This document shows positions 1 through 44,307 of a DNA stretch of 44,307 bases, one piece after another. Each line of letters begins with the position of its first letter. Within the stretch, counting starts at the first letter, position 1. The position numbers and the translations under genes are program-made. Under the pieces are notes generated by a model. That model made no database searches, was not told the origin of the DNA, and saw only the letters and a program-made list of their open reading frames with translations. This DNA is from a virus. Location of the stretch: positions 1 to 44,307 of IMG/VR virus record IMGVR_UViG_3300017963_000107, one strand, 5' to 3'.

Positions 1-123
1 AATAGGAAAAATTCCATCCCTTAATGATCTTGTATTATCATTAATAAATTTGAACTCTCCTATTCTTAAATTCAAGTCTCCGTTTCTAATTCTTAGTTGC
101 TCAGAAATAAAACCTTGAGAATT
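1..123. repeat. Terminal direct repeat, left copy
   Basis: Bases 1-123 are identical to 44185-44307. The portal gene reads through the join in one frame, so this is the overlap of a circular or circularly permuted assembly rather than a biological terminal repeat. The true unit length is 44,184 bp. Confidence 0.95.
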
Positions 124-1302
124 TGTAGACAAAACACCTGCATCTATAAGCTGATTTAAAATAGAGTTCACCTGCATATTAGTTTTATGCAACAATGACC
201 CAAATCCCTCACCATAAAAAGACCCGTCGTACGATGGTTCAAAAATATACTTAACAAAAAAGCAATCGGGTTTGATATCTAAAACCTTTTTGTCTTCTGA
301 CATTTCAATACTATCTTCTCCGTATCTACTATAAATCCCCATTAGTTGACATGAATTTTTGTGTACTATACAAATATATGGTTCTAAAAATCCGTCTCCG
401 TCTAAGTCAATCCAGTTGTGCTGTTCTATAAATAGTTTAGATGTTTCAAATATTGATGTCTGCTGTCCGGTTTCCTTTGAACTTTGGACATTATCGTAAT
501 CTTCTTCGTTCTCCTTCATAACTGAGTTTAAGTCAACATCAAGAAATACTCCGTTATTAATATTCGCAGCAACGTCATTATAACTCATTGTTAGCTCCTG
601 AGAATAAAACGAATATTCGTCATCTATTGACCAGTTATTTACAATAACATTGTTTGGATATATACACTCTCTCTCTATCTTCTTCTTGAATTTGTTAAAT
701 CTTATTTTAGTAAAAAATGTGCCGAAGAGAGGCAACATATTCAATAAAACATCTGTTGTCTCTTCGTAATTCTTTATATTGTTATTTATTAAAAAATTAT
801 CAAATGTTGCTCTACGAGCTCCAATTGCTGCTTTTTTGCCAGCAGGTATTTTTTCTAATGGCTTTCCATTTTCTCCCAATAGTTTTTCTCCTGGAAGTAT
901 TTCTTCTACTTCCTCCCCCTCATCGTTTCCTATTACTTTTGCTTTTACAATATTGCCATTTTGCATTAACAAAGGATAGGCCTCAGCTGAAAATCTTTTT
1001 GCAGATATTGCAACCAGTGGATAGTTCTCACTTGTTTTATTCTCATCTATGTCATCTTTTAGTGGCATTTCATTTTTGACATCCCGCATAACATTTTCCC
1101 ACTGGTTTATCCTGTCTCGTATGCTCTGCTTGTCTTCTTCATATGTACTCAATACGAAATCCGCTATTTTTTTTCTGTCGTCCTCTTCAAATAGTTCTGC
1201 CTTATTCAAAACAGAATCAGACAATAACTTTTCTAAACTAACTTTCTTTACCGGCAATTCTTGTCTAGTAAGAGATGCCAAACTTTCTGTATTCTGAACC
1301 AT
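1..1302 (-). CDS. Portal protein, N-terminal part (gene crosses the window ends)
   Basis: The frame is open from an ATG at 1302 down to base 1 and continues at 44184 to a stop at 43324. The total is 2163 nt, or 720 residues, close to the P22 portal (about 725). The portal is the dodecameric ring at the unique capsid vertex through which DNA is packaged and ejected. Near residues 370-410 there is an S-F-Y-G-E-G-F-G segment followed by a helix ending N-Q-L-I-D-A-G, typical of portals of P22-like and related podoviruses. The start overlaps the terminase large subunit by 38 bp in another frame, a common terL-portal coupling. No clear Shine-Dalgarno site is visible; the upstream RNA is A-rich. Family membership rests on length, motif and position. 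Confidence 0.88.
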   Translation of the reverse strand, partial: MVQNTESLASLTRQELPVKKVSLEKLLSDSVLNKAELFEEDDRKKIADFVLSTYEEDKQSIRDRINQWENVMRDVKNEMPLKDDIDENKTSENYPLVAISAKRFSAEAYPLLMQNGNIVKAKVIGNDEGEEVEEILPGEKLLGENGKPLEKIPAGKKAAIGARRATFDNFLINNNIKNYEETTDVLLNMLPLFGTFFTKIRFNKFKKKIERECIYPNNVIVNNWSIDDEYSFYSQELTMSYNDVAANINNGVFLDVDLNSVMKENEEDYDNVQSSKETGQQTSIFETSKLFIEQHNWIDLDGDGFLEPYICIVHKNSCQLMGIYSRYGEDSIEMSEDKKVLDIKPDCFFVKYIFEPSYDGSFYGEGFGSLLHKTNMQVNSILNQLIDAGVLSTNSQGFISEQLRIRNGDLNLRIGEFKFINDNTRSLRDGIFPI

Positions 1303-2587
1303 TTTTTTTTGATTGTTGTTTAAATTCTTCAATAATTTCTTCCTCTGTTTTTGGAAGACCGCTGCTTGGCCTTATAAATTCAATAGCTTTTATAACATAC
1401 CTAAAAGCGTCCGCTCCGTGCGATGTCCAATCATGCAACGGACCATCTTTGTATCTCTGTCTCTTCTCATCAAATTCACGTCTGTAATTTTTTAAACAGT
1501 GCAATCCTATTTTAGTATGCTCGCTATTAAAAAAACATCTGTGAAAATTAGCTCTAACAAGTTGTATACCATCCTGCACCCTGTGTTCTCTTGTCAATCC
1601 TACGCAATCATATCCAAGATTGTTTACAAAATCAAGCGTTGTCATGCCAGTTTGCAGGCTATGTTGGTTTGCATCATGTGGCATAAAATGATTTCCATAT
1701 TTATATTTGTAAAGCTTCCTTTTATCTTCTAATATATCAAGATAGAATTTTATGTCCTCTCCACTATTCTCGTAGTAATCTACAAATCTTATCTCTCTCC
1801 CGTATACTTGGAAAAACCAAATAGCAGTCGCGTCATCATAACCCAAATCCCAAGCAGTGTGCACAACAAGCTTCGGGTCGTATACAGCTTTGCATATTCT
1901 TCCCTCCTCTTCCGCTTTTCTTATATATTTACCGTAGTAGCTCTCCTCCATGAAAGACTTTGGTTCGCCTTCCCATATATTTAAATAGTCGTCATCTGCT
2001 AGGTTTCTCTTTGCTCTCTCTCTCTCCTCTTTAAGTACATCAGGAAAAAATGGGTTATCATTCCAGTTAACCTTCTTTACTAAAGTTCTTTCATCTGGAT
2101 TTACACAAAAATACTCCCATACTGGATCATTCTCAGTTAATCTATTAAAAGAAAACCATATTTCAGAGCTATCATTCCTTATAGTAGGTATTAAAATATT
2201 CAATGATGTATGGCTTATTGTTTGCGCCTCCTCTACCCAACATATATCTATATTCGCCATAGACTTTATTTGTTGAGCATTTCCAGACAACCCACAAAAA
2301 ATAAACTCTGAGCCATTCTGGAACCTAATTGAATCTCTTGTTAAATCCCATCCTGTAATGTTGTATTTCTCTATAACATCACTTATAGTTCTGTGCACAC
2401 TATCCTTTATACTTTTTTGTATTTCACGAGAACACAAAATCCTAATAGGCTTCTCCATTGCCATAGTTATCAAAGCAATAGCAAAGTTTTGTGTCTTGCC
2501 TCCGCCACGACCTCCATAGTATAGTTTATATCTATACTTACCTCTCAAAGGAAGACATTCAAAATTTTCATCAGTGGTTATCTCCAT
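1265..2587 (-). CDS. terL: Terminase large subunit
   Basis: This is the 440-residue packaging motor ATPase and nuclease, which translocates DNA into the prohead through the portal. The ATPase domain has a Walker A GGRGGGKT at residues 25-32 and a Walker B ending I-D-I-C-W-V-E-E-A at 113-121. The C-terminal RNase H-like nuclease shows acidic residues in AWDLGYDD (about 245-252), MPHDA (about 300) and SHGADAF (about 395). The pattern fits the Terminase_3 (PBSX/Sf6-like) family. It lies downstream of the small subunit and an unknown gene and overlaps the portal start. The enzyme type, with a circularly permuted assembly, is consistent with headful packaging, but the packaging mode is inferred. 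Confidence 0.95.
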   Translation of the reverse strand: MEITTDENFECLPLRGKYRYKLYYGGRGGGKTQNFAIALITMAMEKPIRILCSREIQKSIKDSVHRTISDVIEKYNITGWDLTRDSIRFQNGSEFIFCGLSGNAQQIKSMANIDICWVEEAQTISHTSLNILIPTIRNDSSEIWFSFNRLTENDPVWEYFCVNPDERTLVKKVNWNDNPFFPDVLKEERERAKRNLADDDYLNIWEGEPKSFMEESYYGKYIRKAEEEGRICKAVYDPKLVVHTAWDLGYDDATAIWFFQVYGREIRFVDYYENSGEDIKFYLDILEDKRKLYKYKYGNHFMPHDANQHSLQTGMTTLDFVNNLGYDCVGLTREHRVQDGIQLVRANFHRCFFNSEHTKIGLHCLKNYRREFDEKRQRYKDGPLHDWTSHGADAFRYVIKAIEFIRPSSGLPKTEEEIIEEFKQQSKKNGSEYRKFGISY

Positions 2588-2746
2588 CTATCTTTTACTT
2601 CTCTTTTCATATTTATATTTTTCGTTCATTTTTTATTAAATCAACCTATTAGTGTTAAAAACCCGGGTTTTTTGAGCATTTTGTCCAATTTTTGGAGTTT
2701 TGCTACAACTTTAAGTTAGTATTGAAATGTTTCACGTGAAACATTT
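2588..2746. other. Intergenic region with two perfect palindromes
   Basis: This 159-bp gap separates terL from the gene at 2747. It holds a perfect 16-bp palindrome at 2657-2672 (A5 CCC GGG T5) and a perfect 22-bp palindrome at 2725-2746 centred on CACGTG. The rest is AT-rich. Leftward transcription from the small-terminase promoter crosses it to reach terL. Both palindromes lack a usable hairpin loop, so DNA-binding sites are more likely than terminators. Confidence 0.75.
2728..2743. promoter_or_regulatory. parS: parS site (ParB-binding centromere sequence)
   Basis: The 16 bases TGTTTCACGTGAAACA are an exact match to the canonical bacterial chromosomal parS, the site bound by ParB (Spo0J) that nucleates the partition complex. 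It is embedded in a 22-bp perfect palindrome. No ParA- or ParB-like protein is recognisable among the genes, so any use would rely on the host ParABS system. A chance exact match to a 16-mer in 44 kb is very unlikely. Function in the phage is inferred. Confidence 0.85.
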
Positions 2747-3169
2747 TTAAACAACAAAAACTTGTTTCATTGCTTGGCATTCATCTTTTTTAGGGATAAT
2801 AGAATTAAAAATCTTACTATCTTTATCTAACATGCATTCTGAAAAAGCTCTAATATATAAAGAAGCTGTTAAATTACATTTGTTTTCTATAAAAAATTCA
2901 CGTATATACACATCTGTGTCCCCATCATCACGTATTGCCTCCAACCACATAATGAGCAATTTTGTTAATTTTCGTGTTCCTTCTGCTTCTGCTTCTGCTG
3001 AATATAGTGGAATCCAGCAAGCAAATGTTGTATACGGCAACTTCCTGTCTGTTAGTTCCTTGTTGTTCTCATCTACCACATACTTGCCAAGTTTTGTCGG
3101 GTATTTTATATTGATGCCAAGCTTCTTAGCCTCACTTTCTATAATTTCATTTTGTTTATTTGTATCCAT
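2747..3169 (-). CDS. Unknown protein between terminase subunits
   Basis: A 140-residue protein of unknown function. The start at 3169 is preferred because an AGAGGA Shine-Dalgarno sequence precedes it and the upstream terS stop (3173-3171) lies 1 nt before it; an ATG at 3193 would overlap terS. The sequence is mixed alpha-helical and hydrophilic without a recognised motif. It sits in the terS-terL operon, so a packaging or virion-assembly role is possible. Its stop lies directly against the parS palindrome. Confidence 0.8.
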   Translation of the reverse strand: MDTNKQNEIIESEAKKLGINIKYPTKLGKYVVDENNKELTDRKLPYTTFACWIPLYSAEAEAEGTRKLTKLLIMWLEAIRDDGDTDVYIREFFIENKCNLTASLYIRAFSECMLDKDSKIFNSIIPKKDECQAMKQVFVV

Positions 3170-3170
3170 A

Positions 3171-3578
3171 CTATTCCTCTTTTTTATTATCACTTTTTAC
3201 ATACCTTATTGTCATTGACATGTCTCCGCTTACTCTATTGTCTATTTCTTGTTTGTCTTTCCAGCCAAAATTGTTTTTTAGATTGAATATAGAAGCCGTA
3301 ACATTACACTTCCCAGTCAAAGAGTTCTCCTCAATATATTTCTCTATTCTGTTCCGAGCCATTTTTATAGTGTAAAAAAACTCTTCATCTTTTGAGTAGT
3401 TGAATAAAGACATTCTATCCATACCAAGATGGTAAGCAAGCCCGCTCATAGTGTAAGGTTTGTTTGTCTTGTCGCACTCATCAAAGTACTCCTCCACTTT
3501 TGTATTGAATGCCTCTATACCTTCCCCAGTCTTCTTATACTTTGGTGGTCTCCCTCCTGCGTGTACCATAATAAACAA
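3171..3578 (-). CDS. terS: Terminase small subunit (gp3-like)
   Basis: A protein of up to 135 residues that would recognise phage DNA and start packaging with the large subunit. It opens with a GGRPPKY motif, followed by a helix-turn-helix-like segment (GLAYHLGMDRMSLFNYS) and an A-S-I-F-N-L-K-N-N-F-G-W-K-D-K motif. This arrangement is characteristic of the P22 gp3-like DNA-packaging (GP3_package) family. Either the ATG at 3578 or the one at 3569 could be the start. It is the first gene of the packaging operon, with a promoter-like sequence just upstream. Confidence 0.85.
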   Translation of the reverse strand: MFIMVHAGGRPPKYKKTGEGIEAFNTKVEEYFDECDKTNKPYTMSGLAYHLGMDRMSLFNYSKDEEFFYTIKMARNRIEKYIEENSLTGKCNVTASIFNLKNNFGWKDKQEIDNRVSGDMSMTIRYVKSDNKKEE

Positions 3579-3613
3579 AAATAATTAATATACTATTACT
3601 ATAATATATTAAT

Positions 3614-3642
3614 TAATTATCAATTTAATTATTAAATGTCAA
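3614..3642 (-). promoter_or_regulatory. Promoter of the packaging operon
   Basis: On the minus strand a perfect TTGACA (3642-3637) is followed after 17 bp by TAATTA (3619-3614). A start near 3607 would give a leader of about 30 nt before terS. The -35 box is exact; the -10 box is weak. The surroundings are extremely AT-rich, so the -10 assignment is uncertain. Confidence 0.55.
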
Positions 3643-3653
3643 GTTTTTATTTA

Positions 3654-4016
3654 TTATTCTAAAGTTTTTAGTATAATCTCAAGTAATCTATCTGTGCAAA
3701 GTTCTTTATTGTTATCTAAATTGTCTATTTTTTTGAATACTTTCTCACATTCACAAAAAAGATTAAATTCAGTAGTGCCAACATGCTCGTTGTTAATGTA
3801 CAGATAAAAAGGTTCATAATGCATACATACTATTTTCACTTTTATGGAGCTTTCGCCGTGTCGTCTTGTGCATCTTGTAATTCTAAAAAATATAGAATCT
3901 TCTGCAATACTAAAGCAAAAAACATTTTTTTTATAACTATCTAATTTTCCAAAGAAATTTTTGTCCTTTATTAAATTACAGAGTACTCCGTAGATTTTAT
4001 ATTGTGCTTCCAACAT
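3654..4016 (-). CDS. Hypothetical protein, 120 aa
   Basis: A 120-residue protein without a recognised family. It is the last gene of the leftward block headed by the XRE regulator. Composition is mixed with several cysteines and a basic patch (RCTRRHGESS) near the middle. No signal peptide or membrane segment is evident. Confidence 0.7.
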   Translation of the reverse strand: MLEAQYKIYGVLCNLIKDKNFFGKLDSYKKNVFCFSIAEDSIFFRITRCTRRHGESSIKVKIVCMHYEPFYLYINNEHVGTTEFNLFCECEKVFKKIDNLDNNKELCTDRLLEIILKTLE

Positions 4017-4052
4017 ATTATTAACCTCAAATTTTATTTTTTGTTATCTTTA

Positions 4053-4301
4053 TTAATTTTTATTCAAATCAACAAAATCAACTTCTTTTGAAATTTGTGG
4101 ATTTATTTTATGTACTTCCTGTATTGCTTCAACTGAAGTTTTACCAGCGAACATCAACCCTTCGGCGAAGTTTTCCTCAGCTTTGGCACAAACAAAGTCT
4201 ACTATGTCCTCTATTTTGTTTATTTTTGATAAAACCTTGTCTTCAAAAAAACAATTCTTATCAGCAGCTAATATTCCGTTTTTATATGTTATCAGTGTCA
4301 T
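4053..4301 (-). CDS. Truncated proteasome/HslV-like (Ntn-hydrolase) protein
   Basis: An 82-residue protein. Its first 15 residues (MTLITYKNGILAADK) match the start of phage and bacterial HslV-like Ntn-hydrolases, in which the opening strand is followed by Y-K-D/N-G-I-x-A-A-D. Residues 41-80 (AEGLMFAGKTSVEAIQEVHK and the following stretch) resemble the C-terminal helices and end of the same family, usually ALGAM-AG-s-a-x-EAV. About 100 central residues of the usual fold are missing, so this looks like an internally deleted remnant or a miniature form. It overlaps the 3' end of the upstream gene by 20 bp. Protease activity is unlikely. Confidence 0.6.
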   Translation of the reverse strand: MTLITYKNGILAADKNCFFEDKVLSKINKIEDIVDFVCAKAEENFAEGLMFAGKTSVEAIQEVHKINPQISKEVDFVDLNKN

Positions 4302-4725
4302 TTTCTTCTTTTAATAGTTTATCAATCCTTTCTTTTTTAATAGAAATAAATAATTCTCTGATATAAGAATTAAAGTACATTGATTCAATTGAAAATTCGT
4401 AAAATAGTTTTGAATCTTTATATAATTTTATATTATATATAGTATAAACAGTTGGAAGAAGTCCAATTTTGCTTGTATGATAGTTAGTTGTTACGCCTCG
4501 ATTTCTGATTACAGCACGGTATCCGCCGAATGTTAAAAAATCTATTTCTTTTTCAGAACATTGACAACTCGGATTCTCATGAATGCTATCCTTGTTTTCA
4601 ATGTAGTGAAGAAATATTTTTTCTATTATAATCTCTTCTTTTGTAAGAGAAGGAACTTTTTCAACAGTCTTTGAAGGAGGCACTATTCCTTTTTCTTTAT
4701 TTTTAAATATTTCAAATATCTTCAT
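4282..4725 (-). CDS. Hypothetical protein, about 147 aa
   Basis: The reading frame is open from 4794, but the preceding gene ends at 4760. The internal ATG at 4725 (MKIFEIFKNKEKG) is therefore the likelier start. The protein has a basic N-terminus, a middle predicted to be beta-rich with CQC cysteines, and a charged helical C-terminus. No family is recognised. It overlaps the next gene by 20 bp, which suggests translational coupling. Confidence 0.65.
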   Translation of the reverse strand: MKIFEIFKNKEKGIVPPSKTVEKVPSLTKEEIIIEKIFLHYIENKDSIHENPSCQCSEKEIDFLTFGGYRAVIRNRGVTTNYHTSKIGLLPTVYTIYNIKLYKDSKLFYEFSIESMYFNSYIRELFISIKKERIDKLLKEENDTDNI

Positions 4726-4759
4726 AATTATTGATATAACCCAATTAAATTTGTAATTA

Positions 4760-5071
4760 TTAATCTTTTTTAAAATTTGTTTTGATATGTCCAAAAAATT
4801 TTACAGGAGAATTATTTTTTTCCCATATACGTCCATTCTTATCAATATAACGTTCTCTTCCGTCAGCTTCATGATTAAATCCACTCGTTTTTGCTAACTC
4901 TTCAGCTCTTAACGCATACTCTACTTTTTTTGTGTATTCAAGTGAAGCAACACGCTTCTCAAGCTTCTTGAGCTTCTTATTAAGTTTTCTTATTTTTTTA
5001 TTGTCATTCTCTAATATCTCTATTAATCCCTCCATGCGTTTTAGAATCTCCATTTCAAGAAAAGTTACCAT
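4760..5071 (-). CDS. Coiled-coil protein, about 103 aa
   Basis: Residues 10-50 form a highly charged Leu/Ile heptad-like region (MEGLIEILENDNKKIRKLNK and onward), a probable coiled coil. The C-terminal half is polar. The start at 5071 is preferred because it lies 1 nt after the upstream stop in the arrangement TAG-T-ATG, also seen at 3169. Function unknown. Confidence 0.7.
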   Translation of the reverse strand: MVTFLEMEILKRMEGLIEILENDNKKIRKLNKKLKKLEKRVASLEYTKKVEYALRAEELAKTSGFNHEADGRERYIDKNGRIWEKNNSPVKFFGHIKTNFKKD

Positions 5072-5072
5072 A

Positions 5073-5483
5073 CTAACACCCATTTTTAATTATTAAATCA
5101 TCTATACTCTCTATAGTTCCCAACATAGTTTTATTTATTGATATAAATTCCTTTGGACAACTGAAGTTTTCAACACAATCTTTTTCTTGTTTGTTTTTAA
5201 AACAATATATCATGCCGTCATGTTTTTCACAACCAGCAAAGAAGCCAATCAATGCTCCGCCGTTCTCTTCTCTTACTTGGTTTGTTATTTTAATATATAT
5301 TCTATTACCACTTTCTTTTTCTAAAATAAGCTCTTCGCATTTATTATTCTTTTCTTTTTCATGCATATCAAATGGACTTTTTGAAAAAGTAGAGTACAGA
5401 ATAAAAGACACTGACACTCCAATTAAAATGCATAATATTACATAACACACAAAGTCTTTTATCCTAAGATTTTTATTCAACAT
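5073..5483 (-). CDS. Membrane-anchored protein with extracytoplasmic cysteine-rich domain
   Basis: A 136-residue protein. A basic N-terminus is followed by one hydrophobic segment at about residues 12-32 (VCYVILCILIGVSVSFILYS), then a soluble domain with five cysteines. This is the layout of a signal-anchored periplasmic protein. No family is recognised. It sits among other small membrane proteins (5544-6406), a set that often affects the host envelope, such as superinfection exclusion; that role is inference. Confidence 0.7.
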   Translation of the reverse strand: MLNKNLRIKDFVCYVILCILIGVSVSFILYSTFSKSPFDMHEKEKNNKCEELILEKESGNRIYIKITNQVREENGGALIGFFAGCEKHDGMIYCFKNKQEKDCVENFSCPKEFISINKTMLGTIESIDDLIIKNGC

Positions 5484-5543
5484 TCTCTACCTCTATATTT
5501 TGGATATAATTTATATTCTTTTTCATTTTTGCAAATTAAGAAA

Positions 5544-5789
5544 TTAGTTATTATTAAATTTTTTGATTATTAAAATACAATATAAACTACTTATCAACAC
5601 AATAAATGACATAATAGATATCCAAATACCAATAGGCAAATATTCTCCCATATAGCCCCAATACACAAGTTTATTTGCAAGTGGTATAAATATAAGAAAG
5701 CACACATTATATATGATTCCTATGCAACAAATACAACATAATACTTGTAATGTAGCTTCAATGATTTTGTTTTTATTCTTTTTCAACAT
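5544..5789 (-). CDS. Small membrane protein, two TM segments
   Basis: An 81-residue protein with hydrophobic stretches at about residues 12-36 and 52-75, separated by a short loop containing YWGYMGEYLPIG, and a basic C-terminus. Function unknown. It shares a conserved Leu-Lys-Lys-Asn start with no typical signal cleavage site. Confidence 0.65.
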   Translation of the reverse strand: MLKKNKNKIIEATLQVLCCICCIGIIYNVCFLIFIPLANKLVYWGYMGEYLPIGIWISIMSFIVLISSLYCILIIKKFNNN

Positions 5790-5812
5790 TCTCTACCTCT
5801 ATATTTTGTTTT

Positions 5813-6175
5813 TCAATATTTTTTTCTATTAATAACTTCATTAATTTTATCTTCTATTTCTTTTATATCTTCTTTTTTGCTTATTTCATAATAATTAAGC
5901 TTTTTTTGCTCAATAAACTTATTAAAAATTTTAAATACTATTCTTGTAGTTAAAAAGAAAAGAAGTATATATATAATCAATAAAATTTTACTATTTCCTG
6001 TATATATAAAGTTTATTATTTGAAACATAAGCAAAGATCCAGAAAGAATAATAAATTGTAAACAATCAATTATTTTATGTAAAAAAATTTTTTTATAAGC
6101 AATTTTTTCATATTGAAAAACATATATTTTACACTCATTATTACGAGAATCTCTTAAGCAATAATTTATATCCAT
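5813..6175 (-). CDS. Small membrane protein, two TM segments
   Basis: A 120-residue protein. A polar N-terminal domain of about 30 residues is followed by two hydrophobic segments (about 36-56 and 64-84), then a lysine/glutamate-rich helical tail. No family recognised. Part of the same leftward cluster of small membrane proteins. Confidence 0.65.
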   Translation of the reverse strand: MDINYCLRDSRNNECKIYVFQYEKIAYKKIFLHKIIDCLQFIILSGSLLMFQIINFIYTGNSKILLIIYILLFFLTTRIVFKIFNKFIEQKKLNYYEISKKEDIKEIEDKINEVINRKKY

Positions 6176-6202
6176 AATTTACCATCCTCACAAAAACAAA
6201 AA

Positions 6203-6406
6203 TTAATCATCTTTTTCTATATTAATACAATTTTTCTCTAATGGAAGCATATATACATAGCAATAAGCTCCAATTAAAAATAATTGACCATGTAAATCCT
6301 CTTTAATATGTGCGCTCCCCAGGAGGTAAAACATAAAAATGTCAAGAGCAAATGTTATACCGTGTTTGATTATATCTAATTTGTTTTTCATTTCTTTTAT
6401 TTTCAT
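6203..6406 (-). CDS. Small membrane protein, 67 aa
   Basis: The protein has hydrophobic stretches at about residues 15-30 and 40-55 and an acidic C-terminus. Its start overlaps the 3' end of the XRE regulator by 65 bp; an ATG at 6391 would shorten the overlap slightly. Function unknown. The overlap suggests co-expression with the regulator. Confidence 0.55.
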   Translation of the reverse strand: MKIKEMKNKLDIIKHGITFALDIFMFYLLGSAHIKEDLHGQLFLIGAYCYVYMLPLEKNCINIEKDD

Positions 6407-6683
6407 TATTTATACAAAATTCAATAATATATACAGATTTTTCTACTTCCTTAGAAAAGGTTTCCATATATACATTTTCGTTCATTATATCATACACAAG
6501 AGAGAAAGAACTTAAGCTTATTTCAATAGCTTCTAGATATCTTAAAAGCGTTGAAGTTTTAATTCCTGCGCTTTTCTCTATTTTGCTTACACGTTCTCTG
6601 CTGATTTTCATTTTTACTGCAACTTCTTCTAATGTTATTCTCTTATATTCTCTTATCAATTTAAGAACTTCGCTTATTTCCAT
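6342..6683 (-). CDS. XRE-family helix-turn-helix regulator
   Basis: About 113 residues from the ATG at 6683 (MEISEVLKLIREYKRITLEE). Residues 3-60 match an XRE/Cro-C1 HTH: R-x-Y-K-R-I-T-L-E-E-V-A-V-K-M-K-I-S is the scaffold and first helices, and R-E-R-V-S-K-I-E-K is the recognition helix and its partner. The C-terminus is short, without a cleavable LexA-like domain. Position beside divergent promoters with a perfect inverted repeat suggests it represses itself and the rightward early operon. The frame is open upstream to 6788, but that region contains the promoter. Confidence 0.75.
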   Translation of the reverse strand: MEISEVLKLIREYKRITLEEVAVKMKISRERVSKIEKSAGIKTSTLLRYLEAIEISLSSFSLVYDIMNENVYMETFSKEVEKSVYIIEFCINNENKRNEKQIRYNQTRYNICS

Positions 6684-6716
6684 ATATATAATTAAATATT
6701 TATTAATATAACTATT

Positions 6717-6842
6717 ATTATACAATATTATTTTAATGTCAATAGTTTTATTCTTTTTTATGAATATTTTTATTCCAAAATAGAACACTTTTATTTGTTT
6801 TCGGAATAAAACTATTGACTTTTAAAAACATCATGCTATTAT
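6717..6842. promoter_or_regulatory. Divergent early promoters with symmetric operator-like arms
   Basis: The leftward promoter has TTGACA at 6742-6737, with TATAAT at 6722-6717 (spacer 14) or AATAAT at spacer 17. The rightward promoter has TTGACT at 6815-6820 and TATTAT at 6837-6842 (spacer 16). A perfect 15-bp inverted repeat (TCAATAGTTTTATTC at 6739-6753 and its complement at 6804-6818) carries both -35 boxes. A smaller TTTTATTCC/GGAATAAAA pair lies inside. The 24-bp rightward arm recurs exactly at 11337-11360 before the replication gene. This is the layout of a two-way regulatory switch for the XRE protein, by inference. Confidence 0.65.
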
Positions 6843-6882
6843 TTTGTTATTAAATTAACAACAACTAATAAATAGGTAGATT

Positions 6883-7233
6883 ATGAGCAGAAAAGAACTC
6901 AAAGAGATTAAAGAATTTTTCAAAATTGTTGACGCAATAGAGAAGTATCTTATACGTGAAGGAATATGCAAAGAAATTCATAAAATTATACTTGATAAGC
7001 AATTGCACGAGCAAAGCACTGAGAACAAAATAGAAGAGCTAAAAAGCATTTTTGAAAACATTGTAATGAGATGTGTGGCTCTTAAGGTTTTTGGAGATAT
7101 GACAATGGAGGAACTAAGATGCGCGACTTGTGAGGCTTTTATGGATATAATATTTGATATTGAGGACATTAAAGGCATTACAATAATTGATAATGACAAT
7201 ATTTTTAGTGACGGAATATTAAAAAATGAATAG
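6883..7233 (+). CDS. Hypothetical protein, 116 aa
   Basis: First gene of the rightward early operon. It is mostly helical and acidic, with no recognised motif. The start is supported by the recurrent leader AATAGGTAGATT-ATG, whose AGGU can pair with the 16S anti-Shine-Dalgarno. It overlaps or abuts the next gene (stop at 7231-7233). Confidence 0.75.
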   Translation: MSRKELKEIKEFFKIVDAIEKYLIREGICKEIHKIILDKQLHEQSTENKIEELKSIFENIVMRCVALKVFGDMTMEELRCATCEAFMDIIFDIEDIKGITIIDNDNIFSDGILKNE

Positions 7234-7234
7234 A

Positions 7235-7486
7235 ATGAAACTAATAACAAACTTACTAAACATTGTTTTCAAGAAAAAGCGTGAAATGGAAATAGAGAGA
7301 ATCGCAGAAAGCTATAAAAAAGAGAGAGAGTATTTCTTAGACAAAATAGATTTCCATTCAAATGCTTTTGTTAAGAATTCGTTTAGAAGCGAGATTAAAC
7401 TTTATAGAAAAATGAAATTGGAAGATAGAGAGCGACAAACAATAATAGAATTTAATAAATATAAAACTGAATATAGAAAAAAATAA
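7235..7486 (+). CDS. Hypothetical protein, paralogue of the gene at 8587
   Basis: About 83 residues from the ATG at 7235, chosen because the paralogue at 8587 starts at the equivalent MK(L/I)I residue and because the upstream stop lies 1 nt before it. It is a basic, charged, helical protein. The block RIA-x-x-YKK-x-REYFLDKIDF is shared with the paralogue, and 72 bp are identical at DNA level. Function unknown. Confidence 0.75.
   Translation: MKLITNLLNIVFKKKREMEIERIAESYKKEREYFLDKIDFHSNAFVKNSFRSEIKLYRKMKLEDRERQTIIEFNKYKTEYRKK
7325..7396 (+). repeat. 72-bp exact repeat, copy 1
   Basis: Identical to 8677-8748. It lies inside two paralogous genes of the same operon, 1352 bp apart, and marks a recent duplication or gene conversion. 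Confidence 0.9.
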
Positions 7487-7495
7487 TAGGTAGAC

Positions 7496-8035
7496 ATGGA
7501 TAAACAAAAAGTGATTATATGTGATTTAGATGGTACTTTATTTGATTGCGAGTGGCGTCGCAAGAAGTATTTAATGGAAGATAAGATGGATTTTGACGCT
7601 TTTAATGCTGCTCATGTACATGATGAAGTTATAGAACCCACTAAGTTATTATTAGATTTAATCGGCAATATTGAAAATTATTGGAATGATGCTACTTATT
7701 GTGAGTATAAGAATTTTCCATTTGATAATTTTCCAGTTATAGTATTAGTTAGTGGTAGAGAAGAAAAGTATAGGTGGAGTACAGAAAAACAAATTAAAAA
7801 ATTCTTACCTGATTATAATAACTGTTGTGGATGTAAAGTTTCTTGTTATTATGCATTATTCATGCGTCAAACAGGAGACTATAGAGGGGATGAGGTTATC
7901 AAAAAAGAGATATACGAGAAGCATATAAAAGACAATTACGATGTACTTTTCTGTATTGACGACAGACCAAAGATTTGCAGAATGTGGCGTGAATTAGGAT
8001 TGTTTTGTTTTCAAGTTAATGATAAAGAATTTTAA
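7496..8035 (+). CDS. Polynucleotide 3'-phosphatase (Pnkp phosphatase domain, HAD family)
   Basis: A 179-residue stand-alone HAD-type phosphatase that would remove 3'-phosphate (or 2',3'-cyclic phosphate) from nucleic acid ends. The nucleophile motif is DLDGTL at residues 10-15 (D10, D12). Motif II is VSGRE at 85-89. The segment R-Q-T-G-D-Y-R-G-D-E-V-I-K-K-E (124-138) and IDDR at 154-157 with following M-W-R-E-L-G match the C-terminal phosphatase of T4 polynucleotide kinase (PseT). The kinase domain is absent. It may repair RNA or DNA ends damaged by host defence. The recurrent AATAGGTAGAC leader supports the start. Confidence 0.85.
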   Translation: MDKQKVIICDLDGTLFDCEWRRKKYLMEDKMDFDAFNAAHVHDEVIEPTKLLLDLIGNIENYWNDATYCEYKNFPFDNFPVIVLVSGREEKYRWSTEKQIKKFLPDYNNCCGCKVSCYYALFMRQTGDYRGDEVIKKEIYEKHIKDNYDVLFCIDDRPKICRMWRELGLFCFQVNDKEF

Positions 8036-8045
8036 TAGGTAGACC

Positions 8046-8375
8046 ATGAATAAAAAACAAATAGACTTATCACCAATTACTTTAGATGAATTTAAATATA
8101 AAGATAAAATATTAAAATTCAATGAGACTTTTTCTAAAAATCCAGAATTTGAAAAGCCAGAACCTGGTGAGAACAACGGACTATATACATTTGAATATAG
8201 GGAAATAGAACTTGATTGCTATTCTTTAGACAAAGATAAGCTTGAAATAGCAATAAAAGAACAATTAGAATTCTTATGGTCAGAATATGCAGAGGAGAAG
8301 GACGAGAATTTAACAAATTCTGCTAAAATTTTAAAGAATAATTTATTATCAAAAATAACAAAAATAAATAGGTAG
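8046..8375 (+). CDS. Hypothetical protein, 109 aa
   Basis: A 109-residue charged protein with no recognised family. The start follows the AATAGGTAGACC leader 10 nt after the upstream stop. The C-terminal half is predicted helical and lysine-rich. Confidence 0.7.
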   Translation: MNKKQIDLSPITLDEFKYKDKILKFNETFSKNPEFEKPEPGENNGLYTFEYREIELDCYSLDKDKLEIAIKEQLEFLWSEYAEEKDENLTNSAKILKNNLLSKITKINR

Positions 8376-8378
8376 ATT

Positions 8379-8585
8379 ATGGAACACGTATTACAAATTA
8401 TACAAGATATACTTTTTATTTCTGGAACTATTTTAATTTTATTTGGAATTATTGGAAATCGTATTGATAAAACGGAAATGAACGAGGAAGAAAGAATATT
8501 TAATAATAAAATTAAAGTTATGCAAGAAGAAAGTAGAGTGCGTTTAGAAAATGAAGCAAAAAGAAGAGAGGAAGAAAAAATATAA
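8379..8585 (+). CDS. Small membrane protein with charged helical tail
   Basis: A 68-residue protein. A hydrophobic segment at about residues 5-26 (IIQDILFISGTILILFGIIG) is followed by a Glu/Arg/Lys-rich amphipathic tail. It starts after an AATAGGTAGATT leader that overlaps the upstream stop. Function unknown. Confidence 0.65.
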   Translation: MEHVLQIIQDILFISGTILILFGIIGNRIDKTEMNEEERIFNNKIKVMQEESRVRLENEAKRREEEKI

Positions 8586-8586
8586 T

Positions 8587-8841
8587 ATGAAAATAATTGC
8601 AAAATTGTTAAACATCATTTTCAAGAAAAAGCGTAGAATGGAAATAGATAGAATCGCAAAAGGCTATAAAAAAGATAGAGAGTATTTCTTAGACAAAATA
8701 GATTTCCATTCAAATGCTTTTGTTAAGAATTCGTTTAGAAGCGAGATTGAACTTTATAGAAAAAATGTATTGGAAGATAGAGAAGAGAAAGCAATTGGGG
8801 AATTTAGAAAGTATATTGAATATTACAATAGTAGTAATTGA
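8587..8841 (+). CDS. Hypothetical protein, paralogue of the gene at 7235
   Basis: About 84 residues from the ATG at 8587, which lies 1 nt after the upstream stop. Most residues 1-60 match the 7235 product, including YFLDKIDFHSNAF. It is the last gene of the early operon and is followed at once by a terminator hairpin. Confidence 0.75.
   Translation: MKIIAKLLNIIFKKKRRMEIDRIAKGYKKDREYFLDKIDFHSNAFVKNSFRSEIELYRKNVLEDREEKAIGEFRKYIEYYNSSN
8677..8748 (+). repeat. 72-bp exact repeat, copy 2
   Basis: Identical to 7325-7396; see that copy. Confidence 0.9.
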
Positions 8842-8877
8842 ACTACCTAGGATTACTCGGTAGTTCCAACTTTTTTT
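8840..8877 (+). terminator. Rho-independent terminator of the early operon
   Basis: Stem GAACTACC (8840-8847) pairs with GGTAGTTC (8859-8866) around an 11-nt loop; seven T residues follow at 8871-8877. The stop codon of the convergent gene at 8853 lies in the loop. There is no T-tract on the opposite side, so it is directional for rightward transcripts. Confidence 0.75.
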
Positions 8878-9299
8878 GAATATTCGTAGTTCATTCTGTC
8901 AATTTCAACTAGAAATGTGAAAAACCTATATAAATCAACATCTATATTTTCATAATTAGTTGTCAGTGTGAAACAATTATCTTGAATCTCAATACCGAAG
9001 TAATCCATAGTTCTTTCCATTTCTTCTTCTGGAAAGCCACTCGTGTACATCCAACTATATATTAAATCACCCTCCCTGAGTACCAAAGTCTCATTATTTA
9101 TAGCTCCAGTATCATTATCTTGGTCAATCTCAAAATTTATTTCAATAGCATCTCCGTCACTCTTAATGAAAGATGTTATTATAATCGTAGTCTCATTTCC
9201 ATCTCCGATATTAATACATACATGCTTTATAAAGTTTAAATTGATTAAACTCTTTAAATGATACACTTCTAACATTCTCTTACTCGCCTCTCTTAACAT
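8853..9299 (-). CDS. Hypothetical protein, 148 aa
   Basis: A 148-residue acidic protein predicted to be rich in beta strands, without a recognised motif. It is convergent with the early operon and lies downstream of the nuclease gene at 9312, 12 bp away, so the two are probably co-transcribed. It was not assigned to a family. Confidence 0.7.
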   Translation of the reverse strand: MLREASKRMLEVYHLKSLINLNFIKHVCINIGDGNETTIIITSFIKSDGDAIEINFEIDQDNDTGAINNETLVLREGDLIYSWMYTSGFPEEEMERTMDYFGIEIQDNCFTLTTNYENIDVDLYRFFTFLVEIDRMNYEYSKKVGTTE

Positions 9300-9311
9300 A
9301 TTTTGTTATTT

Positions 9312-9890
9312 TTAGTCATTTATACATTTAAAATTTGAAACTTTCTTATACTTCTCTATTTTTGAAAATTTATTACAATTATACCTACAATATGGTATCG
9401 CCAAGCCTTCTTTTATCATTTTAAACTGGTAATCCTTCCCACCAACTTCAATATACCCTACAAGCCTTTTATAATAATCAATAGATATTGGAACAACTCT
9501 AACACATTTGCCCAACAATAACTCCTTTGCCCTCTCAGTTGCAACCCCAGCCAACTCTGTTGTCTCTTTAAAAGTAATACCCATTGCCTCCGCTTGTCTT
9601 GCAATCCTAGCATCATTACTAAATTTGTATCTATCATAATCTGGGGCGTCCATACATGCCACTCTCACTTTTAAGCATACACCTTCTGCACATGCGGTTA
9701 TGGTATCGCCGTCGCTCACCTTGATTACTCTATGCAATCCGAATTTACAAGGTTGTATAATTTGTTTCACCTTGGCTTCAGCATTATTTGATTTGATAAT
9801 AATCAATATAAATAGCAATACAATTGCGCATAGCACAATAAACAAATCAATATTAAACTTCTTATATTCTTCTCTTTCAAATTTTTTCAT
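9312..9890 (-). CDS. Membrane-anchored thermonuclease (staphylococcal nuclease homologue)
   Basis: A 192-residue protein. One hydrophobic segment (about residues 16-33, LFIVLCAIVLLFILIII) would anchor it or direct export. The rest is an SNase/OB-fold nuclease domain: VSDGDT (about 58-63), a V-R-V-A-C-M-D-A-P-D segment, A-T-E-R-A-K-E-L-L, and D-Y-Y-K-R-L-V-G-Y. These correspond to the Ca-binding Asp, the catalytic Arg/Glu region and the second Arg of the family. The usual glutamate after DAP is aspartate here, a conservative change that may lower activity. It may degrade nucleic acid at the envelope. Confidence 0.8.
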   Translation of the reverse strand: MKKFEREEYKKFNIDLFIVLCAIVLLFILIIIKSNNAEAKVKQIIQPCKFGLHRVIKVSDGDTITACAEGVCLKVRVACMDAPDYDRYKFSNDARIARQAEAMGITFKETTELAGVATERAKELLLGKCVRVVPISIDYYKRLVGYIEVGGKDYQFKMIKEGLAIPYCRYNCNKFSKIEKYKKVSNFKCIND

Positions 9891-10043
9891 GATTTCTTAT
9901 ATTTTTTATTCATTAGTTTGATGTTCTATTGTTGTTATTTCTAACCCTCCTCTTATTGCACTATATCATCAAAGATAGAATTAATAATTTTATAAACTCT
10001 ACTCTTGTTGGATTGCACAAATATTCCATAAATATATAATAAA
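9891..10043. other. Intergenic region, nothing clear
   Basis: AT-rich leader upstream of the nuclease gene. It contains an AGAGGAGG sequence on the minus strand near 9950, but no start codon follows at usable spacing. No strong promoter or hairpin was seen. Confidence 0.5.
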
Positions 10044-10127
10044 TTACTTAAAAAAGTATGCTATTGTTAGTAAAATTCCTGCTAAGCAGACAAAACATGT
10101 TAAAATACATGCTATTATAAAAAACAT
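10044..10127 (-). CDS. Tiny single-TM membrane peptide, 27 aa
   Basis: The ORF encodes a 27-residue, almost wholly hydrophobic peptide (MFFIIACILTCFVCLAGILL and seven more residues). It would form one transmembrane helix. Its ATG is 15 nt beyond the U-tract of the leftward switch-like RNA (10211-10143). The same spacing is seen at 32919. No Shine-Dalgarno site. A chance ORF of this length is possible; the consistent context raises its credibility. Confidence 0.45.
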   Translation of the reverse strand: MFFIIACILTCFVCLAGILLTIAYFFK

Positions 10128-10142
10128 AATATAATTTTATAC

Positions 10143-10247
10143 AAAAAGTGAGGCCAATTTGGAAAGCTTTACGCTCATTGGCCTCATTATCAATAATAAT
10201 TTAAGCTTTCCAATTCAAATAATAACACAAGTAATTTTAATTGTCAA
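10143..10247 (-). ncRNA. Promoter plus interleaved-arm leader RNA with terminator (copy 2 of the design)
   Basis: Minus-strand promoter: TTGACA (10247-10242), 17-bp spacer, TATTAT (10224-10219). The likely +1 is G10211, the first base of arm A, GGAAAGCTT (10211-10203). Then follow a 16-nt AU-rich loop, arm B TGAGGCCAAT (10186-10177), 7 nt, arm A' (10169-10161), 2 nt, arm B' (10158-10149), and T5 (10147-10143). B/B' with the T-tract is an intrinsic terminator; A/A' interleaves with it. With 2 nt between A' and B', both full stems probably cannot coexist, so an either/or switch or RNA-RNA pairing is suggested. It precedes the 27-aa membrane ORF. Confidence 0.7.
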
Positions 10248-10255
10248 CACTTATT

Positions 10256-10409
10256 AAAAAAACTACCGAAAAAATTCGGTAGCCAACAAATAGATAATTA
10301 TGAGAAATACGACTAATTAAATAATGAATTATTATGCTGATAATGTTTGATGAAAAGTATATTTTTTTAGTCGCAATTTAATTTTAGATAATATTTATTT
10401 ATTTGTCAA
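10256..10409 (-). ncRNA. Small-RNA transcription unit (promoter, about 119 nt, terminator)
   Basis: Promoter on the minus strand: TTGACA (10409-10404), 17 bp, TAAAAT (10386-10381). The predicted +1 is G10374. The first eight RNA bases, GCGACUAA, can pair with UUAGUCGU at 10316-10309. The unit ends at a strong terminator: CTACCGAA and TTCGGTAG (10282-10263) around four bases, then T7 (10262-10256). No convincing ORF lies inside. The promoter is a copy of the one at 10965-11024. The terminator can also end read-through from the gene at 10820. Confidence 0.65.
10263..10282 (-). terminator. Rho-independent terminator (leftward)
   Basis: An 8-bp GC-containing stem with a 4-base loop, followed on the minus strand by seven T residues (10262-10256). 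No T-tract is on the other side. Confidence 0.85.
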
Positions 10410-10411
10410 CT
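10352..10411. repeat. 60-bp exact direct repeat, copy 1 (promoter repeat)
   Basis: Identical to 10965-11024 with an offset of 613 bp. The repeat contains a full leftward promoter and the first bases of the transcript. The two copies flank the gene at 10410-10820, whose stop codon overlaps this copy. Confidence 0.95.
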
Positions 10412-10820
10412 ATATTTTTATATATTCCATTATTTTTTTTGGACAAAAATTTTCAAGTTCAATTGTACCAAGATAAATACTCGATAAAAGATCCAGAATT
10501 TCATAATAATCTTTTTCGTTAAAATTCTCTTTTATTAGGACAACTCTGAGATACCCATAATTATGATTAACAATTTTTGTCCTGGCTAAAAATTCACATA
10601 TATTAATCTCGCAAAATGTCCTATAACCTTTTTGCTCTGAAGTTATAACAAATAAATGTTCATCACACTCAAGTAGCATTTCTCTTTCTTTGTCTTTGTG
10701 CGCATCATTATACTCATCTGCACTAACAACTGGGTTATAGTATTTAACTCCTTTTTCTTCCAAGAATGGAATTAATTGCTCTCTCCAGTTATTATTTATT
10801 GTACCACCTAAAAATAACAT
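10410..10820 (-). CDS. Nucleoside 2-deoxyribosyltransferase-like protein
   Basis: A 136-residue protein. The start MLFLGGTINNNWREQLIPFL, then Y-Y-N-P-V-V, E-C-D-E-H-L-F-V-I-T and Y-R-T-F-C-E-I-N match small phage and bacterial members of the nucleoside 2-deoxyribosyltransferase-like clan. In that clan the N-terminal G-G-T loop binds the nucleotide and a glutamate near the C-D-E/S-x-A-E position acts. It could modify or salvage nucleotides; catalytic competence is not proven. The gene has its own promoter and a 166-nt structured leader, and is flanked by 60-bp promoter repeats, the layout of a moron. Confidence 0.7.
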   Translation of the reverse strand: MLFLGGTINNNWREQLIPFLEEKGVKYYNPVVSADEYNDAHKDKEREMLLECDEHLFVITSEQKGYRTFCEINICEFLARTKIVNHNYGYLRVVLIKENFNEKDYYEILDLLSSIYLGTIELENFCPKKIMEYIKI

Positions 10821-10987
10821 AAATACCTATTAAAATTTTTTAAAAAATTAATTGATTTTTTATTATATAAAATGAGTTTGTGATAATTTGTCACAAACTG
10901 CTACTTGCGATAGTGTGGCTTATGCGTCAAATTATCAACTAACAATCACCACTGCCAACAGGACGAAAAGTATATTTTTTTAGTCGC
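10821..10987 (-). promoter_or_regulatory. Long structured 5' leader of the 10820 gene
   Basis: The predicted +1 is G10987. The leader has a 9-bp hairpin (10899-10891 with 10883-10875) whose 7-nt loop plus part of the stem is complementary over 10 bp to 10937-10928 upstream, so a loop pseudoknot or alternative pairing is possible. An AGGU Shine-Dalgarno sits just before the ATG. The length and pairing resemble a cis-regulatory leader. No known riboswitch class was recognised. Confidence 0.5.
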
Positions 10988-11024
10988 AATTTAATTTTAG
11001 ATAATATTTATTTATTTGTCAACT
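10965..11024 (-). promoter_or_regulatory. 60-bp exact direct repeat, copy 2, carrying a promoter
   Basis: TTGACA (11022-11017), 17-bp spacer, TAAAAT (10999-10994). Identical to 10352-10411. This copy drives the 10820 gene through its long leader. Confidence 0.85.
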
Positions 11025-11099
11025 TATTGAATTTTAATTTTCTTATTATAAAATATTTTTATGTGCGGTAGTTGCAGATGATTTTTAAGCATTTAAATT

Positions 11100-11246
11100 A
11101 TGACAGAAGATAAAAAGAATCAAAAAAAAGAGGATGAAATATCATTTTATAAATTATCAGAAATTTTGTTTCCTGAAGTTATAACATTTACAGAAGAAGA
11201 ATCAAAGAGACATTTTGATATTGTAAACTCTTTTTATCATGATTGA
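11100..11246 (+). CDS. Small hypothetical protein, 48 aa
   Basis: ATG at 11100, stop TGA at 11244. The product is highly charged (MTEDKKNQKKEDEISFYKLS and 28 further residues), hydrophilic and has no recognised motif. A TATAAAAT box lies upstream near 11047-11054. It is isolated between leftward and rightward blocks. Coding status is moderate. Confidence 0.45.
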   Translation: MTEDKKNQKKEDEISFYKLSEILFPEVITFTEEESKRHFDIVNSFYHD

Positions 11247-11336
11247 AATCTAATTAAATATTGTGGTATTTCGGTATATTTGTATATTAATACAAGACAC
11301 AACTCTCAAAATGAAACACAAATCTTTTTTAAAAAA

Positions 11337-11520
11337 AATAAAACTATTGACTTTTAAAAAAAATATTATAAATTTAATAATTACCATGGTGAGTTAAATA
11401 TGCCTATTTTTTTCACTATGGGGGTATAAATAGGAGTTGAGTTGCTACTTCTCCGACAAGGTTTAGCGTTAGCCTTTTATGCCCTCACTTATTACTAACG
11501 CTATTTTGTAACGCTATCTT
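11337..11520 (+). promoter_or_regulatory. Promoter and long structured leader of the replication operon
   Basis: The 24-bp block 11337-11360, with TTGACT at 11347-11352, repeats the early promoter arm at 6805-6828. A TATAAA follows at 11367-11372 (spacer 14). The leader of about 140 nt has a CCTATTT/AAATAGG hairpin (about 11402-11433) and an AGCGTTAG/CTAACGCT hairpin (about 11464-11505), with TAACGCTA repeated once more before the ATG. Such a leader could control initiator synthesis. No antisense promoter was seen. Confidence 0.55.
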
Positions 11521-12669
11521 ATGACAAAAAACAAAAAAGGTTTCACAAAAACTCCGAATGAAATTCTTGACGACAATGATTTGTCATGGTCTGCTAAAGG
11601 TATTTTTTCTTTTATAAAAAGCAGGCCGAAAAATTGGGAATTTTTCTTAAACGAAATACTTAAACATTCAAAAGACAAACAAACATCAACAAAAAATGCC
11701 ATAAACGAGTTATGTGAAAAAGGCATAATAAAAAAGACACAAATTAGAAAAAAAGATGGTTCTATGGGTGGCTTGAAAATAGAAATATTGTGCCACGAAT
11801 GCCATTCAGCCGATGATAGGTTTTCCGACGACGGCTTAACCGACGACGGCTTAACCGACGACGGCTTAACCGACGACGGGAAATCAACTACTAATAATAC
11901 TAATATAAATAATACTAATATAAATAATACTAATATTATTACACCAACAACAAAAAAAGATTTTTTTAATGATTTTATAAACACTAATTTTGAAATAGAA
12001 AACATGACTATAACAAAAGATTATTTTATAGAACAGATGATTAAATTTAAAAAATACCCATTTTCTAAAGATTATAAAGAAAATCAAGCAAAGGAAGATT
12101 TAAATGATTTGTATAAATTTTTTAACAAAGAAAATTTCACAAGAGACCAATTACAATATTCTGTAAATAGAATCTTAGATACAGAAGAAAAAATGTATAA
12201 ATTGCCGGTTCCCGCGATATTCTCAAAATATAAAAAAGAATACAAAATAAAAGAAGAACTAAAAATCCAAGCAGAAGAAGAACAGAAACTAAAAGAAAAA
12301 AGAGAAAAAGAAGCTGAGAAAAACGCAAAAGAGTTGCAAGATATGTATAGAAGAAAAGGTGAGGAGCAAAAAACAACTAATGAAATTTGGGAAGAAATAA
12401 AAGAAGATTTGAAGGAAAATTTTTCAGAAGAAGTTTATGAAAATTGGATTTCAAAATTAGAAATAGTGTCTTTAAATTCAAAAGAAGTTATTATGTCAGC
12501 TCCAAGCCATTTTTATCGTGATTATATTTTTAACGAATATTTAGAAGGCGTGAAGTTAAAAAATGAAGAAACAGGGGAACTATACTATAGAGATGGAATA
12601 AAACAAATATGGCTTAAAAAAATCCCCTCCATAGCTACATTTAGAATTATAACAATTAAAAAAAATTAA
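11521..12669 (+). CDS. Replication initiator: winged-helix plus DnaA domain I-like C-terminus
   Basis: A 382-residue protein. Residues 1-90 form a winged-helix region of the phage O/DnaD-like type (TPNEILDDNDLSWSAKGIFS, then T-K-N-A-I-N-E-L-C-E-K-G-I-I). Residues 102-120 are three copies of DDGLT, followed by an Asn/Thr/Ile repeat linker. Residues 230-285 form a charged coiled coil. Residues 287-346 resemble DnaA domain I: I-W-E-E-I-K-E-D-L, Y-E-N-W-I-S-K-L and A-P-S-H-F-Y-R-D-Y-I. In DnaA this domain contacts DnaB helicase, so the protein may bind the origin and recruit host helicase. No phage helicase is seen. First gene of the long rightward operon. Confidence 0.75.
   Translation: MTKNKKGFTKTPNEILDDNDLSWSAKGIFSFIKSRPKNWEFFLNEILKHSKDKQTSTKNAINELCEKGIIKKTQIRKKDGSMGGLKIEILCHECHSADDRFSDDGLTDDGLTDDGLTDDGKSTTNNTNINNTNINNTNIITPTTKKDFFNDFINTNFEIENMTITKDYFIEQMIKFKKYPFSKDYKENQAKEDLNDLYKFFNKENFTRDQLQYSVNRILDTEEKMYKLPVPAIFSKYKKEYKIKEELKIQAEEEQKLKEKREKEAEKNAKELQDMYRRKGEEQKTTNEIWEEIKEDLKENFSEEVYENWISKLEIVSLNSKEVIMSAPSHFYRDYIFNEYLEGVKLKNEETGELYYRDGIKQIWLKKIPSIATFRIITIKKN
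11825..11937. other. Putative intragenic replication origin (iterons plus AT-rich repeats)
   Basis: Inside the initiator gene lie three perfect 15-bp repeats CCGACGACGGCTTAA (11825-11869) and an 11-bp partial fourth copy (11870-11880). They are followed directly by about 2.8 copies of a 15-bp all-but-one AT repeat AATACTAATATAAAT (11896-11937). The GC-rich iterons next to an AT-rich stretch within the initiator gene match the layout of the lambda O-gene origin. Function is inferred. The alternative is simple expansion of a coding linker, since 15 bp is five codons. Confidence 0.55.
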
Positions 12670-12678
12670 TAGGTAAAT

Positions 12679-12822
12679 ATGAACATAGAAGAATTTAAAG
12701 AAAAAGCAAGAGAGTACGGAGTAAGCGAGGAAGTACTACTTGACAATGAAAGGTGTCTCTTTTTTAAACAAATTTATGAAAGAATTTTAAAAAATGATAC
12801 AAAAATAATTAATAATTATTAA
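12679..12822 (+). CDS. Small hypothetical protein, 47 aa
   Basis: ATG at 12679 directly after the AATAGGTAAAT leader; stop at 12820-12822. The product is helical and charged (starts MNIEEFKEKAREYG). It follows the initiator by 9 bp. The conserved leader supports translation. Function unknown. Confidence 0.65.
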   Translation: MNIEEFKEKAREYGVSEEVLLDNERCLFFKQIYERILKNDTKIINNY

Positions 12823-12830
12823 AAAAAATG

Positions 12831-12859
12831 TTGACATTTTTAAAAAAAAGTATTAAATT
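12831..12859 (+). promoter_or_regulatory. Candidate internal promoter
   Basis: TTGACA at 12831-12836, with TAAATT at spacer 17 or TATTAA at spacer 14. A 13-bp palindrome TATTAAATTAATA (12851-12863) overlaps the -10 area and could be an operator for the HTH-like protein encoded next. Confidence 0.45.
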
Positions 12860-12894
12860 AATACTAATTGATTAAAAAAATAACAAATTTTAAA

Positions 12895-13185
12895 ATGGAC
12901 ATAAGAGATTTATTAATAATGAAAAAAAGAATGGGATTCAAGAAATTGAAATATTTCTTAAAAGAAATACCTATGTCGCGTGGCACTTTTTATAAATATA
13001 AAAATACTAAGATTAATGGTGAACCAAAACAACTATCAAAAAGATTTGAGAAAATAATAGAGAGAATGTTGTATGAATTTCAAATTAAAGAAAAAGAAAG
13101 ATTAAAAACTGCGCTTGAAGATTTAGAAGAAAGCAAGATTAGTTTTAAAAAAACTTTAGATGAATTTAATAATAACAATAAATAG
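12895..13185 (+). CDS. Putative DNA-binding protein, 96 aa
   Basis: Start at ATG 12895 (MDIRDLLIMKKRMGF); a TTG at 12868 is in frame but less likely. The segment LKYFLKEIPMSRGTFYKYKN is a plausible helix-turn-helix. The C-terminus is a charged helix (residues 60-90). Its own promoter-like sequence and palindrome suggest autoregulation. No named family. Confidence 0.55.
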   Translation: MDIRDLLIMKKRMGFKKLKYFLKEIPMSRGTFYKYKNTKINGEPKQLSKRFEKIIERMLYEFQIKEKERLKTALEDLEESKISFKKTLDEFNNNNK

Positions 13186-13191
13186 GAAATT

Positions 13192-13434
13192 ATGATACTA
13201 GTAAATAAAAAGGAGCACCGCGGTTATACATATCAAAATGGGTTTTATGAAATAATAGAAGAAAACAATAAATGCTCATTATATAACAAGAACGGAAATA
13301 TAAAATATAAAAATGCGGATAGTACGTGTATTGTTCTTGATTACTTCTTGATAAAAGACGGCGGAAAGACTTTTAGATTAGATATAACGACGGAGACATT
13401 TTTAGAAGATATTAATAATGATAATAATGAATAG
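13192..13434 (+). CDS. Hypothetical protein, 80 aa
   Basis: An 80-residue protein with probable beta strands and no recognised motif. It starts after AATAGGAAATT-ATG and ends in the next AATAGGTA leader. Function unknown. Confidence 0.7.
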   Translation: MILVNKKEHRGYTYQNGFYEIIEENNKCSLYNKNGNIKYKNADSTCIVLDYFLIKDGGKTFRLDITTETFLEDINNDNNE

Positions 13435-13441
13435 GTAAAAA

Positions 13442-13756
13442 ATGGAATTAGAGGAATTAATTAAGTTTGCAAGTTGTTTACAAGAACTGGAGAAATTTGA
13501 AGAGGCTGAAGATAAGTACAAGAAGGTGATTGAGATTGAGGAAGGAGATTATGAAGTTTGGTATAATTATGGAAATTGTTTACAAAAACAAGGAAAACAT
13601 AAAGATGCTGAAGATAAGTATAAGAAGGCGGTTGAGATTGAGGAAGGAGATTTTAAAGTTTGGAATAATTATGGAATTTGTTTACAAGAAATGGGAAAAT
13701 TTGAAGAGGCTCGTGAGAAGTTCAGGAATGCGTTTGAGATATTAACAAAAAAGTAG
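13442..13756 (+). CDS. Tetratricopeptide-repeat (TPR) protein, 104 aa
   Basis: Three 34-residue TPR units cover the whole protein. Each has the pattern W-x-x-Y-G-x-C-L-Q, then A-x-x-K-Y/F-K-K-A and an E-I-E-E-G-D linker. The DNA shows the same 102-bp period (about 13508 and 13610 are near-identical), so the repeats arose by recent duplication. TPR arrays bind protein partners; the partner is unknown. Small TPR proteins are unusual among early phage genes. Confidence 0.8.
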   Translation: MELEELIKFASCLQELEKFEEAEDKYKKVIEIEEGDYEVWYNYGNCLQKQGKHKDAEDKYKKAVEIEEGDFKVWNNYGICLQEMGKFEEAREKFRNAFEILTKK

Positions 13757-13763
13757 GTAGATT

Positions 13764-14012
13764 ATGAAACATCCAGAACATCTAATAGTTGATGATTTTG
13801 GAGTTGATATGCCAAAAATAACATGCGAAAAAGAAATATGGGAAGAATTTGAAAAGGAAATGTTGGGATTGACAGAAGTAGAATATTCTCAAATGAAGAT
13901 AAAAGAAAAAATAAAAAATATAAGAAGAAAAATAAAAGATAAAATGATGATAAAATTGACCACAGAGGCTCAAAAAGTTAAGACTAGGAATAGTATGTTT
14001 ATTAAATTTTAA
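13764..14012 (+). CDS. Hypothetical protein, 82 aa
   Basis: An 82-residue charged protein with a very basic lysine-rich middle (residues 45-65). It starts after the GTAGGTAGATT leader 7 nt beyond the TPR gene. No family recognised. Confidence 0.65.
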   Translation: MKHPEHLIVDDFGVDMPKITCEKEIWEEFEKEMLGLTEVEYSQMKIKEKIKNIRRKIKDKMMIKLTTEAQKVKTRNSMFIKF

Positions 14013-14032
14013 AAATTAAATGTAGGTTAAAT

Positions 14033-14101
14033 ATGGATGAATTAATAGTAAATGAAACAATAGACAATTTTGATAAAGAAAAAATTAAAATAGAGGTGTA
14101 A
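14033..14101 (+). CDS. Very small ORF, 22 aa
   Basis: ATG at 14033 after a TGTAGGTTAAAT leader resembling the recurrent one; the stop TAA ends at 14101, 1 nt before the next ATG. The product is acidic (MDELIVNETIDNFDKEKIKI plus two residues). The tight spacing and GAGGTG near its end, which is a Shine-Dalgarno for the next gene, suggest translational coupling. Confidence 0.4.
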   Translation: MDELIVNETIDNFDKEKIKIEV

Positions 14102-14102
14102 T

Positions 14103-14396
14103 ATGGAAGTAAAAGGATACGAGGATTGTAGAGACGTAGTAATAGCACGTATACAAGAATTATTAGAAGAAACCTACGACTATGATGATGTTTGTGAATA
14201 TAGGGAGCACGAGAACATTGAAGAAATAGAAGAATATATTGTTGCAATGAAAGAATTGTTTAACCAGGAGATGGACAATTACAAAAAGAAACTTATAGAA
14301 CATGCTAAGAAAAACTCGCTTAATGATGAACAGAGCATGCATGATTATTGTATGGAATGGGAAAGAACAGACGCAATACTTAATAGATATAATTAA
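14103..14396 (+). CDS. Hypothetical acidic protein, 97 aa
   Basis: A 97-residue strongly acidic, helical protein (many Glu/Asp, few basic residues in the first 60). It starts after GAGGTGTAAT. Its composition is compatible with a DNA-mimic or a partner protein, but no motif supports this. Confidence 0.65.
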   Translation: MEVKGYEDCRDVVIARIQELLEETYDYDDVCEYREHENIEEIEEYIVAMKELFNQEMDNYKKKLIEHAKKNSLNDEQSMHDYCMEWERTDAILNRYN

Positions 14397-14406
14397 TAGG
14401 TAAATT

Positions 14407-14436
14407 ATGGATGAAAATTATATCAAAAAACAATGA
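14407..14436 (+). CDS. Nine-residue leader ORF coupled to the exonuclease gene
   Basis: The conserved AATAGGTAAATT leader sits before this ATG, not before the exonuclease. It encodes MDENYIKKQ and its stop overlaps the exonuclease ATG (ATGA at 14433-14436). Either ribosomes re-initiate at the ATGA, or a -1 shift on the A-run (14426-14430) would fuse the two frames. The first is simpler. Confidence 0.4.
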   Translation: MDENYIKKQ

Positions 14437-15521
14437 GACAAATAAAAACAGCTAGCAAAGAGGATTTGCTTATAAAAAGGGCAGACCCGCAAAGAATAGG
14501 AGCCTCTGAAGTATATATCGTTGTATTCTACTTGAATAAGACCATAAAAGAGCAATGCAAATATGATAGGCCATTTAAATCATTATATGAGCTTTATAAT
14601 GAGAAGAAGGGGGTTTTTAGGCCAAAAGATATATCAGAAGAATGCAAGGAACGCGGTCGGTTTGCAGAGGAGGAAGTAATACCATCATATTTAAAAAAGT
14701 ACTTCCCTGAGATGGTTTTTGAAATGAACCAAACAACAATAGTCTTGAATGATAAATATGAACATTTGAGTTGCACTCCTGATTGTTTTGTAAAATCGCT
14801 TGGACAACAAGACGAATTTTATGATGAAGATTCAAAAACTCAAATCACCAGTAAAATGGGTGAAGGTCTAATTGAATGCAAATCAATATGTGAATATAGA
14901 TATGAGACTAAACAATGCCCTATGCAGTATAAATTCCAGCTTCAACAGCAATTAATGTTGACGGACCTTAAATGGGGGTTATTGGTATTTTGTATTGAAT
15001 GTCCGTTGACGCATGAAAATATGCATAGTGATGAGTTCTTTTTTAAAACTGACACTACCGGATATAGAATTGAAATACATGCCTTTGTTAGAGATGAGAG
15101 ATATGAAAATATTATATGTGATTGCGTCAATAAGTTCTATGATGACTTTGAAAATAATATAGAGCCAGAACTTGATATATTCAATGACAGCGAAGTAAAC
15201 AAAGGAACTATTGCATTAAAAGAAAAGAGTAAAAGACTTTTTGAAGAGAATGATCAAGATTTCATGAAAAATATAAACGAATGCGAAGATGACAAGCTTG
15301 ATGACATGATCAAAAGATATAACAATATTACTTCCTATAGACTTGATATTGAAAAAGAAGAAAAAAGGCTTGAGTTCTTGATTATGAAACAGACGCATAA
15401 AACACAAACTACAATAACTAAAAACAATACTGTTAACTGGAAGTGTGATAAAAGAAATTGTAAAGCAATGCCCGAGAGGACTATTACAAGTACTAAATTA
15501 GAAATTAAAAAAAATAGGTAA
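14433..15521 (+). CDS. YqaJ-like exonuclease (lambda Exo family)
   Basis: A 362-residue 5'-3' dsDNA exonuclease of recombination modules. Motifs: R-I-G-A-S-E (about 21-26), R-G-R-F-A-E-E-E-V (about 74-82), CTPDC with the metal-binding Asp (about 114-118), G-L-I-E-C-K-S with the E-x-K pair (about 144-150), and a Q-x-Q-L-Q-Q-Q-L helix (about 168-175). The C-terminus from about 255 is a charged coiled-coil extension. It would generate 3' overhangs for the RecT-like annealase at 15811. One small membrane gene lies between them. Confidence 0.85.
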   Translation: MRQIKTASKEDLLIKRADPQRIGASEVYIVVFYLNKTIKEQCKYDRPFKSLYELYNEKKGVFRPKDISEECKERGRFAEEEVIPSYLKKYFPEMVFEMNQTTIVLNDKYEHLSCTPDCFVKSLGQQDEFYDEDSKTQITSKMGEGLIECKSICEYRYETKQCPMQYKFQLQQQLMLTDLKWGLLVFCIECPLTHENMHSDEFFFKTDTTGYRIEIHAFVRDERYENIICDCVNKFYDDFENNIEPELDIFNDSEVNKGTIALKEKSKRLFEENDQDFMKNINECEDDKLDDMIKRYNNITSYRLDIEKEEKRLEFLIMKQTHKTQTTITKNNTVNWKCDKRNCKAMPERTITSTKLEIKKNR

Positions 15522-15524
15522 ATT

Positions 15525-15803
15525 ATTAAAATCACAAGTATAATTTTTGCATTTATTTTGTTTTTTTCATTTGGTCATTATCTTTTCAAAGATGATGTGG
15601 AAAAAGACGAAAAAAAATGTAGAATAAATGTAGAATATGAATATCAAGGAGAAAAATTTATAATAGAAAATGTATGTATTCTTGTTCAAAAAAAAGATAA
15701 AGATATTGCAAGTATACAGAAAAAAATAGATGGGTCAAAAGGAATGGAAGTACAGACATTCAAATTTGATAAACTTAAATATACAACAAAAAATAAAAAA
15801 TAG
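15525..15803 (+). CDS. Small secreted or membrane-anchored protein, probable ATT start
   Basis: About 92 residues. The conserved AATAGGTAAATT leader is followed at 15525 by ATT, exactly where ATG stands in sibling genes, and the frame is open from there. This start adds a hydrophobic N-terminus (I-K-I-T-S-I-I-F-A-F-I-L-F-F-S-F) that gives a complete signal anchor. A TTG at 15558 would cut it in half. The rest is a short, probably beta-rich domain with two cysteines. Function unknown. Confidence 0.6.
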   Translation: MKITSIIFAFILFFSFGHYLFKDDVEKDEKKCRINVEYEYQGEKFIIENVCILVQKKDKDIASIQKKIDGSKGMEVQTFKFDKLKYTTKNKK

Positions 15804-15810
15804 GTAAATT

Positions 15811-16680
15811 ATGGATGAAATACAAAAAAAGGAACCAAGGGGAATTGAAAAAATAAGAAGTATGGCTATTTCTGATAATAGCATGAAAAAACTTATAGAG
15901 AATTATTTTCAAGGTGAATTCAGTAATAAAAATGATATTGCTAGAGTAAAATTGCTAGTTAATGATGTATGCATTGCTTTAGAAAAAACCGAAAAAATAG
16001 ATATTGAAAGCAAAGAGGCAATAGAACGTGCATTTAAAATAATAAGAACCTCAGTCCGTCTTGACTTGGAACTAAACCCAGATAGAAAATTCGCTTATAT
16101 TGTGCCAAGAGGAGGCTTACCTACATTAGAAATAAGTTATCTTGGATTTTTGAATATAATATATAAAAGTGGTGAAATACAAGATATATACGCAGATGTT
16201 GTATATGAGGATGAGACAGACAATTTCTCCTTTAAATCTGGTGGTATTAGAGAATTAGTTCATTTCCCAAAAATACTTTTTGAAAGTCAAAGGACAAAAG
16301 GAGAACACAATAAAATAGTTGGCGCGTATTCTATAATAATAAAAAAAGACGGAACGAAATGTCCAGTATTAATGTCAATATCAGAACTTAATCAAGCAAG
16401 AAAAGCTTCAAAATCCAATACGGAAAGCCCTGATTCCGTTTGGTCAAAATGGAAGCCAGAAATGTATAAGAAAGTAGTTATAAAAAGGGGCGTGAAAACA
16501 GAACTTGCAACTATAACTAATGATAAAAGGCTCATAATGGCAAATGAGATTGATAATGCACAATACGAAGGAGAAGTTAGATATGTAAACGAAGAAGGCG
16601 ATGTTGAAGCTGAAATAATAGAAGAAAACAACAACAAAACAAACGACTTATTAGATAAGTGTATTAATGAAAATGAATAA
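15811..16680 (+). CDS. recT: RecT-family single-strand annealing protein
   Basis: A 289-residue protein that would bind ssDNA and promote strand annealing with the YqaJ exonuclease. The core has D-L-E-L-N-P (about 85-91), Y-I-V-P-R-G-G-L-P-T-L-E-I-S-Y-L-G (about 95-111) and a W-S-K-W-K-P-E-M-Y-K-K segment (about 212-222), characteristic of RecT. The C-terminus is acidic. It starts after a canonical AATAGGTAAATT leader and is followed by SSB, completing a Red-like recombination set. Confidence 0.9.
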   Translation: MDEIQKKEPRGIEKIRSMAISDNSMKKLIENYFQGEFSNKNDIARVKLLVNDVCIALEKTEKIDIESKEAIERAFKIIRTSVRLDLELNPDRKFAYIVPRGGLPTLEISYLGFLNIIYKSGEIQDIYADVVYEDETDNFSFKSGGIRELVHFPKILFESQRTKGEHNKIVGAYSIIIKKDGTKCPVLMSISELNQARKASKSNTESPDSVWSKWKPEMYKKVVIKRGVKTELATITNDKRLIMANEIDNAQYEGEVRYVNEEGDVEAEIIEENNNKTNDLLDKCINENE

Positions 16681-16689
16681 ATGTAAAAT

Positions 16690-16770
16690 ATGAAAATAGA
16701 AAAAGCAGTTAGAACAGAACAAAAATTTTTTGGACTTGTATGTGGTTTAAGTACATCAAGCTTACAATAG
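16690..16770 (+). CDS. Very small ORF, 26 aa
   Basis: ATG at 16690, stop TAG at 16768. It encodes MKIEKAVRTEQKFFGLVCGL plus six residues. It lies in the gap between recT and ssb, preceded by TGTAAAATATG. Evidence for translation is only position and the operon context. Confidence 0.3.
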   Translation: MKIEKAVRTEQKFFGLVCGLSTSSLQ

Positions 16771-16809
16771 AGAAAATGAAAAATAATAATAATTAAATAA
16801 TAGGTAGTT

Positions 16810-17229
16810 ATGAGCATAAACAAAGTAATATTAGTAGGGAATATCGGACATACTCCAGAGATAAGATTTAGTAAAGAAGGAAACGAGATTGCGACCTTTA
16901 CACTCGCCACATCCGAAAGTTGGAAAGACAAACAAAGCGGAGAGAAAAAAGAAATGACTGAATGGCATAATATAGTTGTTTTTTCATCTAGCTTGGTTAA
17001 TTTTATAAAAAACTATATTGAAAAAGGCGATAAACTTTATATTGAAGGTAGTCTAAAAACTAATAAATACAAGGGAAAAGACGGGACTGAAAAATATTCA
17101 ACAAAGATTGTTTTGCAAGGGTACCATTGTAAATTACAAAAACTAAACTTTAGGAAGACTGAAAAAACAGATTCCGATGACAATAGCTTTGTTGATGAAA
17201 TTATAAATGATGAAGACATACCCTTTTAA
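16810..17229 (+). CDS. ssb: Single-stranded DNA-binding protein
   Basis: A 139-residue protein. The OB fold is shown by M-S-I-N-K-V-I-L-V-G-N-I-G, T-F-T-L-A-T-S-E-S-W, E-W-H-N-I-V-V-F, and G-D-K-L-Y-I-E-G-S-L-K-T. It ends in the acidic tip DEDIPF used by bacterial SSBs to dock partner proteins. Start supported by the AATAGGTAGTT leader. It probably works with RecT, the exonuclease and the replication machinery. Confidence 0.95.
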   Translation: MSINKVILVGNIGHTPEIRFSKEGNEIATFTLATSESWKDKQSGEKKEMTEWHNIVVFSSSLVNFIKNYIEKGDKLYIEGSLKTNKYKGKDGTEKYSTKIVLQGYHCKLQKLNFRKTEKTDSDDNSFVDEIINDEDIPF

Positions 17230-17254
17230 TAATAAAAAAACTAAAAAATAAACC

Positions 17255-17674
17255 ATGGAAAATATAGAAAAAAATAAAACTCTAACACAGAAATATTTTG
17301 ATGAAAAAAATGGAATTATTTATGAGAAAATCTATGAAAATTTAAATATAAAAGATTTACATACAGGTTTTTTTTATATTTCAAATTCAAAATTTGAAAT
17401 ATCAAAATTTGATAATTGTACAGCGAATTTTGCTTTTTATAGAAGTGTTTTTAAAAAAAATAAATTTATAAATTTCAATTTTGAAAATTGTAATATTAGA
17501 AGTTGCATTTTTGAAAATTGTGAATTTGAAGATTGCGTATTTAATAAAAATATATCGGTATCAAATAGCTTTTTTTATATATGTAATTTTGATGAAAATT
17601 GCGTAATATATAATGAAACATTTCAAGGTTGCACGTTTAGTGGTTGTAAAGGTCAATATGATTTTAAGGAATAA
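17255..17674 (+). CDS. Pentapeptide-repeat-like protein
   Basis: A 139-residue protein. From about residue 40 the sequence shows a five-residue rhythm of Phe/Ile then Asn/Glu-Cys (F-E-N-C-N-I-R-S-C-I-F-E-N-C-E-F-E-D-C-V-F). This is a cysteine/phenylalanine version of the pentapeptide beta-helix. Such proteins can mimic DNA and inhibit gyrase (Qnr, MfpA), but no sequence evidence fixes a target here. It precedes the Fic gene by 1 nt. Confidence 0.65.
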   Translation: MENIEKNKTLTQKYFDEKNGIIYEKIYENLNIKDLHTGFFYISNSKFEISKFDNCTANFAFYRSVFKKNKFINFNFENCNIRSCIFENCEFEDCVFNKNISVSNSFFYICNFDENCVIYNETFQGCTFSGCKGQYDFKE

Positions 17675-17675
17675 A

Positions 17676-18251
17676 ATGGTTGAAAAAGAAATAGCAAGCT
17701 TTCTAAAGGAAAGCAACGACATTGAGGGACATGTTTTTTCTATAGATGACTATGTTGAAGATAGTGAAAATCCGTATATAAAAGGTCAAATTGACGCTTT
17801 TAATTTCATTATAAACCATCTAAGAATAGCCCCGATATCAGATATTGATAATGAAATTATATTTACTTTATATGAACTACTTACTAAGAATACACCAGAA
17901 GTAAAAGAAAAGAATATCAAAATGTGGCAATATAGAGACCGAAATGTGCAAGTTGGTGGAAGATTATGTCCAGAACCTTTTTTGGCTACTGAGCTAATGA
18001 ATAACTGGATTTTAGATTTTAATTCAATGAAACATGACCCTCTTGAAATACACTATAGATTTGAATTAATACATCCAATGACAGACTTCAACGGCAGACT
18101 TGGAAGGGACTTATTGATATATGATTTAATAAGGCGTGGCCTTCCAGTTAAGAACATGCTTGATAATTTTAAAGGTGAGACTTTTTTTGAAAAAAGAAAT
18201 AATTATTACAGAGCAATAGACAATTTTAATAACAAAAATAGACAATTATGA
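17676..18251 (+). CDS. Fic-domain protein (class II-like, self-inhibited)
   Basis: A 191-residue protein; the ATG at 17676 is chosen because it follows the upstream stop. The Fic motif at about 133-144 reads HPMTDFNGRLGR, against the consensus HPF-x-(D/E)GNGRxxR: the catalytic His, Asp, Asn and both Arg are kept, while Phe is Met and one Gly is Phe. An inhibitory-helix motif S-x-x-x-E-G (S13-E17-G18) sits at the N-terminus, as in class II Fic AMP-transferases. It could AMPylate a host target, or act in an addiction-like role as Doc does in P1. The glycine change could alter the chemistry. Confidence 0.8.
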   Translation: MVEKEIASFLKESNDIEGHVFSIDDYVEDSENPYIKGQIDAFNFIINHLRIAPISDIDNEIIFTLYELLTKNTPEVKEKNIKMWQYRDRNVQVGGRLCPEPFLATELMNNWILDFNSMKHDPLEIHYRFELIHPMTDFNGRLGRDLLIYDLIRRGLPVKNMLDNFKGETFFEKRNNYYRAIDNFNNKNRQL

Positions 18252-18682
18252 AAAAAATCAAAAAGTTTTTCAAAACAATTATTAAAAACACATATAAAGA
18301 AGATTTAGAGGAAGAAGAAGGAGAAGAAGGAGAAGAAGGAGAAGAGGGAGAAGAGGGAGAATACTATAAAGTTTTTGCTAAGAAAATGTTGGACGAAGAA
18401 AGCAAAATAAAAGAAGAATACTCAAATATATTTTTTAATATTGTAAAATATAGTATTAATGCTCGTTGCGATTGTGGCGGAGAAAAAGGCTATTACAAAA
18501 CAATATCCCAAATTCCTTCTTTTAATGATACTTCTTGTGTGCCTGTTGTTGTTTCTGTGTGCGAAAAATGTAAAAAACTTAATCAGCATGCCTTTTTTTC
18601 ATTAGTGAAAGACTATCTTGATAGTAATGAAAATAATAATAATGTTTTACATTTTAGCAATTTTAATGAAAAAAAATGGTAA
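18248..18682 (+). CDS. Acidic-repeat zinc-ribbon-like protein
   Basis: A 144-residue protein. The basic N-terminus is followed by a Glu/Gly repeat (EEGEEGEEGEEG, DNA period 9 bp at about 18310-18360). The C-terminal half has R-C-D-C-G-G-E and, 30 residues on, C-E-K-C, a four-cysteine zinc-ribbon pattern. It overlaps the Fic stop by 4 nt (ATGA), implying coupling. A degraded paralogue follows at 18685. Confidence 0.7.
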   Translation: MKKIKKFFKTIIKNTYKEDLEEEEGEEGEEGEEGEEGEYYKVFAKKMLDEESKIKEEYSNIFFNIVKYSINARCDCGGEKGYYKTISQIPSFNDTSCVPVVVSVCEKCKKLNQHAFFSLVKDYLDSNENNNNVLHFSNFNEKKW

Positions 18683-18684
18683 TT

Positions 18685-18974
18685 ATGACAGAAAATTATT
18701 TTGATTTTATGCGCAAAATGACAGATGAAAATGGATTTGTAAAGAAAAAGTATTTAAAAATGTTAGAAGAAATATGTGAAGATTTGCATTACATAGATGC
18801 ACTTGTTCAGGAGAATTTGTTTATTTTTCAGATCTAAAAACAATTGATAACATTAAAGAAACAAGAAGACAGTTTTATCTTACGTTGAAATGCAAAAAAT
18901 GCCACAAAACTGAATTTTATAATTTTAATGAACTTCTTAAAGATTATTTTAAAAACAGCAAAGATGAAACATAA
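18685..18974 (+). pseudogene. Frameshifted paralogue of the zinc-ribbon gene
   Basis: The frame from ATG 18685 stops at 18837 after 50 residues. The -1 frame, open from about 18776, continues to 18974 and encodes R-C-T-C-S-G-E and later C-K-K-C-H-K-T-E-F with L-L-K-D-Y-F. This matches the layout of the 18248 product (R-C-D-C-G-G-E, C-E-K-C-K-K, V-K-D-Y-L). A single-base change between about 18776 and 18810 would restore one 96-residue gene. No slippery heptamer is visible, so mutation or sequencing error is likelier than programmed shifting. Confidence 0.65.
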
Positions 18975-19368
18975 AAACACATATACTGCAGAAGAATACA
19001 AAAAACTTGGCAAAAAAAGCAAATACCGCAATGTTGTTGTCAAAGATGAGCTTGGCAAAAAGAAGGGAGATAGCATCGGGGAACTTAGAAGATATGAAGA
19101 GCTAAAATTGCTAGAAAAAGCTGGAGAGATTAAAGATTTAGAATTTCAAAAGTCTTTTTTATTGCAAGAACCATTTGTTGATAACCAAGGCAAAAAGCAT
19201 AGAGCAATCACATATATAGCAGATTTTGCATATAAAGAGAACTGCATTACTATAATTGAAGATTTCAAGGGTTTTGAAACAAAAGACTTCAAAATAAAAA
19301 AAAAGCTATTATTATACAAATTTAAAGACACAAAAGATATAAAAATATTTATAAACAAAAAAACATAA
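18964..19368 (+). CDS. DUF1064 nuclease-like protein
   Basis: About 134 residues from ATG 18964 (MKHKNTYTAEEYKKLGKKSK); an in-frame TTG at 18928 is rejected. The order K-Y-R-N, L-R-R-Y-E-E-L-x-L-L-E-K-A-G-E-I, Y-I-A-D-F-A-Y and I-I-E-D-F-K-G with F-K-I-K-K-K-L matches DUF1064, a phage family with a PD-(D/E)xK-like core (ADF and E-D-x-K). It may process replication or recombination intermediates. The role is inferred. Confidence 0.8.
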   Translation: MKHKNTYTAEEYKKLGKKSKYRNVVVKDELGKKKGDSIGELRRYEELKLLEKAGEIKDLEFQKSFLLQEPFVDNQGKKHRAITYIADFAYKENCITIIEDFKGFETKDFKIKKKLLLYKFKDTKDIKIFINKKT

Positions 19369-19369
19369 A

Positions 19370-19885
19370 ATGGAATATAATAATAAATATTTAAATAGAA
19401 CATATATATATAAATGCAGAAAATGTAATAATGAATACAAAGAATATCCTCAAGACGTGATTGACACTTTTAACGGATATACTTTTATTTGCACAAATTG
19501 CAGAAGGAAAGATAAAGAATTATGTTATTTTGAAAAAATTAATATTATCGCGAAAGAAACACCGGTATGCAAAATATGTAATTGCGAAAAAACAAGCAAA
19601 AGAGAATATGTTAGTTTAGATGAAAAAAATATTGTATGCAATTCATGTATTGTGCATAATGATATTAAGCTTATTTATTTAAAAATAAAAAAGAAAACAG
19701 AAATTAGTTATATAGATTTTTTAAAAAAAATAAAAGAAGAACGGAAAAATTATTATCAAATTAAATTGCATTGCCAATCATGTTACGAGATTAAGAGTTT
19801 ACAATCTTTAAACAAAGATATTATTTGTGGAACTTGTTTAGAAAAAAAGAAAAAAGAAAAAAGGAGGAAATGGAAAATAAAATAA
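19370..19885 (+). CDS. Triple zinc-ribbon protein, 171 aa
   Basis: The protein has six C-x-x-C knuckles: CRKC, CTNC, CKIC, CNSC, CQSC and CGTC. They form three consecutive four-cysteine ribbons (about residues 16-45, 68-95 and 134-160). The C-terminus is lysine-rich. Such modules bind nucleic acid or protein. No known family assigned. Its 3' end overlaps the lysozyme start and contains that gene's AGGAGG. Confidence 0.75.
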   Translation: MEYNNKYLNRTYIYKCRKCNNEYKEYPQDVIDTFNGYTFICTNCRRKDKELCYFEKINIIAKETPVCKICNCEKTSKREYVSLDEKNIVCNSCIVHNDIKLIYLKIKKKTEISYIDFLKKIKEERKNYYQIKLHCQSCYEIKSLQSLNKDIICGTCLEKKKKEKRRKWKIK

Positions 19886-20379
19886 AATTATACGAATTTT
19901 TTGACCAGAATTTTAATAAAAAATTTAATGAATGGAATAATTTTTTATTTGAATGTTGCAAATTTCTTGAAGAGGAGGAGGGTTTCAAAAGAGATATATA
20001 TTTGTGTACTTCCAAAAAAAAGACAACTGGAATAGGTATACAAGTAAAATTTGTCAAGAAATATATAGGAGGATGGCATGGTTTTAGAAGATTACGTGGA
20101 ACTGAAGTTTGTTATACATGTCAGCAATATATTATTGACAATGTGTTTCCTGTTATATCTAATTTTGTTAAATATCCATTAAACAAAAATCAAACTATTG
20201 CGTTGGTGTCATTGGTATATAATGTTGGGGCAACTTGTTTTGTCAATAGCAGATGTCTAAAAAGATTAAATGAAGGAGACTTAAAAGGTTTTGAAAAAGA
20301 GTATGATTTTGGAAAACATCAAGGGCTTATGCCAAGAAGATTAAGAGAATTAAAGAAGTTTTATGAACCTATTAAATAA
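19870..20379 (+). CDS. Endolysin, GH24 (T4/P22-type) lysozyme
   Basis: A 169-residue peptidoglycan muramidase. The catalytic region is E-E-E-G-F-K-R-D-I-Y-L-C-T with T-T-G-I-G (about 36-55), matching the E...(A)YLC...T(I)GxG form of lambdoid lysozymes. The helical half carries N-Q-T-I-A-L-V-S-L-V-Y-N-V-G and L-N-E-G-D, typical of the family. The start follows a strong AAGGAGG with short spacing. No signal peptide is evident, so a holin should release it. The holin candidate at 20514 is next. Confidence 0.9.
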   Translation: MENKIKLYEFFDQNFNKKFNEWNNFLFECCKFLEEEEGFKRDIYLCTSKKKTTGIGIQVKFVKKYIGGWHGFRRLRGTEVCYTCQQYIIDNVFPVISNFVKYPLNKNQTIALVSLVYNVGATCFVNSRCLKRLNEGDLKGFEKEYDFGKHQGLMPRRLRELKKFYEPIK

Positions 20380-20415
20380 TAAAAAAGGAAGAAAAAATAT
20401 CAATAAGCAAAGAAG

Positions 20416-20479
20416 AATAGCCCCATCCGGACTATCTCCCGCCGTTTAGGTGGGGATCAACGCTTTGGACAGAGCTATT
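20416..20479. ncRNA. GC-rich structured RNA or DNA element
   Basis: A 64-base island of high GC content in an AT-rich gap. Outer arms AATAGC and GCTATT (20416-20421 with 20474-20479) close it. An inner stem pairs ATCTCC-GCC (20434-20443) with GGTGGGGAT (20449-20457) around a 5-nt loop. CCCCATC (20421-20427) can pair alternatively with GGTGGGG. TCC (20426-20428) can pair with GGA (20467-20469). No ORF, no T-tract and no match to a known ribozyme or riboswitch that I could recall. Orientation unknown. Confidence 0.55.
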
Positions 20480-20513
20480 TAATATAATAATAACAAATTA
20501 ATTTTAAAATGCA

Positions 20514-20810
20514 ATGAATAATTTTATTTTTTTAAAGAATTTTATAGATAATTCAAAATTCATGAATAATCTAAGAAAAAAGAGCGAAATATTACTTTTT
20601 TTGGCAATACTGGCAATAGCAATATTATATATAATCTTTTCGTGCAAAAAAACAATTTTTTTTCTTGTGCTATCTATTGTTTTTTTTAAAATAGATTTAA
20701 AATTGTATTCTTTTGTAAGTGCTGCTTTTTCTTCTTATTTTGTTTTTTTTGCTGATAACAAAAGAATAACCAAAGAAATTGAAGAAGCTAAAAATACGGA
20801 TAACAAATGA
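20514..20810 (+). CDS. Holin candidate, 98 aa membrane protein
   Basis: The protein has a polar N-terminus of about 22 residues, hydrophobic segments at about 25-43, 47-62 and 65-80, and a charged C-terminal tail. Size, topology and position right after the lysozyme fit a holin. It is the last rightward gene, convergent with a second holin-like gene at 20833. Confidence 0.55.
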   Translation: MNNFIFLKNFIDNSKFMNNLRKKSEILLFLAILAIAILYIIFSCKKTIFFLVLSIVFFKIDLKLYSFVSAAFSSYFVFFADNKRITKEIEEAKNTDNK

Positions 20811-20832
20811 AATCTTTTTATATTAGATTGTT

Positions 20833-21345
20833 TTAATATTTTTTATTGGTATATTCTTTGTATTTCATTAGACCTCTGCTTCCAAGATAAAAAGATATAA
20901 TTGTCATTAGAAGCATCATATCAAAAGAATTAAATATTATATCGCTTATAATATAAAAAAATTCAGCTAATTCTTCCATAGTTGAGAATTCCCTTATATT
21001 ATTCATTGATATTTTATAAGCCAAAATAAAATCAATAATTTTTTTTGCAATATATAAAGAAAAAGTACAAAAATACATTGAAGGTCTTACCATTGAATTC
21101 GCAAAATTAGATATCTTATTTCCTTTGGAATTATGGGAAGACATAGCAATTTGATACATTTTTGCTTCTGTTTCAATTTTGCTAGCTTCGTATTCTTTAA
21201 ACTTTATTAATTTATCTTGCTCAGCAAGTTGCAACTTAAATTTATTATCAGCTTTTTTTTCTGACTTTTCTTTAAAAAAGTTCCATGCTTCTGGAATTAT
21301 ACTTGCTATACCTCCAATAACATTTCCGGCAATCATTTCTAACAT
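20833..21345 (-). CDS. Holin-like protein, GTA-holin (3TM) type
   Basis: A 170-residue protein. A glycine-rich amphipathic start and a charged coiled-coil stretch (about 25-70) are followed by M-V-R-P-S-M-Y and two or three hydrophobic segments, ending F-Y-L-G-S-R-G-L. The order (coil, V-R-P, membrane segments, F-x-x-G-S-R) resembles the GTA_holin_3TM family of gene-transfer-agent and phage holins. Last gene of the leftward late region. With the 20514 product, it gives two lysis-membrane candidates. Confidence 0.55.
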   Translation of the reverse strand: MLEMIAGNVIGGIASIIPEAWNFFKEKSEKKADNKFKLQLAEQDKLIKFKEYEASKIETEAKMYQIAMSSHNSKGNKISNFANSMVRPSMYFCTFSLYIAKKIIDFILAYKISMNNIREFSTMEELAEFFYIISDIIFNSFDMMLLMTIISFYLGSRGLMKYKEYTNKKY

Positions 21346-21427
21346 ATTAATCTAACAAAAACATCTAAAAAAATTGATCAAATATAAATCTTTTTCAAAT
21401 TCTGTTTCGTATTCTATTTTTTGTAAA
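21346..21427. other. Short AT-rich gap
   Basis: No ORF, promoter or hairpin stands out between the two leftward membrane genes. Confidence 0.4.
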
Positions 21428-22012
21428 TCAAACATCATATTCTATTTTTCTTTTTGATAAATCAAGATTTGTTGCACTTATTCTTTCAATTCTTTGACCT
21501 TCTTTTTTAGAGTTTATATACATTAAAATCTCGTCTATCTTATATATTATATTTATAAAAGCTTCTATAACATTGTTATGGTCTATTGCCTCCCTCTGTT
21601 TAAAATGAAGAACCTCTTTTCTTAAAGAATCAAAAGTTTCTAAAAATGTATCAAATGTTTTTACATTAACAAATTTTTGCTCAAGGTTATCAATTCTAAC
21701 TATTAAATTTTTCTCAAGCTTTTCTAACTCTTTTTTTATACTTTCTAACTCTTCCCTCTTGTTTCCTTCTTCTAATTCCTTTTTTAATTTTATAGCTTCC
21801 TCGTACTTTTCTTTATATTCTAATATCTTTTTTTCCTTCTCATTCTCCTTTTTTTTAAAAAATTTATTCAAAAATAAAAAAATAAAAAGAAAACATGAAA
21901 AAACAAAACATATTGCAGATATGACTTGCAAAGGCGTATATGAAAAGTTCAATACTTTTTCCATAGTGGTTACGTCGCTTGTAGCCACTACGTTCATTAA
22001 TTCTAAAAACAT
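21428..22012 (-). CDS. Membrane-anchored coiled-coil protein, 194 aa
   Basis: One hydrophobic segment at about residues 29-51 (VISAICFVFSCFLFIFLFL) is followed by a long Glu/Lys coiled coil (about 55-125) and a polar C-terminus. It could be a spanin-like or tail-associated factor, but there is no lipobox or partner gene to support it. Lies next to the holin-like gene. Confidence 0.65.
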   Translation of the reverse strand: MFLELMNVVATSDVTTMEKVLNFSYTPLQVISAICFVFSCFLFIFLFLNKFFKKKENEKEKKILEYKEKYEEAIKLKKELEEGNKREELESIKKELEKLEKNLIVRIDNLEQKFVNVKTFDTFLETFDSLRKEVLHFKQREAIDHNNVIEAFINIIYKIDEILMYINSKKEGQRIERISATNLDLSKRKIEYDV

Positions 22013-22019
22013 GTAATTA

Positions 22020-22346
22020 TTATTGAATTATTTCTTCAACTATAAAACCTTCCTCAGTGCAGTAATCAATAAAATGACTTTCTGTCTCAACAATACTTAA
22101 TTCAGCATTTTTATTAGCCAAGTCTCTAATCTTATTTATAACAGCGTCTTTATTGCCATTAAATTTGTCGGTATTTTTTATGCCTTCAAAATTCATAATC
22201 CACTTCTCCTCAGTAGGATGTTTCATTGGCTCCGCAATTGCAGTTGTGGTGTCTCCGGGCTTCCCTATTCCAATTATTGCGTTTGTTTCTTCAATTAAAG
22301 TATCAAATACAGACAAGTTTGTTGAAACTAAAAATTCTTTTATCAT
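22020..22346 (-). CDS. Hypothetical protein, 108 aa
   Basis: A 108-residue acidic protein, mixed alpha/beta, no recognised motif. It follows the lectin-like tail gene and may be an accessory of it. Function unknown. Confidence 0.65.
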   Translation of the reverse strand: MIKEFLVSTNLSVFDTLIEETNAIIGIGKPGDTTTAIAEPMKHPTEEKWIMNFEGIKNTDKFNGNKDAVINKIRDLANKNAELSIVETESHFIDYCTEEGFIVEEIIQ

Positions 22347-22367
22347 TTTTTTTATATAATTAAGTTA

Positions 22368-23189
22368 TTAAATACCATATTTTCTCATTAATCCATTACT
22401 TCCTTCTAATATTTTTCTTGGTGGCAATGCTAAGGAGCACGCGAAGTATTCTGTAGCCTTTCCTTCCATACCTTTTATATGTATTTGTGGTATAGCACAT
22501 TTAAAACCATCTGGTATAACAAAAGGATAATTAGGTACCAAAGAACCATTTTTGTATAAATATATGCTATCAATACCATCACAAACTATAGCCCACACAG
22601 TTGGGTCTCTAGCTTCAACAGAATCACCAAAGTTTGTATATTGCCCAATACCATCGCTTTTTGCTTGAAAATACAAACCAAAGTTTGCCAACTTAACACG
22701 GAATGTGTTATTATCTAATGTTGCACCACTCTTAGTTGATAATGGCTCATTTGCTGCGTTTTGTATTCCCTGCATATCCGTTACAAAAAAGAAAGTAGCT
22801 GGTGTTTCAACTCCAGGAGGCAAATCATAATTGAGCGATGTAAAATCAGTCCCAGCAAAACCAGTAAATAATCCAGCAGGATGCCCATTTATACCATCTA
22901 AAACATATTGCGGTTGATTAAGTGCAGTTGTCTGAACCAACTTTTTAGTATTGTCTGTTGCGTCAAATACTTCATTTATAAATAAATCTCCGGTATCTTG
23001 GAAAGTTGCTATTTCATTTTGGTCAACATCGTACGGAGTTTTGCCAAAAAAAGTCTGATGGGCATTGTCAATTGACCTTCTAAGTCTTACTACTTCCCTT
23101 GGGTCTCCACTTACTTGTTTTTGGTTAGGACTAGAGTTAAATAAAATTTTAGACTCTGGAACTAAATCTTGTAATGTGTATCTTTTCAT
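22368..23189 (-). CDS. Lectin-like tail or receptor-binding protein, 273 aa
   Basis: The C-terminal half shows V-W-A-I-V-C-D-G and Y-L-Y-K-N-G, then F-A-C-S-L-A-L-P-P-R-K-I-L-E-G-S and ends L-M-R-K-Y-G-I. This is the pattern of concanavalin A-like (LamG) jelly-roll domains in phage tail proteins, where a final A-L-x-x-x-x-I-x-x-x-x-G-x-L-x-x-K-Y-G-I is common. It may bind host surface sugars. N-terminus is unassigned. Part of the tail cluster 22368-27814. Confidence 0.65.
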   Translation of the reverse strand: MKRYTLQDLVPESKILFNSSPNQKQVSGDPREVVRLRRSIDNAHQTFFGKTPYDVDQNEIATFQDTGDLFINEVFDATDNTKKLVQTTALNQPQYVLDGINGHPAGLFTGFAGTDFTSLNYDLPPGVETPATFFFVTDMQGIQNAANEPLSTKSGATLDNNTFRVKLANFGLYFQAKSDGIGQYTNFGDSVEARDPTVWAIVCDGIDSIYLYKNGSLVPNYPFVIPDGFKCAIPQIHIKGMEGKATEYFACSLALPPRKILEGSNGLMRKYGI

Positions 23190-23197
23190 ATATTTAA

Positions 23198-23533
23198 TTA
23201 AAATGTTATATCTTTATCTAAACCCAAAGCTGTCAATTCTGCTATAGTAGTACAAGCTTTTATTGAAGCTTTTTGATTTTTGCATGTAGTTCTGTTTGTT
23301 GATACGTCAGTAGGAATATTTTCTAAATCATCAAACCAATCGCAATAAGTGCATTGCAAATATTCATTTCTTGAAGGATAATATTTGTCCTTTTCTTTTT
23401 GCAAATTAAAAGCGTCTATTTCTTGCTGAGTTGCGTCTCTGTACTTGCCACTCGCAACAAGTCTATCTCCAGCATGTCTACCATAGATTACTTTTTGAGT
23501 TGCAATTTCGTATAAATAACAAAAGTCAAACAT
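23198..23533 (-). CDS. Hypothetical tail-cluster protein, 111 aa
   Basis: A 111-residue protein with five cysteines (including Q-C-T-Y-C-D-W-F-D-D). It starts like a DUF4376- or tail-assembly-type protein, but no motif is decisive. It lies between the large fibre and the lectin-like protein, which suggests a fibre chaperone or fibre component. Confidence 0.6.
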   Translation of the reverse strand: MFDFCYLYEIATQKVIYGRHAGDRLVASGKYRDATQQEIDAFNLQKEKDKYYPSRNEYLQCTYCDWFDDLENIPTDVSTNRTTCKNQKASIKACTTIAELTALGLDKDITF

Positions 23534-23550
23534 ATATTTATATTATTATA

Positions 23551-26136
23551 TTAAATTTTTACTAAAGAACCTTGAATATTTTGCGTTGTCCAGTTAACAG
23601 AACTTGCGGAATTTCTCTCAACACAAATTATACTTGTATCATTTTTTTCTATTTCTATATCAGCGACTAAACCAATTTGCCTTCGTGAAGTTGAAGTATA
23701 ATCACTCTCAACTTTTGTGTTAGTAAAAACTTTAAAATGATTGCCAGTAGCTGTCGCAACAAAAGTTGATGTTATTTCAAAAGTAAGCGATGTAATATTA
23801 GAAATTGTATATCCTCCGTCGTTGTTCGGTGTATCTTCTATAACTACTCTATCACCATTAGAATATCCATGCGGTAAACTTGTTGTAACGGTGATTTGTC
23901 CACCTCCAGCATCTGCAAGCGAAACTATGGTATTATTTGAATTTCCACCTGCTATATAAAAATTAAAAGGTATATTGACACCGGAACTTGTAGTCCCAGT
24001 TATAAACAAAATTATTTGACCTTTTATTTCCTCATTCCCTAAATATTCAGAAGTTCCTGAGGAAGTTAAAGAAAATCTCTCAGAAAGTTGTTCAGTAAAT
24101 GACGCATTTATTCTTATAATCTCATTCTGATTTGTAATAGTTGATATATCACCTTGGTCAATTGCATTAGCATTTACTAAAGCAGTACTATCAGGAATAT
24201 TAACATTTCCTATACATTTTACACCGATGTCTGTCTGGTCTAAACTATCTTTGTTTGTAATTGTTGTCAAGTTTGCGCTTCCACCTCCAGTGTCTGAAAG
24301 CACGTCAACTCCCGCTGTGAAAGGTATACCATTTGTGCTAAACACTCTTATAGTTCCGGTTGCCTCTTCTGCGTTGGTATCTAAAGTAGCATCCCCACCT
24401 AGTGGGTCTGTGATATTCTCAGTAGGCTCAAATAAGCCCGCAGTTTCCATTGATACCGTGAGGACACTTGCTACATCCGATATAATTGTACCTTTTGCTC
24501 CACTAGTCTGTCCAGTGACTATTTGCCCAACGGTAAAAGGAGCTATTAATGAACTATATCCTAGCAAATAATTATTGTATTTTCTTGTTATTGCACCTTG
24601 TGCTCCACTTACACTTCCAGTAACTATCAAACCTTTTGTAAATGGAGTTGTCATTCCAGTATATGCTAAGTCGTTTACACCTTTGGCAAAAACATTTTCT
24701 TTGTTATCAACATTACATCCATTCAAAACGATATTGGGGTTGATAATATCCGGGTCAATATAAATAGCATATTCATTTGTTCCATTTTTAAAAGCAACAG
24801 ACGGAATGTTCACTCTTCCGGTATCTTCTCCGAAAATTAAACATTGTATATTACCAACTTGGTCGCTTCCTTCCAATGTTGATAAAGCAAAAGCAGTGTC
24901 AAAATTATTTATAAATTCAATTCCTTGTCTAAAACCTCTAATTTGTGAACCGTATATAATTCCTGTTGATTTTTCTATACTTCCGATATTCCCCCCGGCG
25001 GCTGCAACAAGAGCAACAAGTCCCTTTACAAAAATTGAGTCTCTTCCAGTACCTTTTAATTTTAAAATATTGGAGTTCGCAGTTGTTGATGCAAGAGTTG
25101 AGCTAATAAAGGTATAAATTTTCTCAAGCAAATTTGTGTCGGAAGTAATGCACTCTTGTCCTCCGAAAAATAATTGGCTATATAAAAACCTTGCGCCTGA
25201 GTTATTTCCTAAATCAATTTTATTGGCTAAATTAATTATAAAATTTTCAATATTTGCATCTAATATTACTTCATTAGTTTTTGTTATAGGATAATTTTGT
25301 GTTCCTCCGACATATCTTCCGTCAATTACAGGATTGTCAGGAAACTCACTACTTAAATTTACATATTTTGTATTTAATGAACTATTGCTTAGTTCCTTAG
25401 GAGTTCCGTTTGCGTCCATATAAAACAAACTGCCACCTACATTATAGAAATCACCTTGATTTATAGAAGTTGGTGCTACTCCATTTTTTATATTTAAGCT
25501 TGCGTTATTTGTTGTTGAGGCCGCCAAACTTAGAATAGCAGTCGGCAAATCATCGGAACCAATAGTTAGGAAGTTCTTTAAAAAGCTGTCTCCAACTGAA
25601 CTAATTCTTGAACCGACATTTCCCAAGTAATCTTTAACATCAAAAACCTGGTCATTGCCACCAACTAATGCATCAAAGTCTTGAGAGAATTCAACGTCTT
25701 TTGTTTCATCTCTTTGAACTAGTTTTGAAACTTGGTCAGATACTAATTCAGAAATTGATTTTACAATCCAATGCTTTCCGTCAACTAAGTCATCACTCCA
25801 AGTAATACTATCGCCAACTAAAAAAGATTGATCAGTATCTGTATAAAGTCCACCAGCGTCATCTGTAACATTTGTGCCTATTACATAACTATCGCCAGTT
25901 TCAACATCTGCCAACAAAGGGAAATCTGTATTTACATTTATAATTCCTTTCAATGCTAGAATACCAGTAGGATTTGTGCTTACTTTTAAATAAGTTGCTC
26001 CGTCCCACAAATACAATTCATTATTTGCTTTATCTATATAAATGATACTTTCCGAGCCATTTGTTGGGAATTCTGAAAAATCGTTATAAGCTTTAACACC
26101 TGTTATTCTCGCATTTCCAGCACCTTTTGTTATCAT
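23551..26136 (-). CDS. Large tail fibre or spike protein, 861 aa
   Basis: The N-terminus has G-x-x-x-Y-I-D-K-A-N-N-E-L-Y-L-W-D-G-A-T-Y, a common opening of phage fibre proteins. The middle is beta-rich. Two repeats near 490-570 have the form F-T-x-G-x-I-V-T-G-x-x-S-G-A-x-G-x-I, seen in many tail proteins. Composition is Asn/Ser/Thr/Gly-rich as in trimeric fibres. It is the longest protein in the window and the best candidate receptor-binding protein. Confidence 0.75.
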   Translation of the reverse strand: MITKGAGNARITGVKAYNDFSEFPTNGSESIIYIDKANNELYLWDGATYLKVSTNPTGILALKGIINVNTDFPLLADVETGDSYVIGTNVTDDAGGLYTDTDQSFLVGDSITWSDDLVDGKHWIVKSISELVSDQVSKLVQRDETKDVEFSQDFDALVGGNDQVFDVKDYLGNVGSRISSVGDSFLKNFLTIGSDDLPTAILSLAASTTNNASLNIKNGVAPTSINQGDFYNVGGSLFYMDANGTPKELSNSSLNTKYVNLSSEFPDNPVIDGRYVGGTQNYPITKTNEVILDANIENFIINLANKIDLGNNSGARFLYSQLFFGGQECITSDTNLLEKIYTFISSTLASTTANSNILKLKGTGRDSIFVKGLVALVAAAGGNIGSIEKSTGIIYGSQIRGFRQGIEFINNFDTAFALSTLEGSDQVGNIQCLIFGEDTGRVNIPSVAFKNGTNEYAIYIDPDIINPNIVLNGCNVDNKENVFAKGVNDLAYTGMTTPFTKGLIVTGSVSGAQGAITRKYNNYLLGYSSLIAPFTVGQIVTGQTSGAKGTIISDVASVLTVSMETAGLFEPTENITDPLGGDATLDTNAEEATGTIRVFSTNGIPFTAGVDVLSDTGGGSANLTTITNKDSLDQTDIGVKCIGNVNIPDSTALVNANAIDQGDISTITNQNEIIRINASFTEQLSERFSLTSSGTSEYLGNEEIKGQIILFITGTTSSGVNIPFNFYIAGGNSNNTIVSLADAGGGQITVTTSLPHGYSNGDRVVIEDTPNNDGGYTISNITSLTFEITSTFVATATGNHFKVFTNTKVESDYTSTSRRQIGLVADIEIEKNDTSIICVERNSASSVNWTTQNIQGSLVKI

Positions 26137-26138
26137 AT

Positions 26139-26432
26139 CTAAAATTCTAAATTAAGGTTGTCTAATTCTTCCTCAGGAGTATTGTCTATTTCATTATACT
26201 TTTTAATCTCTGGGGAATCTAAACTTGTATCTTTTTTTATTAATTTTTCTAATATCTTTTTATTTTTATTTTTTTTCACAATATCTTTTAATCTCAGTCT
26301 TTTTTCTTGTAATTCTTGAGATTCGTAACTTTTTGTTTCCTCCTTATTCAATTCTTCATAATCTTCACCCTGAGGACATCCAAATTTTTCTATTTCTTTA
26401 GTTTTTTTATTTCTTAACAAAATATATTTCAT
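26139..26432 (-). CDS. Hypothetical charged protein, 97 aa
   Basis: A 97-residue, lysine- and glutamate-rich protein predicted helical. It sits between the two large tail genes with 2-bp and 11-bp gaps. A fibre-assembly role is possible from position only. Confidence 0.65.
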   Translation of the reverse strand: MKYILLRNKKTKEIEKFGCPQGEDYEELNKEETKSYESQELQEKRLRLKDIVKKNKNKKILEKLIKKDTSLDSPEIKKYNEIDNTPEEELDNLNLEF

Positions 26433-26443
26433 ATAAACCTCAT

Positions 26444-27814
26444 TTAAATTAATCTATTATCAATATAACCTATAACCCAAATTTTATATCCTTCTACGCT
26501 TCCAGCCGAATCTCTTCTGTGTTGTATTTGTGCACTTGTATTAGTAAAAATATATTGTGGTGCCATATAATTTCTATCCGAAGTATCGCCTACATTTGCC
26601 GATGTAAACTCTAGTCCACTATCTTTTTCAGTTAAATACATCCTTCTATTTGCATCTATTGTAGTATCAATGAAAGTTTGCATATCAGCTCTTAATATAA
26701 TTCCTGTAGGAACTGGAATTACTAAATCTGTTGGCGTAGTTGGTGCTCCACCTCCACCATCGTACGCAAGTATTCCATCAGTTCCAAAGTATCTAATATG
26801 TACGCCAATTCCCTGTATTTCAAAACCATAAAATCTATATATGTCCCCGCTACTATCCGTTAAAACGCTTAGTATTCTTCTGTACGCATTTGCACTTTTT
26901 ATATCTCCTATAGATGGGTCTACATTTGTTGAAATATACCATTGAAAAGTATCATCACTCTTTAAATATCTCATTAAATGATACGTAGTATCAACCGCAA
27001 GAGCCCCTCCTAATAAAGTCTCAAGATTAAGTCCAGTTTCATCACTATCAAGATTTAATATAGTTTCACCATCCTTAGCTCCTACTTTTCCAGAGGTTAT
27101 ATCAACATTTGTATCTGGAGTTGCAACATTACTTGAAGGCACAAATCCATAACCCCAGTTTGGACTTAAATAATTTATACCTTGTGAATCTGTTGTTGAT
27201 TTAGGAACTATATTAAGAACAACAAAATCAACTCCATCGCAAGTAATGTCGTATCTTTGACCAGCTTTTAAATCTTCAGCTTCTACATCTGCCTTTGAGC
27301 CGTCTGCATCATATTTTTTTAATGGTTTTGATGGCAAATATGTAATAGTTGTTCCTTCTTCAAAAACTGCAAGAGTAGCAGGTGAGTCGTTATCAACATG
27401 AATTTCTAAAGCGAATAGTAAATCATTAGTGTACGATGTTATAGAAGGAACTGGTTTTATTTTATACGCTGAACTAGTTCCAGTTGTTATGCCCCAAAAT
27501 TGAGCTGGTCTAACATTAAAAGAATTAATATTGTATGTTATACTATCAACAGGGTCGTAAGTTCTTATCTCAACATCGTTTGAATCTGTTAAAATTGCTT
27601 TGTATTCATCTTTGCTTACTCCTAATATATCAATAAATCTGCCAAAAGAATCAGCAACAACTGGATTAGTATTGGCAATTGTAAGAGCCTCATCAGAAAA
27701 AGTTTCTTTAGGCGTTGAAGTTCCAGTTTCATAAAAATATAATTTGAAACCACTGCCTACATTCCCGTTATTGTCAAATGCCTGATACAAAGGACTTACT
27801 AATCTTGTTGCCAT
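26444..27814 (-). CDS. Tail spike or fibre protein with head-binding-type N-terminus, 456 aa
   Basis: Residues 10-85 (F-D-N-N-G-N-V-G-S-G-F-K-L-Y-F-Y-E-T-G-T, then N-P-V-V-A-D-S-F-G-R-F) match a widespread domain that starts phage tail proteins and attaches them to the virion. The remainder is beta-rich without a named domain. It overlaps the 27814 gene by one base. Confidence 0.75.
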   Translation of the reverse strand: MATRLVSPLYQAFDNNGNVGSGFKLYFYETGTSTPKETFSDEALTIANTNPVVADSFGRFIDILGVSKDEYKAILTDSNDVEIRTYDPVDSITYNINSFNVRPAQFWGITTGTSSAYKIKPVPSITSYTNDLLFALEIHVDNDSPATLAVFEEGTTITYLPSKPLKKYDADGSKADVEAEDLKAGQRYDITCDGVDFVVLNIVPKSTTDSQGINYLSPNWGYGFVPSSNVATPDTNVDITSGKVGAKDGETILNLDSDETGLNLETLLGGALAVDTTYHLMRYLKSDDTFQWYISTNVDPSIGDIKSANAYRRILSVLTDSSGDIYRFYGFEIQGIGVHIRYFGTDGILAYDGGGGAPTTPTDLVIPVPTGIILRADMQTFIDTTIDANRRMYLTEKDSGLEFTSANVGDTSDRNYMAPQYIFTNTSAQIQHRRDSAGSVEGYKIWVIGYIDNRLI

Positions 27815-30279
27815 TATTCGCTAACCTCTTGTAATTGTGTAGTTGCAACTCTTGTTGCGCCTCTCTCTATAGTATTAATTATATTATCCCAATTTATATC
27901 CTTTTGTTTTGAAATTTTCTTAAGTAAATCTCTACCTTCACTTGTTGTTAAATAATTAACAAAAAACTCTCTTTCTTTTGGATTTTCAGCAATTTTTTGG
28001 ACTAAATTTAAAACATTGTTTAAAAATGCGAACTTGCCTCCATGTAAAAAAGTTTTTCCTTCTGGAAGTCCATCAAATCTAACTCCCTTTTTAAGTTTGG
28101 TTCTGTCAGTTGCTTTGTCAAAAATATCGGCAAACCTTGCCAACCCTTCCTGCTCATTTTTGTCAAATAAAAGCTCAAGCCTTTTTGATTTTAATCCAGC
28201 TTCGGACCCTTTTCCGAATATTGTATCGCTGAAATTTGTACCTGCATCATTTGTTTTCTCAATTTGAGTTTCAAGATGTTTCCTTACAATCGCGTCAAAG
28301 TCTTCTGGTTTTGTATTTCTTTTTATTCTTGATATTTCTTCGTCTGTAATTGTTTTTTCAAAAAAGTTCTTTAGATTTCTTTTTACAGCATCAATATCAT
28401 TCTTCTCATAACTTCTTGCTATATTTCCTATACCTTTTTGTTTGTATAATTCTTGTAGCCCTTCCGTGTCCCCCTTCCAAGATTTAGTTGCCTGCTCGTA
28501 CTCTTTAGATGAGTTTTTTAATTTTGTTGATAACTCTTCGTATAATTTACCATATCTTGCTTGTTGCAAATCAGTAAAATCTTTTGACTTTTTAAATAAA
28601 TATTCTTTCGCTTGATGTAAAACTAATAGAGAATTATCAGGGTATCCTTCTAAACTTCCGAACGTCTCTTTACCAAAACGCTTACTTTCCTGTTTAGCTT
28701 TTTTTATTGCTTCTTTTATAGCTGGAATTTTCAAAAATGGGTCTTCTTTCTCTACAGCAGTCTTTATTTTTCTTTTTGAATACTGTTCTATGTCGGATTT
28801 TTTCGAAATTCCTAATTCGTCAAGAAGTTGCTGGCTGTCATTTATATATTCCATATCGCCCATATAACCTCTATCTTCTAGTTTAAATATGCTTTTAGTA
28901 GCGAAGTCATCATTAAGATAATCAAGAAATACACTCGCGTCCGGCCTTTCATCTCCAGGTATATATCCCTCTTCCCAAGCAGATAAAGCCATATCATCTA
29001 TAGATTTCCCAGTTTTGTGGTTTACAATTCCAGGGCGTGTCCTATTTGTTATATCGCTACTTTTCAGCTCACCACTGAAAGCTGGAAGTGTTGTATCTAT
29101 CCCTCCTTTTTCTTTTACGAATTGTGTTAAGTTTTTAGGCTTAGGTGGCGGATGTTTTACTGAGTTGAGCATGCCCTCTAAATCTTTTTGGTTTAAGCCA
29201 TATGGTATTTGTTCTACATCAGAAGAAAAGGCTTTTAAATAAAGTGGCTTCGCCTTGGATGTCCTTATATCTTTTTGTCTTTTTATGGCCTCAACTGCAT
29301 TTTCTCCTATAATATTCGCAGCCTCATCATCTGTTATTTTTCTTTTGGAAACAAGGTCTAGAACTTCATCTTTAGCACCTATGGCGTATTTGTTTAGATT
29401 ATTTGTATAGTTATCTATAGTATCTATTGTAGCTTTTTCATAGACTTTTTTTGGTAGTGTAGAAACTAAATTAGAACGTTGATCTAAAACATCTATTAAG
29501 TTTAATCCTTCAATATCCATTTTATCAAGTGTTTCCTTAATGTCTACACCTTCCTTTTTTAAAGTTTGTTTTATTTTATTAGCAGTAAACTTTTCTTTAT
29601 TAGTAAATTTTGAAATTGGCTTTTTTGCTAATTCTGCTGTTTTCTTTACAGCTTTCCCAGTGCCATACAAAGCTCCTCCAAAAGCTCCGCCAGCTACAGC
29701 ACCTATTGCAGCATCCTTAGCAGTCTGTGGAATATTAGTTAAATCTTCTCCGTACCCAACACCAGTAATTGCTCCCTCAATTGCACCTCCTCCGACAAGT
29801 CCCTTTACTCCTCCACCTAAAGTTTTAGATATTTTCATTCCGACAGGACTAGCTATGGCTCCTCCTATCTCTCCAAGAAGAGAGGTTTTTGGGTACTCTT
29901 CTTCGTAGAACTGCTCCTGTTGACCCCTTATATCTTTTGAAGCTTCTACTAATTCAGAATATGGTATATCTGCCGTAGCCTCTCCGCCCATCAACTTAGC
30001 GGCGCCTGCACTTATATAAGGCAGTACTTTTTCGCTGAAACCAAGAGTTGCTCCTTTTAAAGCAGCTTGCCCGAATGCTCCTACTTGAGCTGGTATTTTT
30101 TCTTGTTTAGAAATTATGTCTCCTGGTTTGTATAAACCTTCATATTTTTTTGCAACATCCAAATTCTCTTTTTTGTCTAAAACAAAACCTGGTGGCAATG
30201 GCGGTATATTTTCCATTAAATTTTGATTGTCAAGAGTGTATCCTTCTGGTAATGGTGGTATTTTCATAGCTTTTGCCAT
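27814..30279 (-). CDS. Large ejection (internal virion) protein, gp16-like position, 821 aa
   Basis: The N-terminus repeats I-P-P-L-P-x-G-(Y/F) and a glycine/alanine-rich membrane-like region covers about 130-215. The rest is a long charged helical body with coiled coils. Size and place, after two other ejection-type genes, correspond to P22 gp16, which enters the cell with the DNA and helps it cross the membrane. No catalytic motif is visible. Assignment is by context and composition. Confidence 0.65.
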   Translation of the reverse strand: MAKAMKIPPLPEGYTLDNQNLMENIPPLPPGFVLDKKENLDVAKKYEGLYKPGDIISKQEKIPAQVGAFGQAALKGATLGFSEKVLPYISAGAAKLMGGEATADIPYSELVEASKDIRGQQEQFYEEEYPKTSLLGEIGGAIASPVGMKISKTLGGGVKGLVGGGAIEGAITGVGYGEDLTNIPQTAKDAAIGAVAGGAFGGALYGTGKAVKKTAELAKKPISKFTNKEKFTANKIKQTLKKEGVDIKETLDKMDIEGLNLIDVLDQRSNLVSTLPKKVYEKATIDTIDNYTNNLNKYAIGAKDEVLDLVSKRKITDDEAANIIGENAVEAIKRQKDIRTSKAKPLYLKAFSSDVEQIPYGLNQKDLEGMLNSVKHPPPKPKNLTQFVKEKGGIDTTLPAFSGELKSSDITNRTRPGIVNHKTGKSIDDMALSAWEEGYIPGDERPDASVFLDYLNDDFATKSIFKLEDRGYMGDMEYINDSQQLLDELGISKKSDIEQYSKRKIKTAVEKEDPFLKIPAIKEAIKKAKQESKRFGKETFGSLEGYPDNSLLVLHQAKEYLFKKSKDFTDLQQARYGKLYEELSTKLKNSSKEYEQATKSWKGDTEGLQELYKQKGIGNIARSYEKNDIDAVKRNLKNFFEKTITDEEISRIKRNTKPEDFDAIVRKHLETQIEKTNDAGTNFSDTIFGKGSEAGLKSKRLELLFDKNEQEGLARFADIFDKATDRTKLKKGVRFDGLPEGKTFLHGGKFAFLNNVLNLVQKIAENPKEREFFVNYLTTSEGRDLLKKISKQKDINWDNIINTIERGATRVATTQLQEVSE

Positions 30280-31562
30280 TTTCCACCTCTTAAAATCATT
30301 TTATCCCCATTCGCGTTTGTTATAGTTATACCTTCGGAGTATTCTTGTTTATTTGTTTTTCCTTTAAAAATATTTTTATATTCTTCCTTCTCTTCTTTTG
30401 AAAATAGCGGATTTTCTTTTATAAATTTTCGTTTTGCTTTTTCTAAGCCAACATATGTACCGCTTTCTTCTATATAATTATTTTCAAAAGTGTACATTTC
30501 TAAGCTTCTTCTATATTCATCTTCTAAAATCTTAGCTAAAGCAATATTCTGTTCTCTAGTTAAATTTTTTCTTGGTACAGATTCTTTCAAGAATTTTAAA
30601 TCTGAATCTGACATAGTGCCCTCCCCTGGAGTTCTTGCCTCCTTAGCCATTCTATTAGATAAAGATTCAACTATTGCTTCTTGGCTAAGACCTTTTACAT
30701 CTATTCCAACAGATGAGGCTATAACCTTCATCTTTTGTATTGCTCCTGCCCCAGCTCCTACATAAACATCTGGATCAGATACAGCTTCTGTAAAATCTTC
30801 CAATCTTGACAATTGTTCTCTTGACTTCTCAGCTTTTACTATATTTGCATCTATACGTTTTGCAGCAAGTTTACCCATTTCTTTTTCAAATTCAGGCTGT
30901 CCGAATCCTGCAATGTCTACTTTTGTTATTGGTCCCTTTTCTCTTGTTTCAGATTCAATAATTTGGTCAAATTCATTTTGTGTTATTCTTCCAGCCTGTA
31001 AATCTTGACGAGCTTGACCAATTTTAGTGTACGACTTTTGATGTCCAGCTGTCTCTCTCACCAATCCAGATTGTGAAACTAAAGCTTGCAACATCGGCTC
31101 AACTTCCGGTGAATATTCAGGCGGAAAATCAGATGTATCTAAACCAAGTTCCTCTGCTTTTTTTAAACTAGCTTTGTAAATCAATGGTTTTTGTTGATGG
31201 TCTGCTGTAATAACTGAATTTGCTAATCTTCCTCCTATTTGTAACTCTCTTTGTTGCTCAGCTAATTGAGCTTGAGACTCTACTTGTTGTTGCATTTGTT
31301 GTTGCTTGTACACACCCATCAATCCCTGAGCAGTTTGTGGGTCAAGTCCATATGATTGGGATATTAAACCTAGTTGTTCATCCTGGGGAGTTTCATAAAA
31401 CTGGCCGGCTAATTGTCTTGCTTGTTGCTGTCTAGCTTGCTCTTCCTGCTGAGCTAATAAACCTTGGCGTTGTTGTGCTATGCTAAGACCTTGTTGTAAG
31501 CCTGTAGCATATTTCCCAGTTACGTCGACATTTTGATATGGATTTAATAAAATTCTATTCAT
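30264..31562 (-). CDS. Ejection protein, gp20-like, 432 aa
   Basis: The protein has a Gln/Ala-rich coiled N-terminal half (Q-Q-R-Q-G-L-L-A-Q-Q-E-E-Q-A-R-Q and similar) and a charged helical C-terminal half. This composition is typical of P22 gp20-like DNA-transfer proteins. It overlaps the 30279 gene by 16 bp. Confidence 0.65.
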   Translation of the reverse strand: MNRILLNPYQNVDVTGKYATGLQQGLSIAQQRQGLLAQQEEQARQQQARQLAGQFYETPQDEQLGLISQSYGLDPQTAQGLMGVYKQQQMQQQVESQAQLAEQQRELQIGGRLANSVITADHQQKPLIYKASLKKAEELGLDTSDFPPEYSPEVEPMLQALVSQSGLVRETAGHQKSYTKIGQARQDLQAGRITQNEFDQIIESETREKGPITKVDIAGFGQPEFEKEMGKLAAKRIDANIVKAEKSREQLSRLEDFTEAVSDPDVYVGAGAGAIQKMKVIASSVGIDVKGLSQEAIVESLSNRMAKEARTPGEGTMSDSDLKFLKESVPRKNLTREQNIALAKILEDEYRRSLEMYTFENNYIEESGTYVGLEKAKRKFIKENPLFSKEEKEEYKNIFKGKTNKQEYSEGITITNANGDKMILRGGKWQKL

Positions 31563-31577
31563 ATAAATAATTTATTG

Positions 31578-32291
31578 TCAATAACCTCTTAAACCACCTG
31601 CGCTTCTAAAACCTTGATATGGAGATCTTGCGGTAGCAAGTCCACCTCCAGCCATTCCACCAGCCATTCCACTAAGTCCACCTCCACCCATTCCACCCAT
31701 CATTCCTGCTGCTTGCATTACAGAACCTATGCCTTGTTGAACACCTTGAGTGACTCCATAAATTCCAGCAGCTTTTGCTTGACCCACGCCTTGCATCAAA
31801 GGAGACAAAGCAGCGGCCTCACCAGTATATAAATTAGCTGTTCCAGTTGCAGCAGGATATCCGAATTGCCCAAGACCACCATACAAATTGTTCAACCATT
31901 GTTGATAATCTTGAGTAGCTAATCCTTGGCCGTATTGTGTCAAAGCCTTTTGTTGTGCGCCACTTAGCAATCCTCCTCTTGCAGCTGCGCCACGTTCCCT
32001 TGAATTTATACCCTCCTCCAAAGCAAATTGGTATCCTGGGCTTGCTTGGTATGCCTGCTCTGCTCCTCCTCCTAATAGAGCTTGCTCGTATGCTGGTAGA
32101 GCTCTCAATCCGAATTCTCTGTATGGAGAAAGTTGTTCTCTTGCTTTTCTTGTTCCTATTCTTTGAGCATTCATTGCATTTTCTATTGCCCTTTGTTGCG
32201 TTCCAGCTGCTTTTTTAGCTCCAATCGCTCCGACTGTTGCCCCTAAAAGTCCGCCTCCCCCACCTGTTATTGCTGACGCTGCTTTACCCAT
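31578..32291 (-). CDS. Ejection protein, gp7-like, 237 aa
   Basis: Opens with a Gly/Ala-rich segment. The middle S-P-G-Y-Q-F-A-L-E-E-G-x-N, R-G-A-A-A-R-G-G-L-L-S-G and Q-D-Y-Q-Q-W-L-N-N-L matches the DNA-transfer (gp7) type of podoviruses. It ends in a glycine/methionine-rich tail. It would be packed in the capsid and ejected to help the DNA cross the envelope. Confidence 0.8.
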   Translation of the reverse strand: MGKAASAITGGGGGLLGATVGAIGAKKAAGTQQRAIENAMNAQRIGTRKAREQLSPYREFGLRALPAYEQALLGGGAEQAYQASPGYQFALEEGINSRERGAAARGGLLSGAQQKALTQYGQGLATQDYQQWLNNLYGGLGQFGYPAATGTANLYTGEAAALSPLMQGVGQAKAAGIYGVTQGVQQGIGSVMQAAGMMGGMGGGGLSGMAGGMAGGGLATARSPYQGFRSAGGLRGY

Positions 32292-32685
32292 TTATTAATA
32301 ATGTTGTTATTTGTACATTGTCTTCCCTGACAAAACCAAATTTATCAAATTTTTTTAACATATTCTCTTCTTTTATATCTATTTCTAATCTGCAAGCTTT
32401 GTATCCCATTTCTTTAACTTTCTCTATAAGATTTTTTATTAAAAAATTCATACAATTAATTCTATTCTCTTTTTTTGCTTTTTTATTTCTTAAAATCCAA
32501 CTTATTATACAATAATCACTATCAGTCATATATATAAATCCACAACATAGTTTTTCATTATTGTTTTCTATCATTATGCCATTTGATGGTAAATAATCTG
32601 GCAATATTGGATTCATGCCCCAATCACTCCACCATTTGTACACATCTGGATAATCAAGCTCAAAATCAAACGACCTAGCTTCCAT
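32284..32685 (-). CDS. GNAT-like acetyltransferase, 133 aa
   Basis: The protein resembles the small GNAT-fold proteins often encoded just before podoviral gp7 genes: Y-K-W-W-S-D-W-G, L-P-S-N-G-I-M, C-G-F-I-Y-M-T-D-S and a final K-F-G-F-V-R-E-D. The acetyl-CoA loop is not clear. It overlaps the gp7-like gene by 8 bp. The target is unknown. Confidence 0.65.
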   Translation of the reverse strand: MEARSFDFELDYPDVYKWWSDWGMNPILPDYLPSNGIMIENNNEKLCCGFIYMTDSDYCIISWILRNKKAKKENRINCMNFLIKNLIEKVKEMGYKACRLEIDIKEENMLKKFDKFGFVREDNVQITTLLING

Positions 32686-32748
32686 TACTTACACCTATAA
32701 TTTACTGAAATTTTTTTCCTGAAACAACTAAAATAAAGTTGTATTTAT

Positions 32749-32777
32749 AATATAAATAATATTTTTTAATATGTCAA
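32749..32777 (-). promoter_or_regulatory. Promoter of the ejection and tail operon
   Basis: TTGACA (32777-32772), 17-bp spacer, TATATT (32754-32749). The -35 lies in a TTAATATGTCAA block that is the inverse of TTGACATATTAA at 32787-32798. So two divergent promoters share a 12-bp inverted repeat with the -35 boxes 9 bp apart. Confidence 0.65.
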
Positions 32778-32786
32778 TATTTTTTC

Positions 32787-32907
32787 TTGACATATTAAAA
32801 ACAATATGTTAAAATTATATTGTTTGCATTGTGGAATTAAAAAATATTGACATATTAATATACGTCGGCTACCCCACAATGCAAACTAAGGTAGCCGACA
32901 CTTTTTT
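32787..32907 (+). ncRNA. Promoter plus interleaved-arm leader RNA with terminator (copy 1 of the design)
   Basis: Promoter: TTGACA (32787-32792), 17 bp, TAAAAT (32810-32815). Predicted +1 is G32822, exactly the first base of arm A, GTTTGCATTGTGG (32822-32834). Then follow a 29-nt AU-rich loop with a third copy of TTGACATATTAA (32847-32858), arm B GTCGGCTACC (32864-32873), arm A' (32874-32886, no gap), 3 nt, arm B' (32890-32899) and T6 (32902-32907). B/B' plus T6 is an intrinsic terminator. A/A' is 13 perfect base pairs and crosses it. Three bases cannot easily span a 13-bp stem, so an exclusive switch is favoured. The 32919 gene starts 11 nt later. Confidence 0.75.
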
Positions 32908-32918
32908 ATATAAAAATT

Positions 32919-33182
32919 ATGAAAATAGTAGATTTTGTGCCATTATTTATAAATATTGCAATTGTTATTGTATTGATTTGTCTTGAAAAAGGAGGCAAAA
33001 TAACAAATTCGCAAACTATGAATTTTCTTACGTTTGCAAACATGGCATATTTAGGATATATTATTTTTTCTCCTATGTTAGAGAGGGATTTTTTTGGTCA
33101 TTATTGCAAAAATTCATACCAAAAAAACTCTTCGCCAAAATGGCAATATACCGGAGAGGAACAAATAAAAAGAGGAAGATAA
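32919..33182 (+). CDS. Small membrane protein after the switch-like leader, 87 aa
   Basis: Hydrophobic segments at about 7-22 and 38-52; a polar C-terminus follows. First gene of a rightward island in the leftward late region. The same frame continues beyond the TAA (33180-33182) for 22 coding-like codons (A-E-E-K-E-T-E-P-V-I-K-D-V-T and more) to a TGA at 33249. A nonsense mutation or stop read-through could link them. Function unknown. Confidence 0.6.
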   Translation: MKIVDFVPLFINIAIVIVLICLEKGGKITNSQTMNFLTFANMAYLGYIIFSPMLERDFFGHYCKNSYQKNSSPKWQYTGEEQIKRGR

Positions 33183-33261
33183 GCAGAAGAAAAAGAGACA
33201 GAACCAGTAATTAAAGACGTAACGCCGGCTCCAAGCAATTTAATTAATTGACAATAATAAT

Positions 33262-33474
33262 ATGGATACAAGAGAAAAAGTCGCCATTATAATGTGGAAC
33301 AAAAAAAATATGAAAAAAATATTAGAGAAAATATTAGAAAATGACAGCGAACTAATAAAAGAATTTGATATAATAATAGAAGAGTTGGGAGGAATAGAAA
33401 AGCTGGAAGAACTAAAAAATATAAACGAACTTTATAAATTTATTAAAAACATAAAACATGCAAAATATGAATAA
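33262..33474 (+). CDS. Hypothetical protein, 70 aa
   Basis: A 70-residue, charged, helical protein. It is in the accessory island and overlaps the next gene by 17 bp. No recognised motif. Confidence 0.6.
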   Translation: MDTREKVAIIMWNKKNMKKILEKILENDSELIKEFDIIIEELGGIEKLEELKNINELYKFIKNIKHAKYE

Positions 33475-33676
33475 TGATAATGATCAATTTATAGCTTTAG
33501 TGTTAATACCTTATATAATAAGCTTTTTTTTGGCAAGTGTAAAAGGAGTTGCTAGTTGCTTTGGTTATAAATTCTTTTATAGCTGGCATATGGCGTTGCT
33601 TCCTGCATATATAACTACTGCTTTATTTTCTTTTATAATCTTTTTTATTTTAGCAGGATGCGCATTTTCAGATTAA
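33458..33676 (+). CDS. Small membrane protein, 72 aa
   Basis: Hydrophobic stretches at about 12-28 and 45-68 flank a short loop. Start is the ATG at 33458 or 33467. Function unknown; part of the accessory island. Confidence 0.6.
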   Translation: MQNMNNDNDQFIALVLIPYIISFFLASVKGVASCFGYKFFYSWHMALLPAYITTALFSFIIFFILAGCAFSD

Positions 33677-33706
33677 TTTAATTAATTAAAACAATATTTA
33701 AATATT

Positions 33707-34309
33707 ATGATTATTTTTCGTTTCGGATCAACGTACATATTCTCTAAAAATTTACTAACCCTTGTTTTGTCTTTAACTTCATTTACAATAAATTATTTTA
33801 GAGAAAAATTTTTTAATTATACAATATGTACAAATGATACAAGTAAAGGAATTTATTTTTTAAATGAAAAAGGTGAGACTAATTTTCGCTTATGCGGATT
33901 TTGCAATAAAGCTAAATATGTATATTGCGTAAATCCGAGAGAAGATTTCAAGAAAAATATTGACTTTTCTATCTCTGAGATGGAATGTAATTTTAAATTA
34001 TATCAAGAAGAAAAAATAGAAAAAAAAACTTTTGAAAACAGATTGAACATTTTAAAGAATAATATTAGCTCTTTTGTACCCACAGTGCTTTCTTATGAGG
34101 AACGTCTTTATTTTAGTTTTCAATGTAACGACAATCCATTGAAATTTCCTATGGCATTTGATTATGAATTATTTGAAAAAATTGAGCTTGTAGACAATTT
34201 GCATGAAATATTAGACGATGCACGTAAACATTTATATATGCATAGTGGTAGGAATATTCCAAAATACTTATGGCGTGGAACCCAGAAATTTTTTGATGAA
34301 AAAGTTTAA
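33707..34309 (+). CDS. Hypothetical protein, 200 aa
   Basis: A 200-residue protein. The first 30 residues are moderately hydrophobic. The sequence has a C-G-F-C pair and no known domain. It is the last gene of the island and is convergent with the 34316 gene, 6 bp away. The island is a candidate moron, expressed separately from the virion genes. Confidence 0.65.
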   Translation: MIIFRFGSTYIFSKNLLTLVLSLTSFTINYFREKFFNYTICTNDTSKGIYFLNEKGETNFRLCGFCNKAKYVYCVNPREDFKKNIDFSISEMECNFKLYQEEKIEKKTFENRLNILKNNISSFVPTVLSYEERLYFSFQCNDNPLKFPMAFDYELFEKIELVDNLHEILDDARKHLYMHSGRNIPKYLWRGTQKFFDEKV

Positions 34310-34315
34310 ATGCTT

Positions 34316-34852
34316 TTAGCTATTAAACCCGACCTCAAAATATTCTTTTACTAAGTCATCAGTAGAGCTTCCCTCAAGAGTTAATTCAATATCAAAACCA
34401 TCAAGTGAAGTGTCTATTGATGTAGTAGCACAACTATCATCTCCATTAAAAGTAAAGATTTTCTGTGACGTTCCCAAATTAACAATTTTACATATTACCT
34501 TCCAGCAACCACCATTTTGGTTATTTGTTTGTGAAAAAATAATATTGCCATTTAATTTAACCTTTTTAGTTTTTGAGTTATTATTTGAAGCGTATTGACC
34601 GAATATAAAAATATCTATAACTTCAGTGTTTTTTTCTCTAAAAGCCTCCTGCCTTATTGAGAAACTATCAACACTTGTTTCTGATGACGATATGTTCCCA
34701 CTTGTTTCAGTACTTTTATGCAATGTTAAAGATAGTGAACCATCAAAATTTCCCAACAATCTTCTAAAAATATTTTGAAAGAATTCATACCATGATTGAC
34801 GTACTGATTTGTCTGTTATAGTCTCATTTATATTGGGAATTAATATTTTCAT
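34316..34852 (-). CDS. Hypothetical virion-region protein, 178 aa
   Basis: A beta-rich, Ser/Thr/Asn-rich protein with a helical start (S-W-Y-E-F-F-Q-N-I-F-R-R-L-L-G). It directly follows the gp10-like gene (1-bp overlap). Position corresponds to tail-tip or adaptor components, but no motif confirms this. Confidence 0.65.
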   Translation of the reverse strand: MKILIPNINETITDKSVRQSWYEFFQNIFRRLLGNFDGSLSLTLHKSTETSGNISSSETSVDSFSIRQEAFREKNTEVIDIFIFGQYASNNNSKTKKVKLNGNIIFSQTNNQNGGCWKVICKIVNLGTSQKIFTFNGDDSCATTSIDTSLDGFDIELTLEGSSTDDLVKEYFEVGFNS

Positions 34853-36288
34853 TAGTTATTACACTCTTCGAAATTAATAAAAGCACCAAGTATGTTTTTC
34901 TTTACTTTGTCAGATATTCTAATTTTAAATGTGAAGTTGTCAGAAAATCCTATGGGCCTAAAAACAACTCTGGTTTTGTATTCTCCTATTTTGCCTATTG
35001 TACGCCAAATTTCGTCTCCATATGTTCTTCCGCCATCTTTTGATATTTGCAACATAACCTGTGGATCTATATAATCACCTAATATGTCACCAACTCCAGT
35101 TTCTATATCTAAGTACAGTGCGCTTACTATAGCTCTTTTGAAATTATTAAATAAAATAGGAGTTATTATAGTAGTTATAAGTCTCTCGTTTCCTTCGGAG
35201 AATATTGAATCATCTAAATCATATAATATACCAGTTTTGAAATCTCCTATTAAATTATATTCGGAAAATCTAGCAAAACAATTACCAATCCATCTAGTAG
35301 TTATATTTTTAGAAGAATTCACGCTTTCCCTTTCATGCCATAATCCATTTGATAAGTCGTATTCAAATGTCAAATTTTTATCTGAAAAATTTAAGCAATA
35401 GAATTTGTGACCTTTAAATGAATAAGTAAACGCAGAAGCGTTTTCTATGTCTGAATTAGAAAAATTTTTTAATTCATTATCTATTGGAAATGTTGATATT
35501 TTTTGGTATTGATATCCACTTGCAGTATAAATATATCTGTCGTCTCCAATCCAAAATATTGATTTATCTATTCTTGCTACACTATCCCTTGAGGAACAAC
35601 CTCTATCCATAGATGCTCCATTGATTCGTTGGAATACTAAATTGCCTCCAACATTTTGGTAAACTTCTATAGTTCTTGAGCCAAAAGCCCACAGAGACCC
35701 TTGAAACTTTCTTATAGCTACAAGTTTGTCAGGCTCCCATTCTGCAGTTTGAAAATCCAAAGCATCAAAAACAGTGCTATCCCCTAGTTTAGAAAAGAAA
35801 AACTGATCGCTGTCTTTTTTTGAAAAAACTGTATAGTTATCAATAAAAGTTAAATCACTCGCAAGACTATAATCTGGATCAGTTATCTCTAAAAAAGTAT
35901 CCCCAGAAAAATTATACACAAAAGATCGGCCAACTTCTGTCAATATTGTTAACTGATTCCCGTTATTTGACAATCTAACTTTGTTTAAAGTAGTAGGCAA
36001 AGTTCCTTTTAATACTTTATTTAAATCAGCATCTATTTGATATAGAGAAGTACCAACAACTGCATATAAAAAATTGCCCATTACTTGCATTGCATAAACT
36101 GGCAATGACTCATCAAAAGTTAGAACTTGTCTAAGACCCGGAGAACTAAACAAGGATATTTCGCTCCTTGTGTCGTCATTAAATTCAGCGTACATATTGA
36201 CTACTCTCTGAGATGAGAGAGGAAGGCTATCAGTTTTATAAAATTGTTTTGCAAAATTTATTTTGTAAGATTGTATTGTCATAGCCAT
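34852..36288 (-). CDS. Packaged-DNA stabilization protein, P22 gp10-like
   Basis: A 478-residue tail-hub protein that closes the filled head below the portal and gp4. The pattern R-V-V-N-M-Y-A-E near 28-35, S-P-G-L-R near 49-53, and G-A-S-M-D-R-G-C with repeated beta-propeller-like strands (W-I-G-D-D-R-Y-I-Y) agree with the Phage_stabilise family. Length is close to P22 gp10 (472). It overlaps the gp4-like gene by 10 bp. Confidence 0.85.
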   Translation of the reverse strand: MAMTIQSYKINFAKQFYKTDSLPLSSQRVVNMYAEFNDDTRSEISLFSSPGLRQVLTFDESLPVYAMQVMGNFLYAVVGTSLYQIDADLNKVLKGTLPTTLNKVRLSNNGNQLTILTEVGRSFVYNFSGDTFLEITDPDYSLASDLTFIDNYTVFSKKDSDQFFFSKLGDSTVFDALDFQTAEWEPDKLVAIRKFQGSLWAFGSRTIEVYQNVGGNLVFQRINGASMDRGCSSRDSVARIDKSIFWIGDDRYIYTASGYQYQKISTFPIDNELKNFSNSDIENASAFTYSFKGHKFYCLNFSDKNLTFEYDLSNGLWHERESVNSSKNITTRWIGNCFARFSEYNLIGDFKTGILYDLDDSIFSEGNERLITTIITPILFNNFKRAIVSALYLDIETGVGDILGDYIDPQVMLQISKDGGRTYGDEIWRTIGKIGEYKTRVVFRPIGFSDNFTFKIRISDKVKKNILGAFINFEECNN

Positions 36289-37232
36289 CTCCTATTGTTT
36301 CTGTAGCTTGGAACTATTCTAAGAGTTCCATCATCATTGTCGGAACCTTGAGCCAAATTTAAATATCTGTCTGCATCAGCCTTAACTCTGTTCATTTGCT
36401 CTGTTGTTATTCCGTAATCTGTCATTAATTGATATGCTAGATTATATATAATAGCGTTCAGCCATTGTTGCGGAAAATCAGGAGTATCACTTACATTAAC
36501 AAAATTATCAAAATCAGGTTGAAAAGTGAAGTTTATAACTTGGTCAGTTTGTATCGGTGTGGACCAAACAAATAGCCTCCCTTTGTTTATTTCTGGTTTA
36601 TAATAATATTGGTTTGGATTTCCCAATGAATTTTTATTTGATAACCAAAAATACTTCTGTCTTGGAATTTTATAAAGTATAATTTCATTTGTGCTTGTCT
36701 GTTCCAACATAACATTAAGAATTTCTAAAGGCTTAGATATCTTGGTTGTATAAGCAAAAACATCCTTTCCAGATGCCGCGTTTCCGTCAATATTATCAAC
36801 TAATGCTATAGTATTTGCAACAGGAGCTCCGTCAACATTTGTCCAAAATATATAATTGTCATCTTTTATTATTCCTATAAAATCACCATCGCTTATTCCT
36901 TCCGAAGATGAAACTTGAATTGTGCCAGCTCCACTACTAACATTTGAAATTAATGATGTTCTTACATAATTTTCAGTACAATGATATCCATTTGACCCCA
37001 ATTCATATTCGTTAACTCCATATTGTAGAAAAAGAGTAGCTCTCTTGTCGTTCCATATATTATATCCGTAAGATTGCCAAGATTTAACTAATACATTCAA
37101 ATTTCTCTTAGCTATATCATAATCAGCGCTTGGTATAGTATCACGTATTGTAAATATCATAGCTTTTTGAAAAGCCATGTCTATTATATCTCCAGTGGTT
37201 AGAGTGAACGCTTTTACACCGCTTGTAGTCAC
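36279..37232 (-). CDS. Head-completion/tail accessory protein, P22 gp4-like
   Basis: A 317-residue protein starting with GTG at 37232. The N-terminal D-I-I-D-M-A-F-Q-K-A, L-N-V-L-V-K-S-W and Q-W-L-N-A-I-I-Y-N-L-A motifs match the gp4-like adaptors that bind beneath the portal. It is longer than P22 gp4 (about 166), as in many relatives with an inserted beta domain. The start overlaps the upstream stop (TAGTG). Confidence 0.75.
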   Translation of the reverse strand: MTTSGVKAFTLTTGDIIDMAFQKAMIFTIRDTIPSADYDIAKRNLNVLVKSWQSYGYNIWNDKRATLFLQYGVNEYELGSNGYHCTENYVRTSLISNVSSGAGTIQVSSSEGISDGDFIGIIKDDNYIFWTNVDGAPVANTIALVDNIDGNAASGKDVFAYTTKISKPLEILNVMLEQTSTNEIILYKIPRQKYFWLSNKNSLGNPNQYYYKPEINKGRLFVWSTPIQTDQVINFTFQPDFDNFVNVSDTPDFPQQWLNAIIYNLAYQLMTDYGITTEQMNRVKADADRYLNLAQGSDNDDGTLRIVPSYRNNRRWL

Positions 37233-37357
37233 TATTTTTTAGTTTTATAATTTGGTTTATTTTTCATTGACTGAGGCTTGCTTGATTTTTTTCCGTAATC
37301 CATTTTCTTATCTTTTTTTGAACACATCTTTTTTGATTGCATAACATTTCTTACCAT
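37232..37357 (-). CDS. Small basic protein, 41 aa
   Basis: ATG at 37357, stop TAG at 37234-37232 sharing a base with the next GTG. The product is strongly basic (14 Lys in 41 residues, MVRNVMQSKKMCSKKDKKMD then K-K-S-S-K-P). Many podoviruses carry such a short lysine-rich ORF at this place. Function unknown; could bind nucleic acid. Confidence 0.6.
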   Translation of the reverse strand: MVRNVMQSKKMCSKKDKKMDYGKKSSKPQSMKNKPNYKTKK

Positions 37358-37384
37358 GATTTTTTTTAAAAAAAATTAATAATA

Positions 37385-37636
37385 TTATCTACCTAATGAC
37401 TCGTCTAGACTATTTACAAACTTCTCAACTACAGGACCGGGAGGTCTAGGTATGGAAACAGATTGTATATCTTCTACAGACCTTTTAAACTCCTGAGGAT
37501 GTCTATAATCAAAATCTGATTTTTCTTTCAACAACCCGTCATATTGTAGGCGAGTATTAGAAGCATGCTCCACTCGTCCTGTTCCGTCTGTTACTACCAA
37601 ATAATCTCCAAATCTATACGGCGGGTTTACTCTCAT
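37385..37636 (-). CDS. Small head-region protein, 83 aa
   Basis: The sequence Y-R-F-G-D-Y-L-V-V-T-D-G-T-G-R-V with R-H-P-Q-E-F-K-R-S-V-E-D resembles a conserved small protein near the head-completion genes of podoviruses. Role unknown. Confidence 0.65.
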   Translation of the reverse strand: MRVNPPYRFGDYLVVTDGTGRVEHASNTRLQYDGLLKEKSDFDYRHPQEFKRSVEDIQSVSIPRPPGPVVEKFVNSLDESLGR

Positions 37637-37637
37637 A

Positions 37638-38327
37638 TTAGTGTAAGTCTTTTTGTAATGTTGATATTTTTAATACTGGATTTGAAGTATAACTATTTAT
37701 AACCCATCTTAAAACTCTAGGTGGCTCCTGAATATTTGTTAATGTGTCATCGGTCGCGTTTATAACTTCATTATCGGAACTATCAAACCATAATAAGCTG
37801 TCGTATATTCCCTCATATACACTCTCCCTTCCGTAATTCACATGAGGATAAGGATCAGACGGAGAATTCTGTATTGTGTAGTCTATGGTTCCAGTTCCAT
37901 TTATGTACGTCCATATACCCATATTTGATCCTCTCCAATTAACAAGTATGTATGGTAGAGAACTAACTTCGCATATACCTATACCCATTGTATCTGCTCC
38001 TATAGTTGCAGAAGGAACCACACTTACTACTTTAGTGAAATATTTTGTACTTTTTGTAGTTAAGTTTCCTCCTGGCAAATTTATAGTTTCAGTTATAGGA
38101 TAAATACCAAAAAATCCAGTTATAACAGCAGTTTTTAAACTATGGTCAGTAGCAGTGTTATTATTAATTGACACTTGATGACCTATTAAATCTGATGTCT
38201 CCTCTGTTGTAATCGGCCACGTATCTCCGGTGACGTTGGAGGCAAAATAATCTAAATCATATTTTGTTCCTCCTACGTCGTCTGGGCAACTTTGTAGCGT
38301 ATATTCTCTATAAGTTGGTTGTGTCAT
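37638..38327 (-). CDS. Hypothetical virion-region protein, 229 aa
   Basis: Mostly beta-rich and acidic, with no recognised motif. Located between the beta-helix protein and the small head protein. Probably virion-associated by position. Confidence 0.65.
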   Translation of the reverse strand: MTQPTYREYTLQSCPDDVGGTKYDLDYFASNVTGDTWPITTEETSDLIGHQVSINNNTATDHSLKTAVITGFFGIYPITETINLPGGNLTTKSTKYFTKVVSVVPSATIGADTMGIGICEVSSLPYILVNWRGSNMGIWTYINGTGTIDYTIQNSPSDPYPHVNYGRESVYEGIYDSLLWFDSSDNEVINATDDTLTNIQEPPRVLRWVINSYTSNPVLKISTLQKDLH

Positions 38328-38345
38328 TTTCTAACTTGTTAATTA

Positions 38346-39347
38346 TTATGGTATATAAGCATTAAGGTACTTTCCGTCAGTTCCAGTTCTTCTAACTTCC
38401 GGTACATCAGCCGCGGTCCAGTTTGCGCATCCGGTCATTTCCGTATCAGCATTTGTGCTCAGTAGAATAAATGATTCTAGAGACGCATGCGAACTTACAG
38501 CGGCTGTCATTTCTGCAGATCCAACATTTTGAAATGAAGTATCTTTAAATCTAACCGGAAGAACAATTGAATCTGAAGCATCATCCGATTTTACGAAAAG
38601 ATGAGTTGCAGAACTTGTTTTTGTTATTACCGAGCAATCATTAAAATTGTATCTACCACAAAATGTAGAACTAAATGTGTTCTTGAACTCAATTTGTGCT
38701 TCACTTGTAATTTCATTTGCACTAGCTTCATAACCAATTGATGAATTTATAAAATCAATGCCACCGCCTGAATCTAGTAGTAAAGCTCTGGTTCCAGCAT
38801 TTGCAACAGCAGCATTTGAGTATGCTCCGCTAATATTGCAGTTAATAAACAAGTTTCCAAGTCCACCACATTCAAGACAAACTTGAGCTTCATCTACATT
38901 GTTATTGGCAAGATCCATTCTTACATTGCTGAAAAAACAATGATCTGCTTCAACTTTAAACAAAGTTGATATATCTGAACCTACTGAGTCTTTTATTGAT
39001 GTAGTCTTTGCAAGTGATGATTGTGTTGACAAACCTACAAGATGCACTTGATCTTTATTCCAAATTATAGGCTCGTCTGTATAAAATGTTGAGTTTTCTT
39101 CGTTATCTTCCTCAAGAAATCCTCCGTCAGAAATCAAGTATATTGTATCATTTCTATAACTTCTTGCTCTTGACAATGCTTCATTAATAGTCTTGACTGG
39201 CTTGCTCAAAGTTCCTGGATTCCCGTCCGCTCCTCTTCTGAAGTCTGTAAATATTGACTTAGAATTTTTACCTACAGGAACTCCAGCAGGTACAATAGGC
39301 ACTCCTAAACTTGTTATTCCATTTGGAAAATTTGTAAAATCAATCAT
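38346..39347 (-). CDS. Beta-helix (pectate-lyase-like) structural protein, 333 aa
   Basis: Starts with F-P-N-G-I-T-S-L-G-V-P, then F-R-R-G-A-D-G-N-P-G-T-x-x-x-P-V-K-T-I-N-E-A-L, the usual opening of right-handed beta-helix phage proteins. Repeating short strands (H-C-F-F-S-N-V, N-L-F-I-N-C-N-I-S-G) follow. It is adjacent to the capsid gene, as are related proteins in other phages that may decorate the head. No catalytic residues assigned. Confidence 0.7.
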   Translation of the reverse strand: MIDFTNFPNGITSLGVPIVPAGVPVGKNSKSIFTDFRRGADGNPGTLSKPVKTINEALSRARSYRNDTIYLISDGGFLEEDNEENSTFYTDEPIIWNKDQVHLVGLSTQSSLAKTTSIKDSVGSDISTLFKVEADHCFFSNVRMDLANNNVDEAQVCLECGGLGNLFINCNISGAYSNAAVANAGTRALLLDSGGGIDFINSSIGYEASANEITSEAQIEFKNTFSSTFCGRYNFNDCSVITKTSSATHLFVKSDDASDSIVLPVRFKDTSFQNVGSAEMTAAVSSHASLESFILLSTNADTEMTGCANWTAADVPEVRRTGTDGKYLNAYIP

Positions 39348-39374
39348 TTTCTTTAAAAATTTAATTGTTATTAA

Positions 39375-40289
39375 CTAAATACCTTCGTTCCCTAACATAG
39401 TTCTCCAGTTTCCAAAATCAGCTGAATACCTATGATAAGATCCTATTTTTGTATTTGTGGTATCAAAATCATTTGTCATCTGAACATTCAACGGCTCTCT
39501 TTCAAAATGCATCAAACCTTCCTCCGCATCTGTTTTTATAAACCATGCATTGTCGCTTGTCAAATATTGTGAAGCTACTACTTCTATTTTTGACTCTCTT
39601 CCATATATAGGGTTTATAGCATTATTAGCAGTTTCTGGTTCATATGGAGATCCCATAACTTGTCTTACTTCGTACTCAATATCATCTGGAACTAAAAGTT
39701 TTGTAGATTTCAAACCAGCAAAATAAGTTATTGTTTCACCTGGTATATTTTTCATTTGTATAATAGCATTCTGGTAAGCTTGTCTTGAGAACTCAGCAGA
39801 AGGCAATACATTTGAAGAAACACCGCCCTTTATTATATGGTCATTTGCGAACAACGGCTTTCCGTCTCCGCCTTCAGGTATTGAAAGAGAATTGAATCCG
39901 TTATTGATTAAATCAAAATGGAATCTCTCATCAAATTCGGCATGAGATTTATGTATCTTCTTAACCGACATATCCATTATGTTTCCTAGGTTTTCCTTGT
40001 AGTCTTTTATTGCCTCTCTTGTCAATGGAATACCTAGTGCCCAAGTAGCATGTGTAAATCTAGTGGTTAGACCTTGAGACCAATCATCATAAGTTATTGG
40101 TGCACTCTCGTCTTTTCTTGTTGGAAGTCCTGGACTATACATAGAAACCACTTCTTCATATTTGCGATTTGATGAAAGGACTTCGTACAGCTTCTTCCAT
40201 TGGTATTCATAATCTTTTTGTAATCCATCGAAAAACGCTTTTGTGCCTGGCCATAATCCTGCTGGTGCACTATTACTATTAACTATCAT
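39375..40289 (-). CDS. Major capsid protein
   Basis: A 304-residue protein. It has the composition and features of an HK97-fold coat protein of the type with A-L-G-I-P-L-T-R-E-A-I-K-D followed by a long helix. It lies downstream of the scaffold and a capsid-associated gene. The A-rich sequence before the ATG lacks a Shine-Dalgarno, as for other late genes. It is the only strong coat candidate. Confidence 0.8.
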   Translation of the reverse strand: MIVNSNSAPAGLWPGTKAFFDGLQKDYEYQWKKLYEVLSSNRKYEEVVSMYSPGLPTRKDESAPITYDDWSQGLTTRFTHATWALGIPLTREAIKDYKENLGNIMDMSVKKIHKSHAEFDERFHFDLINNGFNSLSIPEGGDGKPLFANDHIIKGGVSSNVLPSAEFSRQAYQNAIIQMKNIPGETITYFAGLKSTKLLVPDDIEYEVRQVMGSPYEPETANNAINPIYGRESKIEVVASQYLTSDNAWFIKTDAEEGLMHFEREPLNVQMTNDFDTTNTKIGSYHRYSADFGNWRTMLGNEGI

Positions 40290-40319
40290 ATATTTTTATT
40301 TTTTATTATTAATAAATTT

Positions 40320-40925
40320 TTAAACACCTGCTTGTTTAGTATCCAATTCAGGTAAATTACATCTAACTATAACTCTTGCATAGTTTCCAAGTTCATTATC
40401 AACTGTCTTAACAAGATTCATAATAGTGAATTGGAAAGTTGCGTTTGCAGCAATTCCTGTTGAATCTATTTGATTGCTTGAAAAACTTGTAAAAGTATTT
40501 CCGCCACTTCCAGCCGCAAAGTTAGCATTCAAGCCTATATCCGCCGCTACTATATCTTCGTCTGACTGCACTTCATATAATACTTTATCTGCTTCAGCTA
40601 CATATATAATAGATTCAGTAGACGCAGGCCTATAACGATTTATACTTGAATCTGTTATAGTAATTGGCTTCTCAACCGCTACTATAGAACCCAGAATGCG
40701 ATTAGTTGCACCTGCTGTAGCTAATTGAGCATTTTTCAGTTCTCCTGGTTTGTAATGTTTATAAACTGATGTATTTGAACCAGCGGCCAAAGCAACTAAA
40801 TCACCTATAAACATATTGTTTGCATCTGAACTTGGAACATAATATGCTCTAATTCTGTGGTCGTAAGGCGACCCGTCTATATTTTGTACTGGCTTAAATC
40901 CAGTCGGATTGTTTACATTTGCCAT
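40320..40925 (-). CDS. Capsid-associated (decoration-like) protein, 201 aa
   Basis: Opens M-A-N-V-N-N-P-T-G-F-K-P-V, then Y-Y-V-P-S-S-D-A-N-N-M-F-I-G-D. This pattern is common in small beta-rich proteins beside podoviral coat genes. It may decorate or stabilise the head. Exact role unknown. Confidence 0.7.
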   Translation of the reverse strand: MANVNNPTGFKPVQNIDGSPYDHRIRAYYVPSSDANNMFIGDLVALAAGSNTSVYKHYKPGELKNAQLATAGATNRILGSIVAVEKPITITDSSINRYRPASTESIIYVAEADKVLYEVQSDEDIVAADIGLNANFAAGSGGNTFTSFSSNQIDSTGIAANATFQFTIMNLVKTVDNELGNYARVIVRCNLPELDTKQAGV

Positions 40926-40966
40926 AATATTTAATTTTTATAATTGTTAAAATAATTAATTATTTT

Positions 40967-41605
40967 CTATATCCCCCTTTTTATTATACACTTTTCTACA
41001 ATTGGTTCTGGTGCGCCTGAGAAATATGGATTGCTTCTGTAGTCTTCTTCTTTTGAAAAATTGACTCCTGCGCTAGTTTTTCTGTTTTCCCTCCTTTCCA
41101 AAGTAGCTTCAATTTCTCTTTCTCTTTTAAATTCAATGAATTCTTTTTTTATTTTCATTGCTATATGGTATTCAGCCTGCCCGTTAAAACTTTGTTTTGC
41201 GTCAACTTTTATCTTTTGAGGTTTTCCGTCTTGTGCTTTTTTAGTGACAAACTCGTATCCATTCTCAATACAACGCTCCATACTTCTACTCAATGGCCAT
41301 CTTATCTCGTACCCTTCCCTTTCTACTTTTTCTCTTATTTCTCTAGGTATTGCATTTTGAAATACGTCTCTTTTGCCTACTTGTATTTGAGAAAAATCTG
41401 TCGTCCTTCTAATTTTGTTAGGGAAACGATCTCGTAAATCGTCTGGTATTTCAATATATTCGTCTGAATTTTGTTCCTTTTTTGATTCTATCTTCTTATC
41501 TTCTTGATAGACTTTTGTTTTTTCCTGATTTTTGACGTTGCTTTCTAATGTCTCTGTTGATAGTCCTTTTTTTGTAGCCGTTTGGCTAATTTTTTTTGCT
41601 GTCAT
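40967..41605 (-). CDS. Hypothetical protein of the capsid region, 212 aa
   Basis: Very charged, with a lysine/glutamine-rich N-terminus and a possible coiled region. The only usable start, ATG at 41605, lies almost at the transcription start predicted from the promoter just upstream, so the mRNA may be leaderless. No family recognised. Confidence 0.65.
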   Translation of the reverse strand: MTAKKISQTATKKGLSTETLESNVKNQEKTKVYQEDKKIESKKEQNSDEYIEIPDDLRDRFPNKIRRTTDFSQIQVGKRDVFQNAIPREIREKVEREGYEIRWPLSRSMERCIENGYEFVTKKAQDGKPQKIKVDAKQSFNGQAEYHIAMKIKKEFIEFKREREIEATLERRENRKTSAGVNFSKEEDYRSNPYFSGAPEPIVEKCIIKRGI

Positions 41606-41609
41606 AATA

Positions 41610-41638
41610 ATTTTATAATATTAATTTAATAATGTCAA
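41610..41638 (-). promoter_or_regulatory. Promoter of the capsid operon
   Basis: TTGACA (41638-41633) with TAAAAT at spacer 17 (41615-41610) or TATAAA at spacer 15 (41617-41612). The start would fall at 41603-41605, on the ATG. It drives the capsid, gp4 and gp10 genes. Confidence 0.65.
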
Positions 41639-41645
41639 GTTTTTT

Positions 41646-42644
41646 TTATTTTTTGTAAAAAAATTCTTCTCTGCAGTTATCAAGAAAAGTTTTTTCATAT
41701 GATTTTTTATTATTCTTATACGATGAGAAGTTCTTGCATCTTTCCCACCCTTCATCAAAAGATTTTTTATATTCCGGTCTTAAATTTTCTATACTATATG
41801 GATCTATGCTTAAATTTTGCGCACCATTGTTGACTCTTGCAGGAGAAAAATTAGGGTTAGATCTTCTGTTTGTTTTAAAATTCATATTCATATTTTCCTC
41901 CAATATTCCGACTCTTTCCTCTACGCTTGCACCTGGCATTTGTTTACTTATTTCTGCGAATGTTTTTATAGCATACGATGTTCTTGGGTCTGATTGGTCA
42001 TATATCCATCTATTGCGCTCATTCCAATTTTCAATGTACATTTGCTCGTATTGTTGTTCACGAGTAGGATTGTATTGTTTATCATTGTATTGTACATTTT
42101 GTTCAGTCTCTTCTTTAAAAGCGTAATTTTCGTTCTCCATTTTAGCAAGTTGTTTAGAAAACTTCTCAATTTTTTCAACATCAACGTTCTCCCTGGCTTC
42201 GTCTAATTTACTTTTAACCCTTTCCATTCTGTCATCGTTGGCGGAGCTCAATTGCTTCTCAAGAAGTTTAGACATTTTCTCATTTTGTTTTCTAAGTTCC
42301 TTCAATTCGCTTTCTTGCCTATCTATTTTTTTGTGTAAAAATGGAACGGCAACCTTTCCCCTGTCAATGAATTCGTCGGGCGCAAGATATTTGCCATCTT
42401 TGCCCTTTTTTCTTAAATCTTCTTGATCCATCCAACCCTGATGTCTTGCCTCTTCAACTACTTCTTTATGGTATGATACGCCGTTTATTACAACATACTT
42501 ATCACGTTCGCCATCTCCTAATTTGATAGTTTCTCTTTCTCCTTGTTCTTGAGAATCAAGTGTTGTTTCATTATTTTCTACATCGGTATACTCATTATTT
42601 TCTTGAGTACCGATTTCCTGATTTTGATATTCCTGTTCTGTCAT
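41646..42644 (-). CDS. Scaffolding protein, 332 aa
   Basis: Acidic N-terminus (E/N/Q-rich), a long central coiled coil (about 95-190), and a polar C-terminus with basic residues (K-K-S-Y-E-K-T-F). This is the P22 gp8-like composition of internal scaffolds that direct coat assembly and leave before or during packaging. It sits between a GroES-like gene and the capsid operon. Confidence 0.7.
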   Translation of the reverse strand: MTEQEYQNQEIGTQENNEYTDVENNETTLDSQEQGERETIKLGDGERDKYVVINGVSYHKEVVEEARHQGWMDQEDLRKKGKDGKYLAPDEFIDRGKVAVPFLHKKIDRQESELKELRKQNEKMSKLLEKQLSSANDDRMERVKSKLDEARENVDVEKIEKFSKQLAKMENENYAFKEETEQNVQYNDKQYNPTREQQYEQMYIENWNERNRWIYDQSDPRTSYAIKTFAEISKQMPGASVEERVGILEENMNMNFKTNRRSNPNFSPARVNNGAQNLSIDPYSIENLRPEYKKSFDEGWERCKNFSSYKNNKKSYEKTFLDNCREEFFYKK

Positions 42645-42652
42645 ATATTTTT

Positions 42653-43012
42653 TTATTTGTTATTACTATTTTTTATTCTTGAAAAGCCTATTATATCATC
42701 CCATAGCATATTTCTATAAATTGTTTTTTCATGAGTTTTTAAATCCTTCTCTTTTTCATCATACAAAGGAACTCCACAAAATGGGCTAAAATATATTATA
42801 TCACCAATACTTGGAACTTCTTCTTCTAATAAATCTTTAAAAACTCTGCTACCAACTTTTACTAAAATACCGCAAGATGATGCGCTTTGCTCCTTAGCTA
42901 TACTATTTTCAGAAAGAATAATAGACCCTATCTTTTCCTCTTTAGCTGGTATCTTAACTAAAATTCTGTCGTTAGCTACAATCATTTCCTCTAACTCAAT
43001 AAAATTACTCAT
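42653..43012 (-). CDS. GroES-like co-chaperonin, 119 aa
   Basis: The sequence I-V-A-N-D-R-I-L-V-K-I-P, I-G-S-I-I-L-S-E, A-S-S-C-G-I-L-V-K-V-G and P-S-I-G-D-I-I-Y-F follows the Cpn10 fold (RVLVK, GGIxLP, GxVxAVG, GDxVxF). The mobile loop (about residues 26-40) is reduced and polar. As T4 gp31 or similar proteins do, it could cap host GroEL for capsid folding. Location between portal and scaffold supports this. Confidence 0.75.
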   Translation of the reverse strand: MSNFIELEEMIVANDRILVKIPAKEEKIGSIILSENSIAKEQSASSCGILVKVGSRVFKDLLEEEVPSIGDIIYFSPFCGVPLYDEKEKDLKTHEKTIYRNMLWDDIIGFSRIKNSNNK

Positions 43013-43013
43013 C

Positions 43014-43337
43014 TTATTTTATACCTTTTACTTTATTAATAATATCTTGTCTTAACTCTTCTATTAACTTGGTTTTTTCTTTGTCTTTAGTCAGATATTT
43101 CAAAACTTCTTCTAAAAAAATGTACGCACCTTTGTATTCACAAAGTGATTCCTTACACTTTTCAACTTCTGTCCTTAGAACTAGATTTGACATGTTAATT
43201 AGTGTACTTTCTTTAGTTTTTTCTAACATGCTAACAAGTTTTTCAGTAAACATATTCTCTCTCCATTCATCATATCCGTAATCTAATTCTTTTTCTTTCC
43301 TTTCAATATATTGTTTTTCTTCGCTATTCGCTATCAT
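43014..43337 (-). CDS. Hypothetical protein, about 107 aa
   Basis: The start at ATG 43337 (MIANSEEKQYIERKEKELDY) is preferred to 43394, which would overlap the portal further. The protein is helical and charged. It overlaps the portal end by 14 bp and precedes the GroES-like gene by 1 bp. No family recognised. Confidence 0.6.
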   Translation of the reverse strand: MIANSEEKQYIERKEKELDYGYDEWRENMFTEKLVSMLEKTKESTLINMSNLVLRTEVEKCKESLCEYKGAYIFLEEVLKYLTKDKEKTKLIEELRQDIINKVKGIK

Positions 43338-44307
43338 ATGGTTTTGTGTCTTTAGGTTCATAAAGTTGATCAGCTTGTTTATGTAAAACATCAATTTCTG
43401 ATGGTATTTTCTCCGTCTCCGCTAAAATCTTTATTGACTCTGCTCTTACTTTCTCTGTCTCTGCTTCTTTTTTCTCATTATCTATATCCATAGATATAGC
43501 CTTTGCAACTCCCTCTGCCTCTTTCCTTGTTGCCTCTCTGTTTGCTACTTCTATCCTCTGTTGTTCGAGATCTAGCTTTGCTTGTTCAAGTTGTTGTTGC
43601 ATAGCTATTAGTTGTTGTTGCTGAGCCATCATCTGTTCTTGTTGGCTAGGTTGATTTGGATCTGGTTTTATAATAAATTTTTCATAGTCTGGTACTTGCA
43701 TAGTAGCCAATGTATCCTTCAATATAGCTTCTGGATTTAACAAGCCTTGAAATGATGGGTCCGATAGCAAACCAGTAAGCATTTGAGACCTTGCAATTTT
43801 TTCGGCTGAAGTTATTACTTCACTATCTGCAACCGGAACTATATCAAAAGTATCATCATTATAATCTCCTTCAAATGAAATATATTGTGCTTCTTTTTCT
43901 TTGTAATCTAACACTTTTTGATACATAGAAGAAAATATATTTTCTGGGTCTGCACGTATTATTTCCTCTATAATGCCTATTTCTTTTTTTAGACTTCTGT
44001 ATATCCTTTTATAAATAGCCTTGAACTGTCTTGAGCCCTGGTCTATAAACGCCATCACAGTTGTTGGCGAAACATTTGGAGATAAGTTTTCCGAATTTAT
44101 ATTGTAAAATCCAGCCAATGTGTGGGAACTATCAACTAAATACTGCATCAATGTGAATAATGTAGGCGAAGGTTCCTTGAAGTCAATAGGAAAAATTCCA
44201 TCCCTTAATGATCTTGTATTATCATTAATAAATTTGAACTCTCCTATTCTTAAATTCAAGTCTCCGTTTCTAATTCTTAGTTGCTCAGAAATAAAACCTT
44301 GAGAATT
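43324..44307 (-). CDS. Portal protein, C-terminal part (continues from base 1)
   Basis: The frame enters from the repeat at 44307 and ends at 43324. It carries the portal C-terminus: a long Gln-rich coiled segment (Q-Q-E-Q-M-M-A-Q-Q-Q-Q and following) and a Lys/Glu-rich helical tail, as in barrel-type portals of the P22 group. Bases 44185-44307 duplicate 1-123. Confidence 0.88.
   Translation of the reverse strand, partial: NSQGFISEQLRIRNGDLNLRIGEFKFINDNTRSLRDGIFPIDFKEPSPTLFTLMQYLVDSSHTLAGFYNINSENLSPNVSPTTVMAFIDQGSRQFKAIYKRIYRSLKKEIGIIEEIIRADPENIFSSMYQKVLDYKEKEAQYISFEGDYNDDTFDIVPVADSEVITSAEKIARSQMLTGLLSDPSFQGLLNPEAILKDTLATMQVPDYEKFIIKPDPNQPSQQEQMMAQQQQLIAMQQQLEQAKLDLEQQRIEVANREATRKEAEGVAKAISMDIDNEKKEAETEKVRAESIKILAETEKIPSEIDVLHKQADQLYEPKDTKPYDSE
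44185..44307. repeat. Terminal direct repeat, right copy
   Basis: Identical to bases 1-123; see the left copy. It is assembly overlap of a circular map and lies inside the portal gene. Confidence 0.95.

Follow-up and report, generated by a model that had tools for sequence, protein, structure and literature searches.

What purpose could be served by a leader in which a strong predicted promoter is separated from a small membrane-protein gene by two perfect stems that interlock, one of them in the form of a terminator? The leader lies in a lone virus record, IMGVR_UViG_3300017963_000107, of which the whole stretch of 44,307 bp (30.6% G+C) was analysed and is here called the window. A sequence-only reading had placed at this site a promoter, a +1, arms in the order A-B-A'-B', a T6 run and an open reading frame (ORF), and had described the arm pairs as perfectly complementary yet interleaved. 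Read directly, with the arm pairing checked, all of these coordinates proved right, and so did the pairing (module I1 in Table 1).

Table 1. Positions in the window of the features of both leaders (I1, I2), of the repeats and divergent promoter at I1 and of the ORFs downstream.
Module	Feature	Coordinates	Strand	Remark
I1	Promoter TTGACA-17-TAAAAT	32787-32815	+	11/12 consensus positions
I1	Arm A GTTTGCATTGTGG	32822-32834	+	begins at predicted +1
I1	Loop 1, 29 nt	32835-32863	+	contains third TTGACATATTAA copy, 32847-32858
I1	Arm B GTCGGCTACC	32864-32873	+	5' half of terminator stem
I1	Arm A' CCACAATGCAAAC	32874-32886	+	inside terminator loop
I1	Arm B' GGTAGCCGAC	32890-32899	+	3' half of terminator stem
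I1	T6 tract	32902-32907	+	predicted RNA 3' end; AC between B' and T6
I1	87-aa ORF, hydrophobic N-terminus	32919-33182	+	11 nt past T-run; no family match
I1	Three exact TTGACATATTAA copies	32766-32777, 32787-32798, 32847-32858	-, +, +	repeat search
I1	20-bp perfect inverted repeat	32766-32785/32839-32858		around divergent promoters; 0/2000 shuffles reach 20 bp
I1	Divergent promoter TTGACA-17-TATATT	32749-32777	-	towards 133-aa gene 32284-32685
I2	Promoter TTGACA-17-TATTAT	10219-10247	-	promoter scan
I2	Arm A TTGGAAAGCTT, 11 bp	10203-10213	-	start <=1 nt from predicted +1 (10212)
I2	Arm B TGAGGCCAAT	10177-10186	-	interleaved scan
I2	Arm A' AAGCTTTCCAA	10159-10169	-	within terminator loop
I2	Arm B' ATTGGCCTCA	10149-10158	-	immediately after A' (0-nt gap); 10-bp B/B' stem
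I2	T5 tract	10143-10147	-	one C between B' and T5
I2	27-aa ORF MFFIIACILTCFVCLAGILLTIAYFFK, one transmembrane stretch	10044-10127	-	15 nt past T-run

The I1 promoter, with its -35 at 32787-32792 and, 17 nt on, its -10 at 32810-32815, carries a TG one base upstream of TAAAAT (an extended -10) and is one of the eight promoters in the whole window that score at least 11/12. The predicted +1, G32822, follows seven positions on from the -10. Of the two interleaved stems, A/A' has 13 bp and B/B' 10 bp, neither can be extended, and TAA (32887-32889) makes up the 3-nt gap between A' and B'. The earlier statement that no known riboswitch was recognised agrees with Rfam, which gave no match in the window at gathering score and chance-level matches only at a relaxed threshold; nor was an ORF with a Shine-Dalgarno-like motif, as for a leader peptide, seen in the leader of either module. 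Arm B' of I1 contains AAGGTAG, which resembles the ribosome-site motif of this phage; at about 25 nt from the ATG it was rejected as a ribosome site. The motif itself, TAGGTAG, is an unusual one that stands a few bases before the ATG of many genes (for example 6883, 7496, 8046, 8379, 13764 and 16810), and most virion genes have no clear ribosome-site motif.

A dedicated scan for the arrangement A-B-A'-B'-T detected a second interleaved module, I2, in the same phage, on the minus strand at 10247-10143. The two modules have in common the arm order, the orientation, the start at +1, the T-run (short in I2, T5 and then G) and a downstream transmembrane ORF. Between their arms there is no evident common sequence, their alignment is weak outside A+T-rich parts, and the pairing is present in both. 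At the level of sequence, such pairing with differing letters comes as close to covariation as these data allow, and a second copy with entirely different letters says that the interleaved design is real; I1 and I2 may have diverged from one copy or have arisen independently. Because I2 repeats the layout of I1 with different arm letters, coincidence is unlikely, and so is a role in the DNA only.

The interleaved leader is also far beyond chance. The strict scan (A-B-A'-B' followed by a T-run, with at least 8 perfect pairs in A and at least 7 in B) returned I1 and I2 in the window, 0 in 100 dinucleotide shuffles and no interleaved arrangement in some 1.5 Mb from other loci, which overlap in part. 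When the terminator hairpin was kept fixed and the leader and loop were shuffled, a 13-bp A/A' appeared in 0/20,000 shuffles for I1, and an A/A' of at least 11 bp in 7/20,000 for I2. For comparison, 106 terminator-like hairpins (loops of 10-25 nt) were taken from phage and bacterial DNA other than the window, and their loops were paired with the 70 nt upstream; the best match was 8 bp and most were 4-5, and the four such hairpins in the window reached 13, 11, 6 and 5 bp. Furthermore, because only eight promoters of the window reach 11/12, two A arms at a strong +1 would hardly be expected by chance. A relaxed scan also picked up a pair of weaker leaders, I3 (10937-10875, minus strand), in the leader of a 136-aa gene (10410-10820), and I4 (11422-11503, plus strand), in the leader of the replication initiator gene at 11521. 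We do not retain them as further instances: shuffles in the relaxed scan average 0.78 and reach 4, which puts I3 and I4 not beyond chance alone, and I4 has only 5 perfect pairs in the loop-to-upstream test. A 63-nt block occurs twice in the window with 98% identity (10349-10411 and 10962-11024); it carries a minus-strand promoter, TTGACA-17-TAAAAT, with the first transcript bases, and the two copies run into different leaders, each ending in a hairpin.

In both modules a G+C-rich B/B' stem of 10 bp is followed 0-2 nt later by a U-run, as in an intrinsic terminator, and a terminator tool scan that omitted I1 had a loop limit of 8. The I1 leader folds better than 200/200 of its shuffles (z -3.3; I2, z -2.7), the bare hairpins of I2 have -12.0 (A/A') and -15.2 (B/B') kcal/mol, and the segment order of an H-type pseudoknot, S1-S2-S1'-S2', is exact in I1 and I2. 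The sequence-only reading took the leader for a two-state attenuator, in which A/A' forms first as an antiterminator and leaves the gene on, and B/B' terminates and turns it off when A or A' is tied up. Several features agree with this: A/A' is the predicted fold of the emerging RNA and is complete with B' still inside the polymerase, the bare I1 hairpins are isoenergetic (A/A' -18.0, B/B' -18.1 kcal/mol), the terminator loops of 16 (I1) and 18 nt (I2) are unusually large, and both full stems should not coexist, since the 13 or 11 A/A' pairs could not be spanned by the 3 and 0 nt that separate A' from B'. The earlier remark that simultaneous full stems are improbable is right in that sense, but partial stems, of 6-9 and 9-10 bp, are allowed. 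Folding with pseudoknots, which had been suggested as a check, was carried out with a simple home-made enumeration (rule-of-thumb loop-length limits, penalties of 7 to 12 kcal/mol), and in both modules this crude model puts a partial H-type pseudoknot ahead of each single hairpin: 9 inner A/A' pairs with 9/10 B/B' pairs in I1, and 6 A/A' pairs with 10 B/B' pairs in I2. The stems would then be expected to conflict at the four or five outermost A/A' pairs, mostly A-U in I1, and 'mutually exclusive' is, by this model, too strong a term for them. A partial pseudoknot that retains 9-10 terminator pairs argues against a clean on/off device, as do arms A and B that, unlike those of classical antiterminators, have no bases in common; neither a ligand, nor a protein, nor a leader peptide has been identified that could throw the switch. 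We judge the strict two-state attenuator unlikely. Of the switch reading, what stands is that the promoter and the membrane gene are separated by a leader that would act at the RNA level and has a terminator of the intrinsic type, whereas two exclusive states are not demanded.

With no base common to A and B, and with a crude model that favours the two stems largely side by side, the leader may be a stable small RNA or a terminator that is tuned and leaky, instead of a device with two states. Based on sequence and statistics, we infer transcription, the 5' end, termination, read-through and co-folding at both modules, and the same evidence supports a leader element that would control, at the RNA level, read-through into small membrane genes. 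The explanation that we favour, and to which we give a little better than an even chance, is that these leaders fold into an interlocked H-type structure which makes termination before a small membrane-protein gene incomplete and tunable. The RNA would adopt this structure during its synthesis: arm A, its first bases, would pair with A' as A' exits the polymerase, the terminator stem B/B' would next close around A', and the outer A/A' pairs would have to yield before B/B' could close fully. Because of this need to yield, the stems would restrain each other without common bases, and termination at the U-run would therefore be incomplete and open to tuning. Most transcripts would probably end as a small RNA of about 85 nt (I1) or about 70 nt (I2), and a minority would read through into the gene, which starts 11-15 nt later.

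The genes that would be reached in this way are small. In both modules, an ATG 11-15 nt past the T-run opens an ORF whose N-terminus is strongly hydrophobic by hydropathy, and such a hydrophobic ORF stands near 0.9% of arbitrary positions. The 87-aa protein behind I1 had no match in Pfam, PADLOC or NCBIfam, and none to a ToxN/AbiQ-type endoribonuclease or to AbiF; the 27-aa ORF behind I2 had none in NCBIfam or PADLOC, and its predicted product would be compatible, by hydropathy, with a type I toxin (small hydrophobic peptide). These data bear on another explanation, namely that the short RNA is itself the product, a regulator or RNA partner, with A/A' shielding its 5' end and shaping it and with the downstream gene expressed by leak. 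The gene order is that of type III toxin-antitoxin, AbiF/RCd22 and IsrK loci (PMC5086642, PMC12373285, PMC4825925), the 5' end is buried in a predicted stem, the downstream ORFs are short and hydrophobic, and a plain small RNA with the terminator as its 3' end would be served by the same sequence. Against this, the RNA has no tandem repeats and no known target in trans, and nothing downstream matches ToxN, AbiF or another toxin family, so that we consider a free-standing RNA product rather doubtful. I1 itself forms the left border of a cassette of four plus-strand ORFs (32919-34309), none with a convincing family match. Because this plus-strand block is set into minus-strand virion genes, the cassette resembles a moron.

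It could also be that the inverted repeats act on the DNA, as protein sites by the promoter, and that the RNA pairing is incidental. The intergenic region of I1 does hold three operator-like TTGACATATTAA copies, two of them overlapping -35 boxes and one inside the leader loop, together with a 20-bp inverted repeat whose arms are separated by 73 bp, or some seven turns of DNA; this arrangement is suggestive of a regulator that loops the DNA or binds cooperatively. Yet none of the TTGACATATTAA copies overlaps an A or B arm, no exact copy is present at I2, and both modules have T5-6 behind a G+C-rich B stem, which leaves a role in the DNA only very improbable. Rather, because the operator-like repeats flank divergent promoters, I1 is probably regulated by a DNA-binding protein in addition. 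The 133-aa protein on the other side of these promoters belongs to phrog_17252; in phages of Flavobacterium and Tenacibaculum, too, its relatives adjoin virion genes (L058 47240-47665, L059 37380-37790). In our order of preference, the tuned and leaky terminator with a pseudoknot leads, the clean switch and the independent small RNA (gene expression by leak) follow, and the DNA-only role closes the list.

The phage that carries these modules has only distant relatives among the sequences searched. Its window includes P22-like tail and head genes (head closure Hc3/phage stabilisation protein, DNA ejection protein, Mu-gpT-like capsid) as well as a RecE-like exonuclease, RecT, SSB, a replication initiator and an endolysin. 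The best match of the terminase was 56% in viral contigs and 43% in isolate phages, and Hc3 matched at about 36-42% (full-length matches, 35-38%). When the ejection protein, Hc3, the terminase, the capsid and the 200-aa and 87-aa proteins were used as queries for close relatives, they gave distant ones or none, a DNA search against phages and plasmids gave no relative, the bacterial genomes of two classes gave distant ones only, and an exact-arm pattern search for I1 and I2 in all viral contigs gave no match. Elsewhere in the window, the exact 24-mer AATAAAACTATTGACTTTTAAAAA recurs at 6805-6828 and 11337-11360, in plus-strand promoter regions before 6883 and the replication initiator gene; its sequence and placement make a common early control likely, perhaps with the HTH protein encoded at 6342-6788 as the regulator. 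A hairpin, GAACTACC-11-GGTAGTTC (8840-8866), lies between the convergent genes 8551-8841 (+) and 8853-9299 (-), and its T-rich plus side suggests that it is probably a terminator.

More tentatively, and with the odds in our opinion somewhat against it, I1 and I2 may stand for a phage-borne class of leaders before small membrane-protein genes, in which a terminator and a counter-stem without common bases compete through pseudoknot geometry only (a topological attenuator) and the arm letters change freely. If the interlocked layout does tune termination, such an attenuator would constrain complementarity and spacing and leave the sequence free; elements of this kind would escape homology searches as well as folding without pseudoknots, and could be common and unannotated. 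It would also offer a simple explanation for a low and adjustable expression of small membrane genes, be they morons, exclusion proteins or toxins, from strong promoters.

In classical attenuators, the antiterminator and the terminator share a strand. I1 and I2 resemble transcription attenuators and riboswitch expression platforms in their succession of promoter, competing RNA stems, intrinsic terminator and gene, but their A/A' and B/B' stems share no position and would conflict through geometry alone. The P4 CI and P1 C4 RNAs are phage leader RNAs that control termination, acting via a processed RNA in trans; the likeness to I1 and I2 is that of a phage leader RNA tied to termination, whereas here all four arms belong to one leader and Rfam searches gave no C4 RNA match. 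In type III toxin-antitoxin systems (ToxIN, CptIN, TenpIN) and in phage AbiF/RCd22, a promoter, a short structured RNA and a Rho-independent terminator precede a gene that is expressed by read-through, and the ToxI and CptI RNAs are H-type pseudoknots (PMC5086642, PMC12373285). The sequence layout of I1 and I2 likewise joins promoter, RNA, terminator and gene in one unit, but without tandem RNA copies (32640-32960 and 9890-11540 examined), and the genes downstream encode, unlike those of type III systems and AbiF/RCd22, small membrane proteins with no toxin-family match. IsrK of prophage Gifsy-1 is a terminator-ended small RNA whose read-through isoform serves as mRNA (PMC4825925); its alternative helices extend into the downstream ORF and govern translation, whereas the stems of I1 and I2 come before the U-run and include that of the terminator. 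The descriptions of type III systems, AbiF/RCd22 and IsrK do not count the terminator stem as part of a pseudoknot, whereas in the predicted structures of I1 and I2 it makes up one half.
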